Part shown: in pieces, positions 1 to 64,000 of the stretch
Layout of the letters: every line of letters begins with the position of its first letter
How positions within the stretch are numbered: position 1 is the stretch's first letter
NCBI GenBank assembly: GCA_902728285.1
Contig: CACVBU010001169.1
Coordinates: 448,598-512,597, forward strand
Direction of reading: 5' to 3'
Source of the DNA: Clytia hemisphaerica
Taxonomy: Eukaryota > Cnidaria > Hydrozoa > Leptothecata > Clytiidae
Length of the DNA stretch: 64,000 nt
The notes under the pieces: generated by a model
Told to the model about the DNA's origin: nothing
The model's database searches: none
Seen by the model: only the letters and a program-made list of their open reading frames with translations
Translations under genes and position numbers: made by a program

Positions 1-2156
1 ATATTCCATTTGCATATATTCCCACTTTAATAGATTTCACAGACCTTACATATTCATTTCATTTCCCGGTTATTAACACAAAAGGAACGAAAAAGAAGTA
101 CGGACAGAAAAGTGTTTATTACAGGGTGAATTCAAAAAGAAAAAAACTGTGATCATCGATTTTTGAAGTAACCTATTTCCAGTTTATCTTATATACAGAA
201 GATTCAGATTTACCCCTTCGATTTTACCCTTTTATTTTTCATCATCATTCTCATTTTACTATAGTCTAGTTGTAAAAAAAAAATAAAGTTGTTCGATTGG
301 AGATTTGTGGCAGTTTTTCACCTTAAAACTTTAAATGAACAGACAACAACTTTCCCATTAGAGAGGATTTGTTGCACACAACGTTGTTTCAACGTTCATC
401 TAACGTTATATGGACGTTGGGAACGTTTAATAAACGTTGAAACAACGTTGTGTGCCAGCTGGGAGATATGTCGCATGCCCGGTCAAATTTAACTGTACTT
501 CTCCGTAAAGAATCTATCTAGCTATTACAGCGATTCAGCTTGTGTTAGCTGAAAATATTTCCAAAATTAGATGAACGGGGGAGGTTCCAAAGATTTTTCC
601 AAAATTAGGAACGTTTATTCAGGACCTTAGAATAAACAATGGAAAAATGAGTAATTATTTTGTTTAGACCTTCCGCTGCATGGATTGGTAAAGAAAAATT
701 ATCAAAATCTTTTAGGCAATTAGTGCGTGCTTATTTAACTGAAAGGATATGGAATAGGCTGATACTAAAGTCTCAAAGATAACACACTTGATATCTGTCT
801 GTTCGATACTCGGTGACTAAAGTTAAGGATCAAGGGTGAACGAAGAAATCTAAATAGAAAAGAATTGCCTCCTTTTTCTCCCCTCAGGCAGATAACTAAG
901 GAAAAAGGCACATTCACGTCGTCTAAAATGTTCGAACAAAGCTTCTGAAAAATAAATAGTCAGCAAACTGAAATTACATCCCTGGGTCACAGACTTGCTG
1001 GGATCCCAGCTCGACCGGACAAATTGGCAAAATTTATGTCCCCGGTGGGGAAACACCCTTAAATATCAGCCCCACCGGGAAATTGACTTTGATTAAATCC
1101 CTATTCAAAATTCAATGTTTAGAAATTGCACTCCAAAACCATTCGAACTAGATTTTTTAGCCTTGGAACAATAGAATTTCTTTCCCCCTTTGGATTTCAA
1201 AGAAGTTTTATCTCCACTGAGGAAAAAAGCTCCACCGAGGCTGTGAGACAGGGGTGGGAGATTGAGAAACTTCAGCCATTCATCTTTAATGATCATCCAC
1301 TCTAATTACCTCCTAAATTAGATTTGTTTTGTCGCCACTGTGCCTCATGAAATACACCTTTTCGACCGCCAATTGCCGCGCGGCATTTCTTTGTCCATTT
1401 ACCACCCTAAAACCATCCTAGTCTTTTTTTGCACCTATAGACAATAGAAAAAGGTGTAAAAATAGGATTGGGTCGAGTTTAGGAGGGAGGGTAATTAAAT
1501 GATTAAGTAGCACGTGCCTGGCCGTGCGACTACGGTCGAAAAGATGTATTGACTGTGATGTTATAAAATACGGTGATATAAACTTATTATCAAAACTCAG
1601 TGAATGCAAAAGTAAACTTAGGGCTATAAAAAATATTAAAAGGTAGAATGTTTTCTCAGAATGGTAGATTTTCGACTTAATCCAAAATAGTTTTTGATAT
1701 AGATGTCAACCTGTGCTTTTATATCTTTTCTAAAAATTTAACTGAAAATGGGAAATAGCTAGTCATCACACGACACAAACATTAAACTGAAAACATCGCG
1801 TTATATATAAAAATCCACTGTTTGAAGAAATCATTTATATGAAAAATAATTCTTAGTTTGAATTGTAATATTCATAATGTGGCCCCTGGGGGGGGAGGTT
1901 GGGTACTCATACGATCCATCCCACGGGATGTGCCGCCCTTAATAGTTGATTTTCGAGACCTTCAAAATGCACTGTGAAGGAAAACTTTTTTGGATAGAGT
2001 ACACTACAAGGGACCTCTTTTTAGCTGGATACACTGTAAGGGTGTGTTAAGGGACTGCCGATTTGCAAGTCTGATAGTATAAATCTGATATATCTTTGGA
2101 ATTTTGTTTCGCCCCCATTTTGATTTGTTTTGAACATTGTGTCGATATCTCGACAT
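1..2156. repeat. 2.15-kb dispersed repeat, copy 1
   Basis: Nearly the same sequence recurs in direct orientation at 26985-29140, with scattered substitutions and small indels along its length. The left end may lie outside the window. It contains an inverted repeat (373-456), stretches rich in stop codons in all frames, and a G-rich tract near 1890. I see no transposase or reverse-transcriptase motif, so the element class is unknown. The right edge was set where the two copies stop matching, shortly before the hairpin at 2180. Confidence 0.85.
373..456. repeat. AACGTT-rich inverted repeat inside the dispersed repeat
   Basis: Arms at 373-396 and 433-456 are complementary at 23 of 24 positions and are built around the palindrome AACGTT. 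The loop also contains AACGTT-like words. The corresponding hairpin in the second repeat copy is at about 27351-27433. The position 391/438 pair is A-T here and G-C in the other copy, so pairing is kept despite the change. Confidence 0.85.
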
Positions 2157-2179
2157 ATAAGATATGAAATCAAACTACA

Positions 2180-2269
2180 GCAGTGAAAAGGTACCCTTAC
2201 AGTGCATTTTCCAAACTTTTCTATTTTTCTACCCTTGTAAAATGCACTGTAAGGGTACCTTTTCACTGC
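2180..2269. repeat. Perfect 31-bp stem hairpin
   Basis: Bases 2180-2210 and 2239-2269 are exact reverse complements, separated by 28 bases. The stem contains the word ACTGTAAGGG, which also occurs singly at about 2030 within the neighbouring dispersed repeat. A perfect stem of this length suggests a recent inverted duplication or a young foldback element. Confidence 0.9.
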
Positions 2270-2400
2270 TCAAGGGCTGCACTGTACGGGTCCGGTTTTG
2301 AAAGCCATTTTTGGCGGCACATGCCATCGTTTAGAAATTGAGTGCCCCCGGAAGCTAGAATAAAAGCGTCTCAAAAAGCAAACGAATATGTCGACCAGAA

Positions 2401-2500
2401 GGCTCCTCTTTTGATAGCTGTCTACCCATAGGTAGGAGAAGACGCCACTCTCTCTCTTTCGATTGCTCCACTTAATCTTGAGTCCCTCTCTTTTCCTCCA
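2401..2500 (-). repeat. SINE body fragment
   Basis: This stretch matches the body of the tRNA-headed SINE at 56170-56405 (for example GATAGC-TCTACCC and GATTGCTCCACTTA in the same order and spacing). No tRNA-like head is visible here, so the copy looks incomplete or diverged at its 5' end. Confidence 0.65.
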
Positions 2501-2730
2501 CAAGAGATAGCAGCAAACCAATTTCATAATCTTTGTCATCAGCCGGCCAGAAACCTAGATGCTCTCTTTCGTTGGTTCTTTAACTATTATTCAATTTTTA
2601 AAAATAGTTTTGTTCATTATTTTAAATTTAGTTTTTCTGTTACTTTTTATTTTACTATCGTAGCAATCTATATCATAATCTTTTAGGTGATAAAAAGCTG
2701 ATAAAATTTTCTTCTTTCTGCGCTATTTTT

Positions 2731-3045
2731 CTTTAAAGGGATAATCAGATGGTCTGAGATATTTTGCCTGCAGATAGCTTCTAGGATTTTAGGAAAAACC
2801 TCTAAATTTTTCGGTGTATTTATTTTCTTAACTCAAGTTATGCCAATTTGAAATCTCGAAAAATGGGACTTTTCAGGGACTTTTCACACTTTTTTCTATT
2901 GTTTTCAAGCAAAAGTTCACAATTTCAAAGTGGTATAACTTTAGTTAGGAAAATAAGTGCACCAAAAAATTTAGAAATTTTTCCTAAAACCCTAGAAGCT
3001 ATCTATAGGCAAAATATCTCAAACCATCTGATTATCCCTTTAAAG
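2731..3045. mobile_element. Foldback/MITE element with ~120-bp arms
   Basis: The left arm (about 2731-2857) and right arm (about 2925-3045) are reverse complements with scattered mismatches. Both outer ends read CTTTAAAGGGATAATCAGAT. The roughly 70-base spacer has no coding content. The ORF-like stretch that crosses the right arm is a by-product of the repeat. Confidence 0.8.
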
Positions 3046-5520
3046 CAATTTAAGTTTAAGTAGCTTTTTTTGGATAGGCAGTATTAAAGGTCAACAATGA
3101 AGGGACTGGTGCAAAAATCAAAATTAAGATGAAAAGAGAAATCAAACAACAGTCGGTGCAATACCAGCTACAGTATACATTCCTAATCTTATTCATACTA
3201 GGCTTGGGGCGGTTCAGAACTAGGGGGGGCTTTTCCTGTACCACTTCTTAACTTTTTATCTAATTAGCCTTTTTAGCTTTTTAGATGAAATTTGGCATAC
3301 CAGATCCTTGTCATGCAAGGTAACTTTTAACACATTTTCTGATGACATCACTCATCATGCCCAAAATAAGCAAAAACCAAAAATTTCCAAATTTCCCTTG
3401 TTCTTCTGAAAATCTTTTTTATTTTAGCAAGAGCCTCAGAAAGAAGTTACCTGACTTTAAAAAACCTATTTTATCCTAAATATTCAATAAATTAAGGTTT
3501 GAACGATATATTATTTGACATAAAAGCTAAATTTTTATTTGAAATTTGTCAATTCTTATGACACGATGTCACCATGCTCAAAGCGTGAAATCTTTTGTTG
3601 TCAAATTCATTTTATTTAGAAGCTAAATAAAAGTTAGTTATTTCGTTTTAGCCTTGAAAGGGTAACCATCTTTTATAAACGATAAGTTTTTATCCCCAGG
3701 GTGGCCACACGATTCGTGCGGCCCAAAATTAGGACTTTGTAATTGGACCCTTTAACAGTGGAAAGAGAATTTAGCCAAATTTGGGTAAATTTAGGCGAAA
3801 AACTGACCTTTACGGTGTAAAAAAAAGATTTAAACCATTTTACCTCGAAAGAGTAGCCATTGTTTACAAAACTATTTTTTCTTCGAAAAATTGTCATTTT
3901 ATTTATACTTGCTTGTAACATAAAACCCCTCCTTTCTGGCCTTATCTAGGCTTATCAGAAAAGAAAAACAAAGGATTCTCCAAAACCGCTAAGACAGCGA
4001 AGATTTAAAAAAAAATTGAATATTTATAATTTGCGACCGAACACACTGAAACTATACTGAGAAATTTCATCATAGGGAAACTGTGGTCACCCCTTTTGAT
4101 GATTCATTTTAGTTTAGGTTCCTTGAAAGTAAGCCTGATAAATTGTAGTTGGACAACAATAAGATTCTTCCTAAACGTGGAGTTGAATTCTCTGATCTTC
4201 CAATGGATTGGTCGGAAAAATTACTACTACTAGATGTAAAAATATTCCAGACCCTCAAAGCTTAAGTGTGTAAAATAAAAGTTCCTGCGTGTCGTACCAA
4301 CTGCCGTACCAACTGATCTTCTTCGGCCATTTAATGCAAGCGTTTTTATTTATAACAATAATTTTATAAGAACACCCTCACTACGTTCAGGCTATTTAAA
4401 AAGGTTCTCAATGGACCTATTATTCCTCGTTATTACTAGTACGTATCGTTTTAACATACTATAAAAAGCTTTAATCTCCGAATAGATTCTGATACTCCAC
4501 ATATGACATGTATTCACTCTAAAGGCCATGCTTCTGTAAGAAAATCTGCCTAGGTTGACGCTTCGCTTTGATCTTTTTCATCCAGATTTTGGATGAATAT
4601 TAAAAGATCTTTTGAGCACTGTGATTGGCTAAAGCCAGCAATCGGACCAAAATCAAAAGCCAGCAATCACAAACATAGATAGCATTAGAACCCTGTCGCT
4701 TTCGCTTTCTTTTTCAAGCAAAAAGTGGTTTTAATTGTTATTGTCTGAATAACCGGGTGAGATCGTCACATTCGCTATATCCCGTTGGAGCAGAGCGTGG
4801 TATGCATAAAATGGATGATCTGTTATGAGATTAAACAAACTGTGCATGTTTTTTTTAATTTGCGGGCGGTGCAGAGATTTTTTAGAAATATGTGTTCTTA
4901 TCTTCTAGGAGAACAAATGTTGTGCCCTTTCAATTTTCTTATACAAATGATGTGTTCTGATTTCTAGGAAACCTTTATCGCACTATTTGTCTCCCTAAAC
5001 TTATCACTACTTTATGGTTTAATGTGTTCTACAATCCAGAAAAAAAAAGTTTGCCAAGTTAAACGTGTAAGATATTTCTTTTTCTCCACGGAAGCTGGTT
5101 CTGAAAATTTCTAGGGTTACCTAGACAACAAGAACACGTTAAATGACCTTGATTATACCCCTGTCTCGTCGGGATGAGATGGAGTTTTTATAAGATACTT
5201 CACCAATTGGTCATTTAAAGTAATAGAGATGACGCATTCTTTAAAAAAGTAAAAAAAATGCTTTTATTACAGGTTACAGGTTAACGACCATCCAAATCAA
5301 ATAAAAGCTTGTAAAAACTCCAGCTTGCCCCTGTCTCGTCAGAACAATTTTTTAAATTTTATCCTTCATGGAAAATAAATCATAAATCTCTAAATCAAAT
5401 TACTACTGCATTCGCTAAAACTTTCAATTTTCAAATAAGATGTAATAAATTGTATCGAAATTTTTAGAGTTAAAATGAAACATATTAAATATTCTGATAA
5501 TGAAAAAAATCAAAACAACG
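3046..5520. other. Non-coding, no gene recognised
   Basis: I see no exon-like reading frame with plausible splice sites on either strand. All frames are broken often and composition is AT-rich. The word CCCCTGTCTCGTC occurs just beyond here at about 5158 and 5328, a hint of a small repeat. Nothing else can be supported. Confidence 0.5.
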
Positions 5521-5524
5521 TTTT

Positions 5525-5745
5525 TTACAAGAACAAACTATATAAGAAGATAAGGCATCGATGGCCAAAATATTAAGTTAATAAAAATTAAAATTTTAAG
5601 GCTTCATGGACTCGAAAACACCAAATGGAAAATGGACGCAAATATTCACAAAATGGTGAAAATAAAAACATGGAAAAAATATTTTTAGAATTAAATATTC
5701 AAAAAAGTTAAATTTTGGATGTTCTTATAAAAAACGTGTAGCTAA
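5525..5745. mobile_element. TIR element, TATAAGAACAT family (copy)
   Basis: The right end reads GGATGTTCTTATAAAAAACG, the reverse complement of the left end of related copies at 41414, 42615 and 61505. The interior shares the order 'GGCTTC..GGACTC..AAATGG' with the copy at 41414-41640. The left end is degraded. It has no coding capacity, so it would be a non-autonomous element. Confidence 0.6.
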
Positions 5746-6365
5746 TAACTTTGAATCATTTTTCATTGTTTTTGTTTCCACTAATAGAATTATTCAATTA
5801 GGGTAAAATTTTCTCCCCCGGAATAGAACTGTGCAATAAGGTGAAGAAATCAATAAAAAGTAGCAAATTTATTATCAAAATATATCCTCCTATTCTCCTT
5901 ATATATTGAAAACTAGACAGTGTTTTCAATAAAAATAATAAAGCCTCTAAGCGGCGTAAAGGCCCAGCAGTTTTGGCACTGTCAGCATATTTTTCCGCTA
6001 CAGAATCCCCAATTTTTTCAATGTATAGACTCGAGTCGAGCGAGCAATAAAGATCTAATTACTAAGATCTAATACTAAGAAAGATTTGACCATATAAGTT
6101 GGAGGTATTAATTATATGTGGTTTTTTATTTACGCATGCACACAATAGAAAGTGAGATAGTTCGATTTTAGCCTGGAATCGTCGATTGATAATTGTGCGC
6201 ATAGGCCCCGACAAAGTCAAATCTTTTCGACCAGTTGTGTTTTAAAGGCCCATTGCGCTGCGCGCTGGCCCAATAATAAATCTGAAATGTACACGCACAG
6301 CCTCAGTACCGTGCGCCACCAAGTCAGACAATCTGGCGGGAACACCCACACTAGAAACGTAACCA

Positions 6366-6480
6366 AGAGGGGCGTAAAATTTGTGTAGATTTTTATAAAA
6401 CTGTAATTATCTATTCATGGTATTAAGAGATAATTATAATGGCATAAAAATCTGCTCTCATACACAAATTTTGCGCCTCT
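6366..6480. mobile_element. Short foldback element
   Basis: Left arm from 6366 (AGAGGGGCGTAAAATTTGTG) pairs with the right arm ending at 6480 (CACAAATTTTGCGCCTCT), with a second block of pairing nearer the centre. Total length is about 115 bases with no coding capacity. Confidence 0.65.
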
Positions 6481-7880
6481 CCTAGCTACGCTACTGCACA
6501 CCATAACACCAAAATGTTTGGGTTCTTCAGCAGAACCCAAATTTCACAACATCACGCTACAATCCCTGGCCCGCATAATGCAGATGTTTTTACTAGAACT
6601 CTCCCTACAACATCATGTCAACCGCTGGGGGGGGGAGGGGCTCTTCAATTATGTAATTTTGAAAATAAGAAATCTCATTGTTAACGTAGCAAAATCATAA
6701 CACGGTCACTGAATTCGAAAAGTTCAAATGGGGACCCCTCCCCACTGGAAAAAAGGAACAAAAATTAGTCGCCGGTTATAAAGGGGTTGGAAAGATACCC
6801 TTTGAATTTCATACAAATTGAATAACGACAACCTTGGAAAATTATTTTGATCTGTGAATATATAACTCGAATATATTTATTGTAAAATGTAAAGTTATCG
6901 AGACACTTTTATGTTATTAGCGTGGGTAATCGAGCCGCCTTATATGATCTGTGATTACTAGAAAATAATAGGGTAAAATCAACTTTGCAGCCCTCTAGTT
7001 AACAGAGCCCCCTTACATTACAAACAAAAGATTGCACCTATGTGTACTGCTTCATTTTATAACCTCTGATTCATATAATCTTTCCGTGTTTATCACTGAG
7101 GCAGGGGTGACGCGATACCTTCAATGCATAAAAATCATACCCGTATTTTTTGTCTTAAGGGCTTTGACCATAATCAAAAAATTGATTTTGGTATTTGAGC
7201 ATAAAAGTTATGTTTCAGGTTCCTTTACACTATAGTATTACACTTAACAAAGAATTACCTTTACAAATTGCTTTTTAATCAAATTCCTTAAAAGTAATTA
7301 AGAATTTAATTGCTCTTCGTCGCAAAAGTCTTCATTTTCTTCTTCATCAAATTCTTTGTTTGCGATTCATAAATTTTCAGACTCAGTACAGTTGGCCTAA
7401 CTAACAGAAAATGTATAACATGTCAAATTTTGTTAGCTACATCAGACAGAAATTTATATTTTGTATATGACAAATATCAAAATTCACCATGGTCAGAGCC
7501 CTTAATAACTCAGATTGACTAATGATTTAGGCCTATCAACGTATTGAAACCTGTACTAGCGCTCACTCCCATATACAATCATGTACAATTTTTCCAATAT
7601 TATCAGTAAAAAACATTTTTTCTATCCAAGATGAGCCAAGAAAAGTCTATAAGCCATACAGTAAAATACAAAAAAATATCCTGACTTTTATATTTAGATC
7701 AAGTATATCATCACGAAATTTTTAATTAAAATATTTTTTTGTATCAATCTGTTTGTAAATAAAAATCAACAAAAATATTGGTTACATTCTTGCTGAAACT
7801 CAATTTTTCCACAATGTTGAAAAAAACATAAAAAATCATTCTATTTTTTTTAATATGAAAATTATAACACTGTAGAGCCC
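6481..7880. other. Non-coding, no gene recognised
   Basis: Frames are short and broken on both strands, a G tract lies near 6630, and no splice-bounded exon is evident. Nothing else can be supported. Confidence 0.5.
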
Positions 7881-8149
7881 ATGCTATGATATGGAAAGAA
7901 GAGGGGCTAAGAATATAGTGACCAAGGAAGTGCAATCCCTGTTTGCGCAGTTGGAAGAAAATTTCTATGTTGACCCTCTAATATGCCTTGAAATGACGCT
8001 ATTTCAGACCGGCTTGGCCCCGATGAGGGCAAATCCTAGGCATCCTAGGATAGGGAAATCACTGCACTTACCTGACTCTGCCACCTCGTTTTCGCGACAC
8101 ACAGTGCTGATGGTGTATAGTAACTATACTCGAACAACTCGAGAGAACA

Positions 8150-8371
8150 GTGCATCCTCCCATATGGTCGAACCTGATAAGTATTAGCAGCCACGCCACA
8201 AATTCAGGTAAATCTCCCAACATTCTTGTTGTATCTTTAGAGAATGGTACTCGATTACCCTCACACGGCAAAGGAATATTAACTTGCCAAGTGAATCACA
8301 GCACCGAGCGGGAATCGAACCCCGACCTTCTACACGGAAGTCAAGACTGATAGCCGGTACACTACTAGCCC
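8150..8371 (-). mobile_element. tRNA-derived SINE
   Basis: On the minus strand the head has an A-box-like segment (8354-8367) and an exact pol III B box GGTTCGATTCC (8311-8321) at tRNA-like spacing. The acceptor ends do not pair, so it is not a functional tRNA gene. A non-tRNA body follows toward lower coordinates, but its 3' end is not clear to me. The family differs in body sequence from the SINE at 56170-56405. Confidence 0.7.
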
Positions 8372-8760
8372 CAGAGACGAAGCTATTTAAAATATGAGTT
8401 GTGGTATCTTAAAAGTAATATTTTATTTGAATATTCTCCTGAAGAGATGTCACCGTGTTTAATTAGGTTTTTAAAGGTTTTGTTTTTAAATAATAAGAGA
8501 AATATCGTTTGCTTACTCATCAATTTTAATTTACAAGCTTTTTCACATTGGATTGACAAGAATGTGGAGCAAGATTGGTCAGAAAAAGGAAAAGAAAAAC
8601 ACTTTTTTGCTTATATCAGCACGATTTAAATAGCAAGACACTGTCCCAATATGAAATATGTGTCTGATATGAAACGGGAACACTTATGTGAAAACAAAGT
8701 TTTTAATAGATTTCAACGAATTTCTAGCTTTTAATTTTGGTAAATTATTCTTGATTACAG

Positions 8761-8796
8761 GTGTTCTTTGGATTTGTGACACAGGGAAGTAAACAG
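8761..8796 (+). other. Possible 36-nt micro-exon
   Basis: A 36-base open segment (12 codons, phase 0) is bounded by a good acceptor (pyrimidine-rich tract then TTACAG) and a consensus donor GTAAGT. No partner exons were recognised on either side, so it may be chance. Listed because both splice signals are strong. Confidence 0.2.
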
Positions 8797-8843
8797 GTAA
8801 GTTTAAGTATAGAAATTATAGCGTTGGATGAAGTTCTATTCAA

Positions 8844-9208
8844 TACACATTTTTTTTTTAGAACCCAGTTTATAAGAACATCGAGGCCGAAATTCGTCCG
8901 AAATATTAAGAACATCGTAAGAACATGCCTAGCCTCAGTTTGGAAAAAATGACAAGAAACTACAATTTTTTCCTCTTTTCAAGCAGTTTTAACCGAACAG
9001 GCATAGATTTTCTAAAATCGAGAGTCAAATATTGTCCAAGTTTTACCAATTTTACCAGTTTGCGCTTTATTTTGCATGATATTGTCGATTTAGAGTAGTC
9101 TGAAAAATTAAGAACGCATTTAAGAATATTTTAGGCTGACAATTGCTAAAAAATAAGCACATCCAGGCTCAGCCAGATTTTAGGTGTTCTAATAAAAAAA
9201 AGCGTCTA
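8844..9208. mobile_element. TIR element, family A, copy 1
   Basis: About 365 bases, with ends ACACA..T-rich..GAACCCAGTTTATAAGAACA on the left and GGTGTTCTAATAAAAAAAGC on the right. The same element occurs in reverse orientation at 15086-15456 and 26062-26450. The interior is shared along its whole length (for example CTGCTTGAAAAGAGG-type and CAGCCTGGATGTGC-type words in those copies). No coding capacity. Confidence 0.75.
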
Positions 9209-10400
9209 TATAATTTCAAATGAAATATGAAGTTTTGAGACTGCTTATCAAATACAACAGACACAAACACCGTTAGATAATTTATGAGAGAAGGAAGTCA
9301 AACATGAGCAAGAAACCCGCTGTCTGTGATTTTACATTACGTTTTAAAGCTTTGTATTATCTTGGTTAATTCGGGTATTTAAAAAAGCATTACCTCGAGC
9401 CTACAGTATGTATGAAAAAAGTATAAGCTACTTTGTAGTATGGATATAAGCAGTGTTATAGTAGTATAGCAGTATATAAGCAGTATTGAGTATTAGGATA
9501 CAAGCATCCCTCAAGCATTTTTCAGCCTTATTAAGCTTTCGACCTAAGGATCTCTGAGCCTGTTTTCGGATTTTTATATGCTTATAAAAATAAACATGCA
9601 ATTACAGCATATTTAATATCTACATATTTCATAAGAACATTCAAACATTAAGCCTTTGGTAGACTGGAGACACCCGTCCTGTATTTTTATAAACTGATGT
9701 AAACAGGACGGGATCGGGCTTTGATGCACAGACTTCTGCCTCAAGAAAATTTTACAGTAGGAAATTCGCGCTGCCATCACTTACTAAGATTAAAACAATT
9801 ACATTAAGTTGCGTGTTTCCTAAGAAAGTAGGGCCAGTATAAAATAAAAACGGAATTCGATTGGCTGTGTTTTCAACTGTCATCATAGTATTAAGAAGGC
9901 CGTGACGTTAGGGTTTGGGGAATTCAAACTCTCAACACAAACCAGGCGTTTCATTTCGCCATCAGTATGTAAAAGAAGAAGTCAAAGAATGGATCTCCAG
10001 GCTAAGCCTTTGGATGTTCTTAACTTTTTTTTTATATTCATGAAGCCTAAAAATGACTTTAAAGTGTTCTTATTTTTACCATTTTGTGAGTATGTTTGTG
10101 CGTTTTCTTAAGATTTTTGGCTTTAAAATGCTCTTAACTCTTTATAAACATTTTGACCATTGAAGCTTTATGTTCTTATATAGTTTATTCTCATATTGTT
10201 TTCCCTTCACATTTTTACATTTCCCAGTTTAGAGTAAAGCCGGGACAACGTTTTTGAAGTGTAAAGTGCCTGTGATGGGAAAATAAAGTCTAGAATATAA
10301 AAAAAATCTCTTCATTTAATAGTTTTTCCATCAATCCATTAATGTGTGGGCTTAGCAATAATTAATAGGCGTTAATAGGCTAATAAAACACCTAGATACC
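9209..10400. other. Non-coding with fragments of the TATAAGAACAT family
   Basis: Words typical of the TATAAGAACAT elements occur at about 9629-9660 (ATAAGAACATTCAAAC) and 9985-10190 (AAGCCTTTGGATGTTCTTAA onward). They look like broken copies. No exon is recognisable. Confidence 0.5.
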
Positions 10401-11170
10401 TTTAGAAAGCTCTTAATAAAAGGTATTGGATTTGATAAAAAGAAGTAGGTGGTTAAAATAAGCCTTTTCAATACCTTTGGTCTTACATTTTAGACAAAAC
10501 ATACTGTTGGAGACATGCAGTAGGAGAACTTTCAGCCACAACAAATTCTTAATAAAGAAAATGAAATCTCCCTCCTTGGGGAATGTTCTAAGCCTCCTAA
10601 TCCCTCTAATTTCATCTAATTATAGTTTACCCTCTTAGTAAGGAACAAATAATTATAAGATTAAAGTTGAATAGATATTCATACAATAGTATTAAAGTTT
10701 ACCGAAAGATACTATGATAGGGGGTTATATAATTCTTTTAATTGCCATTACTACAGTGCTTTAGTCATATCTTTTAAACAAAACATACTCCAAAATATAC
10801 TGTTGAAAACATGCAGCTAGAGAACTTTTATCCACAACAAAGTCTTTATGAGGAAAAATGAATCTCCATCTTTGACATAAATTCTAGTTCTAAAGATTAT
10901 ACTCTACCCCCGGAGAGGATAAAATGTTTCGGAGTTAAAAGGTGCCTTGGATACCTTGAGAAAGGTATTGGCGTTGGTAAAAAGAAACTAAGATAGGGGG
11001 TTTATATAAGCTTTTTAATTGTTTTTAGTAATTCATTTTGACAAAATATGCTATTGATAACATGCAGTTGGAGAACTTTTATCAACAACAAAGTCTTAAT
11101 TAGGAAAAACTAATCTTCATCTAAGATAAAGATCTTGGCTCCGTAATTACTTTTACCCCCTGAATGGAAG
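10400..11170 (+). repeat. Three-unit tandem array of diverged ~250-300-bp repeats
   Basis: Three units share, in order, ACAAAACATACT, ACATGCAG, GAGAACTTT, CACAACAAA-TCTT and a CATC/CTCC block. The ACATGCAG words lie at about 10513, 10810 and 11060. Between units runs a GGGGGTTTATATAA-like stretch. The array ends about 130 bases before the start of the nuclease-helicase gene and so occupies its upstream region. A regulatory role is not demonstrated. Confidence 0.7.
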
Positions 11171-11303
11171 CAATAGACACTGAGTCATACAAGGGCGGAA
11201 ATGAAATGATTTTTTTCATTTGATAAACATTGATGTTTGTGTGTGCTTTCAAAAGTTTTGAGAATTATTTTGGTTCAGGAAAAGTTTTATTCTGCGATTC
11301 AAA

Positions 11304-14300
11304 ATGGCATCACAATTGAATTTGGCAATGCAACAGAAAATCACTACATTGACATCGAAAATTATCGATCCATCCGAATGCACCCCACGAACGTCATTGT
11401 ATCATCAAATATTGACAAATGCACAATCTACCATTGACAACCAAAACAGAAAGTTCAACCTTGGGAATGGCCAGTTATTTACCGACCCTATTCTTGCCGC
11501 TGATCAGCTTCTCTTAAGAGAGTATGCTGATTCAGCATTATTCGACACCAATCGCCACGATCCTATATTTATTCCCCCAGTTTTTCAATCTCACCAATAC
11601 GCGAAGAAGGATTCAACCTCACATCTCCTTGATTTCGATGTTGACATAAACACTCTTAAGAAAAGTTTGGATAATTTGAAGAAGTTTTCGCCAGCCTTTT
11701 GGTTTACAGGAGAACTTCAAGCTTTCTATGATCTCCAATTAAACAACTCTAGCGGTGATGAAATCAACGCAAGAGAATTCTATAATTGGATCTTGAATGT
11801 CCAAATCATGTATCTTTTGATGGTGGAGATTGCCAATCAACCGATCCAAAGTTATTTCAGAATGTTATTTCTATCACTCTCAAATTTTTTCTTCCGTCAA
11901 CCAAGTACAAACGATCTGACTCTACCATCAACAACAGAGGATAACAACATATTCATCCAAGCATGTATTCAGGAATTGGCTTCAAAATCACCAGGTTCAA
12001 AATTGGAACAAACTTTCAAAAAGGTAACTTATCAATTATTTGTTTCTCGAAATTTAGAAAAATCCTTCTTGTAGTGTAACAAGGGTAACAAATTACCTCT
12101 GAAGCTGATCGTGATTATTATTGTCAATTGTCTTGTGTCGAATCTTTTCGGATGTTTACTCCATGCAGTGCTGAGCGTCTCTTTGAATACTTTCTTGTAA
12201 CAAAGTGAACAAGGACCTCTGAAGCTGATCGTGATTATTATTGTCAATTGTCTTGTGTTGAATCTTTTGTCTCTTTGAATACTTTGACTGGTTTTTCCTC
12301 AGCAACAATTTTTGTCAGTTTATTCCAGGTTGGTATAGTTCAGTAAAAGAAAGAATTCTTTTGTACACCTCGACGGAATCCATCGCTTTCAAAGAGAAAT
12401 TCTTTTTAATTCCTAATTTCATTTCCAGACGTTAAAAGATGTTAAAAAAGAAGTCGAAAACTTGGTCAAACAAAACCCACCATCTCATCCAACAATAAAA
12501 TGGCTTTTCGGATTAGTTCTATCGGAGCTCGGTGAAAAAGGCGAACGCTCGTTTTTCGAAAAACTCTATTCGATCAAAGATGACCCTGTTCTTCAAGATA
12601 CTGTGATTCTCAGTTCCATCAACTTTCTCACCAATGTCCAAAAGAAAATGCATCAGGAGATTGACGTCCTTTTTTTCTCGTGGACCAAGAAATTAATCAT
12701 AGGCGTTGAAATCAAACGGACGCTGACTATAAAAGCTTTTCACCAGTTGGATAAATACCATAAATTGATAGAAGAGAGGTTGAGTGATCAATTGGGACAA
12801 GGCTGGACGTATCATCCAGTCATTTTGGTTGAAAAGGACGACCTTTCTTTTAACAATCAACATTATATTGACCAAGAAACAGATTTGAAATGTTGGTTAT
12901 CCAACTTGCTGGCAAAATATCCGACTGTTCCCTCTGAAATACCTTTCATCCCAGCAGTAAATCAAGTTAAAGACCTCCTAAGAATCGTTGTGTTTGCCAT
13001 TCATGCTTCAAAAACAGCACCCATTACCAGATCAAACTGGGTAGAGTATATCTCGAAAGCCATCGATACCGTCTGCACTACTGACAACATACTCTTTTAC
13101 AGTCAGCGTCAACTTCCCATCATGAAGACAGACACTTCTGAATTCAATAAGATCCTCTTTTATGCCCCTTACGGATGCGGCAAGTCTTTCATCCTTCAGG
13201 AGAAAGCAAAACAATTGAGTGAAATGACGGAATACAAAGGACGTGTTATGTATGTCATTCAGAGGGAATATCATTTAGAAACCCTTCTTGAGTGGAGATT
13301 GAAAGACGAATTGGAAAAAGAACATGGAGTTGACGTCTATGGATACAGAAGATTCGAAGCCTATATAGTAAGTTGCATTTTGAATCTAATTTTGAATCTT
13401 TTTGAAATCTAACCAAATAAAAAAGATATAAAAAAATTCTAGTTTTTAAGACTTTAACGTAGGTTTTCAATGATTCATAATTTGCTTTTTCCATCATCTT
13501 TTTACAAAAAAAAAAACACCGTTCAAATTTGCATGCTGCAAGAATGAGAAAAATTTAACTGTTTCTATATGAGCATACGTGAACATTTTAATCAAAAACT
13601 TATAAACTACATAATAGTGCACTGTTGTGATCTTCTTCTCCTAATGTTACTAATATTGTTAAAAAAAGTCAGAAACGCTTGAATGTTCGATTTGGTCGTG
13701 AGCTTTTCCGTGGCAGATTTTCCGTAGATTATTTGCAACCTCGCATTATTCCATATTTTTGAAGAGATTTTGTTAAAATAAAATTATTCTTTTTTTACAA
13801 ACAGCATATTGAAAAGCTGATGAAAAAGATTCAAACGAAAAACATCAACGCATTATTCATCGATGAGTGTGACATTACCGGTAATCAATTGAAAGAAATG
13901 ATAATGAAAGTCAAACAACACGTTAAGGTGATTTGGATTGCATCAAACGGATCGGGTCATCGGCATTTTTTATCAGGTGAAGAAAATTTACTCTTTACCA
14001 ACGTTAATACTTTATCAGGTCTTGGAGATCTTTCGCCGTATGACGATTTCATGAAATATGAACTTGACGTGAATTTAAGAAACTGTAAAAGTATCGTTAC
14101 AGAGGCTTTACGTCTTGAAGAAAGAGAAAGTTCGGGATATAAAGAGGGTTTAGTACGTCCACCACAAAACCACCCTGACGGAGAGAAACCCTACCATTCC
14201 AAATCATTTGAAGATGTCATCACAAAAATGAGAAAGATCACGAACGATGGGGTGCTAGTGATATCTGATATTCATTACGTGGGGGATGATTATCGAACAT

Positions 14301-14587
14301 TGAGCAAGTTGCAATTGAAATGGAAAATGTATGGAGAATATCTAAACCGTTTCAAAAAAGGTGAAAGTCCATATCATCATCTTGTAGATGGAAACATTTT
14401 ATTGATGAGGGACTATGGATTAATTTCCGGATTCGAGTGGAAGAACATCATCATTATCAAGAAAGGAACCTTCGGTGCTGTTGATTACCATCCATGTAAT
14501 TTGATCATGAGATGTACCACGAATCTCATGATTGTTGACGTAGAAGAATTTTCTTCAGATGAAACCGATATAGTGAAGATTCTTTAG
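11304..14587 (+). CDS. NERD-like nuclease / SF1 helicase fusion, three exons
   Basis: Exons 11304-12023, 12429-13367 and 13805-14587 join in phase 0 at GT-AG sites to give 813 residues. The ATG at 11304 sits in AAAATGG. Residues 1-240 match no domain I know. A PD-(D/E)xK nuclease of NERD type follows: GERSFFEKL helix near 278, EID with Asp319, then VEIK with Glu334 and Lys336, and a downstream Gln/His helix. Superfamily-1 helicase motifs come next: Walker A APYGCGKS (486-493), Walker B LFIDEC (Asp573, Glu574), a NLRN arginine segment near 645 (motif IV-like), [10 protein letters not shown] near 763-771 (motif V) and [10 protein letters not shown] at 788-797 (motif VI). All key residues are present, so both activities could be intact. 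The likely role is cutting or unwinding nucleic acid; substrate and pathway are unknown. NERD-helicase fusions are known in bacteria. I do not recognise a named animal family. Exons are visibly less AT-rich than the flanks. Confidence 0.85.
12095..12290 (+). repeat. 120-bp tandem duplication in intron 1 of the nuclease-helicase gene
   Basis: A block beginning ACCTCTGAAGCTGATCGTG at 12095 restarts at 12215, a period of exactly 120 bases. About 54 bases match almost perfectly, followed by a shared TCTCTTTGAATACTTT. It lies wholly within the intron. Confidence 0.85.
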
Positions 14588-15085
14588 ATGATTAAGTTTT
14601 AAAGTTTTACCAAAATCTTAAAATACAAAATTTACGGATTTTTGATATCTGATTTTTATATCTTGTTCACAATATTAAATTAATTGTCTTTTGTGTTTTA
14701 TGTGAATTTCATGAAATGAAATTATAACGTTTACTTCGATAAACCTTTTGTCATTTTATTCATTTTTTAAAACTACTTTTAGCTTTCATAGAAATATTTT
14801 ATAACCCATATCATTTCTCTTGTACACTTATATAATAGCAAAAGCACCAAACGTTATGTACTTTTATTTTAAAAGAAAATTCTCAATTATTAACGGTATT
14901 GCTATTTAACTTTTAAATTTTAACTAAGGTAAGAAAACAAATAAACCACCCAAAACGAACTTGTTCACATATAAAACCACAGTATCCTCTTACAGGCATT
15001 TTTATAAGAACATCCAAAATTTTGAAACCTTCGGATGTTCAATCAATTAAAGAACATTGTCAAAGAAAGTGCTCGATACGGCGAT
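14588..15085 (+). other. 3' flank of the nuclease-helicase gene
   Basis: AT-rich, with no exon. A candidate polyadenylation hexamer AATAAA is at 14940-14945. A fragment of the TATAAGAACAT family (TTTTTATAAGAACATCC) begins near 15000. Confidence 0.45.
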
Positions 15086-15456
15086 ACACGTTTATTTTTA
15101 TTACAACACCTAAAATTTGGCTGAGCCTGGATGTGCTTATTATTTTGGCAGCTGTCAGCCTTAAATGTTCTTACACGCGTTCTTAATTTTTCAGACTACT
15201 CTAAATCGGCAATATCATGCAAAAAAAAAGAGCACTTAAAATTGGTAAATTTGGACAATATTTGACTCCCGATTTTAGAAAATCCATTTCTAAACTAAGT
15301 TCGGTTAAAACTGCTTGAAAAGAGGAAAGAATTGTAGTTTTTTGTCATTTTTTTCCAAACTGAGGCTGGGCGTGTGTTTACAATGTTCTAAATTTTTCGA
15401 CGAATTTCAGCCTCAATGTTCTTATAAACTGGGTTCTAATAAAAAATAAAAAGTGT
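15086..15456. mobile_element. TIR element, family A, copy 2 (inverted)
   Basis: Reverse-complement copy of 8844-9208: CACCTAAAATTTGGCTGAGC at the left and ATGTTCTTATAAACTGGG at the right, with co-linear interior. It abuts the TA-flanked element that begins at 15456. Confidence 0.75.
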
Positions 15457-15711
15457 AGTCATTATAAAAACACTGGTCTGGAAGCCTTTTGTCTCTTTTT
15501 ATTGTTAAAAGATAGAGCTTACGTACCAAAATTGATTTATTTTGCTAACTTTTTGATCTTGTGATTAGAAAAGAGACCAATCCCAAATAGAGATTTTGGT
15601 AACGTGGTCAAAAAGTATGCAAACCGCAACTTGTCTTTTGTTTGTAACAAAAGAAAATTGAACAAAAAGCTAAATCAATACATTGCCAGACCGGGTTTTT
15701 TATAATGACTA
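15456..15711. mobile_element. TA-flanked MITE (Tc1/mariner-like), 256 bp
   Basis: Terminal inverted repeats of about 26 bases: the left begins TAGTCATTATAAAAACACTG and the right is its complement with few mismatches, ending TTTATAATGACTA. TA at both ends (15456-15457, 15710-15711) fits a TA target duplication. No transposase is encoded. Confidence 0.75.
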
Positions 15712-18124
15712 AGATACGGCTCCAAAGCCAAATATATCAAAATTTTCTTTTTTTTAAAAAAAGCAGCCTTTGGAAATTCTGAGCTTTTCATATTACCCTG
15801 GAAATGTTTTTCAAATGTTCTTAATTTTACCAATTTGTGAATGTTTTTGTGCAACTTCCTTAAAAATTAACTGCTTCATAGTCCATTAAAAGCTCTAAAA
15901 CTTTTTTAACTTGTTTTTAATATTAAGGCCATCGAAGCATTTTTTCTTGATGCCATCTCATATAGTCTGTTTTATAAAAAATGTGTAATCGAGATTCCGA
16001 GATAATGTTACAAATCGAAAGTTTTTGGCATTGTAAAGAGTAAACTTTAATTTTCATATACCTTAAAGGAAGAAATTTTGACGAGAACTTAATTTTGCTG
16101 ATTCGGCAGATTTCCCGTCAAAACTTCTTTTTTTTGTAATCTTCCAATTTAACCCTTTGGATCCGAACATGATTTTGGTATTTTAGGGTTCCTTGACAAC
16201 TGGGTGATTACGATGAAGAATGACTTTTTTATTGTTTTATATACACCTGTAAAACTATATATTTTCTAAAAGCATATGAAATGAACAAAGAGATCGAAAA
16301 TAGAAGAGGTTGCACGTTTCTCTTTCTATTATAGGGTATTATACTATGTTAGTTATGATCATGAATAATTAACGAGGGAAGAAAAAAGGGAAAGTTTTAC
16401 GGAACCGACTAAATTGAAACAATCGGTGTTTTATTCAAAAAGATATAATCAATGTCGTAAAAAAGTGCTTGAAAACGAAAGTAGAACGAGCAGAGAGACA
16501 AATAAAAAAAAATGGTAAAAAAATGGCTGCTGTTTTTTTTGACAGCTCGAGTCTTTTTGAAATTTATTCTTAGATATTAGCTCTCTTGAAATATACTGTT
16601 CACTTTCTCACGTTCTAAAGAAAGGTCAACTTCAATGAGAGTCTATATAGCTGCAAATAAGGTTAGGTAAGTATAGGGAGAAATCTAGCACCAGTTGTCC
16701 ATTTTAGCTTTTTTATGAGCTAAAAAATGTATATTTTTCTACAAAAATCATAATATATTAAATCATATAATGAACTATCATCAAAAGATAATATCTACTA
16801 ACAAATGTATTGAGATTGATAATTTTAGATCAGTTTGGACTGGTTTTGAGAGAAAAGAGAAGATATACAGATATAAGATGATCAAAAGATTTAAGATTAT
16901 AAACTTCAAATTTTTCATCTCATGTCACAGACTGTCACAAGTCACAAGTGTGAAGGTAAGAGGTATCCTTTCTGTCTTTAGGTATGTGTATTAACTTTTT
17001 CTGCTTAATTAATTTTTGTTTAAAACTTCACAAAAAACATTTGGAAATCCAAATCAAATCCAGCTAAAATCTAACAAAACAATTGAATAACAATAACTTA
17101 ACAATAGAAAAATCAGAACCACCTGCCCATAAGTTGAGGTTGGCTGACTAAGACGACCACCCAAAATGTAAATTCGACAAGTAGCTCTTGCATCAATGAA
17201 GTGAATGTCTTGACTAAGATGAAAAGTGAAAAAAGTCTGAATGAAAGAATAAAAGATGGAGAAAGTGTTGGTTTTCTATTTTGAAAAAAAACCCCTCCAA
17301 AACATGCAAGGCCAGGAGCACTCGCAGAAACATTGATTGCTTAAAAATTAACATTGTACTATTTCATACTAAAAAACCTTTGAATGCAAAATCATTACAA
17401 ACCTGTAGTTTGCAGCCCTTCAACAGTTTGAATAGCCAGGTACAGTCTCCTTTTTTCTTTCCTCTTTTGCAAGCCAGGTGTCGAAAGTGTTTTCCCACCT
17501 TTCAAAAATGTATTCGTCAGCCACTAAAATGATAAAAAGTTATAATTTGGTCACAACACACAAGTGAACTGTCAACATTATCTCTTATCAAATAAAAAAT
17601 GCTCCTTTAAAATCATGAGATTTCATTTCACATATTGTATATATGGAGTAGAATTATCTGGATAATAGTAACACCTAACCCTTCCCTTGGAGGGAACTAG
17701 CAGGTGGTGAGAATACCTACAAAAACTTATCTCATTGAAGAATATAGGATAAAAATGACCTCAAAACGTTTGTCTTTTGTTTTTATGTACTGTCTAGAAA
17801 AATAATTAAAATTTCTGTTTATATCAAGCTAGTCATCAAACTAAAATCAACTAAGAACAAGCAGACTTGTAGCTATAGATTAAATTATTTCAATGTCATG
17901 GACAACAACTGAATACATCATATCATCATGGGATTTTTATTGTCATAAAAAAGCCATTTTATTTCAGACAGGCTAATTCTCAGACTTCACCTAGCATGGT
18001 CAAAAATAAGAAGGAAAAATATAAAAAATGATAAACTGTTGTATGATTAGTAACATAAGCAAATTTTTTGAGTTAATATGGAAGTTATACCTGAGCTGCA
18101 AGTTTAAACGTTCATCCTATTTAG
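15712..18124. other. Non-coding, no gene recognised
   Basis: Long AT-rich stretch. Short open frames at 16770 and 17281 lack splice context and show no family resemblance. Nothing further can be supported, though untracked short exons of the gene ending at 18125 could be missed. Confidence 0.45.
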
Positions 18125-18771
18125 TCAATATGTTCTCTTCTTAATTTGATCATGTAAAGCCCTGGGATTTTGGTATTCTCGAACTCCCAGAGTGGTACCA
18201 CACGGATCTAACTGATCGAGTGTTTGTCCAGCTAATAAAAGGAAAGGAATTAGACCTTACAATTTCAATCATTTTTTTGAATTTCAACACCTGGTAGTGA
18301 TAATACTATTTCAAACAAATCGTCATTAATAATATCTAAGGTATATAGACAAACCATTGATTTACAAAAGTTTTTGGTGCTTCTATTTCCATGAGAGTTT
18401 TCAAAATTGTTTTGTACTCACAAATGAAATAGAGCTTTCTATCCAAAGCACATCAGATTAATAGTGAAGAAATGGACTTAATCTTCCTTATTCTTTGAGT
18501 TTATAAAATGAACGGTTTGTACAATGCTCCATCAGATACCAAACACCTGACCTTCAAACTCAATAATTCCAACACTTCAACAGCTCAGACAGCTCCCAGA
18601 CTACAGGAAATAACTCATCACTTGAAGCAGATGCAGTAGGGAAAAAACAAAAACAAAAGTAAATCCACTGTAGATACCTCGTAAGTAGTACATAAAAGCT
18701 AAAACATGTGAGGCCGATTGTCTTGCTTGTTGGCCCTCCTCATAACATTGCCTTTCCAATTTACCGATTTC
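18125..18771 (-). CDS. Last two exons of an unrecognised gene
   Basis: On the minus strand, exon 18678-18771 and terminal exon 18125-18231 join at GT-AG sites in phase 1 and run to a TGA at 18125-18127. The 66-residue product begins EIGKLERQCYEEGQQARQSA (charged helix) and continues through HVLAFMYYLRAGQTLDQLDP to end KKRTY. The sequence is rich in conserved-looking residues and unlike the surrounding repeats, so I take it as the C-terminus of a real protein. The first exon could instead start at an acceptor a little upstream. I do not recognise the family. Upstream exons would lie above 18800, where the next stretch is repeats, and none were found. Confidence 0.45.
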
Positions 18772-18919
18772 CTCATTTATTTCACCCAATAATAAAACCG
18801 ATAACAAAATATAAAGTCTTCAGCATCAATAATTAGACAAGTCACATGGTCTCTTTAATATTGTGAAATTTTCTCTCCATCAACAAAATCTGCGAAACCA
18901 CCAGTATCAATACCTGGTG

Positions 18920-19300
18920 TTGCTGTTGTTTTGACACGCTGTGTTGATTTATGCTTGACTTTCGATTTCTTCCTACTTGTTCAGCTTGGGTGCTTCTGGG
19001 GGGGGGCGTACTGGTTTGACGGTGTGACGGTATTAACCCTTTTTTCTGTCGGTGTTTCGGTGTTTGAAGAAAGAAGTGACGGTATTTCGGTGTCATACAT
19101 GCCATGCGGGGACAAAATATCGATTTTACCAACTTTTGCTGTCGGTGTTGACGGTAATTCAAGAAATATGCGTCGGTATTTCGGTGTCTACGACCCCCGT
19201 ACGCCCCCCACCTTCTGGGTGCCTTTCAACACTGATTCAAACTTCGTACAAACAACTCTACACTTTTCACAGATTTTCTCAGGATGAAAATCAACAGAAT
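18920..19300. repeat. Degenerate CGGT(A/G)TTTCGGTGT-type repeat stretch
   Basis: The word TTTCGGTGT and close variants (GTGACGGTATT, CGGTGTTGACGG) recur about eight times between 19020 and 19195. A long plus-strand open frame crosses it, but that frame reflects the repeat rather than a gene. Confidence 0.5.
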
Positions 19301-19375
19301 CATTAGTATAACATCAACTCTCAAAGCATTGAAAGCATCAAAAGAGGCTGCCTCTTTAAGTTTTCTACGGTCTTA

Positions 19376-19767
19376 CCGTCAACTACTCCAACTTGGGACT
19401 ATCTTACGCAACACGGGACGGGCATAGACCTTTTTTCAAAGAGGCCACCCTGTTGAGTAATTATGTAGTCCAGCAGAAAAACAATGATAAAACCATGCAT
19501 AATTATTACAATATGCTTGATATACAGTACACTATCATTGTTTTAATGGCTGGACTACATAATTATTCAACAGGACGTCCTCTTTGAAAAAAGGTCTATT
19601 CCACCACCATTTCACCGAACCTCCAAAGTCATTTGATTTGAGTTTAATGAACCGCGTATTAAAAAATACACGATTTCTCTTTCGATTTTACATTAAGTGA
19701 AAATACAGACCAGATATCAACAAATCCCATGTTGCGTACACTCGTTCCAAGCTGGAGCAGTTGACGG
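19376..19767. mobile_element. TA-flanked MITE, copy 1, carrying a nested element
   Basis: Ends CCGTCAACTACTCCAACTTG and the inverted complement GCTGGAGCAGTTGACGG, with TA on each side (19374-19375 and 19768-19769). An uninterrupted copy is at 44383-44600. The extra length here is the nested element at 19427-19596. Confidence 0.85.
19427..19596. mobile_element. Nested TA-flanked MITE with ~60-bp arms
   Basis: Arms starting GACCTTTTTTCAAAGAGG and ending in its complement CCTCTTTGAAAAAAGGTC, with further paired sequence inside, leave only a short loop. TA flanks at 19425-19426 and 19597-19598. The empty site is seen in the sister copy near 44425-44435. Confidence 0.85.
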
Positions 19768-19998
19768 TACTTTTTATGATGAATTGGCTTATCATGCACC
19801 GGCCGCATAATAATCTACACTACGTTTTTACTAAGCCAAACCAAAGGGTAGGTTTGTTCGATGAAATTCAAATTCTTCTTCTAAGAAGAAGACTTCTAAG
19901 ACGACTTCCATCTCTTCCTTCAGTAATAAAAAAACGCAAATCAAGAAGTAAACTTTTCGAAATTCACCGCCAAATGTTGGCACCAAAGTCAAGTTAAC

Positions 19999-20054
19999 GA
20001 CACATTCAGTGACACATTCAGCGACACTTTCAGCGACACTTTCAGCGACACATT
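19999..20054 (+). repeat. 12-bp minisatellite (GACACATTCAGC), ~5 units
   Basis: Units GACACATTCAGT, GACACATTCAGC, GACACTTTCAGC (twice) and a partial unit follow each other without gaps. A minus-strand open frame across it is repeat-derived. Confidence 0.85.
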
Positions 20055-20084
20055 CGAATTCTTTTGTATTTTTCATGCTGAAGG

Positions 20085-21111
20085 AGAGAATTCCTATTCT
20101 GGAAATTGGTATTCCTATCAAGCCTCATCTGTTAGCTATAAATTACACCAAAAATGAAGTTCTAAAAGCGTTTCCTCTTTTCAGAACACGTTTGGATAGA
20201 TGTCGCTTTGGAAAACTCGGAATACTCATTTTGAGCATTATTGCCTGATTTGGGACCAAGACAATGGATTCCTATTCTTGAAACTTCTATTCCTATCAAG
20301 ACCAATCTATTAGTGCCTCATTACTCATGCCTTTCCAACATTGGAAAGTACGTACACCTCTCAATCAAAACGAGATCTAACATCGTAATTTCTACTTTCA
20401 TAGCGTATTTAACTCCTCATTCAAATAATTAATTTTCAAGTGCTTTTTCATAGCCAAATTCAATACGTTCGTAAACTATGCCAGCATGCCTTTTATTTAA
20501 CTTATAATTTATTTATTATTTTAGATTTATAACAGGACCAAAGGTAATATCAGATACTTGTAACTGTTTGCGTAATCCTGTATAAATATTCAATAAAAAC
20601 TAAAACTAAAACTAGCTACAAATTAAGTCAAAAATGAAGTTCTAAAAGCGTTTCCTCTTTTCAGAACACGTTTGGATAGATGTCCCGTTGGAAAACTCGG
20701 AATACTCATTTTGAGCATTATTGCCTGATTTGGGACCAAAAAAATGGATTCCTATTCTGGAAACTTCTATTCCGATCAAGACCCATCTATTAGCTACAAA
20801 TTAAACCAAAAATGAAGTTCTAAAAGCATTTCCTCTTTTCAGAACACGTTTGGATAGATGTCCCGTTGGAAAACACGGAATACTCATTTTGAGCATTATT
20901 GCCTGATTTGGGACCAAAACAATGGATTCTTATTCTTGAAACTTCTATTCCTATCAAAACCCATCTATTAGCTACAAATTAAATCAAAAATGAAGTTCTA
21001 AAAGCGTTTCCTCTTTTCAGAACACGTTTAGATAGATGTTGCATTGGAAAACTCGGAATACTCATTTTGAGCATTATTGCCTGATTTGGGACCAAAACAA
21101 TGGATTCCTAT
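20085..21111 (+). repeat. 179-bp satellite, about four units
   Basis: Units share AAAATGAAGTTCTAAAAGCG, CAGAACACGTTTGGATAGAT and GAATACTCATTTTGAGCATT. The TTCTAAAAGC words at about 20641, 20820 and 20999 give a period near 179. The first unit is separated from the others by the insertion at 20314-20613. The array ends abruptly at the inverted repeat starting at 21114. Confidence 0.9.
20314..20613 (+). mobile_element. 300-bp insertion in the satellite, probable LINE 3' end
   Basis: Satellite sequence stops after CTATTAG and resumes with AGCTACAAATTA. The inserted 300 bases end in AATAAAAACTAAAACTAAAA, a short-repeat tail typical of 5'-truncated LINE 3' ends. No coding motif was recognised in so short a piece. 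Confidence 0.65.
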
Positions 21112-21387
21112 CGCTATGCGGAAACTCTATGGAATGTGGAAACCACTATAATATTCATAGCGTGATCAAATCAAATAAATAGAGCTATCGATGCGTTAAA
21201 TAAACATGATCGTCGGATACTTTTTCTTCTTTCTCTTTCAGTCTCTTTAAACATTGTTGGTTTAAGCTCTTTTCACACTCGCCACTTTTGTTTCATGTTT
21301 CCTCATGTTAAAGGAAATATTGGTTAAAACGGCTTTTCTCTAACTTTTTCAGTTTAGTGGTAAGATTTTCCAACCTGAGATCACAAT

Positions 21388-21610
21388 AACGATCACTCTC
21401 TCTCTCTAATTCGAATGATTTTCTTTATTGATCGCTCTCTCTAATTCGAATGATTCTTTACACCCATTTCTCTCTCTCATTCAAATGATTTTCTATACCG
21501 ATCTCACTATTTCTCTAATTCGAATGATTTTATTCTCTCTCTCTCTCTCTTTCACTAATTTGAATGGTTCTTTTTGTCAATTGACCACTCCTTCTAATTC
21601 GAAGGATTCG
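21388..21610 (+). repeat. CT-rich imperfect tandem repeat
   Basis: Runs of TCTCTC alternate with TAATTCGAATGATT, giving about five irregular units of 35-60 bases. Confidence 0.75.
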
Positions 21611-21624
21611 TATAGAACGAACAC

Positions 21625-22350
21625 TTAGAATGAAAGTTTCCGCATTACAGAATAGCATACGAACACGTAAGATGAGGGTTTCCGCATTACAGAATAGCAT
21701 ATAGGAACACTTAGAATGAAGGTTTTGGCATTACAGAATAGCATACGAACACGTAAGATGAGGGTTTCCGCATTACAGAATAGCATAGATATACCTGGAA
21801 TAGTGGTTTCCGCATAACAGAATAATCTGGAATCATGGTTTCCGCATAATAGAATAATCCTGAATGGTTTCCGCATTACAGAATAACCTGGAATGGTGGT
21901 TTCCGCATAATAATAATATGAAATGATGGTTTCCGCATAACAGAATAACCTAGAATAGTGGTTTCCGCATAACAAATATATGAAATGATGGTTTCCGCAT
22001 TACAGAATAACCTGGAATTGTGGTTTCCGCATAACAGAATAGCATAGATACTTTTAATAATGGCTTACGCATCATAGATGTAGCTGGAATAACGTACAAT
22101 AACGGTTTCTACATTACAGAATAACATAGAAAAAGCCGAAAGAGATATAAGAAAAATAGTCTAGACATGATCTGAGTAGGCTAGAAAATGTTCAAAAAAT
22201 CGTTTTTGAATAGCAGAATATGTTTAGAAAACATGTATGACAAATATGTTTAGAAACAAACAAATATGTTTCGATTATGTTCAGAAAAAAAGGTTTTTGC
22301 ATAACAGAATAGTCTAGAAATGTCTAGAAATATGGTTTCCGCATTACAGA
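21625..22350 (+). repeat. Minisatellite, about 16 copies of GGTTTCCGCATTACAGAATA
   Basis: A conserved core of about 20 bases recurs about every 30-50 bases with variants (CATAACAG, CATAATAG), decaying toward the right before one good last copy near 22333. The variable stretches between cores are themselves similar (CCTGGAATGGTGG type). A minus-strand open frame of 116 codons through the array is repeat-derived. Confidence 0.9.
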
Positions 22351-22387
22351 ATAGAAGGAGGAGGAGGAGGCCCCCCCAGCGGACCCA

Positions 22388-22660
22388 AAATTCACGCATT
22401 CACGCAAGTTTTTCTTGAAATTCACGCAAACCCGATTTTTTGAGAAATCGGGAAAATTTTCGGAAAAGATCGGGGAAATATTCAAAAATCGGGGAAATTC
22501 GCACAAATTTGGGTGAAAAGGGATAATTCACTTGTTCACGCTAAAAACAGGGCAGATTCACGCGTTCACGCAATCGAAAAGTGGATTTTCACGTACACGC
22601 AATTTTTTTTAATTCACGCATTTGCGCAACCAAAATAGCCCATTCACGCATTCACACAAA
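22388..22660 (+). repeat. Degenerate TTCACGC array
   Basis: The word ATTCACGCA or a close variant occurs about a dozen times, often in pairs (ATTCACGCATTCACGCAA), interspersed with ATCGGGGAAAT-like words, and ends at a G tract near 22667. Confidence 0.75.
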
Positions 22661-23234
22661 CCACTAGGGGGGGGGGGCAAAGGAGAGTGGCTTAGAAATT
22701 CAGACCTATTAAGATGTGGGGTGTTAAAAACTTCCATCCACATATTTTTCCAATGGAAAAACAGGAGACTTGTAACTTGAAAACTCTCAGAAGGGGCCGA
22801 AGAAAATTACTGAAAACTAAAATATTGATAATTCGATTTTTACTCCACTTTTCCATGATTGCCACGAGATTTCTACTCCCTAAAAAGGAGTCTTTCGTGA
22901 TGTATCAAAATTTTACTACTGAGACAGGGGTGAACGTTAAAGGAAGAAAACAATCTATAATTGACTAGTGTAGATAGGCCTTTATGTTTCGTGATCAATC
23001 ATGAGTGTTATTTACTTTTCATTATAAAAGGAAGAAAATGTTGTGTATACACAATTGATCTTTTTTCTTAGGGTTTCCACATTCCATGGAGTTTCCGCGT
23101 AGCAATATTAACAGGCCCAAAGTGCCAAAAAAGAAAGAACAACCAAGCCTCAGAAACATTTTAATGGTTGTATAGCATCTTTCGGGCTTGAAGGGTAAAA
23201 TCTAAGAATTTTTTATAAAATATGTTTTGTATAC

Positions 23235-25331
23235 TCAATAATGAGTGGTCGATTCTGAAATTGTTGTATTCAAATCCACAAACTTCGAACAAAAAGTTTT
23301 CATCAATTTTCTTCGTATTGGTCTTGAAGCAAAAACATAAATTCCAGCATCAACTAAAAACCCTATAACATACATTGTAAAGGTCAACGTACTTAAGGTG
23401 CTACTCATCACTAGTTGATTATACGAGTATGCAAAATAAATAATGTCTGGTGTGTAAGTGAAAAGTAGGAAATTGAGTACGAAGAGCGTTGGTAAATAAA
23501 ACGCTTTTTTCAATCTCTTCATATATTTTTTCAACTTGATGTGTCGTTCCTGCTCTCCTGGGACGTCAAGATTGTTGTTGTTAGTTGTTATGACAGCGCT
23601 TACGCGAGCTGTTCTACGTCTATTGTCGCGTAACTTTGTAAATAGATACCCGTAAGCAATCATCGCAACTACGACATGTAAATGATCTAATACAATCCAT
23701 ATGTAGAAAATAACTTCGCTAAGTTCTGTATTGAAATAAGCGAAAATGCATCCCAAAGAAAATGCGATTAGCGTACTGATGTAGACAACAATCTTTGAGC
23801 GCTTCTCTGACCAGTAAACACTGTACCTAAAAAAAGCAAAAAAAAAGAAACAAACAATATTTTGGGGAAAATTAACTTTGAGCAGTAAACATTTGGCTTA
23901 AGAATCTAAACAAAGAGAGTGAGTTCGAAATAAATGACACGGGCGAGATAGTACTATTCAGAGAAGCATTGTCTCATAGTTTCATACCAATAACAAAGAG
24001 GGGAGGTCCAAATAAATGACATTTGACAAGATAGTACTATTCAGAGAAGCATTGTTTTATAGCTTCATACCATAACAAAGGTGGGGAGGTCCATATAAAT
24101 GACACGGGGTGAGATGGTGCTATGTGGAGAAGCATTGCATTGCTTATATCAAAAGGAAATAAATAAACTCAGGTAAACTAACGCCAAATTTTCAGTAATT
24201 TTTCGAACCCATTATCACCACTTGAAGTATGATCAGTCATACACCGAAAGAAGTGTATTTCAATGTAGAAAATAAAATCAATGTTACTTAAATTTGATTA
24301 TTTCTTTTGGCTAAAAAATCTGTTTTCAGGCTATTTGTGATGACGTCAGAAAACAAAAAAATTGAGCATCTCATGAATGAACTAATTCATTAAAACTTCA
24401 TGAGATTTTTACCAAATAAGTGACGAGATTGTTTTCCATACCTGATATTAAGATAAACTTCCATGAATCTATCAACCATAATCAAAACATTGCTGCAGAA
24501 AAGCCAGAATCCCAAAGCCATGTATGCAAAAATTTGCAAATACCTAGAAAATGGTTGGAAAATATAATGCATCGAGTATTTTCCAAACTCTTACCCTTAG
24601 AGAGACTGTTTGTTAGTTTTGGTAACTCTTAGAGAGACTTTTGATGCTGGAACACCCAAACCTTACGACAGACATTTCAATAGTACTTACTTTTGCCTAA
24701 GTACCCCCACCCCGAATGGGGTTTCATAGTGTGTCTTGTGAATACAGATATAGCCTGTTTTTGTTACCTAAATGATGTCTATAAATATTAAGAAAATTTG
24801 TCGGTTATAAGTGACGAAACAATCACTTATTGGCGAAATTATTTACTGACGAGTTTTTATATAGCCGACTATTCTTGTTGTCGACGATTATTTTTAAACT
24901 ACAAGTAATTTTTGCCGGCGAATATTCTTTTACGAAATGAGTTTTTGTTATTTGAATATTTTTGTTTTCTTAAAATTAGATGCTTAAGCGCTATATTTTT
25001 GTTAAAACAAACCAAAGGGAAAAGAGTAAAAAGGGAATATTTTTTGGACGAATGTTCTAGCGATAAGGTACAATACTCACATTGAGATATCAGGATAACT
25101 GTTTGAAAGTGCATAAGTTGCAATCAAAACGAGTGAATACACCAACTCACAGACAGCCATATTTAATATGTATACCCATTGTGCAATTGGATGTAAGACA
25201 TGCCTCGTTTTGAAAATAAAATACAGACCAAACGTGTGAAAAAGGACTGGGACGGAGTATAGACAGATTCCGAAGAGATTGTGGTCCAATCCATTTTGTG
25301 ATGGTGAAGATAATGTTGTGTTGTTGGACAT
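23235..25331 (-). CDS. Class A (rhodopsin-like) G-protein-coupled receptor, three exons
   Basis: Minus-strand exons 25081-25331 (ATG at its right end), 24442-24543 and 23235-23826 join at GT-AG sites, both in phase 2, to give 314 residues. Seven hydrophobic segments are visible: about 19-41, 51-75, 85-107 and four in exon 3. DRF (108-110) ends TM3 in the DRY position. TM7 has DAGIYVF in place of NPxxY, followed by a basic SRPIRRKLMKTF helix 8. Two overlapping N-glycosylation sites lie at residues 3-6. There is no cysteine at the start of TM3 and the second extracellular loop is very short, so the usual disulfide is absent, as in melanocortin/adenosine-type receptors. TM6 lacks CWxP. It would sit in the plasma membrane; ligand and G-protein are unknown. 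It is probably a lineage-specific receptor. Confidence 0.85.
23905..24140. repeat. 82-bp tandem repeat, three units, in GPCR intron 2
   Basis: AAATGACA-type words at about 23931, 24013 and 24095 mark three units that share GATAGTACTATTCAGAGAAG, CATTG and GGGGAGGTCC. The third unit is more diverged. Confidence 0.85.
24640..25080. other. GPCR intron 1, no further feature
   Basis: AT-rich intron sequence between GPCR exons 1 and 2 (intron 24544-25080). No repeat or exon was recognised. Confidence 0.5.
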
Positions 25332-25369
25332 CTTTTATTACCTCTATAAAATGAATAGTTAATTTCCAG

Positions 25370-25985
25370 TTAAGAAGTTTCTTAAAATCAGTGTTTTTCA
25401 TTTTTAATTGTGCGTAAATCCGATCAATCGCGATAGTCGGGTTCGATTTCCCGATCTTTCCGGTTTGATTTCCTGATTTGGTTTGCGTTGGCGCGCGCAC
25501 TTACTAGGATATACTCTTTTAAATTTTATGATAGATATATTAAGAAAGGCTAACCACGATAATGATGTTTGCACAATGGTTCTCAACTTCAGTTGAGCTA
25601 CAATCTGACAATGTCTGTCTGTCTGTCTGTCACAAAAACTTTAGGGCAGCCTGGAGACTTTAAAATTTGTCGAATTTGGCTGAAATTTGGCACACTTGTT
25701 CCTTGGGTGAATATCTGGCGGTGTTTTTTTCATTTTTTGAAAATTTTGATTTTTGGGGCCTGGGGACGAGTTTTTTGTCAAAACGAGGCTAAAACTTTGG
25801 GGCAGCCTGGAGACTTCAGAAATTGTTTGATTTGGCTGAACTTTTGCACACTTGTTCCTTGGGTGAATATCTGGTCTACAATTGGGCCTATGAATAATTT
25901 GAAGCCACTGAAGTTGAGCCCAGTGCGTTGCACACGTTCGACTATATTCACTATTCAAAAATGACAATTACCGGAGTTTGCAGCC
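25370..25985. repeat. Dispersed repeat, interrupted copy
   Basis: 25370-25565 and 25958-25985 match consecutive parts of 59087-59282 (AAATCAGTGTTTTTCATTT, AATCGCGATAGTC, TTAAGAAAGGCT, then ACAATTACC-G-TTTGCAGC). The material between them is absent from the 59-kb copy and is therefore an insertion (next entry). The repeat lies just upstream of the GPCR start codon. Confidence 0.75.
25566..25957. mobile_element. ~390-bp insertion with internal direct repeat
   Basis: Contains a (TGTC)n tract at about 25612-25632 and two direct copies of a segment of about 85 bases (about 25637-25716 and 25790-25875) sharing CACACTTGTTCCTTGGGTGA. The flanks carry AATGA on each side, a candidate 5-bp target duplication. 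The (TGTC)n start and lack of coding capacity suggest a non-autonomous element. Long open frames on both strands are repeat-derived. Confidence 0.6.
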
Positions 25986-26061
25986 GTCATTACGACTATT
26001 TTATTTGATTTAAAACATCCATTACCTTAGAGCCTGAAAGTCTACAATGCTGGTCATTTTG

Positions 26062-26450
26062 CACGTTTTTTTATTAGAACACCTTAATTTTGGCTTAGCC
26101 TGGATGTGCTTATTTTTTCATCGAATTTTAGCCTCAGATGTTCTTATTGACGTTCTTAATTTGAAAACAAATTAACTTACGAAAAAAATTACACCTTTAT
26201 TTGCACTATTTATTTCGGTAGAAAAGTCTCTGCAGGTCTAAAGAATTTCCACCAATTATTTAATTATTCAAAATTCGAAACACTGCAATAACCGCAACTT
26301 TTGACTTGACTTTTAAATGATTATGTCACAATTTTTTTTCTTCGCCTCTCTTTTCCAAGTTTGGGCATGTTCTTAAGATGTTCTTACTTTTTTCCCAACT
26401 TCAGTCTAAATGTTCTTATAAACTGGGTCCTTATAAAAGAGAAAACGTGT
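26062..26450. mobile_element. TIR element, family A, copy 3
   Basis: Same orientation as the copy at 15086-15456: left end CACGTTTTTTTATTAGAACA, CTTAGCCTGGATGTGCTTAT, right end ATGTTCTTATAAACTGGGTC and a GAAAACGTGT terminus. The interior is more diverged than in the other two copies. Confidence 0.7.
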
Positions 26451-26984
26451 ATTTGGAGAAAAGTGATTTCCACAAAGTGCTTTAATTTAGGGTTGGGTAA
26501 TATGAATTTTAACATTGGAATAGGAACACCCCTGTGTCACAGACCGGCTCGGACCCCAGCCCTACTTGAAAAAGTTCCACCAGGGCTCTGAAGCAGGGAT
26601 ATATAGGATCTTAGGATCTAAACGTACAAAATTGTTCCAATAAACCTTAGAATACAGTCTGTAAGCAAATAAACTCCTGCAAATTAAAGAAACCCAAATA
26701 TGAAGTAAAAAGTTAAAAAAGTCTATCAGGATTTAAATTCTAACAAAAATGATTAAATATCCAGAAATCCCAATATATTTTGTGGCCAATGTAGGCTGTA
26801 AACAATCTTTCTTTTGTGCTGAGGTTTCTATTCATACAGCCTAGTCTCTATCAAAATCGATTTTCATTCCGAGACACTAGAAATTGTAGAAGTGAAAAAA
26901 GGATTTAGGAAGAAACATATAATTTTTATGAACAGATAACAAATTTTCTCTAATATGAACTTCTATTGGAGAACTTGAATTTAC

Positions 26985-29140
26985 GAATATTCCATTTGCA
27001 TATATTCCCACTTTAATAGATTTCACAGACCTTATTCATTTAATTTCCCAGTTATTGACAAAAAAGTAACGAAAAAGATGTACAGAAAAGTGTTTGTTAC
27101 AGGGTGAATTCAAAAAGAAAAAAAACTGTGATCATCGATTTTTGAAGTAACTTTTTTCCACTTTATCTTATATACAGGAGCTCTAGATTTTATCCTTCGA
27201 TTTTACCCTTTTATTTTTCACCATCATTCTCGTTTCACTATAGTCTAGTTGTAAAAAAATTAAAGTTGTTCGATTGGAGATTTGTGGCAGTTTTCCACCT
27301 TAAAACTTTAAATGAACAGACAACAACTTTCCCATTAGAGAGGATTTGTTGCACACAACGTTGTTTCGACGTTCGTCTAACGTTATATGGACGTTGGGAA
27401 CGTTTAATAAACGTCGAAACAACGTTGTGTACCAGCTGGGAGATATGTCACATGCCAGGTCGAATTTAACTGTACTTCTCCGTAAAGAATCTATCTAGCT
27501 ATTACAACGATTCAGCTTGTGTTAGCTGAAAATATTTCCAAAAATGGATGAACGGGGGGGGGGAGGTTCCAAAGGTTTTTTCAAAATTAGGAACGTTTAT
27601 TCAGGACCTTAGAGTAAACAATGAAAAAATGAGTAATTATTTTGTTTAGACCTTCCGCTGCATGGATCGGTAAAGAAAAATTATCAAAATTATTCAGGCA
27701 ATTGGTGCGTGCTTATTTAACTGAAAGGATATGAAATAGGCTGATACTAATGTCTCAAAGATAACACACTTGATGTCTGTCTGTTCGATACTCGGCGACT
27801 AAAGTTAAGAATCAAAGGTGAACGAAGCAATTTAATAGAAAAGAATTGCCTCCTTTTTCTACCCTCAGGCAGATAACTAACGAAAAAGGCACATTCACGT
27901 CGTCTAAAATGTTCGAACAAAGCTTCTGAAAAATATATACTCAGCAAACTGAAATTACATCCCTGGCGGGTCACAGACTTGCTGGGATCCCAGCTCGACC
28001 GGACAAATTGGCAAAAATTTTATCTACTGTGGGGAATCAGCCCCACCGGGAAATTGACTTTGATTTAATCCCTATTCAAAATTCAATGTTTAGAAATTGC
28101 ACTCAAAAATCATTCGAACTAGATTTTTTAGCCTTGAAACAATAAAATTTCTTTCCCCCTTTGGATTTCAAAGAAGTTTTATCTCCACTGAGGAAAAAAG
28201 CTCCACCGAGGCTGTAAGACAGGGGTGGGAGATTGAGAAACTTCAGCCATTCATCTTTTATGATCATCCAGTCTAATTACCTCCTAAATTAGATTTATTT
28301 TGTCGCCACTGTGCCTCATGAAATACACCTTTTCGACCGCCGATTGCCGTGCGGGCATTTTTTGTCCATTTACCACCCTAAAACCGTCCCAGTCTTTTTT
28401 TTGCACCTGTAGACAATAGAAAAAGGTGTAAAAATAGGAATGGGTCGAGTTTAGGAGGGAGGGTAATTAAATGATTAAGTAGCACGTGTCTGACCGTGCG
28501 ACTACGGTCGAAAAGATGTATTGACTGAGATGTTATAAAATACGGTGATGGAAAATTTTTATCAAAACTAAGTGAATACAAAAGTAAACTTAGGGCTATA
28601 AAAAATATTAAAAGGTAGAATTGTGTAAAAGAATGTTTTCTCAGAATGGTAGATTTTCGACTTAATCCAAAATAATTTTTAATATAGATGTCAAACTGTG
28701 CTTTTATATCTTTTTTGAAGATTTACTGAAAATGGGAAATAGCTAGTCATCACACGACACAAACATTAAACGGAAAACATCGCGTTATATATAAAAATCC
28801 ACTGTTTGAAGAAATCATTTATCAAAAATAATTCTTAGTTTGAATTGTAATATTCATAATATGTGGCCCCCGGGGGGGGGGGGGGCACTCATACGATCCA
28901 TCCCACGGGATGTGCCGCCCTTAATGGTAGATTTTTTGACACCCTCAAAATGTAATGCACTGTAAAGGAAAACTTTTGGATAGAGTACACTATAAGGGAC
29001 CTCTTTTTAGCTGGATATACACTGTAAGGGTGTGTTAAGGGACTACCGATTTGCAAGTCTGATAGTATAAATCTGATATATCTTTATAACTTTGTTTCGC
29101 ACTCGTTTTGGTTTATTTTGCACATTGTATCGACATCTCA
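26985..29140. repeat. 2.15-kb dispersed repeat, copy 2
   Basis: Direct-orientation copy of 1-2156. It begins with ATATTCCATTTGCATATATT and stays co-linear to about 29140, with small indels and G-tract length changes (near 27555 and 28873). Its hairpin at about 27351-27433 corresponds to 373-456. Confidence 0.9.
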
Positions 29141-29329
29141 GGCTGAGAGATACACTCTTTACCAATACACTCATAATTTTCATCCTCAAAATAGAATCCA
29201 TTAGTTTTTAAAACATTCTTTTGGAAAACCAGTTTTTTATCAATATTTTTGGAATATTTCATCCATTTCTGCTCATTTCATCATTTAGCTTACATTTTCT
29301 AAATGCAACATTTGAGAGTATAATTTCAA

Positions 29330-31713
29330 GATGGAACCTCTTATAGATGAGGAGTAATTAACTGATGAGGAGTTTTTCAACCATCCGCATAGAAGAAAGC
29401 TCTCATCCTAGATTACTCCTAATTTTGTTCTTAAATTGTAGCTGTTCAACTCATCCAATNTGGAGAGTCTTTTACGTTTTCTCATAAGAATACGACGATC
29501 TCGTTGGAATCTTTGAAAATTTTTTTGGAGGTTTTCTCTTTGGCAAATGCTTTTCACATCAGAAGACATTTTTCAAGAAGTTGCATATGACGATTTGGGT
29601 CATATAGATTTGTGGTCCAGGTCTTGAGACCAATTAATCTCTGTTAATTTTTGTTAATAATTTCCCAGTCAATTTTATCACTTTGGAAGTTGTAGAGGTC
29701 AAATTTTGCTTATTAAGTTACTTTCTTCAGTTTCCAGGAATTGATTATAAAATCAGATGTGTTGTAACATCTACAACAAGGATATCTGAATAAATAGTAG
29801 GTGAGCATGTGGAATTAAATACAGTGTCGTGTTGTTGTGAATAGAAAGTCTAAAATATACCTCACGGTGTGTTGATTTGTGATCAGTTGATTAATGTGCA
29901 AGTGCTTAAAAATTTAAAACGTCCAGAAGCTGTTTATTGCAATTTCGTGTTGGGGTTGAAGTCTCTCATTAAGAGTGTGTGTGGTATGTTGAAATCCCCA
30001 GGTATTGTCAGGTGTACATCATTACTATCAATTTTGCTATCATTGCAGAAAGGAGTTCTTGTAATTCAGGTGCTCAGATTTGTGGTCTGGATTGTTGGGT
30101 TGGCTGTAGATAACACAGAGAAGAATATTAATTTTTTTTTAAAAGCATCAATGCTTCATTTACTCGTTCGAGAATTCGAAAATGGGCTTCGAAGAAGGGT
30201 GCATGTCATTACGCAATAAATGCAACGCCTCCGCTTGCTCTGCCCATATTTCGATTTTACTCTGTCTCTGTTTTCTTAAAAAAGTGTAATTTTCAATCTC
30301 AAGTTCTCCTTTTTTGTATTGTCCGTTAACCAGGTTCGTTAAGCCTAAAAAATTGTTTTGAGCTGTTTGTAAGATCTTGAGGTAGGGTACAGATGAAGGT
30401 TTTGTTGGGGCAAAGTCCTTGTATATGACAAACGAAAACATATTCAGTGTAGGTTTAGAAGTAGTTTGGTAGTCGGGTCAGCATCAGTAAGGGCATCACT
30501 GTCCCCGTAGATTCCTTGGAAATGTTGGTTCCATTGGGGGTGCTGGGGTGGAGATAGTAGGGGATGTTGACGATGAATGTGTTGAGTTGATGTGACAAAT
30601 CGTGGTTCCTGAATTGTATTTGTTGGTTTTGGTTGCTGAACAATTGTTCACAAGAGAGATTATTTCTGTGCGAAAGTTGTCAGGATTGGCGAGAAAATCC
30701 GAGGTTTCATCATTACGATTGTTTTGCTTTTTCTGATTCGTTTGGTTCCCTACATGCGTGAATTTGCAGTCAAGATTAAAGCATTCCCCTCTTGTAATAG
30801 ATGATGAACATCCTCGGGTGGAAGCTTGGCACTTGGTACCTAGGTTGCAGCCTCTTGGTTGTTGTTGCCATATTTGAGCAATTTTGTAGGCTCTAGGAGG
30901 ATAAATGACAGTCTCGCCTTCAGTCCATATTTACATTGCCTTTTATTAGAAGCGACATTTTGATCCTTTGTCTTTGATTTGGTCCTGAGATCTTGATCCA
31001 GGATATTGGGCGTGATCGTTGTTGCTGTTGTTTCAGTTGATTTCATTTGGGGTCCGCCGCTGTTTGGTTTATTTGTGGAAGTATCTCTTCTTCATTGGTG
31101 CATGATCTCATCGTCTACTACACTCCAAGTAGATTTGTCCTGGGATTCAGTTGATCTTGGTGTTTTGTTTGGTGGATTCGGTGTGTTACTATCATGGGTG
31201 AAAGAAACAGTGTTATCTTGGCAGGATTGACACAGGAAGATCATGCCTGGAATTTTGAAAAGTGTATCGTGTATTCTCTCGTTATGATCAACTAGGTTCA
31301 TATCTTTCAAAAGATTCAGGTAGCACTCTCGGTGTACTTCTTGACCACATGATGCACACTGGAGAAAGGGTTCATCATTGAGTTTGATAACATAGGACAT
31401 GTTGCAGATCTGGCATACATCTGGAAAAAAGCTTTTGACTTTGAGGCAGAGCTTTTGGACAAGTTCATTCTTGTTAGCAGATTCAACTTCCGCTTTGACA
31501 GGAAGTTAAGTGTGTCGTGAATTGTGTCTTTTTTGAAACTTTTGGGTGTGATAAGGATTTTGTAGGTTTCTCTGGATTGTACAAATTGAGACAAGATTTG
31601 ATCTGGGGATCCGGTGCTTGAAGTGATAGTTCTGTTACTATTCGTTTCCAAATCTGTACGTCTTCATTTGGTTCCCCTTCTGGTTCAATTTCATCCGTTG
31701 GTTTAGTAGCCAT
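29330..31713 (-). mobile_element. Degraded LINE: ORF1 and start of ORF2 (CR1/L2-like)
   Basis: On the minus strand ORF1 begins at 31713 (MATKPTDEIEPEGEPNEDVQ) and survives in several frames. A PHD-type finger (VCQIC, QCASC, HRECY, LCQSC) lies at about 31420-31215. A CCCH-type segment (KRQCKYG, then CSSSITRGECFNLDCKFTH) lies at about 30950-30740. ORF1 ends near 30160. ORF2 follows, with a GDFNIPH apurinic-type endonuclease motif near 30000-29980, then LLDVLNF, LDFLFTTT and KIDWEIINK at the expected order toward 29650. Frameshifts and stops are frequent and no reverse transcriptase follows, so it is a dead, truncated copy. One undetermined base is at 29460. Confidence 0.75.
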
Positions 31714-31720
31714 GGATCCA

Positions 31721-32880
31721 AGAAATCAAATACGTGACACAAACCAGGGTTCCTTATTTGTGAGGTGCTGGGAAATCTCTTGGAAGAAAGCAGGACGAAA
31801 AGTAGAAAAACTATACCTGGTCAGCTGCACATGTGAACCCAAGTTCTGTCATGCACAACTGTTCCTCAGGATTTAACAAGATGCCTGGGTGACCAGCCAC
31901 AGGACCCTTATCATGATATCGGTCTTTTTTTAATTTGAAGACCCCCCAAAAATCATGAATTTCCAGGCCTTGCAATTTTTTTTTTTTTAATTAAATTTTA
32001 AATTTTCTTAACAGCATTAGCCTTAACGGCCAAATGCTGCTTAAAATTTAAAAATCAAAAGTTGACAGCCCCTTAATTGAACTGCGATAAGTAATCAAAC
32101 TTAAATTAAACTGAAGATTTCCCTGGTAAAGTTTGATTACTGTTTGATCAGGTTCGGTAATTGAACACCTATCGTTCCATTTTGTTCAGTGAAATTTGAT
32201 GGTTTGATTATGAAAATCGGTTCAATAGGTTTTGGTTGACATTGCCTGGACAAAACTTTGGATTTTCACCTTCGAAATGTGAGAAAGCGGAAAACACTAG
32301 TATGGGTTGGATGAGATCGAATGATAGGTGAAGATATGATGTTGTAAAAAGACTAGAGATTTATTTGACAATGAATCAAAATAATCCCAAACTTTATCTT
32401 AGCTGATGTGGATTAATATGCCAATATACTAGTTAAAATGAATATGAAGATTCATTGTTGTCTTGTCGATGGTCAGGCTTCAACTGTCCTTGCTGGAGAG
32501 AATGGACTCTCAAAACCACATGGCACAAGGAGGAGAGCTCACTCGGCCCAATCTCCCAGCAAGGAACTCAAAGGAGAAGTGCACTGTGGGCCGGTAGAGA
32601 TCTAGACTAGCCTCATGTTCAAAAAATAATCTCTACTGTCAGGGCAAGATGGTAGACCTAGCTATAATATATATTATACAAACATATTATCCATGTGACA
32701 TATAATACATATTATCCTATAACATACATATAACAATCATAATATAATATAATCTTATAGTCAGGATTTAGTCATGTTCAGGACTTTTTGAAGATTCCAA
32801 GATTTTGCCTAATCGGCCGTGGCCAGCCCCCTCAACAAAACGTTTCACTTTTTTTCAAAATGCTGGTGAACAAGCTTTGG
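31721..32880. other. Non-coding, with a stem-loop
   Basis: A stem-loop of about 27 bp lies at about 31990-32050 (AACAGCATT...AATGCTG). CCAAAAATCATGAATTT near 31952 also occurs at about 34667, linking this stretch to the neighbouring inverted-repeat element. A 54-codon open frame at 32439-32603 has no recognisable feature. Confidence 0.5.
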
Positions 32881-33448
32881 CCATTGATTTTAGTCAATTT
32901 GAGGGTGCTGATTTGAATTTAAATGTTATCAGGCTTGAAAACCCGCAGTCTTTGCATAATTTGCGTTTTTGTGGTAAGAAAGGTGCTAAAATTTTGCATA
33001 AATTATGCAGATTGTGGGAACTTCCCTGTTTTCAATCAATTTTTGACCACAAAATCATCTATAACTTTTGATCTAGAAAAGTTGAGAATTTGATGTAATA
33101 TATTTTTTTTGATAAGTTTTAGTGTGGTCGTTTAGCATAATTTACGGGGAAAAAAATAAGATCTAGCTGAAACTTTCTCCAGACCTTCTCTATAGGATGG
33201 TTATCTCAGGAAAAATCCCGAAAATCCCACGGTGGATCATCCCTTCTTTGGACAGTTTTTTTCCCCAGGCAAACCCTAGGGTGAAATATTTTGAAAATTC
33301 AAACTATTCCAACATATCAGTAGACCATCGAAGCTCGAAAAACTAGAAGGAAGACTTTAACGGGTAAAGCCTTTCATTACTAACCCAGAGAATGCACGCA
33401 GAAGGTGGAACTTTAAGCATGAAATATTCCAGAAGTTGGTAAATAATA

Positions 33449-34080
33449 ATATCCGGCGGCGAAGGCTTTGCATCAACCCTTACAAGTAGTAAATATGGGT
33501 TTTTTATTTTATTTTAGTATATGGTCCCTTGGGACCCCAAAAGGTTTTGCCAAGCTGGCAAAGCTGGGGAAATTTTTTGGGGGCTTGAAGGGGGTAGGGT
33601 CATTTTAGCCTGGGGGTCCTTAGAAAGTCGATTTTTGAAGTTCTCATTTAGCTAAAACTGATTGTACCATCAGATAGAGCTTGAAGAGTAGATCTCCGAA
33701 ATGGGGTCATTTGTCACATTTGGCGGACTTAGTCTCCCGGAATTGGCTGATACGTCTTCAAAAATGCAATATTTTATGCTGACGTCAGCTTTTTTGAGAG
33801 AATTTCCAGCGAAAGATACCACTTTTAACAGATGCGTCTCTAAGCTCTATCTGATGGCACAATCAGTTTTAGCTAAATGAGAACTTCAAAAATCGACTTT
33901 CTAAGGACCCCCAAGCTAAAATGACCCTACCCCCTTCAAGCACCCATAAGAAATTTTCCCCAGCTTTGCCAGCTTGGCAAAAACTGGTTTTGGGGTCCCA
34001 AGGGACCATATGATGGGAAAATACAATAAAAACCCATATTTACTAATTGTAAGGGTGATCCTGGATCGCCGCCGGACTAT
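33449..34080. mobile_element. Foldback element with ~230-bp arms
   Basis: Arms 33449-33682 and 33846-34080 are reverse complements with few mismatches, with ends of TCCGGCGGCGA type and matching blocks TGGTCCCTTGGGACCCCAAA and GACCCTACCCCCTTCAAG. The 163-base loop is unpaired. It is nested inside the larger inverted repeat. Confidence 0.85.
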
Positions 34081-34084
34081 CTGT

Positions 34085-34324
34085 AACCAGGAGGTTTTTC
34101 TGTGTAGTATATAACATTAGTGAATGTTTGACTGAAACGATATAAAGAATATATACAATGAAGGTGATATATCTCTATCTCCCCCCTAGGTTCAAAATGT
34201 CCAACTGAGTATAAGTCAAACATAAATAATAACCAGGAGGTTTTTCTACTTAGTATATAACATTAGTGAATGTTTGACTGAAACGATATAAAGTATATAT
34301 ACAATGAAGGTGATATATCTCTAT
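34085..34324 (+). repeat. 94-bp direct duplication
   Basis: 34085-34178 and 34231-34324 are nearly identical (AACCAGGAGGTTTTTCT through GGTGATATATCTCTAT), separated by 52 bases. Confidence 0.9.
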
Positions 34325-34824
34325 AAGGAAATTGGCTATAACCTTTTAAAAGTCTTCTATACAGTTTTTCAAGAGCTTTCGAATGGTATACATGATATTG
34401 TCTGGAAATAAGTTTGAAATTTTCAAAAAATTTCGCCCTTAGGATTTTGCCTGGGGAAAATAGAGATTGCCCAAAAAAGGGATGTTCCACCAGTGGGATT
34501 TTAGGGGATTTTTTTTCCTGAGGTATAAGCATCCTATAGAGAAGGTCTGGAGAAAGTTTCTGCTAGATCCTATTTTCTTCCTACAAACAGCCTGTCTTTT
34601 TGTAACACGACCACACTATTTGAAGAGCTCTGTCATGTGCTATAGGTATTTTTTGATTTTGAAGATCGCCCAAAAATCATGAATTTTTAGGACTTACAAT
34701 TTTGCCTAAAAACACAAAAAATTGCAAATTACTCAAAGCTGCGGGCTTTCAAGCTTGGTATTGGTAACATTCAAATTCAGAATCAGCACCCTCAAATTGA
34801 GCAAGAAACATATCGAAAAGTTGG

Positions 34825-36246
34825 TCACAAACATTTTGAATTTTTTCTTTATTTTGAAACTGATGCAATCCGCTGGCCATGGTCTATGATTAGGGAAGTA
34901 TTAACAATTTTCTTGAAAAGGAAAACTTTCCAAATTAGGAAAGTGAAACTATTTTCATAAATTTTGAAAAATACAAAAAGGTTGTGTGTTCCCAACAGCA
35001 TATTTTGATAGATACCAACCTCCTCTAGAGAAATTGAATGTTTCAAGTTGTACATACACTAACACCCAATAAAATCCTTTCTACATGATGCGGAAACAAA
35101 ATTTAAAAATGTTTCCGAGGCTTTACCGCTTTGAAATTTCATAACTAGGAAAGTTATTCTTCAGGGCAGTATATCTCAACGCTCTGCCCATTAGATTTCA
35201 TATTTTTTGCACATAGATCAATTTTGACTTACTAAAACTAATCGAAAGGGTTAGAATTATTAACTGTCTTTCTTGACGTTTTTTGACTGTTTTTATAATG
35301 ACTTTTGACTTTATACCTCCATATCTCGATAACTACTTTTCCAAAATTAAAAAAATGATACATCAAAATTTTAAAGTTTGCCTTTCCTCTTTACCACAAA
35401 AAGAGAATTTAGTTCAAATTCAATTTTTTTTCGGACACAGTTACCCTCCAAACTCTTATACTTTTTTGTGGGTCACCCGGTAGACTGGATGAAACAATTT
35501 TAAAAGTAGCCCGGTAGTATATGGTAATATGCTTTTGCTTAGGCGAACAGTACGCCAGATTTTTGTTGTTTTTGCCAGGTAAAAAAGATCAAAGCAATGT
35601 TTTTATTTGAAAATAAGAGATTCAAAATCTGTTATTGATGTTTGTTTCTCATTCTCAATTATATTTTTCAACTTCAAGTAGCTTTTTTGTTATTTGAATT
35701 TTAAACATTTTTATTTCAAAATGGCAACTTCGTCAAATGCTCCTAGTCTACTTCACTCAGTGTCATAAAGAATCATTAGAAAGTTTCCTTTCCTAATTAC
35801 AGTAGGAAAGTCAGGAACTTCACAAAATACTTTCCTAATCAGACAAAAGCTCTTGACTGTTAAGTTCCTTTAAAAATTTTGGGCCTTACTACGTGGGTCA
35901 TTCCTATTGAAAGGTTGAGAGTAGTCATGCTTTGTGCTATAGAGTTCTCTAATAAGGTTGAATATACCTCTGAGATATAATATCCAGCTTAAGCTAGTAT
36001 GTAATGTACTAAAGTGAATAAAACTTCTTTTTTTGCACTTTTTACCTATTATATGGAACCTTTAAAGTCAATTATTTCAAGCTTGAAAAAATGGACTTAA
36101 AGCTGCAAACATTTAGCAAAACCTAAATGATATTGATGCTGTATGAAAAACTTTTTTTCTGAGCATATAGTTTGCTTTGTTACACTTCTTACTTCAAATA
36201 TTCAACCTGAACAGTATATAATATGTTCTTTTATTTTCTTGTATAG
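34825..36246. other. Upstream flank of the ERp72-like exons; one transposon end
   Basis: ATACTTTTTTGTGGGTCACCCGG at about 35458-35480 resembles the end of the TA-flanked element at 39504-39963, but a matching left end was not found. No signal-peptide exon or first thioredoxin half-domain was found here. Confidence 0.45.
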
Positions 36247-39200
36247 GTGTGGTCATTGTAAAGCACTTGCACCAGCATATGCTGAAGCAGCTAAACAATT
36301 GAAGAAAAGTGAAAATCCTGTACCACTGGCAAAAGTTGATTGTACTGTTGAAAAAGATGTCTGTAACACACATCAAGTACAAGGTTATCCTACATTAAAG
36401 TGGTTCAAAGATGGCGAAGCATCAGATTATGATGGTCCTAGGGATCATGACGGTATGTATTTCCCAAAAACATTTGTTTGCATTTATGTAGCAAGTAGTT
36501 GATTTCTCCGTAAATTGTGTAGGATTTTTATGTAGGCACATTTCCAGTGGAATACTTTTCCTGTTTCAAAATGGCAGGAATTTCACATTTATTATAATTT
36601 TCCAATAATGAGGCTGAGACATCTATCTGCTATCTCATCCATCTTTAGGAATTGTTAGTTATGTTCTCGAGAGAAGCGATCCAAACTACAAACCGCCACC
36701 TGAAGCTGTGCTCACACTCACTAAGGATAATTTTGATGAAATCACTCAAAAAGAAGAACTCATGCTAGTCGAATTTTATGCACCATGGTAAGATGTTGTT
36801 ATTTTGCAAATTTATTTAAAATCGCTGTAAGAAGTTCACACGTTAGAGGTCCTCCTTGGTAAATTCTAACCAATCTCTTCGTGCTTTATAAAAAGTTGGT
36901 AGGTGTATTAAAAGACAGATAATATTGATCTGGAAAATATGCGAATCCTGTTATTATATGGTATCACTGATAAGTTATATTGCATTAAAGTTTACTTTTG
37001 ACCTAATTTGCGACTGAACTGTTTGAAAGAGGTCATCAAATTATCTTTTTGCTTTTGGTTGCAGGTGTGGTCATTGTAAGAAGATCGGACCAGAACTAGA
37101 GAAAGCTGCCAAAGTATTACAAAAACGTGAAAAACCAATTTCTATCGGAAAGGTTGATGCAACAGTAGAAACTGATCTGGCTACTAAATTCGAAGTGACC
37201 GGTTACCCCACAATGTTTATCATGAGGAATGGGAAGAAATATGAATACAAAGGACCAAGGAATGAGCCAGGTTAGTCTTCGGCTAATTTATCCATAGCGT
37301 CATCCTGGGGTTTAGGTCCCAGGCAAAAATTAGGCCCCCTGAGTTTTAAGCCCCCCCCCCCTCCAAAGAGTCATGAAATTTTTGGTAGCCCCCAGGGCTT
37401 TCTACATTCAACACTTTCAAAATTTTGTTCACCAAAAAAGGATTATTCGATGTAAATGGTGTTGCAGTTCGAAAGTAAAATATTTTGCTCACTTTATATA
37501 AGAATGTTGGCAGCGCAGACGAAAATTTTTCAGCTTCATGAGCTTTAATTTGTGTAATTGAAGCCAACCATTTTAAGATGAAGTATTCAGCCGCCATGTT
37601 AAATGAAGAGATTTCAGCTCTCCCCAAGTACATTAGAACCCCCCAAACATTTGAAACATCTTTAGCCCCCAACCTTTTTTGGGCTTTTTTGAGGGTGTAC
37701 TAGCAACTCCCCAACTAGCAGGGAGGCTGGGAAAAGGCTGGCGCTATGTTATCTATAATTAATTTTGGAACAAACGCTGGAGTGGAAATTTCGACACTAC
37801 GGTCTCTCGCCTGCTATTATTTAAATGTTGGTAGCTGTTTCTTACTCTGGTCAGTTGTCTTTACAATAATCGCAAATCAAAATAAAACTGCTTTAAAAGG
37901 CAATTTTATAAAAGAAGAAGCATGTTTCCCTGGAATTGATCGAGATTTTGAAACTCCAGATAATTTTTTACATTCCATACTCCATAACACCTTAGAAATC
38001 AGTGAATACTTGATCAATCAAGAAGGCGAAGCAACGAAACTGAAGGCCACCATGAAAGAGGTCAAGAATTTCATCAAAGACCCGAACAACAATGATCCTG
38101 TCATCTTGGCTGTTGCTGACAATGCAGAGGACCCTATCTACAAATTGTTTGTTGAAGCCAACAATGACGTCAGAGACGATTACTCTTTTGGACACACTTT
38201 TGCTAAAGAAGCGAAGAAATATTTTGGGTTGAAGAAAAGCGCCATCTTGTTGATCCAACCTGATCATTTGAGATCGAAACATGAAGCAAAACAGCACGTT
38301 TACCAGGTATGGCAGCGTATGGCGTGCATGGATGATTTGTATAAATTATTGTGAGAACTCAGTCAAAAATGAAAAATTAATTTTAAGGGATACATGAATA
38401 TTTGTCCCACTTTCAAAATTTCAAGTTCAACGGGCTCTGACCGTTCATATAATGAGAATTTGATATATTTTTTCATTTTAGGATGAGAGTGGTAGCCCAT
38501 CAGAAGTTCAAGAATTTTACAAAAAGAATTACATTCCATTGGTTGGTTTCTTCAGGACAGACAATGAAAATCGTTTCAAAAAGAAACCCATGGTGCTCGT
38601 CTTTTATGACGTCAACTTCTCTCCAACTTATCGATCAAGTAAGCGAAACTTTTTTCCCAAGAAAATTCTAGCTAATTGCTGTTTAAAGTCGCCTACTGTT
38701 GATAGTGTATCTCTAGCTTCACTCCGCCAGTCTCATATTAATCGCATCTCGGAAATATTACTCAAATGATATTCAACTTTTCAGTCACACAATTCTGGAG
38801 AAGCAAGGTGGTTGAGGTTGCCAAAGAATTTCCTGATGTTCAATTTGCTGTGGCCAATGAGGAAGACTCGGAGGGTCGATTGAAAGATCTTGGTTTGACT
38901 GAGTCTGGTGAAGACGTCAATGTGGGTGCATATGATGCAGCTGGAAGACGGTACGCTTTGGTTGACGAAGAATTCAGTGAAGACACTTTGACTGAGTTTG
39001 TTGAAGAATTTTTGAAAGGTGAGATTCAATTTTTTTTGCCTCTTTTCTCAAACATCTGTCATTGCTGGCGTAATCTTTTGGCAATGTAGGTGTATTGTAG
39101 ATTTGATTTCATTTTCATTGAATTTATTTCTTGATATTTCGAATTTTTTTAGCACTTTGTGATTCTATTTATTTCATTGTGATAAAAAGGTTTCGGGAAC

Positions 39201-40455
39201 AAAATAATGATTTTACAAAATGTTGAAAGAAAAAGACTAAATTTAGCAAGTTTTCCTCAAATTTTTTGTGTCCCTTCTTTCAGGCAATTTGAAACCAGTT
39301 ATCAAATCACAGCGAGCGGCACCTAAAGCGAAACCAGGGAAAGTTCAAGTGGTGACAGGAAATACTTTCGATCAAATCATTATGGACGAATCGAAAGAAG
39401 TGTTTATTGAATTCTATGCTCCCTGGTGTGGGCATTGCAAAGCTATCGTAAGTTTTATTTCATTTTTCCATGAAGTCTCCCCTCTAGCGTAATAACAATA
39501 ATACCGGCTGACCAAAAAAAGTATACAGGTTTGTCGAGATATTGTGAGCTTCAGGATCTAATCATCAAAAAAAGCGAGCAAACTTTTTTCTTGACACTAG
39601 TTGCTCAAAGAACTTGGGTCTGCATTGAGTTTGCTTGTGTTGGAAATGTTCAGGACGGGCAAATAAGATGAAGAAACTGTTGGCATAATATAAATAAGAA
39701 AAAAACAAACAAAAAAAACAACAATAAAATTGTGTTTTTGCCATTTTGTCTTATTTATAGCGTTTTTAATGATTTTTTGAAATTTCGACATGGAAAAAAC
39801 ATCAGTTTTTTAAATAACTTTCGAACTAATTATTCAAATTTAATGTATAATAGCTCAAAAGTTAGAACATCCTCTATACGATAAAAAAAGAATGAAAAAA
39901 AAATTTAAATCCTGAAGCTCACAATATCTCGACAAACCTGTATACTTTTTTTGGTGCACCCGGCACAAAGAACATTGTTGTGCCAACCTTTCCTCCTTTT
40001 TACTGTCACTGGCATCGTAAGGCTTACTTTGTTCGACATGTTCGACAGTTTTTAGTTAAATGTTTCTTATGATTTCTCATGATTTCATTCATATTTAAAA
40101 ATTCAGGGAATTTAGGCCATCTCACGAGTGAAAAACTCTGCCCGAATATTTATTTTACTCATTTAGAAATTTAGGATAATCATGAAATTCCATTTCCATT
40201 TTACAGGAGGGATACATCAACAAGCTAGCAGCGAAATACAAAGGAGAAAAAGACATCATTATTGCCAAGATGGACGGAACTCTCAACGAAGGACCCTCTC
40301 AATACGCTTTTGAAGGATTTCCAACTATTTATTACTCTCTCCCTGGAAAGAAGAACGAGCCAATTAAACTCGATGGGAAACGTGATATGGACGCCCTGGT
40401 CAAGTTCATCGAGACAAATTCTAAAGTCCTGAAAAATAAAAAGACTGAACTGTAA
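36247..40455 (+). CDS. PDIA4: ERp72/PDIA4-like protein disulfide isomerase (5' exons missing)
   Basis: Eight exons: 36247-36452, 36649-36787, 37065-37270, 37996-38306, 38482-38638, 38785-39018, 39284-39447 and 40207-40455. All are joined by GT-AG with phases that close, giving 554 residues from inside the first thioredoxin domain to the stop. Three CGHC active sites (start of the visible part, about 116-119 and 466-469) and the order a0-a-b-b'-a' identify ERp72, as do GFPTIYY and NLKPVIKSQ. The protein ends KTEL, a KDEL-type ER-retrieval signal. It forms and rearranges disulfides of secretory proteins in the ER lumen. About 90 residues (signal peptide, acidic region, first half of a0) are missing; no exon for them was found upstream. 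AATAAA at 40768-40773 may be the polyadenylation signal. Confidence 0.93.
37300..37740. other. Repeat-like C-rich stretch in an ERp72 intron
   Basis: CCCC-rich stretch (a C tract near 37352, AGCCCCCAGGG) resembling the one at about 58975-59050. The minus-strand open frame across it is not a gene. The open frame from 37746 runs in from the intron ahead of the exon at 37996. Confidence 0.4.
39504..39963. mobile_element. TA-site MITE (mariner-like ends) in an ERp72 intron
   Basis: The left end CCGGCTGACCAAAAAAAGTA and about 55 inner bases are the reverse complement of the right end (ATACTTTTTTTGGTGCACCC, GG). TA precedes the left end; the right flank reads CA, a degraded TA. The interior has no transposase frame. 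The shared ATACAGGTTTGTCGAGATAT core is typical of short mariner derivatives. Confidence 0.8.
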
Positions 40456-41041
40456 TGTTGCTTACAGAGATTTTAGTAGTTTTTATGTTATTTTCACAAT
40501 TCGGTTGCAAAAATTTTTTGTGACTATTGTAAATGGAAAAATTTTCAATCCACCATGGTAAACTTTGAAGCGCATGAGATTTAACGTACATTATAAATTA
40601 ATTAACTTATTTGATACATTTTCCCTAGTAGCATTACTGTATCTTTGTTTTTCATTCTCTAAAACCGATAAATATATAAATTGGGGATTTTCTAGTAAAT
40701 TACGATTTCTCTCGTTGATATTGGTTTAATTAGTTAAAGGATTTCAGCTCAATAATCACTTGTTATTAATAAAATTAATTATTTCTTTATTTTTCAAATC
40801 TCAAAATAATCAGGTTCTTACAGGCCGCCTAATTGAAGTTACATACTGATTCTAATTTAGCTTAGAACACATTCGAAAGGTTTGTCTGCTGAAAGCTTGA
40901 GATTTTTTGTGACATCAGAAAGCTGTTTGTATTTTCAAGTCTTGTTGAAAAACAATATGAATTATTGATTTAGATAGAAACAGAAAAACAGAAAATGATG
41001 AGAAATCGGAAAACTTCGAACTTTTAGTCTTTAACAATATC

Positions 41042-42393
41042 ATGTCATCAAGGAAAGCACATCAAAACATTGGATTCAAAACTGCCACAACATTGAGACC
41101 GTCCATCCAACAGGTTTACAACGAAGAAGAACAACAACGGAAACAAGATATTCTCAACAGAAAACAACAACAACAAAGTACTCAGAAATTTCTTCTTCGG
41201 GATCACCTAGTTCTTCACGAAACGGTTGATCAACAAGACTACCAACGGTTGGCAAAGTTGATGCCTTTGGTGAAGAATAGAACTTATAACATCAATGCGC
41301 CTGATGAAGATTGGTGTTGCAGAAGCCCCTTACATGTTGCATGTTCTAATGGTATGTTAACGGTTTGGAATCAACCATGAAAATCTGTATTCGGTTTTAC
41401 TCTTTACTCTTACTAGCACACGTTTTTTTATAAGAACATAAGGCTTCGATGGCCAAAATGTTAAGAACATTTTAAGGCTTTGCAGACTCTAAACCACCCA
41501 ATTTCTTAGGAAAGTGGACAAAAATACTCAATGGTGAAATAAAAACATGTTATGAACATTATGAGGCTTAAAACTCAAAAAGTTAAGAACATCCGAAGGC
41601 TTCAAATATTTTGGATGTTCTTATAAGAAAAATGTGTATTACTTTTTGATAATCTTACATCCGTGAGATGGTTTCAAGGTTATCACGTGGCCTTCGAATT
41701 ATTTAAGCAGCACAGATACTCTCGGGTACTTAATAGCCGTCCCCCCCCCGCTAATTAATTTTTCGAAAATTTTCCACCCAGGACATTCTTATTCCAACCC
41801 CCCCGCTTATAAATTTTTGGGAAAATGTTTTTGAAAGTTCCCGTTTTTGTCCTAATTCAGCTGTATTAACCTCCTTTTCAAAAAATTTCCACCCAGGACA
41901 TTTTTATTCCAACCCCCCCGCTTATTCCAAACCCCCCCCGGCTATTAGGTACCCGAGAGTAGGCAGATAGACGTTTATTCGAAGGTAAATTTAGTGTCCT
42001 ATGAAAAAATTAAAATCCGAAAAATTTTGCCTTTCAAATTTAAATCCCCACCAAATTGAATTCCTAAATTCAGTATTTTTGGTATTATTCAAATCTGTTT
42101 TTTTTCTTCCAGGTAGCATACGATGTTGTCAAATTCTTTTAGAGCATGGTGCCTACCATTCAACTCTGACGTCGTCAGGTATCACACCTGCTCATTTCGC
42201 AGCAGAGAGAGGCTTTTTAGACATCCTACAACTGTTGTTTTATTACGGAGCCAACTTACAAATGGAAGACTTTTCTAAGGAGAGACCTATTGACCTGGCA
42301 GAGAAATACAATCAAATTGAATGTGTGGAGTTCTTAAAAAACATTCAAAACTTCGAAGACAATGATAGTGGCAGTGATGAAGAACAACTGTAA
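41042..42393 (+). CDS. Small ankyrin-repeat protein, two exons
   Basis: Exons 41042-41351 and 42113-42393 join in phase 1 at GT-AG to give 196 residues. Residues about 20-60 are Gln/Glu/Lys-rich (RKQQQQSTQK). Ankyrin repeats follow: LVLHETVDQQDYQRLAKLM, SPLHVACSNGSIRCCQILLE, GITPAHFAAERGFLDILQLL and RPIDLAEKYNQIECVEFLKN; then an acidic tail EDNDSGSDEEQL. The TPAHFAAE and P-I-A-Y-C-FLE arrangement resembles the vertebrate ANKRD66 type, an assignment made from memory and therefore tentative. It is probably a cytoplasmic adaptor with unknown partners. The intron holds two transposons. AATAAA at 42546 may be its polyadenylation signal. Confidence 0.85.
41414..41640. mobile_element. TIR element, TATAAGAACAT family (best copy)
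   Basis: Left end ACACGTTTTTTTATAAGAAC and right end GATGTTCTTATAAGAAAAATGTGT are inverted copies of each other. It lies in the intron of the ankyrin gene. Related pieces lie at 5525, 9985, 15000, 42615 and 61505. Confidence 0.75.
41717..41961. mobile_element. TACTCTCGGGTACC-type TIR element, copy 1
   Basis: Inverted ends TACTCTCGGGTACTTAATAG and CTATTAGGTACCCGAGAGTA. Inside, CATTTTCCACCCAGGACATT-CTTATTCCAACCCCCCCGCTTA is present twice in tandem. Other copies lie at 50996-51268 and 63661-63929. C tracts near 41745 and 41935 are part of the element. Confidence 0.85.
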
Positions 42394-42599
42394 CGAGATT
42401 GTTGGTGTACATAAAATTTAACATGAAAGAAATATGAACTTAATTTGAAACCATGTTGAAACTTATGAAAAATGTTGTTTGCAAACATTCGTATTGCAGA
42501 TTGCCCTCAAAACTACAATTCGTGAAGAACAGAGACTTTTTTCATAATAAATTATTTGACCGAATGCCTCGTTTTGAAAGGGATTTTATAAACGCCCCA

Positions 42600-42700
42600 A
42601 ACCTGTACCGTGAGTACACGTTTTTTTTGTATAAGAACATCCAAAAATTTTGAAGCTTTCGGATGTTCTTAACTTATGTTTTAAGCTTAAAAATGTTTTT
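42600..42700. repeat. Solo end of a TATAAGAACAT-family element
   Basis: ACACGTTTTTTTTGTATAAG..AACATCCAAAAATTTTGAAGC..TTCGGATGTTCTTAA resembles the left end of the 41414 element. No matching right end is present within 400 bases. Confidence 0.6.
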
Positions 42701-44299
42701 TCGACATTTTTCAACGCTGAAATGCAGAATTTCAACTGCGTGTATACTTTAGAATCACTTTTGTCACTCCAATAAAAATAGTATGCCAAAGTTCTTGGTC
42801 ATAAGAATATCATAATTTTTTGAGATTTTGCCTCTTTTTCCAGATTTTGTTATGATATAGATAACAAAAGAGTAGAACAGACTTTTTGTCGAAGTTTTGA
42901 TGTTGTTAAAAAGGTATTCCCAAGAGGTAGATCATGATCAACATTTTTATTATTTTATTTCATGTTTATAACGAGGCGGCAACGAAGCTAGCAGTGGGCT
43001 AGCAGTGCGTTCTTGATTTTTGATGGTTTTCAGAGCCAATTAGTCTAGCAAGCTAGACGACTAATTCATACATAGTAGAAATAAAGCAAAAAGTAATAAA
43101 GGGAACAATTTTAGTCGTCTAGAAACCTTTGTGCACTAACTCCAAAAAAAAGAAAAGTGTCAATATTTGCAATTATAATTTTTTCCCGCTCAAAATAATT
43201 CTTGAGAAAAACATGTGTGTGGATTTGTGTATTGAAAGTTTTTCATTTGAGTTGATTTTGTTTTGAGAGTTTGTTATTGCTTGATAAATTGTTTTCTCGC
43301 TACGCAAGTTTCTGCGTAGCTAGCCGGGGTATCTATAAGGCTGGAACACCGGATTCTTCCAGTCGTTTATACAAACTAAATCCCGTATTATTATTATTGC
43401 CCCCGCAGGAGCGTAGCGACGAGGAGGCACTCATAGTTTCACGCATAGATATTGGACTGGAATCGCGAAATTTTGTTGCGCGTTTGTTTTGTCGCCCAAG
43501 CATCCCCGTAGTTAGTCTCTTCCGTAAATGTTAGGTTTTTTTCCGGGACGGTAGTATACATATTTTCATATTACGTTATATGCTATTACCATTATTACAT
43601 ATTACAATTTTAGCTTTGAAAAGCTGAAACGAGTGTTATAAATGTAAATCATAACAGTGTATGATATAACACGAATTACAATATTACTTGTGCAAATCAA
43701 AACAAACAAGAAGCCCGTTGGGCGTGAAGGCCCAGCGAAAAGTAACGTGCTGAAAACGAGCGTGCAAAACAGCAAATGCATGACCCCGTTGACATGGATC
43801 AAAGTGAAGACAGGAAAAAAAATTTCAAAATCACCGCGGTACTTCTCATTGGTTAGACGCTTGAAATTTATTGAATGGTTTCCTACCAACCGGGCCTACA
43901 CAGGCGCAGGTTCAACTTTCCAATAAAATTCTAGCCTGTGTATCTAGACTCAAAATTTCAGAAAAAAAAATCTTATAAGGTGTAACTAAAAATGTCGGGT
44001 ACAGTTTGTTTGATACTGCCTGTGAGTGAACCCTTGGTGACAGACTATCAAAACCCAGGCAGACACACATAATTAACTTACCATATAACCTCTTTTACAA
44101 ACTCAAAAAATTTCAAAACTACTTTAAACTACATCAAAACATCAGCCACATCAGGCCACATTTTAAAAAGGCTCCTTTCTATTTTGTTTAGAAATGAACC
44201 TGTGTTTTCATTTTCATTTGTTCATCTTTTTTCACAAGGTCAGCTTTTTCCATAAATTTCCATTTTCACTGTTCATGCCTTGCAACCATGAGAAATGTT
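42701..44299. other. Non-coding, with a repeat shared with 59.6 kb
   Basis: CAAGAAGCCC..GGGCGTGAAGGCCCAGCG at about 43707-43737 resembles 59636-59668. A relatively GC-rich segment at about 43290-43530 carries an 87-codon open frame with no recognisable domain. No gene can be supported. Confidence 0.45.
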
Positions 44300-45100
44300 C
44301 AATCTAGTTTGAATTTACCCATGAGCTGCATTTTAGTGCCATTAACAGATTCCAGAATTAGTTTATATACTTTAAATAATTACCATCAACTGCTCCAACT
44401 TGGGACTATCTGAAAAAACATGGGACGGCAATTCGGCCACCATTTCACCGAACTTCCAAAGTCATTTGATTTGAGTTAAGGAAAGGCGTATTTAAAAATA
44501 CACGATTTCTCTTTCGATTTTACAGTAAGTGAAAATACAGACCAGATATGCAACAGTCCCATGTTTCGACCAATCGTCCCAAGTTAGAGACGGTTGACGG
44601 TATGTGAGTCGAGTTTGAAAAATCAAGCCACCAACTGTTTAATGCGACAGATCCAGAATTGACCATTTTATTTAATGTGTAGAATCATGAAAAAAGTCCC
44701 AATCTTGTTAAAGTTTACACATGAGCTGCATTTTAGTCTCCGCTAACATATTCCAATAATCAGATTTGAAATAATTATGTGTCGAGTTTGAAAAATCAAG
44801 CCACCGCACCAATCGTTAAACGAGACCGATCCAAAAATAACCATTTTCACGCGTAGCCTCATGGAAAAAGTACCAATCTTGTTCCAATTTACACATGAGC
44901 TCCATTTTAGTGTCCATTACCAAATTCTAGAATCAGTTTACTTTTAATAATCATGTGTTGAGTTGAAATCATACCACGTCCCACCAGCCACTGACCGTTG
45001 TTAGTGACAGATCCAGAAGTGACTGTTTTCTTGTGTAGCATCAAGAAAAAAGTTCCAATCTTATTCAAATTTACACATGAGCTGCATTTCAGTTTATTTA
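44300..45100 (+). repeat. 184-bp satellite, about four units
   Basis: Units share CCAATCTTGTT..ATTTACACATGAGCTGCATTTTAG and GTGTCGAGTTTGAAAAATCA. The ACATGAGCT words at about 44708, 44891 and 45074 give a period of 183-184. The first interval is longer by the length of the MITE at 44383-44600. Confidence 0.85.
44383..44600. mobile_element. TA-flanked MITE, copy 2 (uninterrupted), 218 bp
   Basis: Ends CCATCAACTGCTCCAACTTG and its complement ending GGTTGACGG, with TA on both sides (44381-44382, 44601-44602). The neighbouring satellite unit reads AATAATTATGTGTCGAG, which is the empty site and shows directly that TA was the target and was duplicated. Confidence 0.92.
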
Positions 45101-47084
45101 TTTCTATATCAGAAGCCATTATTTTCTAAAAATAAAGTCTTTTCGAAACCAATAAACTAAAAATAAAAGTGATTTAAGGTAGAATTTTCACTCATAAAAC
45201 TTTATGAAAACTTGAGCAAAGACTATAAGATATGGCAGAATGTTGAAAAAGGTTTATAAAAGAAAATCATTACAAAATATCTTTGGTTTGAAAGTCTCTT
45301 GACCACTAAAGCAAAGAAAATGTTCAAGAAAGTATGAATCAACCTCCTCGCGAATTTTACTCACGGCAGACATCCTCCCATTACTTTTTTTTTTTTTCCT
45401 TCTAATTTTGAGTGTTGCTAGTAACGGCTTGTCACTGTGCCGGGTGTATACTCGAAAAAGTCCCTACAGCTAGTTACCAGGCCCTTTTACGGAATGTGGC
45501 TAATAAAAGAGAAAGATTATTATTAAAAACTTCTTTTAAAACTAGAAGAAATTATTACTCGAAAAAAATTCGCATTTAGCCTAAAAATACGAGGTTTCGT
45601 TGGACAGAATAACTTTACTTTAGTTCTTTGATTTTTGCTATCAAGGATTGGTAATCAAAGGAGGCCGATCTGAAAGAAATTTCTAAAGAGTTTTATGACT
45701 TGTCTGGCTATTACAGAAAAGTTGTTACTCCATCTAACTTTTATTACCTCTATGTTTTATCGAACTTTATTGAGTCAAAAAAGCTTACAGCCTCCTCTGG
45801 GTTCCATTTTGCCTTATCTGGTACCGAATGTGGAAATTCGATTCAATCCTATTTTGACACATTTTTTATTTGTCTATAGATGCGAAAAAAGGACTAGGAT
45901 CGAAAAAAGGTTGGTAGCAACTAAAAAATGAACATAGAAAATATTTATAAGACCTTCAGATATGATATGTAAGAAAGACATCAAAAATTTCTTTATAACG
46001 TCATTTAATATTTTTTTCTTTCGTCCGTTATGGTATGGTAGTGTTATGCACAAAAATAATGATACACAAATATAATGATTATGATCTGCATCGCACTGCA
46101 CTGAGATTGGCATGGCACGAAACATCCTCTAAGTGGCTCACTAATACTAAAGCCAAGCTACCTTCAAACTAGACTCTGTTACATTACTGTTCGTTTGAAA
46201 AATCTGTGCTTTCAAAGGATTCATAAATTCATGTTTAAAAGTCTAGATGTCTTAGGCGGTGGACACTTTTATGTGCACGTGTCTCTTTCGAGAGACGTTG
46301 ATCCTTAGAGGGATATTCCTAATATATGGAATTTTTTTTCTTAATTTCTATGCTCAATCTCCGGCTGTGATTCAAGAACTGTCATTTTGTTGAGGTTACG
46401 CATGAAAGTCCCGTACCGTCATAAGGCTTTCTCAGAAGGAACCAAGTCACTACGATCTGAAAAACATCATATAACTGATAATAGTGTCGAGAATAGGCCA
46501 GTGCTTTGGTATAACGCCAATCATATGAGTATAAAAATAAAACATTGCATAAAAAGTGCATAATAATTAAAAACATGACGACAAGTGAAATAACGCACGG
46601 CTAAAAGAATGCCCCTAGGTAAGGAAAGATTCCAAAGTGATGGATAATTTGCGATGTTTTGTTCATTTGAAAAACAATGGAGCAATATTGTAATATTTTA
46701 AGAGTAGACGCTATTGGTGATTCTTTTGGAGATGCGTATTTCAAATTACGATCGTGCGTGATATTGTTAACTTATTACTAACTAATAATTATCTAACATA
46801 TTAAAAACAATAAAATAATAACTTAAAAAAATAAGTGAAAGTTAAAAAATAACAAGCAACAAAAGTTACATATCGCGGTATAATAAAATATTTACAGTGT
46901 TTATAGACAAACAAACAAAATATATTGGATATACATACTTTTTTTCAGCCCTAAATAGAATATTTTATCTTCTTGAAAATAATAAAAAAATTAGCTTGAA
47001 CAACTCTTTGAGACGTTCAAAAAACATCTACTTGACGTTCCCAGTAAAACCCTTCACTTCATAAAAATATTCATAGAATACAGA
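45101..47084. other. Non-coding, including 3' flank of the LRP gene
   Basis: AT-rich, with no exon recognised on either strand. Short open frames lack splice context. The part just left of 47085 is expected to be 3' UTR of the minus-strand receptor gene. Confidence 0.45.
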
Positions 47085-50000
47085 TCAACGCGGCGGTTCC
47101 ATTAAAATATCGTTTTCCAAAGCTTCTTCTTCCACAAAATCTTCAAAATTGTTCATATCCGGCGGAAACTCAACTGGCGACGACGGCCCTCCTGGAGAAG
47201 GGGGTGGTCCGTATTCATTATAATAATTGCCGGTCATATCATTCTCGTTAACAAACGGTAATTCATCTTTATGTCTTACCGTTACTATACTGGTCTCAGA
47301 AGAACAACGAGATATACCACTTGCCAGAGACGGTAGTAGCGGCCTTGAAGAGCCAGGGCGTAAATGTCTAGGTAAAGTCCTGCTTGTGTATGCCGATTCC
47401 TCTGATACCATACTCGGCGGATGATAAGAAGAGGGCGGTTTCAGGCGACCGCCCATCGGTAAATAAATGTCTGAAGTTGAACAGTAAGAGCATTCTGAAC
47501 AGGGAGGTACGGACGGTCTATGATTTGTACTTTGAGAGAAGCCGCTCATGGCTGAATGATCGTCACAAGAACATGAACGACTGTCCGCGCGGCTCGTTTT
47601 ACGCCGACGACGGTCATATAAATCGTTCGTACGCGTGTAAGGTCTATGAGGTTCATTATCCTGACACACAGAAACACTGTCCATCGCCGATACCAAACAC
47701 GAGTCTACTTCACTCGGACAATAAATAGGCGTGGCAGGGGGTGCTGGAATATAACCTAAAGTTAGTTTACTGATCTCACTGATGACGTCATCATCCTCCT
47801 CATCAGTAATGACGTCATCAGGATGCGTGTATTCGTTGATTGATGCTAACGAAATTCCGTCCGACGAGGCGATCGTCGGAGGAGGGTTGTAAGGAGGAGC
47901 GACGTTCGTGTCTGTAACGTTTGTTGAGGATCCGGTGACGTATCGCATGCTGAAGCTGGGTTGTTTCGTGATCCGTTGCTGCAATCGAGATAAGTCACTA
48001 CTTGAAGCGTACGAGTCGGTGAACACCGAATCAGTGATAAGACCGGACGAATTCTCCTGAAGTTGTTTTTGTGTCAAAATATTCACCGTTTCTTTATTGG
48101 AATGTGTGACCTTGAAAGATGCTGCTTCGCGAAGCAGGTTTTCCGTTTTGGCGCTGTTTAGCATGGCAGCTTTCTTTTGACGCAGGCGACAAGCAAAGTA
48201 TAAAGCACAGATAAACACAAAAGAGGTCAAGATAGCTCCTGAAACGATGCCTGCAGTGTATTCCGTATAAATGCTTGTCCGGTGTTCAGTGATGTACATA
48301 ATGGGTTCCGTTGTAGTTGGGATGGTGGTGGTGGAAGGCGGAACTGTAATGAAAAGAAAAGAAAGAGAATATTTCATTTACATGTCTTCATACTACAGCT
48401 CTGGTAACGAATTGTATGCTTTGGCTAATTTCATCATTTATGTTTTAAATAATAATTCCTTATCCTTTGTTAATTAAGACCATGTTCACACGTCACTGTT
48501 CCGTTTCGTTCCGGTACAATTTTCGTTACGGATCGAGTGTGTTCATATTGGTTTCGGACGAAGAAAACGGAGCAGTTCCGTTCCGATGAAAAAAGTGGAG
48601 CGAAACTGTTTCGATATGTTTTGCTTTGTAACGTCTTCTTTTTTGACGTTCACACTTGTTCCGGAACTGTTTCGGAACGGAACGGAACCGTTACGTCTGA
48701 ACATGGTCTAAGGAGAAGAGTGGATGAAGGAGCAAACCATTCATTGTTTACAATTAATAGCAGTCCTTAGGTTGGTCAGGTTCAAAAAAATATCACTCTT
48801 TTGACCTGGTGGTGTAGGACAATTTTGTTCGTCTTCACCATGCAGACAATTTTTCTTTCCATCGCAAATTCGACTTTGGTGAACAACACATGAGCCAGTG
48901 AAACATTGGAAATTCACTCCAACACAAAGAGCTATGGACAAAAAGGAAAAAGATAAATGATATCAGCTTATACGGCAACTTGGTGTGAAACAATATCATT
49001 TATAATTAGTAAAATGTGTTGAATTGGGAAGGGAAAGGTTTTTCGTTTTCTATACAGTTTTTTGGAGAGCTTTTAGGTGATACAAATGGTTTAGAGCTTA
49101 ATTGAGTATGAAGTTTTCATAAAGAAATGACCGTTATGATTAAATCTAGGTTTTGAATGGTTGGCCTAAATATAAGGGTGACCCTCAAAGTTATCACCGC
49201 CCTTCCAATTTATCAATAGGGTATAGGAGCAACGTTTCCAAATTTGATGTTTTGTACCAGATCTGCACGTTTTTAATGATATTTTCACAAATCAGGCCTA
49301 CTATTTCCCTCCTTCATAAAAAGCTGACTCACAGCAATCAAGATTTTCATCGAAGCATGGTTTCAGTTCACTACAGGTGGCGTTCTTTTGACATCGTCCG
49401 TTGCATCTGACGAAACAATCCGCCTCTCTCAATTCTGTCAAAAGTGAAGGAAATGATCACGGTATTAGCAGCAGGGGCGAGAAAATCTCTTATCTAAAAC
49501 GAGCGGTCGTGCTGCACAGCAACCAAATCTTTTGTCCCAGAGTAATGGTAGTACTAAGTGACAAGGAACGGGGGTAAAGATTTTCCAAAAATCAGTTAGT
49601 AAGCATAGGGGGGGGGCAAACAGTTACTCTGAAGTAATTAATAATGAAAAATGAATATTTTTGAGCGAAAACACAAACGAGAAGATGAGCAGAGACAATA
49701 CCTTGACATCTCTTCTTGTCTTTGTCTACAAAACCGTAACCAAGGGGACAACCGCATTTGCTTAGCAACGGTGTCATGGAAACAGAATAACAAAGATGGC
49801 TGCAACCACCATTGTTAATGTTACAAGGATGCAGTTCTGAATAAAAAATTCAATAGACGTCTTCATTAACAGGAATAACAATTATAAGCATAACAAGAAT
49901 AGGATTTGCACTTGAAATGATCAGATCAATAAAGGTTATATTCATCACCCATTCTCTGTGTTAACACATTTTCGCTGCCAACTAAGAATATACTGGGCAT

Positions 50001-53000
50001 AGAGGAGTAAACTGAGACCACGGGAGCCTCTCAAAGTTAAAGTTGAGGATTGAAAAAGTAAAATTTTCGATTTCTGAAAAGGGTTAATTACTCAATGCTC
50101 AAACGACACAACGTGTGACCACTACGTCCACATGCCCTCACCATGAAAACGAAGAACAAGGAAACATACCATTGAAGCGGTCCTGTTGCACAGCAACCAA
50201 ATCTTTCGTCCCAGAGTAGTCCCAATCTTTATTGGAATAAATAGGTGCCATTCCTTTGTCGGGCGTTGGGAGAAGGGTCCGCCATTTCAGATATTCATCC
50301 CGCCCGTTCGCCTTTCCTCGGTCAATCCAAAACATGGTATCGTCCAACACAGCTACGTTTAACACTTCCACTTGCTCCGGGTTCAGCTCGAAACTCATCT
50401 TCAAATCCGTACCTATGAAGAAATAACATCAACCATGAGTAAATGTCTTACGGTTTTCGTGCAGACCTAATGGTTTGATATTACACCATATGCAACACTG
50501 CAATGTCTTCTGGCATTACCTCACTTTCACAACAACAGCTGATTGGCTTCAAGTAAGGTTATGGGTAAAGAAACCGTATTAAAACTTAAACGATTTACAT
50601 ACCATGACACGAAGGATGTCTAGAGTTTCAGCCAACTGACTTTTAATAAAGTTGTTTGTCAATGAATTCAAAATCAAAGCTTTAAGTCGGAGTTCCTGTA
50701 CACTGAAGTCTCACCTTTTAAAGATATGGTATTGATGTGAATTTTTTCCCTTGAGTGTAGCCAATAGACACGCTCCTTGCTTGCATCTACGGTGATGTCA
50801 TATCGAAAGAGGTTGGTGAAGTTGACCAGCATTCGATGGTTTGTTCCATCCATTGAAATGATTTCTAACGTGTTGAAAGGTTCCGTGGGGTTGACTGAAC
50901 GCGATCGCTCGTTGAAAAACACCATCAGTCTGCAATGTTGAGAAGTAAAAGTCAGTTTAGTACACGAAATGTTGTGAACCTTAAATTGATTGATTAGCGG
51001 ACCCGCTAATCAATTTTTTCGAAAATCTTCCACCCAGGACATTTATTTTTATTCCAAACCCCTCCTCCCCCCACCCCGCTTATCAAATTTTGGGAAAGCT
51101 TTTGAAAGTTCCCTCTTTTGCCCTAATTCTGCTGTTTTAGCCTCCTTTTCAAAAATTTTCCACCCAGGACATTTCTATTCCAACCCCCCACCGCTAATCA
51201 AGTTTTGAGATTTTTTCCAACCCCCCTCGCTTATTCCAACCCCCCCGGTTATCAGGTACCCGAGAGTATTCTTAAAAAGTTTCTGAGAAGTATAAGTAGG
51301 ATTGCAAAACTTTTGCATTTCCAGCTTTCTTCCTTCCTCTTTACAACGGAAAAAGACCACGCCTCTGGGTAGTAGCTTCAATCTTTTACGTGGTCATGTA
51401 AAGGTCTTAGGGTGTTGCCTACGCATTTATTTGACCGCACGGAAAAAACAGCGCAAAGATTTCAAAATTGCACCAGGAATATTTTGCCGGGTGTTAGAAA
51501 GTTTAGAAATCCTACGGTACTATTATTATAATATACATATTCAGAGTTACAGAGCTGTACAGAGATCCGAGCTTTGAAATGGTGAAATTATTACTTAAAA
51601 TCACTCACCCTCTTTCAGGTACTGCTATCAACTTGGTCGGATAAAAATTAGAATTTTGAAAAACGATTCCACAACGTGCAGAAGCGTTCAACGTCCAATC
51701 GGCATCCAATCGAACGTATGAAATGGCAGGATTGGTGTCGTTGGACCAATACAAAGTATTTGACAAGAAATCGATTGTGAATTTCACTGGTCTTGCGTAG
51801 GGATCGCACAGATCCAATGGACGAATTTCACCTTTCGAAGACTGATAAAATATTCCATTCTGATTATAATCGATCCAATAGATGGTTTGTGTTTTCAAGT
51901 TGTATCGAGCCATACCGATGTCGGGGTGAACTGACTTTAAATTGACTGCAATGTTGGACTTGTCGGCGAGAGAGTAACGAACGATGCTGTTCTTCTGGCT
52001 GACCAGAAGGAATGTCTTGGGGCCTGGGTCGAGATAAGAAAGAAATACAAGTTATAATCACTGAAGGTTGCTCCTGAAAATCAGAGAAATGAAGATGAAT
52101 CATATTGCACATGAAAGTAATGAATGTTCTCAAATGCATGCTTGTAAGTAGATTTTAAAATCTAGGTTTTTGTCAAAGAAACTTCGTTTGAGTATATAAT
52201 ATCTGTTCACCTAAGCAAGTAGTGTTGTCATTCACGTTGAGGGTGAAGTGCGATTGACATCCACAGGTTCGTGACGTCATATTGGATGGGAAACACAATT
52301 GTTCGCATCCACCATTGTCGTATGTGCATACATTCGTACCTACAAGAAAAATTATATTTGGCGTAATAAGAAAATGAAATTTATTCCTTTAACTTTGATT
52401 CAAATTCTTAGTCTAAAAAAACGGCACTTTCCCGGCATTATTTTATCAAAAGATACTTTACTGTATGCAACAAACATGGACGACAAGAGAAATGATTATC
52501 CTAACAAAACACACATCATCCACACATTCGACTCACCTTTTTGAAGACTGCTATGGTATACCGAAATATCGTGACAAAGATTAGAAAAAGTGATTTTGGT
52601 GTTGATGGTCTTCTTGATCCCAGTCTCTTTGTGGATGGAAGCGACGGTGGGTTTCAAGAGGACAGGTTCAATCTCGCAGAGGTACAGGTGGTCTTTGAAT
52701 AGGACTAGTCCACCACCGGTTGAAGTTGCTTTTGTACTGTAAATGGTTTTGTTTTGAGAACCATCCCATAATACAGTAGCGATAAATTTCTCCGTCAACC
52801 AATAAACACGATTCGTCGCAACATCCACTGCCAATCCGAACGGTTTTTCTTTGAACGTGCTCAAAGGTTGTGGCGATGAACCATCTAATTGTGCTCGGTA
52901 CACACTGTACGTCTCTCCTTTGTTCGATTGTAACCAATACATTTGCCTATTATGTGAAAAGGAATGCTTTAGTTAACACCAGAGCGCCTTGGAGAAATTC

Positions 53001-56000
53001 AAGGGTAGATTTTTCGTTTCAGCGCAGTGAATCTATGTCCACATAATAATACATCGGATGAAATAGTTCTTCGTTCCACCCTATTGTACATGCTTCAATA
53101 CAGGTCTAAAAGTAATCAAGAGGTAGTCAATGAAGAACGAACGAACGAGAGAACTTACCCTATAGTCGGGTCAATAGCTATTTTAGTGATCATCCCACCG
53201 ATATCATTAACAACAATTCGTTTATAACTTCCATCCAATCTAGAAACTTCTATCCTTCGCAGCTTCTGTTGGGACCAGTATACATTCTTGCTCAGCCAAT
53301 CAACTGCGATGCCACCTATATGACTTGAAAATCCTGTCTGGATAACATCTTTGACTGCACTACCGTTCAATGGAGCACTTCGAATGGCGCTGGAGGCTGG
53401 ATTACCGTCTTCGGACTCTTCCACCCATAACACACGTTTCATTTGAGAGAGTGTGGCAATGTGTGTGATACCAATATCTAGAACCTTAGGCGTTGGTGAA
53501 GTTTCTGGCGAATCCATCCAGATCATGTTTATGGAGGTGTGCGTCGAACAAAGCAAGTAGCCGTCAATTGCTAAGATGAGAAATGGTTTAAAAGAATGAG
53601 TAGTTGAGTTATTTGAATAGGCTACTTTTGAAGATATACAGGAAGTCATGTAGACATAGTAGTTTGATGTATGAAGACTAACACAATATCAAGAATCTTC
53701 AAGTTTTAACCGTTCATGAGAATCGAGAGAAAGTTTTTAAAAAAGAATTTTCCTTCTCATAAATTCACACAAATCTAAACATAAATCGAAATCCAACGAT
53801 TTGTTGCTTTTTTTTCCCTCTGAAAGAACATTTAGATAAACCGATGGAAATTTTTAAAAAGCAGAAAGAATCTAAATAAAGGGTAGCATACCATTACAGT
53901 CTTTTTTGTTTCCACGAAGATAATAGCCAGGTGGGCAGGAGCAATAAGCTCCATGACTTGGTTTGTAAAAGCAGAGATGACTACAGTCAAAATTATTCTT
54001 CCCACATGGATTGTCACCGTATTTGAGATTGGTGTCCACAGCTTTGATACCTTTGATGTCTGGCACATTGTAAATCGTCTGAAAAGATCAGAGCAGAAAT
54101 TCTTCTTGAAATGAAAGATTAGCGAAAACTATTAATCATTACAGCGAAGAAAACATCATGTTTCCTCGTAAAAAGCACACCTAGGAAGGTCGCTCCTCAT
54201 AAGCAAAATCAAAATGTTTAGTCAACAATATAAATATTTTTGAAAAAAAAACTGACTTCTTCTTGTAGTTTTGTGTTGACATCCCATTGGTAGAGAGTGC
54301 GTTGTTGTCGATCAGTCCAATAAATCACATCACCGAGGATGGAGATGCCAAAACCGTGAGGACTTCCCACCTCCAGTTTATATCTCTTCTTCTCAGTCAA
54401 ACTATAATACTCAATCTTGCTTGTACCACCATCAATCCAATATAAAAATCTTCGTTTGTAGTCCAGAGCAACACCATTTGGCCATTTGATGTCTTGAGAG
54501 ACTAACGTTGTACGATTGGTACCATCTAAATTCGCAGATTCAATTTTGGGATTTTCTTCACCCCAATCACTCCAGTACAAGCGCCTGTGAGGAAAGATTC
54601 GAGAATGAATACATTTGAAGGATAAGGGTTACTAGAAATAATAGATTTCTTGATGGGAACATTTTTTACAAAAAAACAACAATCTTCTGAGGTCCAATTA
54701 CTTTTGATCTAGGCTGTTCCTGTACCCTTTACAAGGCATCCCGAGCCCAAATAAAAGAATTCTATATACAACAAATATTTCATTAACTAAACTATGATAA
54801 AATATCACAAGAACAAAGAAAAACTCACCCATCTCCCGGGTCGACAACAATATCTCGCGGTTCTTCTAAATCTTCAGAAATGATCACTTTGCTTGAAGAA
54901 CCATTCAATCGCGATACATAAATCTTCTTGTATTCAGGACAAGTCCAGTAAAGATTTCGTGCGATCCAATCAATAGCCAAGTGATCTGGTTTTGTATAAC
55001 CTTTGGGTATCACTGTCTCCACAACTGAAAATTGATTAAATTATTTCTGTTGCATATAAATAATTAGCGGAGGGAAAAACATACTGAGTGAAACCTCCTT
55101 GTTGTGCTTGAAGTTAAATGAAAGTTTTTTATTCAATATAAATTTTGAAGCAGAAGTTAATAGCTTAAATAGATAAAAATCACTTTTTAAATAGTGTGAA
55201 AATTATAATAGATAAAGATTTTGAAAAAGTTTTGAATGCTCTTTCTATTAATGACATATTGTTTAAAGGAAAGTGGAGGAGAGGAGGTAGGAGAACAAAC
55301 CTGAGCCATTAACAAATGTTCGGAGAATGACACCATAGCTGAGGTCGTCAGTCCAGTATATCATTTTATCGACCGGGTCATAGTCAACAGCTTTCATATT
55401 CTTATAAACTTCGACAGGGAGAATGGAATCCACTTTGTTTTGAACATCCAACGATACCACTCTCAAATCCAGCCGTGTCGCAAATACAAGAAATTTGGAG
55501 AAAGCTTTAAATTGGAAAAAACATATAAGCATTTATTAAAGGATAGTTCATTACATGAGCCATTATAGCAGATGATAGATGTTATTTTTGTTTCACTTAA
55601 CTTTGTAAAGCATGATAATAAGAAGAAAGACAGAAAGTATTTTTTCAATATCTATCATTTTACTAGTAATTTCGAAACTCACTGTGTTATTAAATTGTGT
55701 TAAAAGAAACAAATGCTTTCTAGACAAAGTTTCAAGGTTAGGTGTCTAAAAAACAAAAAACTCCGAATATCAGAGTAAAATTTAACAAAAAATTGGATAT
55801 CTTGGCAAGTTTTTTTTACTACCCTTGCCATATCTCAGGGGTTAAAAATTCAAAAATCGCAGTTATTACAACAAAACTGCTTTTGACAAAATTAAATGGT
55901 GGGTCACCAATAAAGATGAGATGAGATGACTAGAAGAGAAAATGGAGACTCACATGTAGAGCATGATGCGCCATCTTCCAATAACTTGTATCCAGTGGGA

Positions 56001-58415
56001 CAAGCACAAGCATATCTTTTCTTCTCTTCCAAAGGTTTCAGTAAACACAATTGACTGCATCCTCCTTTCTTATATCGACATGGTGATTGTACTGGTGGAA
56101 GGAAAGAGTGATAAAGAGACTTCAGGGAAAGAAATTTTAGCAGATGAGTAAGTAAGTCTGCTACTGCAGTCGGAGGTAACCTGAATGCTCCTCTTTCGAT
56201 AGCTATCTACCCGAAGGTAGGGGAGGGCACCACTCTTTCTCCTTGGATTGCTCCACTTACCCTTGATCCTTCTCTTAATTGCTGAGCATCAAGCAGAGAG
56301 GCATCAAGTACCATTTTGGGAATCTTTGGTATGACCCAGCTGGGGGTTGAACCCACAACCTTGCAAACCGTAGCCACATTTTCTACCACTGCATTACGGT
56401 CGCTTGGTTTTGTTGACCAAGTGTAAAATCTGACTTATTTTACTGTACTTCCATCAACCTGGCGAGTATTTGAAAATTATTTTTCAAGATGTTTTGAAGG
56501 ATTTTCATCATGTGAAGAGTGGGTTTTAATAATTTTTCCCAAGAATCAACTTTCAAAATCAGCTTTTTAGAATTATTCTGGGCAATAACTCTCCAAAAAT
56601 CTGCAGTTTACTATCAATTTCCTTTTTGTATATCATTTCGATAAGAAATTCTTACAATGTACAGATTGTGATACTTACTAGATTCTTGAGAGCCTTTTCC
56701 GAAAGGTTTAGCAGCAGAGTAAAAAGGTAACCCTTTAATAATCATTGAACAGTTGAACCAATCTTGAGTTGTTTCCAAAACTGTACGATTACATCGAAAT
56801 ATTCCAGCTTCCACGTTATCTTGATTACTGCCTGATGAAGTCAAAAAAACTTCTTCCTTGAATACAGCCAATGAACTGATAGCACCCCAAATGTTCCTTG
56901 GGATTTCCATTATAACTTCGCGACCTGTTCCATCCATATTAATCATTTCAATTTTGCCTTCCCAAACATCAGCCCAGTAAATCAAATCATCCAAAGGGTC
57001 CACAGATATTGAAGAAAGTAGACCAATGTCTGAATTTACAACAACCATGTTATTCGATCCATCCATGTTTGCTCTCTCAATTTTCTTATCATCCCCTGCA
57101 TCAGCGAAGAATAGGTACCTACAAAATTAAAGCAACAACACATTGAGTTCATCAGGAATATAATCAGGTTTTCAAATAGTTTTCTATAAAATATTTAATA
57201 AAAATTACCATTTTATATCACTATGCAAAAAAAAGGAAAAAAATACCAAGCCAATCTCAAGAAATGGCAAACGAACAGGTGAATGAACAAACATCAGTTA
57301 ATTTAAAGGACCTCTGTGGTAGGTTAAAAAAGCAAGTGAAGGGTGATACATGCTAAATTTAATTTAACAGTTACTACATTTGAACATCATGAATAAATTT
57401 AAGACAGGTATTATCGCTGATAACTTTGGAATAAATATTGCCAGAATATTTTTTATATTAGGCAAAACAGAATCAAAAATATGGATGGGTTTATATAATG
57501 AAAATATGACTTTCTAAATTTGTATTCAGCAAAGCAAAGTGGAAAAAATAACTTTCTAAAAAAAATCAAAAGTTTTTTTATTTGTCAGAAAAACAACTTT
57601 CTGATAGGAATTTTGATGATTTAAGGCAATTTCTTTGAATGTATCCATCCTAAATAATAATGATGGTATGTTTTAATTCAATTTTTGAAAAAATAGACAT
57701 TATAAAGCTGAATTGATACAACAATATGGAAGTGATTGTGTCAAAAACTTTGTCAAGAAAAGCCAATTAATATGACAAAATAATTGTTTTCTAAGATTAT
57801 TTTGAAAGTTTGAATGCTTACCCATGTCTTGGTGAAACACGTATCCCTCTAAGAGTTGCTATTTTTCGTTGAAAGAGAACTTTCAGCATTGACCCATCAT
57901 TATTGATAACTGATATTCTGTTTCGGTTGTCCGTAAAATAGATTTTCTTTGTCACCCAGTCCACAGCTAGATGATGAATCTCATTGGCAGACTTTAACAA
58001 GAGCTAAATTTGATAAAAAGTTTTGGTAAAAAAACAGCCTGAAAAAGTTGTACATTTACAGCTCCACAGATGAAAAGTACTGCAACAACCCTAATAATGT
58101 TTTTTTGCCTTTCATAGAAAATGAATCAGTCTTTCTTCAAATTAAACACTTGAAACAATTCTGCAAGCCAAAAGACAAATTTAAAAATTGCTTGGTCACT
58201 ATTTTTTGCTACCTTTGTGTCTTTAGTGATGATATTGAGTGAGTAGATATAGGTCGAGTCAGTGATGAAGTATATTGTCTGCATCTCAAAATCATAATCA
58301 AAGTCATTAAGCAGCTTCAGTTGTGGACTGATTGGTATGATATCATCTGATGAGCTGTCATCATATTTTTGGACAAACTCATCCGTCATAAACAAAATGG
58401 CATTACTTTTGCAGG
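47085..58415 (-). CDS. LRP5/6-like Wnt co-receptor (signal-peptide exon missing)
   Basis: Eighteen minus-strand exons: 58213-58415, 57822-58003, 56679-57118, 55954-56091, 55301-55504, 54829-55024, 54257-54584, 53892-54078, 53159-53570, 52537-52946, 52211-52339, 51609-52023, 50715-50929, 50170-50412, 49702-49836, 49333-49434, 48806-48931 and 47085-48343. Phases close throughout, giving about 1773 residues. Four YWTD beta-propellers (about 1-275, 321-564, 626-900, 943-1234) are each followed by an EGF module. Two LDLa modules (1279-1355), a TM segment (about 1386-1408) and a tail of about 365 residues follow. This order is diagnostic of LRP5/6, which binds Wnt and Dickkopf outside and Axin/GSK3 through PPPSPxS/T motifs inside. 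The tail has one exact PPPSP (YGPPPSPGG) and degenerate relatives (NPPPTI, PAPPATPIY, PPSSYHPPS). The first LDLa is reduced, and only two are seen where vertebrates have three. No signal-peptide exon was found before the window ends. Confidence 0.93.
48476..48711. mobile_element. MITE in the last LRP intron, 236 bp
   Basis: Ends AAGACCATGTTCACACGT and its inverted relative ACGTCTGAACATGGTCT. The inner parts of both arms are built of GTTCCG/CGGAAC words. No coding capacity. The superfamily is not determined. Confidence 0.75.
50996..51268. mobile_element. TACTCTCGGGTACC-type element, copy 2 (left end lost)
   Basis: Matches 41717-41961 through CTAATCAATTTTTTCGAAAA, the duplicated CCACCCAGGACATTT block and the right end ATCAGGTACCCGAGAGTA. 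The left terminal repeat is missing. It lies in an LRP intron. Confidence 0.8.
56170..56405 (-). mobile_element. tRNA-derived SINE in LRP intron 3
   Basis: The minus-strand head reads like a tRNA: TGCAGTGGTAG (A-box region, about 56382-56392) and GGGTTCAACCC (B box, about 56343-56353). The body contains CTACCTTCGGGTAGATAGCT and matches the fragment at 2401-2500. A real tRNA is excluded because the acceptor arms do not pair. Confidence 0.8.
57120..57815. other. Long LRP intron, no further feature
   Basis: AT-rich intron between the exons at 57822 and 56679. No repeat or exon was recognised. Confidence 0.5.
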
Positions 58416-59086
58416 CTAAAAATAAAAAGGATAAAACATTGCTATTATTCCATTGTTAAGCTTGATTCAGATTGGTGTATGCAAGGATTATGTGATGATT
58501 TCATGGTGGATTTTGGAGAAGAAAAATATGACCTGAAAAGAACATTGCTTCAAAGAAACCTATGGAAAGAAAGTCTATGGACATAAGAAAATTATTTCTG
58601 AATGACTGTAAGAAATCACAAAGAAAAAAGACAACCGAGAAGACAACAAGCGATGTTGTCATCCCAGACGAAACATCAAAGCGACACTGCTGTCATTCCA
58701 GAAAAGGAAGCAAGTGATGTTATCATTCTAGATTAGTGGAAATATCATATCTGTACAAAATTTCAAAAATATAGTGTAATTTTTAATTTCTGTCAGATTA
58801 TTTTCATAACATAGAAAAAAAAATAAAGCAAAAATAGGCAAAAATGAAAAAACCAAGGTGGATTTAATTTTCCATAATCAGCAATTCCAGAAATCTGACG
58901 TGTATTTATTTTGTGAATGAGCAATGCCAAACGATTTGTCAACAGTTGACAAAGTCTTACTGATAGGACGTCATAGGGTCCTCCAAGGTTCAGGAACCCC
59001 CAAAATTTTTAGAATTCTTAAGTAGCCCCCAAACTTTGAGTTACCCTATTTTTATTGTTAAACTCCAGTTTAAGGGTTTCTTTAAA
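58416..59086. other. Upstream of the LRP exons; first exon not found
   Basis: No ATG-led hydrophobic reading frame ending at a donor in phase 1 was seen on the minus strand. GTCATTCCAGA-like words recur around 58660-58730. A C-rich repeat fragment lies at about 58975-59050. Confidence 0.45.
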
Positions 59087-59282
59087 TCAGTGTTTTTCAT
59101 TTGTAATTGTGCGTAAATCCCATAAATCGCGATAGTCAGGTTTGATTTCCCAATCTTCCCGATTTGATTTCCAGATTTGGTTTGCGTTTGCACTCGCACT
59201 TACTGGATATACTCTTTTAAATTTCAAGTTAGATATATTAAGAAAGGCTGACCCATAACAATTACCAGAATTTGCAGCAGGG
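59087..59282. repeat. Dispersed repeat, uninterrupted copy
   Basis: Co-linear with 25370-25565 plus 25958-25985, so it supplies the empty site for the insertion at 25566-25957. A G tract at about 59280 follows it. Confidence 0.75.
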
Positions 59283-59767
59283 GGGGGTACTGAGTCTGTG
59301 TGGGGTTAAATTGAGTTAGTACAGTGTACTAAAAGGGCGGTCATCTGAGAAAAATGCATTGAAAAAGTTAGTACACTGTACTAAAAAGGGTGGTGTTCTG
59401 AATTGATTGGGTGGCCACTCAAAAAAACAAGTCAAATTCCAGGACTTTTCAAGGACTTTTCCAGGATGTTTTTAAACTTTTCCAGGACTTTTTATCCTAA
59501 AAGGAAAAGCATTTCCTCTCGGAACTGAGCTATGTATGTGAAAAATATTAACGTAAAAATGAGGTGCAAAGCTTTTTCTAACTTGCTCCAAAGCAGCGAA
59601 ATAGAGAATGGGCCAATTTGATTTTAACCAAGAAGACAAGAAGCCCAGAGGGCATGAAGGCCAAGCGAATAAAAATATGAACTGAACAAGACTTGAGTAA
59701 CAGAGAGGATTTGAACCTAAAGTCGCTATTACAAGCCTAATCGTCAGCCGTGCAAAATTACTCGAAT

Positions 59768-60222
59768 CTGATTGGTTTAGAGGAGTGCAATTAATCGTTA
59801 ATTGCACTATTACCACTTTTTGCACTCTTCGGCGGGGGGACACTTTTGTCCCCTTATTCTTTTCTCTCCCAAGTCCTGTGTCAGAGACTTTTTTTTACTA
59901 TATAATAAAAAACAAAGACATTTTTTTTCTTCAATATAAAAAGAACAAAGAAATTTTACGTTACAGTAGCTTCTTTTAATTGAAAACAAAGAAAAATTAC
60001 ACTGCAATGTTTTCTTTTTAAACAAAAGAAAAAAAGGAGGTTTTCGAATGTTTACTGACGATTACCTCGGAATCGTATGTTTTGTCATGCAATTAACGAT
60101 TAATCACTCGTAACAAAGGAGAAAATACCGTAATTTGCACTCGTCCTTCGGACTCGTGCAAATTACTATTTTCTCCTTTGTTACTCGTGATTAATCGTTA
60201 ATTGCACTCCAAACCATACGAT
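59768..60222. mobile_element. Foldback element with TTAATCGTTAATTGCAC ends
   Basis: The left end (GATTGGTTTAGAGGAGTGCA) and right end (TGCACTCCAAACCATACG) are inverted, each adjoining TTAATCGTTAATTGCA. The interior includes T- and A-rich stretches and the hairpin at 60088-60206. Confidence 0.65.
60088..60206. repeat. Near-perfect 119-bp palindrome
   Basis: Arms of about 58 bases around a centre at 60147 (GTCCTTCGGAC) pair with only a few mismatches: TGCAATTAACGATTAATCAC on the left against GTGATTAATCGTTAATTGCA on the right. The loop is essentially absent. Confidence 0.9.
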
Positions 60223-60925
60223 TACTAGTACAAAGACGCCTTAAACCAATCCAAATCAAAATATTTAATCTTATATACAGAAGTGTTTTGTTCCTAGCAC
60301 GTGAATAACTGAACTGTTCACTGAACTGTTCACATGATAGAGAAATGTAAAAACAACTTTTTTAAAAGAACATATTCCTAAAGAGAAGAAGATTTTGTAA
60401 AGTGAGAGTTAACCGTACATTACTCTTGTATTTTTGTTTTTAAAGTAACCAATACGGATTTCGAATTACTTTTCGAGCGAAAAAAATAGGGTTATATTTT
60501 TTAAATTGCATTCAGCTAATTGGTCATGAGGCGCACAGTTAGATTACCATTCGAAACTGCTAGATTGTCAAAAAAAATTGCAAAACTAGATTTCAAAAAA
60601 ATTACCAAGATCTTATTGTGAGTAAAGGGGTTGGTGTAATTTAAGATGCACGATCTAACGATTTACGATTCACGATACACGATCCATGCATAAAGTATGC
60701 TGATTATTCCGAATAATTATCATAAAACTTAAATTATATAACATAATTCTAAAACAATGGCATAATCTTTTCCCGCTTTTGTTTACCACGGTAAATTCAT
60801 GCAACAAAAAAGAAATAAGCAAGTAATGGAACTACGAATAATTACGACCGTAAAATTATGAAAAAAACTAACTTGCATAATAATGTTGATAATGGAAGCT
60901 ACCTTGTGAACATCTTACAATAGAC

Positions 60926-62354
60926 GAGGCCCGGAAAACCCGAGTTACAAAAACTCGAGTTACAAAAACCCGAGTTACAAAAACCCGAGTTACGACGAAT
61001 ATGACGTCACAAGTCTCAAATTATGACGTCATAAGTGGGCTTTTTAACTCGAAAAAGTTTTTTACTGTTGTTTTGTAACTCGAAATTTTTTTTTTTTAAT
61101 ATGTTTTAGAGTTACGTAACTCGAAAATAAATTTTAAATTTCATTTTTCGAGTTACGTAACTTGAAATTGTAGTACATTATTTTGAACTTTCGAGTTATC
61201 TTCAGGTGAAACCAAGTCGGCCAAAAATTCTAGAATTCATATTATTAATAAATTATACACCATTTCTTTCGAGAGAGAAGAATCAATAGATCCGATTAGA
61301 ATAGAAACTTGTCAAAAGATCTAATTTACAAAACAATAATTATAATAGAATAAAAGAGCAGGCGTCATAAACATGATTTTGAACAATCAGAAAATATTTC
61401 AAGCAACCTTCTAAACATTTATTTTAAACGATTACAATTCATTATATTACTTTTGTACATTGCGCAATCGAGAATCTTTTCAACGAAATATGTATTGTGT
61501 TTTTTATAAGAACATCTAAAAATTCAAAGCCTTCGGATCTTAGCTTTTTTATTGAGCCCTGAAAATTTTCTTAAAATGTTCCCTATTTCACTAGGTGAGT
61601 ATTTTCTGCAATTTTCTAAGAAATTAGGTGTTTTTGAGTCCATAAGAGGAATGTTAAGAAATGATCTTAACGTAATGTTACTATTTTAGCCCTCAAAACC
61701 TTCTGTTCTCGTATGGTTTATTCTTAAAAAAATTGTGAAAAACCTAAAGAAACTACAAGTTCTACCGAAGTTTTAAGCTTTTAACGAAAGGACAATGAAT
61801 TTGAATTTAACAAATATAGATTGTGGAATACAAAATGTATTTCGAGTAATCGAATCTTTAAATTTTAGTCTACTTCACCCAACAAAACCTTCAGAAATTC
61901 CCATCAAAATAGACGTATATAAGTCTCAAGAAAATAACAGAAAATTAAATTGTTTACTGTCCCCTTTCAATTTTATTTCCTTCCTCTCTACTTTTAGTTT
62001 TATAGATCAAAAACCCCATTCGTAAACCAAAAGAAAAAAAGCACTTTTTAAAATTTTTGGCCAACTTGGTTGCGCTTTAACATAACTCGAAATATTTTTT
62101 TTTAAATTTCGTTTTAGAGTTACGTAACTCGAAAAATAAAATTTAAAAGTTATTTTCGAGTTACGTAACTCTAAAACAAAATTTTAAAAAAATATTTCGA
62201 GTTACAAAACAGCAGTAAATAACTTTTTCGAACTAAGAAGTCCCCTTATGACGTCATAATTTGAGACTTATGACGTCACATTCGTCGTAACTCGGGTTTT
62301 TGTAACTCGGGTTTTTGTAACTCGAGTTTTTGTAACTCGGGTTTTCCGGGCCTC
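60926..62354. mobile_element. Nested MULE-like element with 9-bp target duplication
   Basis: Long inverted arms (about 60926-61190 and 62080-62354) begin GAGGCCCGGAAAACCCGAGT and contain repeated CGAGTTAC words and TGACGTCA palindromes. The 9-bp sequence ACAATAGAC flanks it exactly (60917-60925, 62355-62363). Long arms and a 9-bp duplication fit Mutator-like elements. The centre has no transposase frame and holds a piece of the TATAAGAACAT family near 61505. Confidence 0.9.
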
Positions 62355-62450
62355 ACAATAGACAGAGAGTGAAAGTAAACAATGCACAAGAAATATTTTT
62401 GCTCTCCTCAGTTTTAAAATCATAATCGAATATAGGAATTTCTTTCTTAA

Positions 62451-63198
62451 CCCTATTAGCCCCAGGGGGGGTAGAATCTACCACGCTGGAGTTCTTTTGT
62501 TTATATCTCGGAGAAAAATTTTTCAAACGACTTGAAACTTTCTGACTTTTAATAAAATCTTATTAAGAGTACTTGTACAAAATTTTAGGGTCATAAGTTG
62601 TCCAGATCAGGTTTTATGACTTTATTGTGAAACATGAGATAAAACCCAGCTAAAATCCTTAAAACTCAAAATTTTAAAGGGCTGATAACTTCTGAACTAT
62701 TTATTCAATCATTTTCAAATTTTGACACGTGATAGGCATTGATAATACAAATTTAAAAAATCTAAAGAAAATTTTTGAAAATGATGACGTCATTGTTTAT
62801 GACGTCATCAAATTTTGAAAATTTTACTCATCTTCAGCATAGATTTTAAGAAGAAATATTCATGGAAATTGCAAACCGGCAATTATGTTAAAGAACAGTC
62901 TTTTACCTTTCAGAATCTTCAAACAGAATCGAAATATCTTTATTGGTTCAACTGTAATAGACATTTTTGTAAACCATATATTTGGGCTTTATTCCGACAG
63001 GTGGAAATTTTGTGATGACGTCAACAGTTTTTGAATGACGTCATCAATTTTTTGTTTCTTCCTGGAAAATTGTGTCATGATGGAGAACATCTGTACCAAA
63101 TTTCATGGCCATAGCTCTTTTAGAACGAAAATAATCGAGGGTGGTAGATTCTACCCCCCCTGGGGATACAAAAGTCAAAAAAGCTTGGGCTAATAGGG
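62451..63198. mobile_element. Nested TTAA-flanked element (piggyBac/Kolobok-like), 748 bp
   Basis: TTAA on both sides (62447-62450, 63199-63202). Ends CCCTATTAGCCC and GGGCTAATAGGG, with subterminal GTAGAATCTACCAC in inverted orientation. Several TGACGTCA words lie inside. A 66-codon open frame at 62815 has no transposase features, so the element is non-autonomous. Confidence 0.88.
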
Positions 63199-63660
63199 TT
63201 AAAGCAAATAAAAGAATATATTGGCTAACAATGTGTTTTGCGTAAATCGTAAATCGTAAATCGTTAGATCGTGCATCTTAAATTACACCAACCCCGAGTA
63301 AAGCGAGCATGAACATTTTGAAAAATTATTTCACCAAAATTGATTTCAGGGCGCAGTTTAAGACGCACAAAGTCCAACTTTTTATAAGATTTAACAAAAA
63401 AGTTTTGGCGCCCTTTCTCCCCCCAAAAAGCCAATTTAAACAATTTTAGTGGTGCATCATCGTGTTCATCAACAATTGGGAAATATCACTTTTTTAGAAA
63501 CAGAAACATAGGATTCTTTGAAAAGCAACAAGATAATATTTTCGAAGATAGGACGTGATATTCTGAAAACTTCAATGGGTGTATTCATAAAGCTGGTGTT
63601 TTATAAGTGTCTCATAGGAACCAGTTTTTAGACGATAATGCTTTTGGCTTTTAGCCAAAC

Positions 63661-63929
63661 TACTCTTGGGTACCTAATAAGTGTACCCCTCGCTAATTAA
63701 TTTTTTGAAAAATTTTCCACCCATGACATTCTTATTCCACCCCCCCCTGCTAATTAAGTTTTGGGAAAATATTTTTATAGTTCCCTTCTTTGCCCTAATT
63801 CTTCTGTATTAGCTGCTTTTCCAAAGTTTTCCACCCAGCAGGGCATTTTAATTTCAAACCTCCCTGATTAGATTTTGAGATTTTTTCCAACCGCTTAATT
63901 CCAACCCCGTCCATTGGTACCCAAGAGTA
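63661..63929. mobile_element. TACTCT(C/T)GGGTACC-type element, copy 3
   Basis: Ends TACTCTTGGGTACCTAATAA and TTGGTACCCAAGAGTA are inverted, and the CCACCCA-GACATT block occurs twice inside, as in 41717-41961. Confidence 0.85.
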
Positions 63930-64000
63930 TGCCAATATGTTGACGATTTTGACAATATTAGACTTCTGCAACAAGATATTAGAATACAGAAAATAAAAGC

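Follow-up and report, generated by a model that had tools for sequence, protein, structure and literature searches.

What might an animal gene do that appears to join a nuclease and a helicase in one protein chain, and does it belong to the animal at all? The gene lies in the window, i.e. the whole stretch of 64,000 nucleotides analysed here (positions 448598–512597 of its contig), in the Clytia hemisphaerica assembly of 417,433,876 bases (417 Mb). A mitochondrial contig of this assembly has a frame of 380 residues when read with code 5, taken by eye as cytochrome b. Its three exons, with GT..AG borders and phase-0 joins on the + strand, give one frame of 813 residues, exactly as an earlier note on this DNA had claimed (Table 1). 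This join is one of eight in-frame GT/AG combinations possible at the locus, and its splice donor of exon 1 and acceptor of exon 2 are also kept in the closest paralogues.

Table 1. Features of the gene in window coordinates; fractions give aligned copies in which the named residues are kept
Feature	Position	Strand	Description
Exon 1	11304..12023	+	N-terminal domain of 240 residues, without Pfam match
Intron 1	12024..12428	+	GT..AG, phase 0, 405 bases
Exon 2	12429..13367	+	313 residues: predicted PD-(D/E)XK nuclease region, linker, Q-motif-like segment, P-loop
Predicted PD-(D/E)XK nuclease region	12525..12878	+	Residues about 273–390; inside two segments that show no positive selection
Putative catalytic set	12663..12716	+	Asp319 12663–12665, Glu334 12708–12710, Lys336 12714–12716
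Gln346	12744..12746	+	QxxxY-type helix; Gln 26/26 copies, Tyr 16/26
Exon-2 end with P-loop	13104..13328	+	Exon-2 residues 226–300; positive selection, 2ΔlnL 33.5
Walker A / P-loop, APYGCGKS	13164..13187	+	Lys 25/26
Intron 2	13368..13804	+	GT..AG, phase 0, 437 bases
Exon 3	13805..14587	+	260 residues, then stop TAG; completes the SF1-like helicase
Walker B, ending DE	13850..13867	+	DE 18/18
Position of SF1 motif III	13934..13945	+	WIAS; WIAPN in many paralogues, versus GDxxQ
Motif IV-like, LDVNLRN	14063..14083	+	LxxNxRN segment; N, R, N 18/18
Motif V-like, GFEW	14429..14440	+	GF 16/16 rows with letters there
Motif VI-like, RCT	14510..14518	+	Arg 14/14 rows with letters there

The N-terminal part of exon 2 appears to carry a PD-(D/E)XK nuclease signature, as supported by the residues that its copies share. 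In an alignment of 26 exon-2 rows (the window and 25 others), Asp319, Glu334 and Lys336 (exon-2 residues 79, 94 and 96) are conserved in 26/26, 25/26 and 26/26 copies, and the G and the E of the upstream helix in 25/26 each, which bears out the full PD-(D/E)xK set that had been described for the window gene. Identity of the other rows to the window ranges from 36 to 92%, and because 20 of the 25 are only 36–51% identical, this conservation of catalytic residues, and likewise that of the motifs in Table 1, goes beyond chance. Judged by conserved residues (D, ExK, the upstream E helix and the downstream Q), the region would belong to the PD-(D/E)XK superfamily. Profile searches returned weak Pfam matches only, and no PD-(D/E)XK profile passed its curated cut-off. 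Among the first 25 of the 43 Pfam families matched by the 26 exon-2 rows, HSDR_N_2 was found in nine rows, DUF4268 in six, HSDR_N in three, PDDEXK_4, NERD and NucS_C in two each, and YhcG_C in one. In ten paralogue nuclease fragments, HSDR_N_2 matched eight (best E 0.0005) and NERD one, all below cut-off; the matches sit on the D...ExK stretch, one fragment (L035) had no match, and a few unrelated models score equally well in some of the ten. Among solved structures EndoMS was matched at E 2.1, and two single-sequence structure models, with mean pLDDT of 38.7 (about 39) and 36, were both unusable. The superfamily assignment is made because of the conserved residues and the agreement among these weak matches.

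The more specific label NERD, which the earlier note had given to the nuclease, did not hold. The best PF08378 score was 16.2 bits in the window against a cut-off of 22.1 bits, 13.1 bits in a longer fragment and 14.3 bits in the one matching paralogue fragment, and in the two matching exon-2 rows the best E was 0.011. In the window fragment FUT8_N_cat beats NERD (E 0.0032 versus 0.015). Moreover, a search of the whole genome with PF08378 at E 0.1 gave no candidate, and the same model has matches in 2 of 14 control genomes. Membership of NERD was rejected on these scores and on the lack of a genomic candidate.

The second half of the protein is probably an SF1/UvrD-like ATPase with a non-canonical motif set, as supported by the order of its motifs and by profile comparison. 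The SF1 segments proposed previously, namely Walker A, Walker B and the IV-, V- and VI-like segments, were found in order and conserved, including the Arg residues in motifs IV and VI. The position of motif III departs from the canonical set. In UvrD-like SF1 helicases the canonical motif III is GDxxQ. Here the site starts with W-I in 18/18 exon-3 rows and resembles WIAxN rather than GDxxQ; motif III being non-canonical, translocation is therefore uncertain. Two profiles were compared with solved structures in the PDB, one from the exon-3 alignment of 18 rows and one, the joined helicase profile, of 16 rows (12 of 14 joined rows, two end-trimmed, plus four exon-3-only rows). The exon-3 profile had GajB as its best solved match (E 0.005) and PcrA at E 0.1–0.4, and the joined profile matched PcrA (E 0.0008 and 0.0019) and DnaI (E 0.0015), with GajB not among the matches listed. 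The GajB alignment runs from Walker B as far as motif IV, which is in register; in a second GajB segment, not significant alone, GFEW coincides with motif V and RCT with motif VI. In the PcrA alignment Walker B and motif IV are in register and the best stretch misaligns the P-loops.

Further database matches of this half were scattered. UvrD-helicase (Pfam) was found in 4/26 exon-2 rows and UvrD_C in 1/18 exon-3 rows, a PHROGs match to a DNA helicase family was obtained at E 0.037, and a PDB search with the single protein gave one match, a designed peptide at E 0.23. The window protein reached none of the curated Pfam and NCBIfam cut-offs. The Schlafen/SLFN-g3 helicase model DUF2075, which the earlier note had brought up, is absent from the Pfam matches listed at E up to 5 in one search and up to 10 in two others, from the first 25 of 43 families of the exon-2 rows and from the 16 families of the exon-3 rows. 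In PADLOC, 16 helicase sequences gave GajB in two, Nhi in two and RTasNERD-Hel in one (E 2.1e-5), with seven further families in one sequence each, and for the window protein the helicase part by itself gave GajB (E 0.0035). Two of six joined nuclease-helicase proteins (six of the seven available) matched anything in PADLOC, one of them AbiO; the joined exons 2 and 3 of the window gave no match there, and the same was true for three of the five other joined proteins.

Matches around the P-loop suggest a different ATPase, namely an AAA+ switch of DnaA/DnaI, ORC or STAND type in place of a helicase, which would be compatible with a role in defence. Bac_DnaA was found in 14/26 and nSTAND_NTPase5 in 13/26 exon-2 rows (among the first 25 of 43 families), DnaI, DnaA and RFC are among the PDB matches, the best NCBIfam match of the window protein is orc1/cdc6 (TIGR02928, E 0.018), and WIASN could represent sensor 1 of an AAA+ protein. 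However, such matches span from the P-loop to residue 613 at most, just past Walker B, whereas the later part matches GajB and PcrA, with LxxNxRN on motif IV and, in the weaker GajB segment, GFEW at motif V and RCT at motif VI. We consider an AAA+ switch unlikely and retain the SF1/UvrD-like ATPase in what follows.

The gene is not alone in its genome. Genome-wide, 127 exon-2 matches were found (each E < 1e-21; 115 without stop), which after joining of pieces correspond to about 117 loci on 82 contigs of the 417-Mb genome, and matching pieces numbered 126 for exon 3 and 148 for exon 1, all of these counts being lower bounds that uncollapsed haplotypes could conversely inflate. At 108 of the 117 loci an exon-3 match lies ≤6 kb downstream on the same strand, and at 87 of those 108 both matches are stop-free, which is a low figure because a match can overrun the true gene end. 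For comparison among copies, 20 paralogue pieces of 10 kb and 20 of 1.8 kb were taken from 90 of the 127 exon-2 places, and a further six exon-3 regions were extracted. In many distant copies exons 1 and 2 form one open frame of about 550 residues. Among close paralogues, exon-1 residues about 142–200 occur as two diverged types; of 17 close exon-1 loci, 6 have this part replaced by the diverged type, and recombination is therefore present. Contamination was rejected on the introns common to close copies, the animal-type neighbour genes within the window and the presence of the family in the same genome. Introns and neighbours, together with the conserved catalytic residues, likewise argue against a dead copy, in agreement with what had been said from the window alone.

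So many dispersed copies would also be expected if this were a gene of a mobile element, a transposon or an integrated virus, with copies that are insertions and enzymes that serve the element's own movement. The flanks hold repeats and unalignable insertions, and some copies are broken, as such an origin would have it. Against it, introns are kept in close copies, 38 of the 117 loci have another locus within 60 kb, and frames remain open at 37–51% identity. Moreover, with six of the 20 ten-kb loci used as queries against the rest, homology of the flanks continues past the gene in many pairs and ends at different places, with no common ends; such differing ends fit segmental and tandem duplication. 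Direct search found no exon-2 relatives in phages and plasmids, and searches that depend on short conserved patterns found no relatives of exon 3 or of the exon-2 alignment in viral contigs and none of the exon-2 alignment in prokaryote genomes. A mobile element was rejected as first choice on the differing ends of flank homology, and we give this origin a low probability.

Selection on the family could be followed among close copies. Ratios of mean dN over mean dS were determined for 15 close copies of the 20 ten-kb loci, leaving out L016 (its piece lacks exons 1 and 3), L024 (stop) and L026–L028 (too distant), and for exon 3 in 13 of these 15, leaving out L012 (none in the piece) and L013 (broken). 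The ratio was 0.30 for exon 1, 0.30 for exon 2 and 0.71 for exon 3. In exon 2, dN was above dS in none of 105 pairs; in exon 3 four to five 30-codon windows were above 1 (1.07–2.14 or 1.5), among them those at residues 46, 136, 151 and 163, and the rest were below. Codon site models M1a and M2a were compared in our own implementation, with branch proportions taken from the nucleotide tree, and over whole exons 2ΔlnL of M2a over M1a reached 196 in exon 3 and 45 in exon 2, whereas exon 1 was borderline at 7.3 (p 0.026). Recombination can inflate site tests, and segments were tested each with a separate tree, which lessens that concern and does not remove it, with p-values that are nominal: the four quarters of exon 3 gave, in order, 60.7, 35.6, 42.4 and 67.6, exon-2 residues 151–225 gave 9.9 (p 0.007), and the exon-1 segments gave 2.1, 0 and 0.7. 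In exon-2 residues 1–150, which contain the nuclease, there was no positive selection (2ΔlnL 0.1 and 0.4), and this part of the same genes, being without signal, serves as an internal control. The nuclease is under purifying selection and the helicase half under diversifying selection. A conserved nuclease next to a fast-changing helicase half is what an arms race, perhaps against viruses or mobile DNA, would be expected to leave in a gene family, and strong diversifying selection on a helicase core is unusual in itself.

Which arms race this would be is a further matter, since antiviral defence is not the only conflict with which diversifying selection is compatible. In a toxin-antidote system, a germline or reproductive conflict, or a set of Crinkler-like effectors, the diversified half would escape antidotes or find new targets, and diversification with growth in copy number fits any arms race; indeed, toxin-antidote and reproductive conflicts fit the selection data almost as well as defence does. 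Crinkler-type proteins consist of a header domain, an NTPase and then a C-terminal nuclease of restriction-endonuclease fold, and thus likewise pair an NTPase with that fold. However, the later ATPase half of the Clytia protein matches SF1 PcrA and GajB, its nuclease precedes the ATPase, and a Pfam search of exon 1 gave no header domain. The Crinkler-type layout was rejected on the latter two points, and such other conflicts together are, in our estimate, a minor possibility. A housekeeping enzyme of DNA repair or RNA processing that was incidentally duplicated would be in keeping with the best solved match, PcrA, and nuclease-helicase pairs are common in repair (RecBCD/AddAB, Dna2). One would not expect such an enzyme to have more than 100 loci, a helicase half that changes rapidly and an odd motif III, and we regard this reading as improbable.

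The reading we prefer, and to which we assign about an even chance, is that of a host-encoded, fast-evolving family of single-chain nuclease-helicase proteins, probably engaged in nucleic-acid defence with the helicase as sensor. A defence role, now with evolutionary support, would involve cutting of nucleic acid under control of a sensing helicase and pressure from viruses or mobile elements. In our model one chain joins the N-terminal domain, the PD-(D/E)XK nuclease and the SF1/UvrD-like ATPase. Like bacterial nuclease-helicase defence proteins, the helicase half would recognise nucleic acid that is foreign or abnormal (from a virus or transposon, or damaged), or move on it, and through its ATP cycle would license the conserved nuclease to cut. 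The diversified half may be the site at which viruses or mobile elements are recognised, or at which they resist the protein. More tentatively, and with less than an even chance of being right, the family may be a germline repertoire of about 100 single-chain factors, NLR-like in scale, each with the same invariant nuclease and a helicase sensor that directs it and is diversified from copy to copy. If true, an animal would here have a candidate repertoire of innate effectors of a new kind, and the prediction is that specificity resides in the helicase half. It would also be bacterial-style intracellular nucleic-acid defence, which is not described in animals among the literature matches listed; titles and abstract openings among the matches listed in the open-licence literature held no animal nuclease-SF1 fusion family.

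Partnership of a nuclease with a helicase is a standard design in bacterial phage defence. Gabija, composed of two proteins with a TOPRIM nuclease, resembles the Clytia protein in that GajB is an SF1/UvrD-type helicase working with a nuclease, whereas the Clytia gene encodes a single chain, has a PD-(D/E)XK-type nuclease first and an odd motif III, and resides in an animal. The nuclease of HsdR continues into an SF2 motor; its N-terminal domain (HSDR_N_2, PF13588) is the commonest, though below-cut-off, nuclease match of the paralogue fragments, and the motor in the Clytia protein appears SF1-like instead. PcrA/UvrD (SF1A), the best PDB match of the joined helicase profile, differs in having GDxxQ in place of the WIAxN-like segment and no fused nuclease. 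According to one source (PMC10952713), DNA termini are bound by GajB, which promotes the activity of GajA, and NERD (PF08378) occurs in Mokosh type I and Nhi-like systems. Nhi and RTasNERD-Hel are alike in bringing nuclease and helicase together, with weak profile matches only; in contrast to them, the Clytia family has an extra N-terminal domain, falls below the NERD model, and in its long members adds repeated C-terminal units. In Hachiman (PMC12278908), the HamB helicase sensor controls the HamA effector nuclease. This logic of a sensor helicase that controls a nuclease is similar to our model, but HamB, a Ski2-like helicase of SF2, forms a chain of its own.

Overall, the interpretation in the earlier note stands in part: the nuclease signature, the SF1/UvrD-like half and the eukaryotic nature of the gene are supported, and the NERD label is not. 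Observed in addition to it were the family with its about 117 loci, the departure at motif III, a domain conserved at the N-terminus and the diversifying selection that acts on the helicase half.

Copies also differ in length at the C-terminus. The window gene ends 23 residues past the RCT segment, and in the six extracted exon-3 regions the frame is 683–1110 residues long and extends past motif VI. The tail of one of them (L051) has no match to the other long tails, and in two others shifted self-similar matches indicate tandem C-terminal units of ∼147 residues (L050) and ∼155 residues (L049).

In the long members of the nuclease-helicase family (loci L049–L054), the C-terminal part contains tandem units of ~147–155 residues, which are clear in L049 and L050. 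On the minus strand of contig C823 of the 417-Mb assembly, 11 short matches to exon 1 lie in a row (292059–293978), mostly covering residues 25–77, and an incomplete second copy of exon 2, covering its beginning (residues ~1–63), is located upstream of the gene at two paralogous loci, L023 (2036–2256, plus strand) and L024 (7848–8062, minus strand).

Within the window gene, intron 1 carries a 74-base direct repeat (12075–12148 and 12196–12268) whose copies are 91% identical, and the region immediately upstream of the gene (10419–11122) holds several direct repeats of 41–157 bases with identities of 75–87%. Tandem arrays, neighbouring genes and frames found elsewhere in the window are collected in the table. 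The array of 32- to 86-base units contains a 124-codon frame on the minus strand, open across most of the array, and the PHD-finger-like frame is possibly part of a retrotransposon.

Tandem arrays, neighbouring genes and frames in the window
Feature	Position	Strand	Remark
Tandem array	20613–21111		178-base units
Tandem array	21617–22041		32- to 86-base units
Cys-rich frame	30496–30930	-	without match; adjoins PHD-finger-like frame
PHD-finger-like frame	31092–31505	-	Pfam E 1.5e-5, exceeds cut-off
Thioredoxin/PDI-like gene	36137–38354	+	
Ankyrin-repeat gene	41995–42393	+	
LDL-receptor class B repeat gene	56614–57126	-	

On another contig of the assembly, C212, short runs of TTAGGG occur at ~6-kb spacing from ~130 kb onward among the matches listed, and these runs are apparently embedded in a long tandem repeat.
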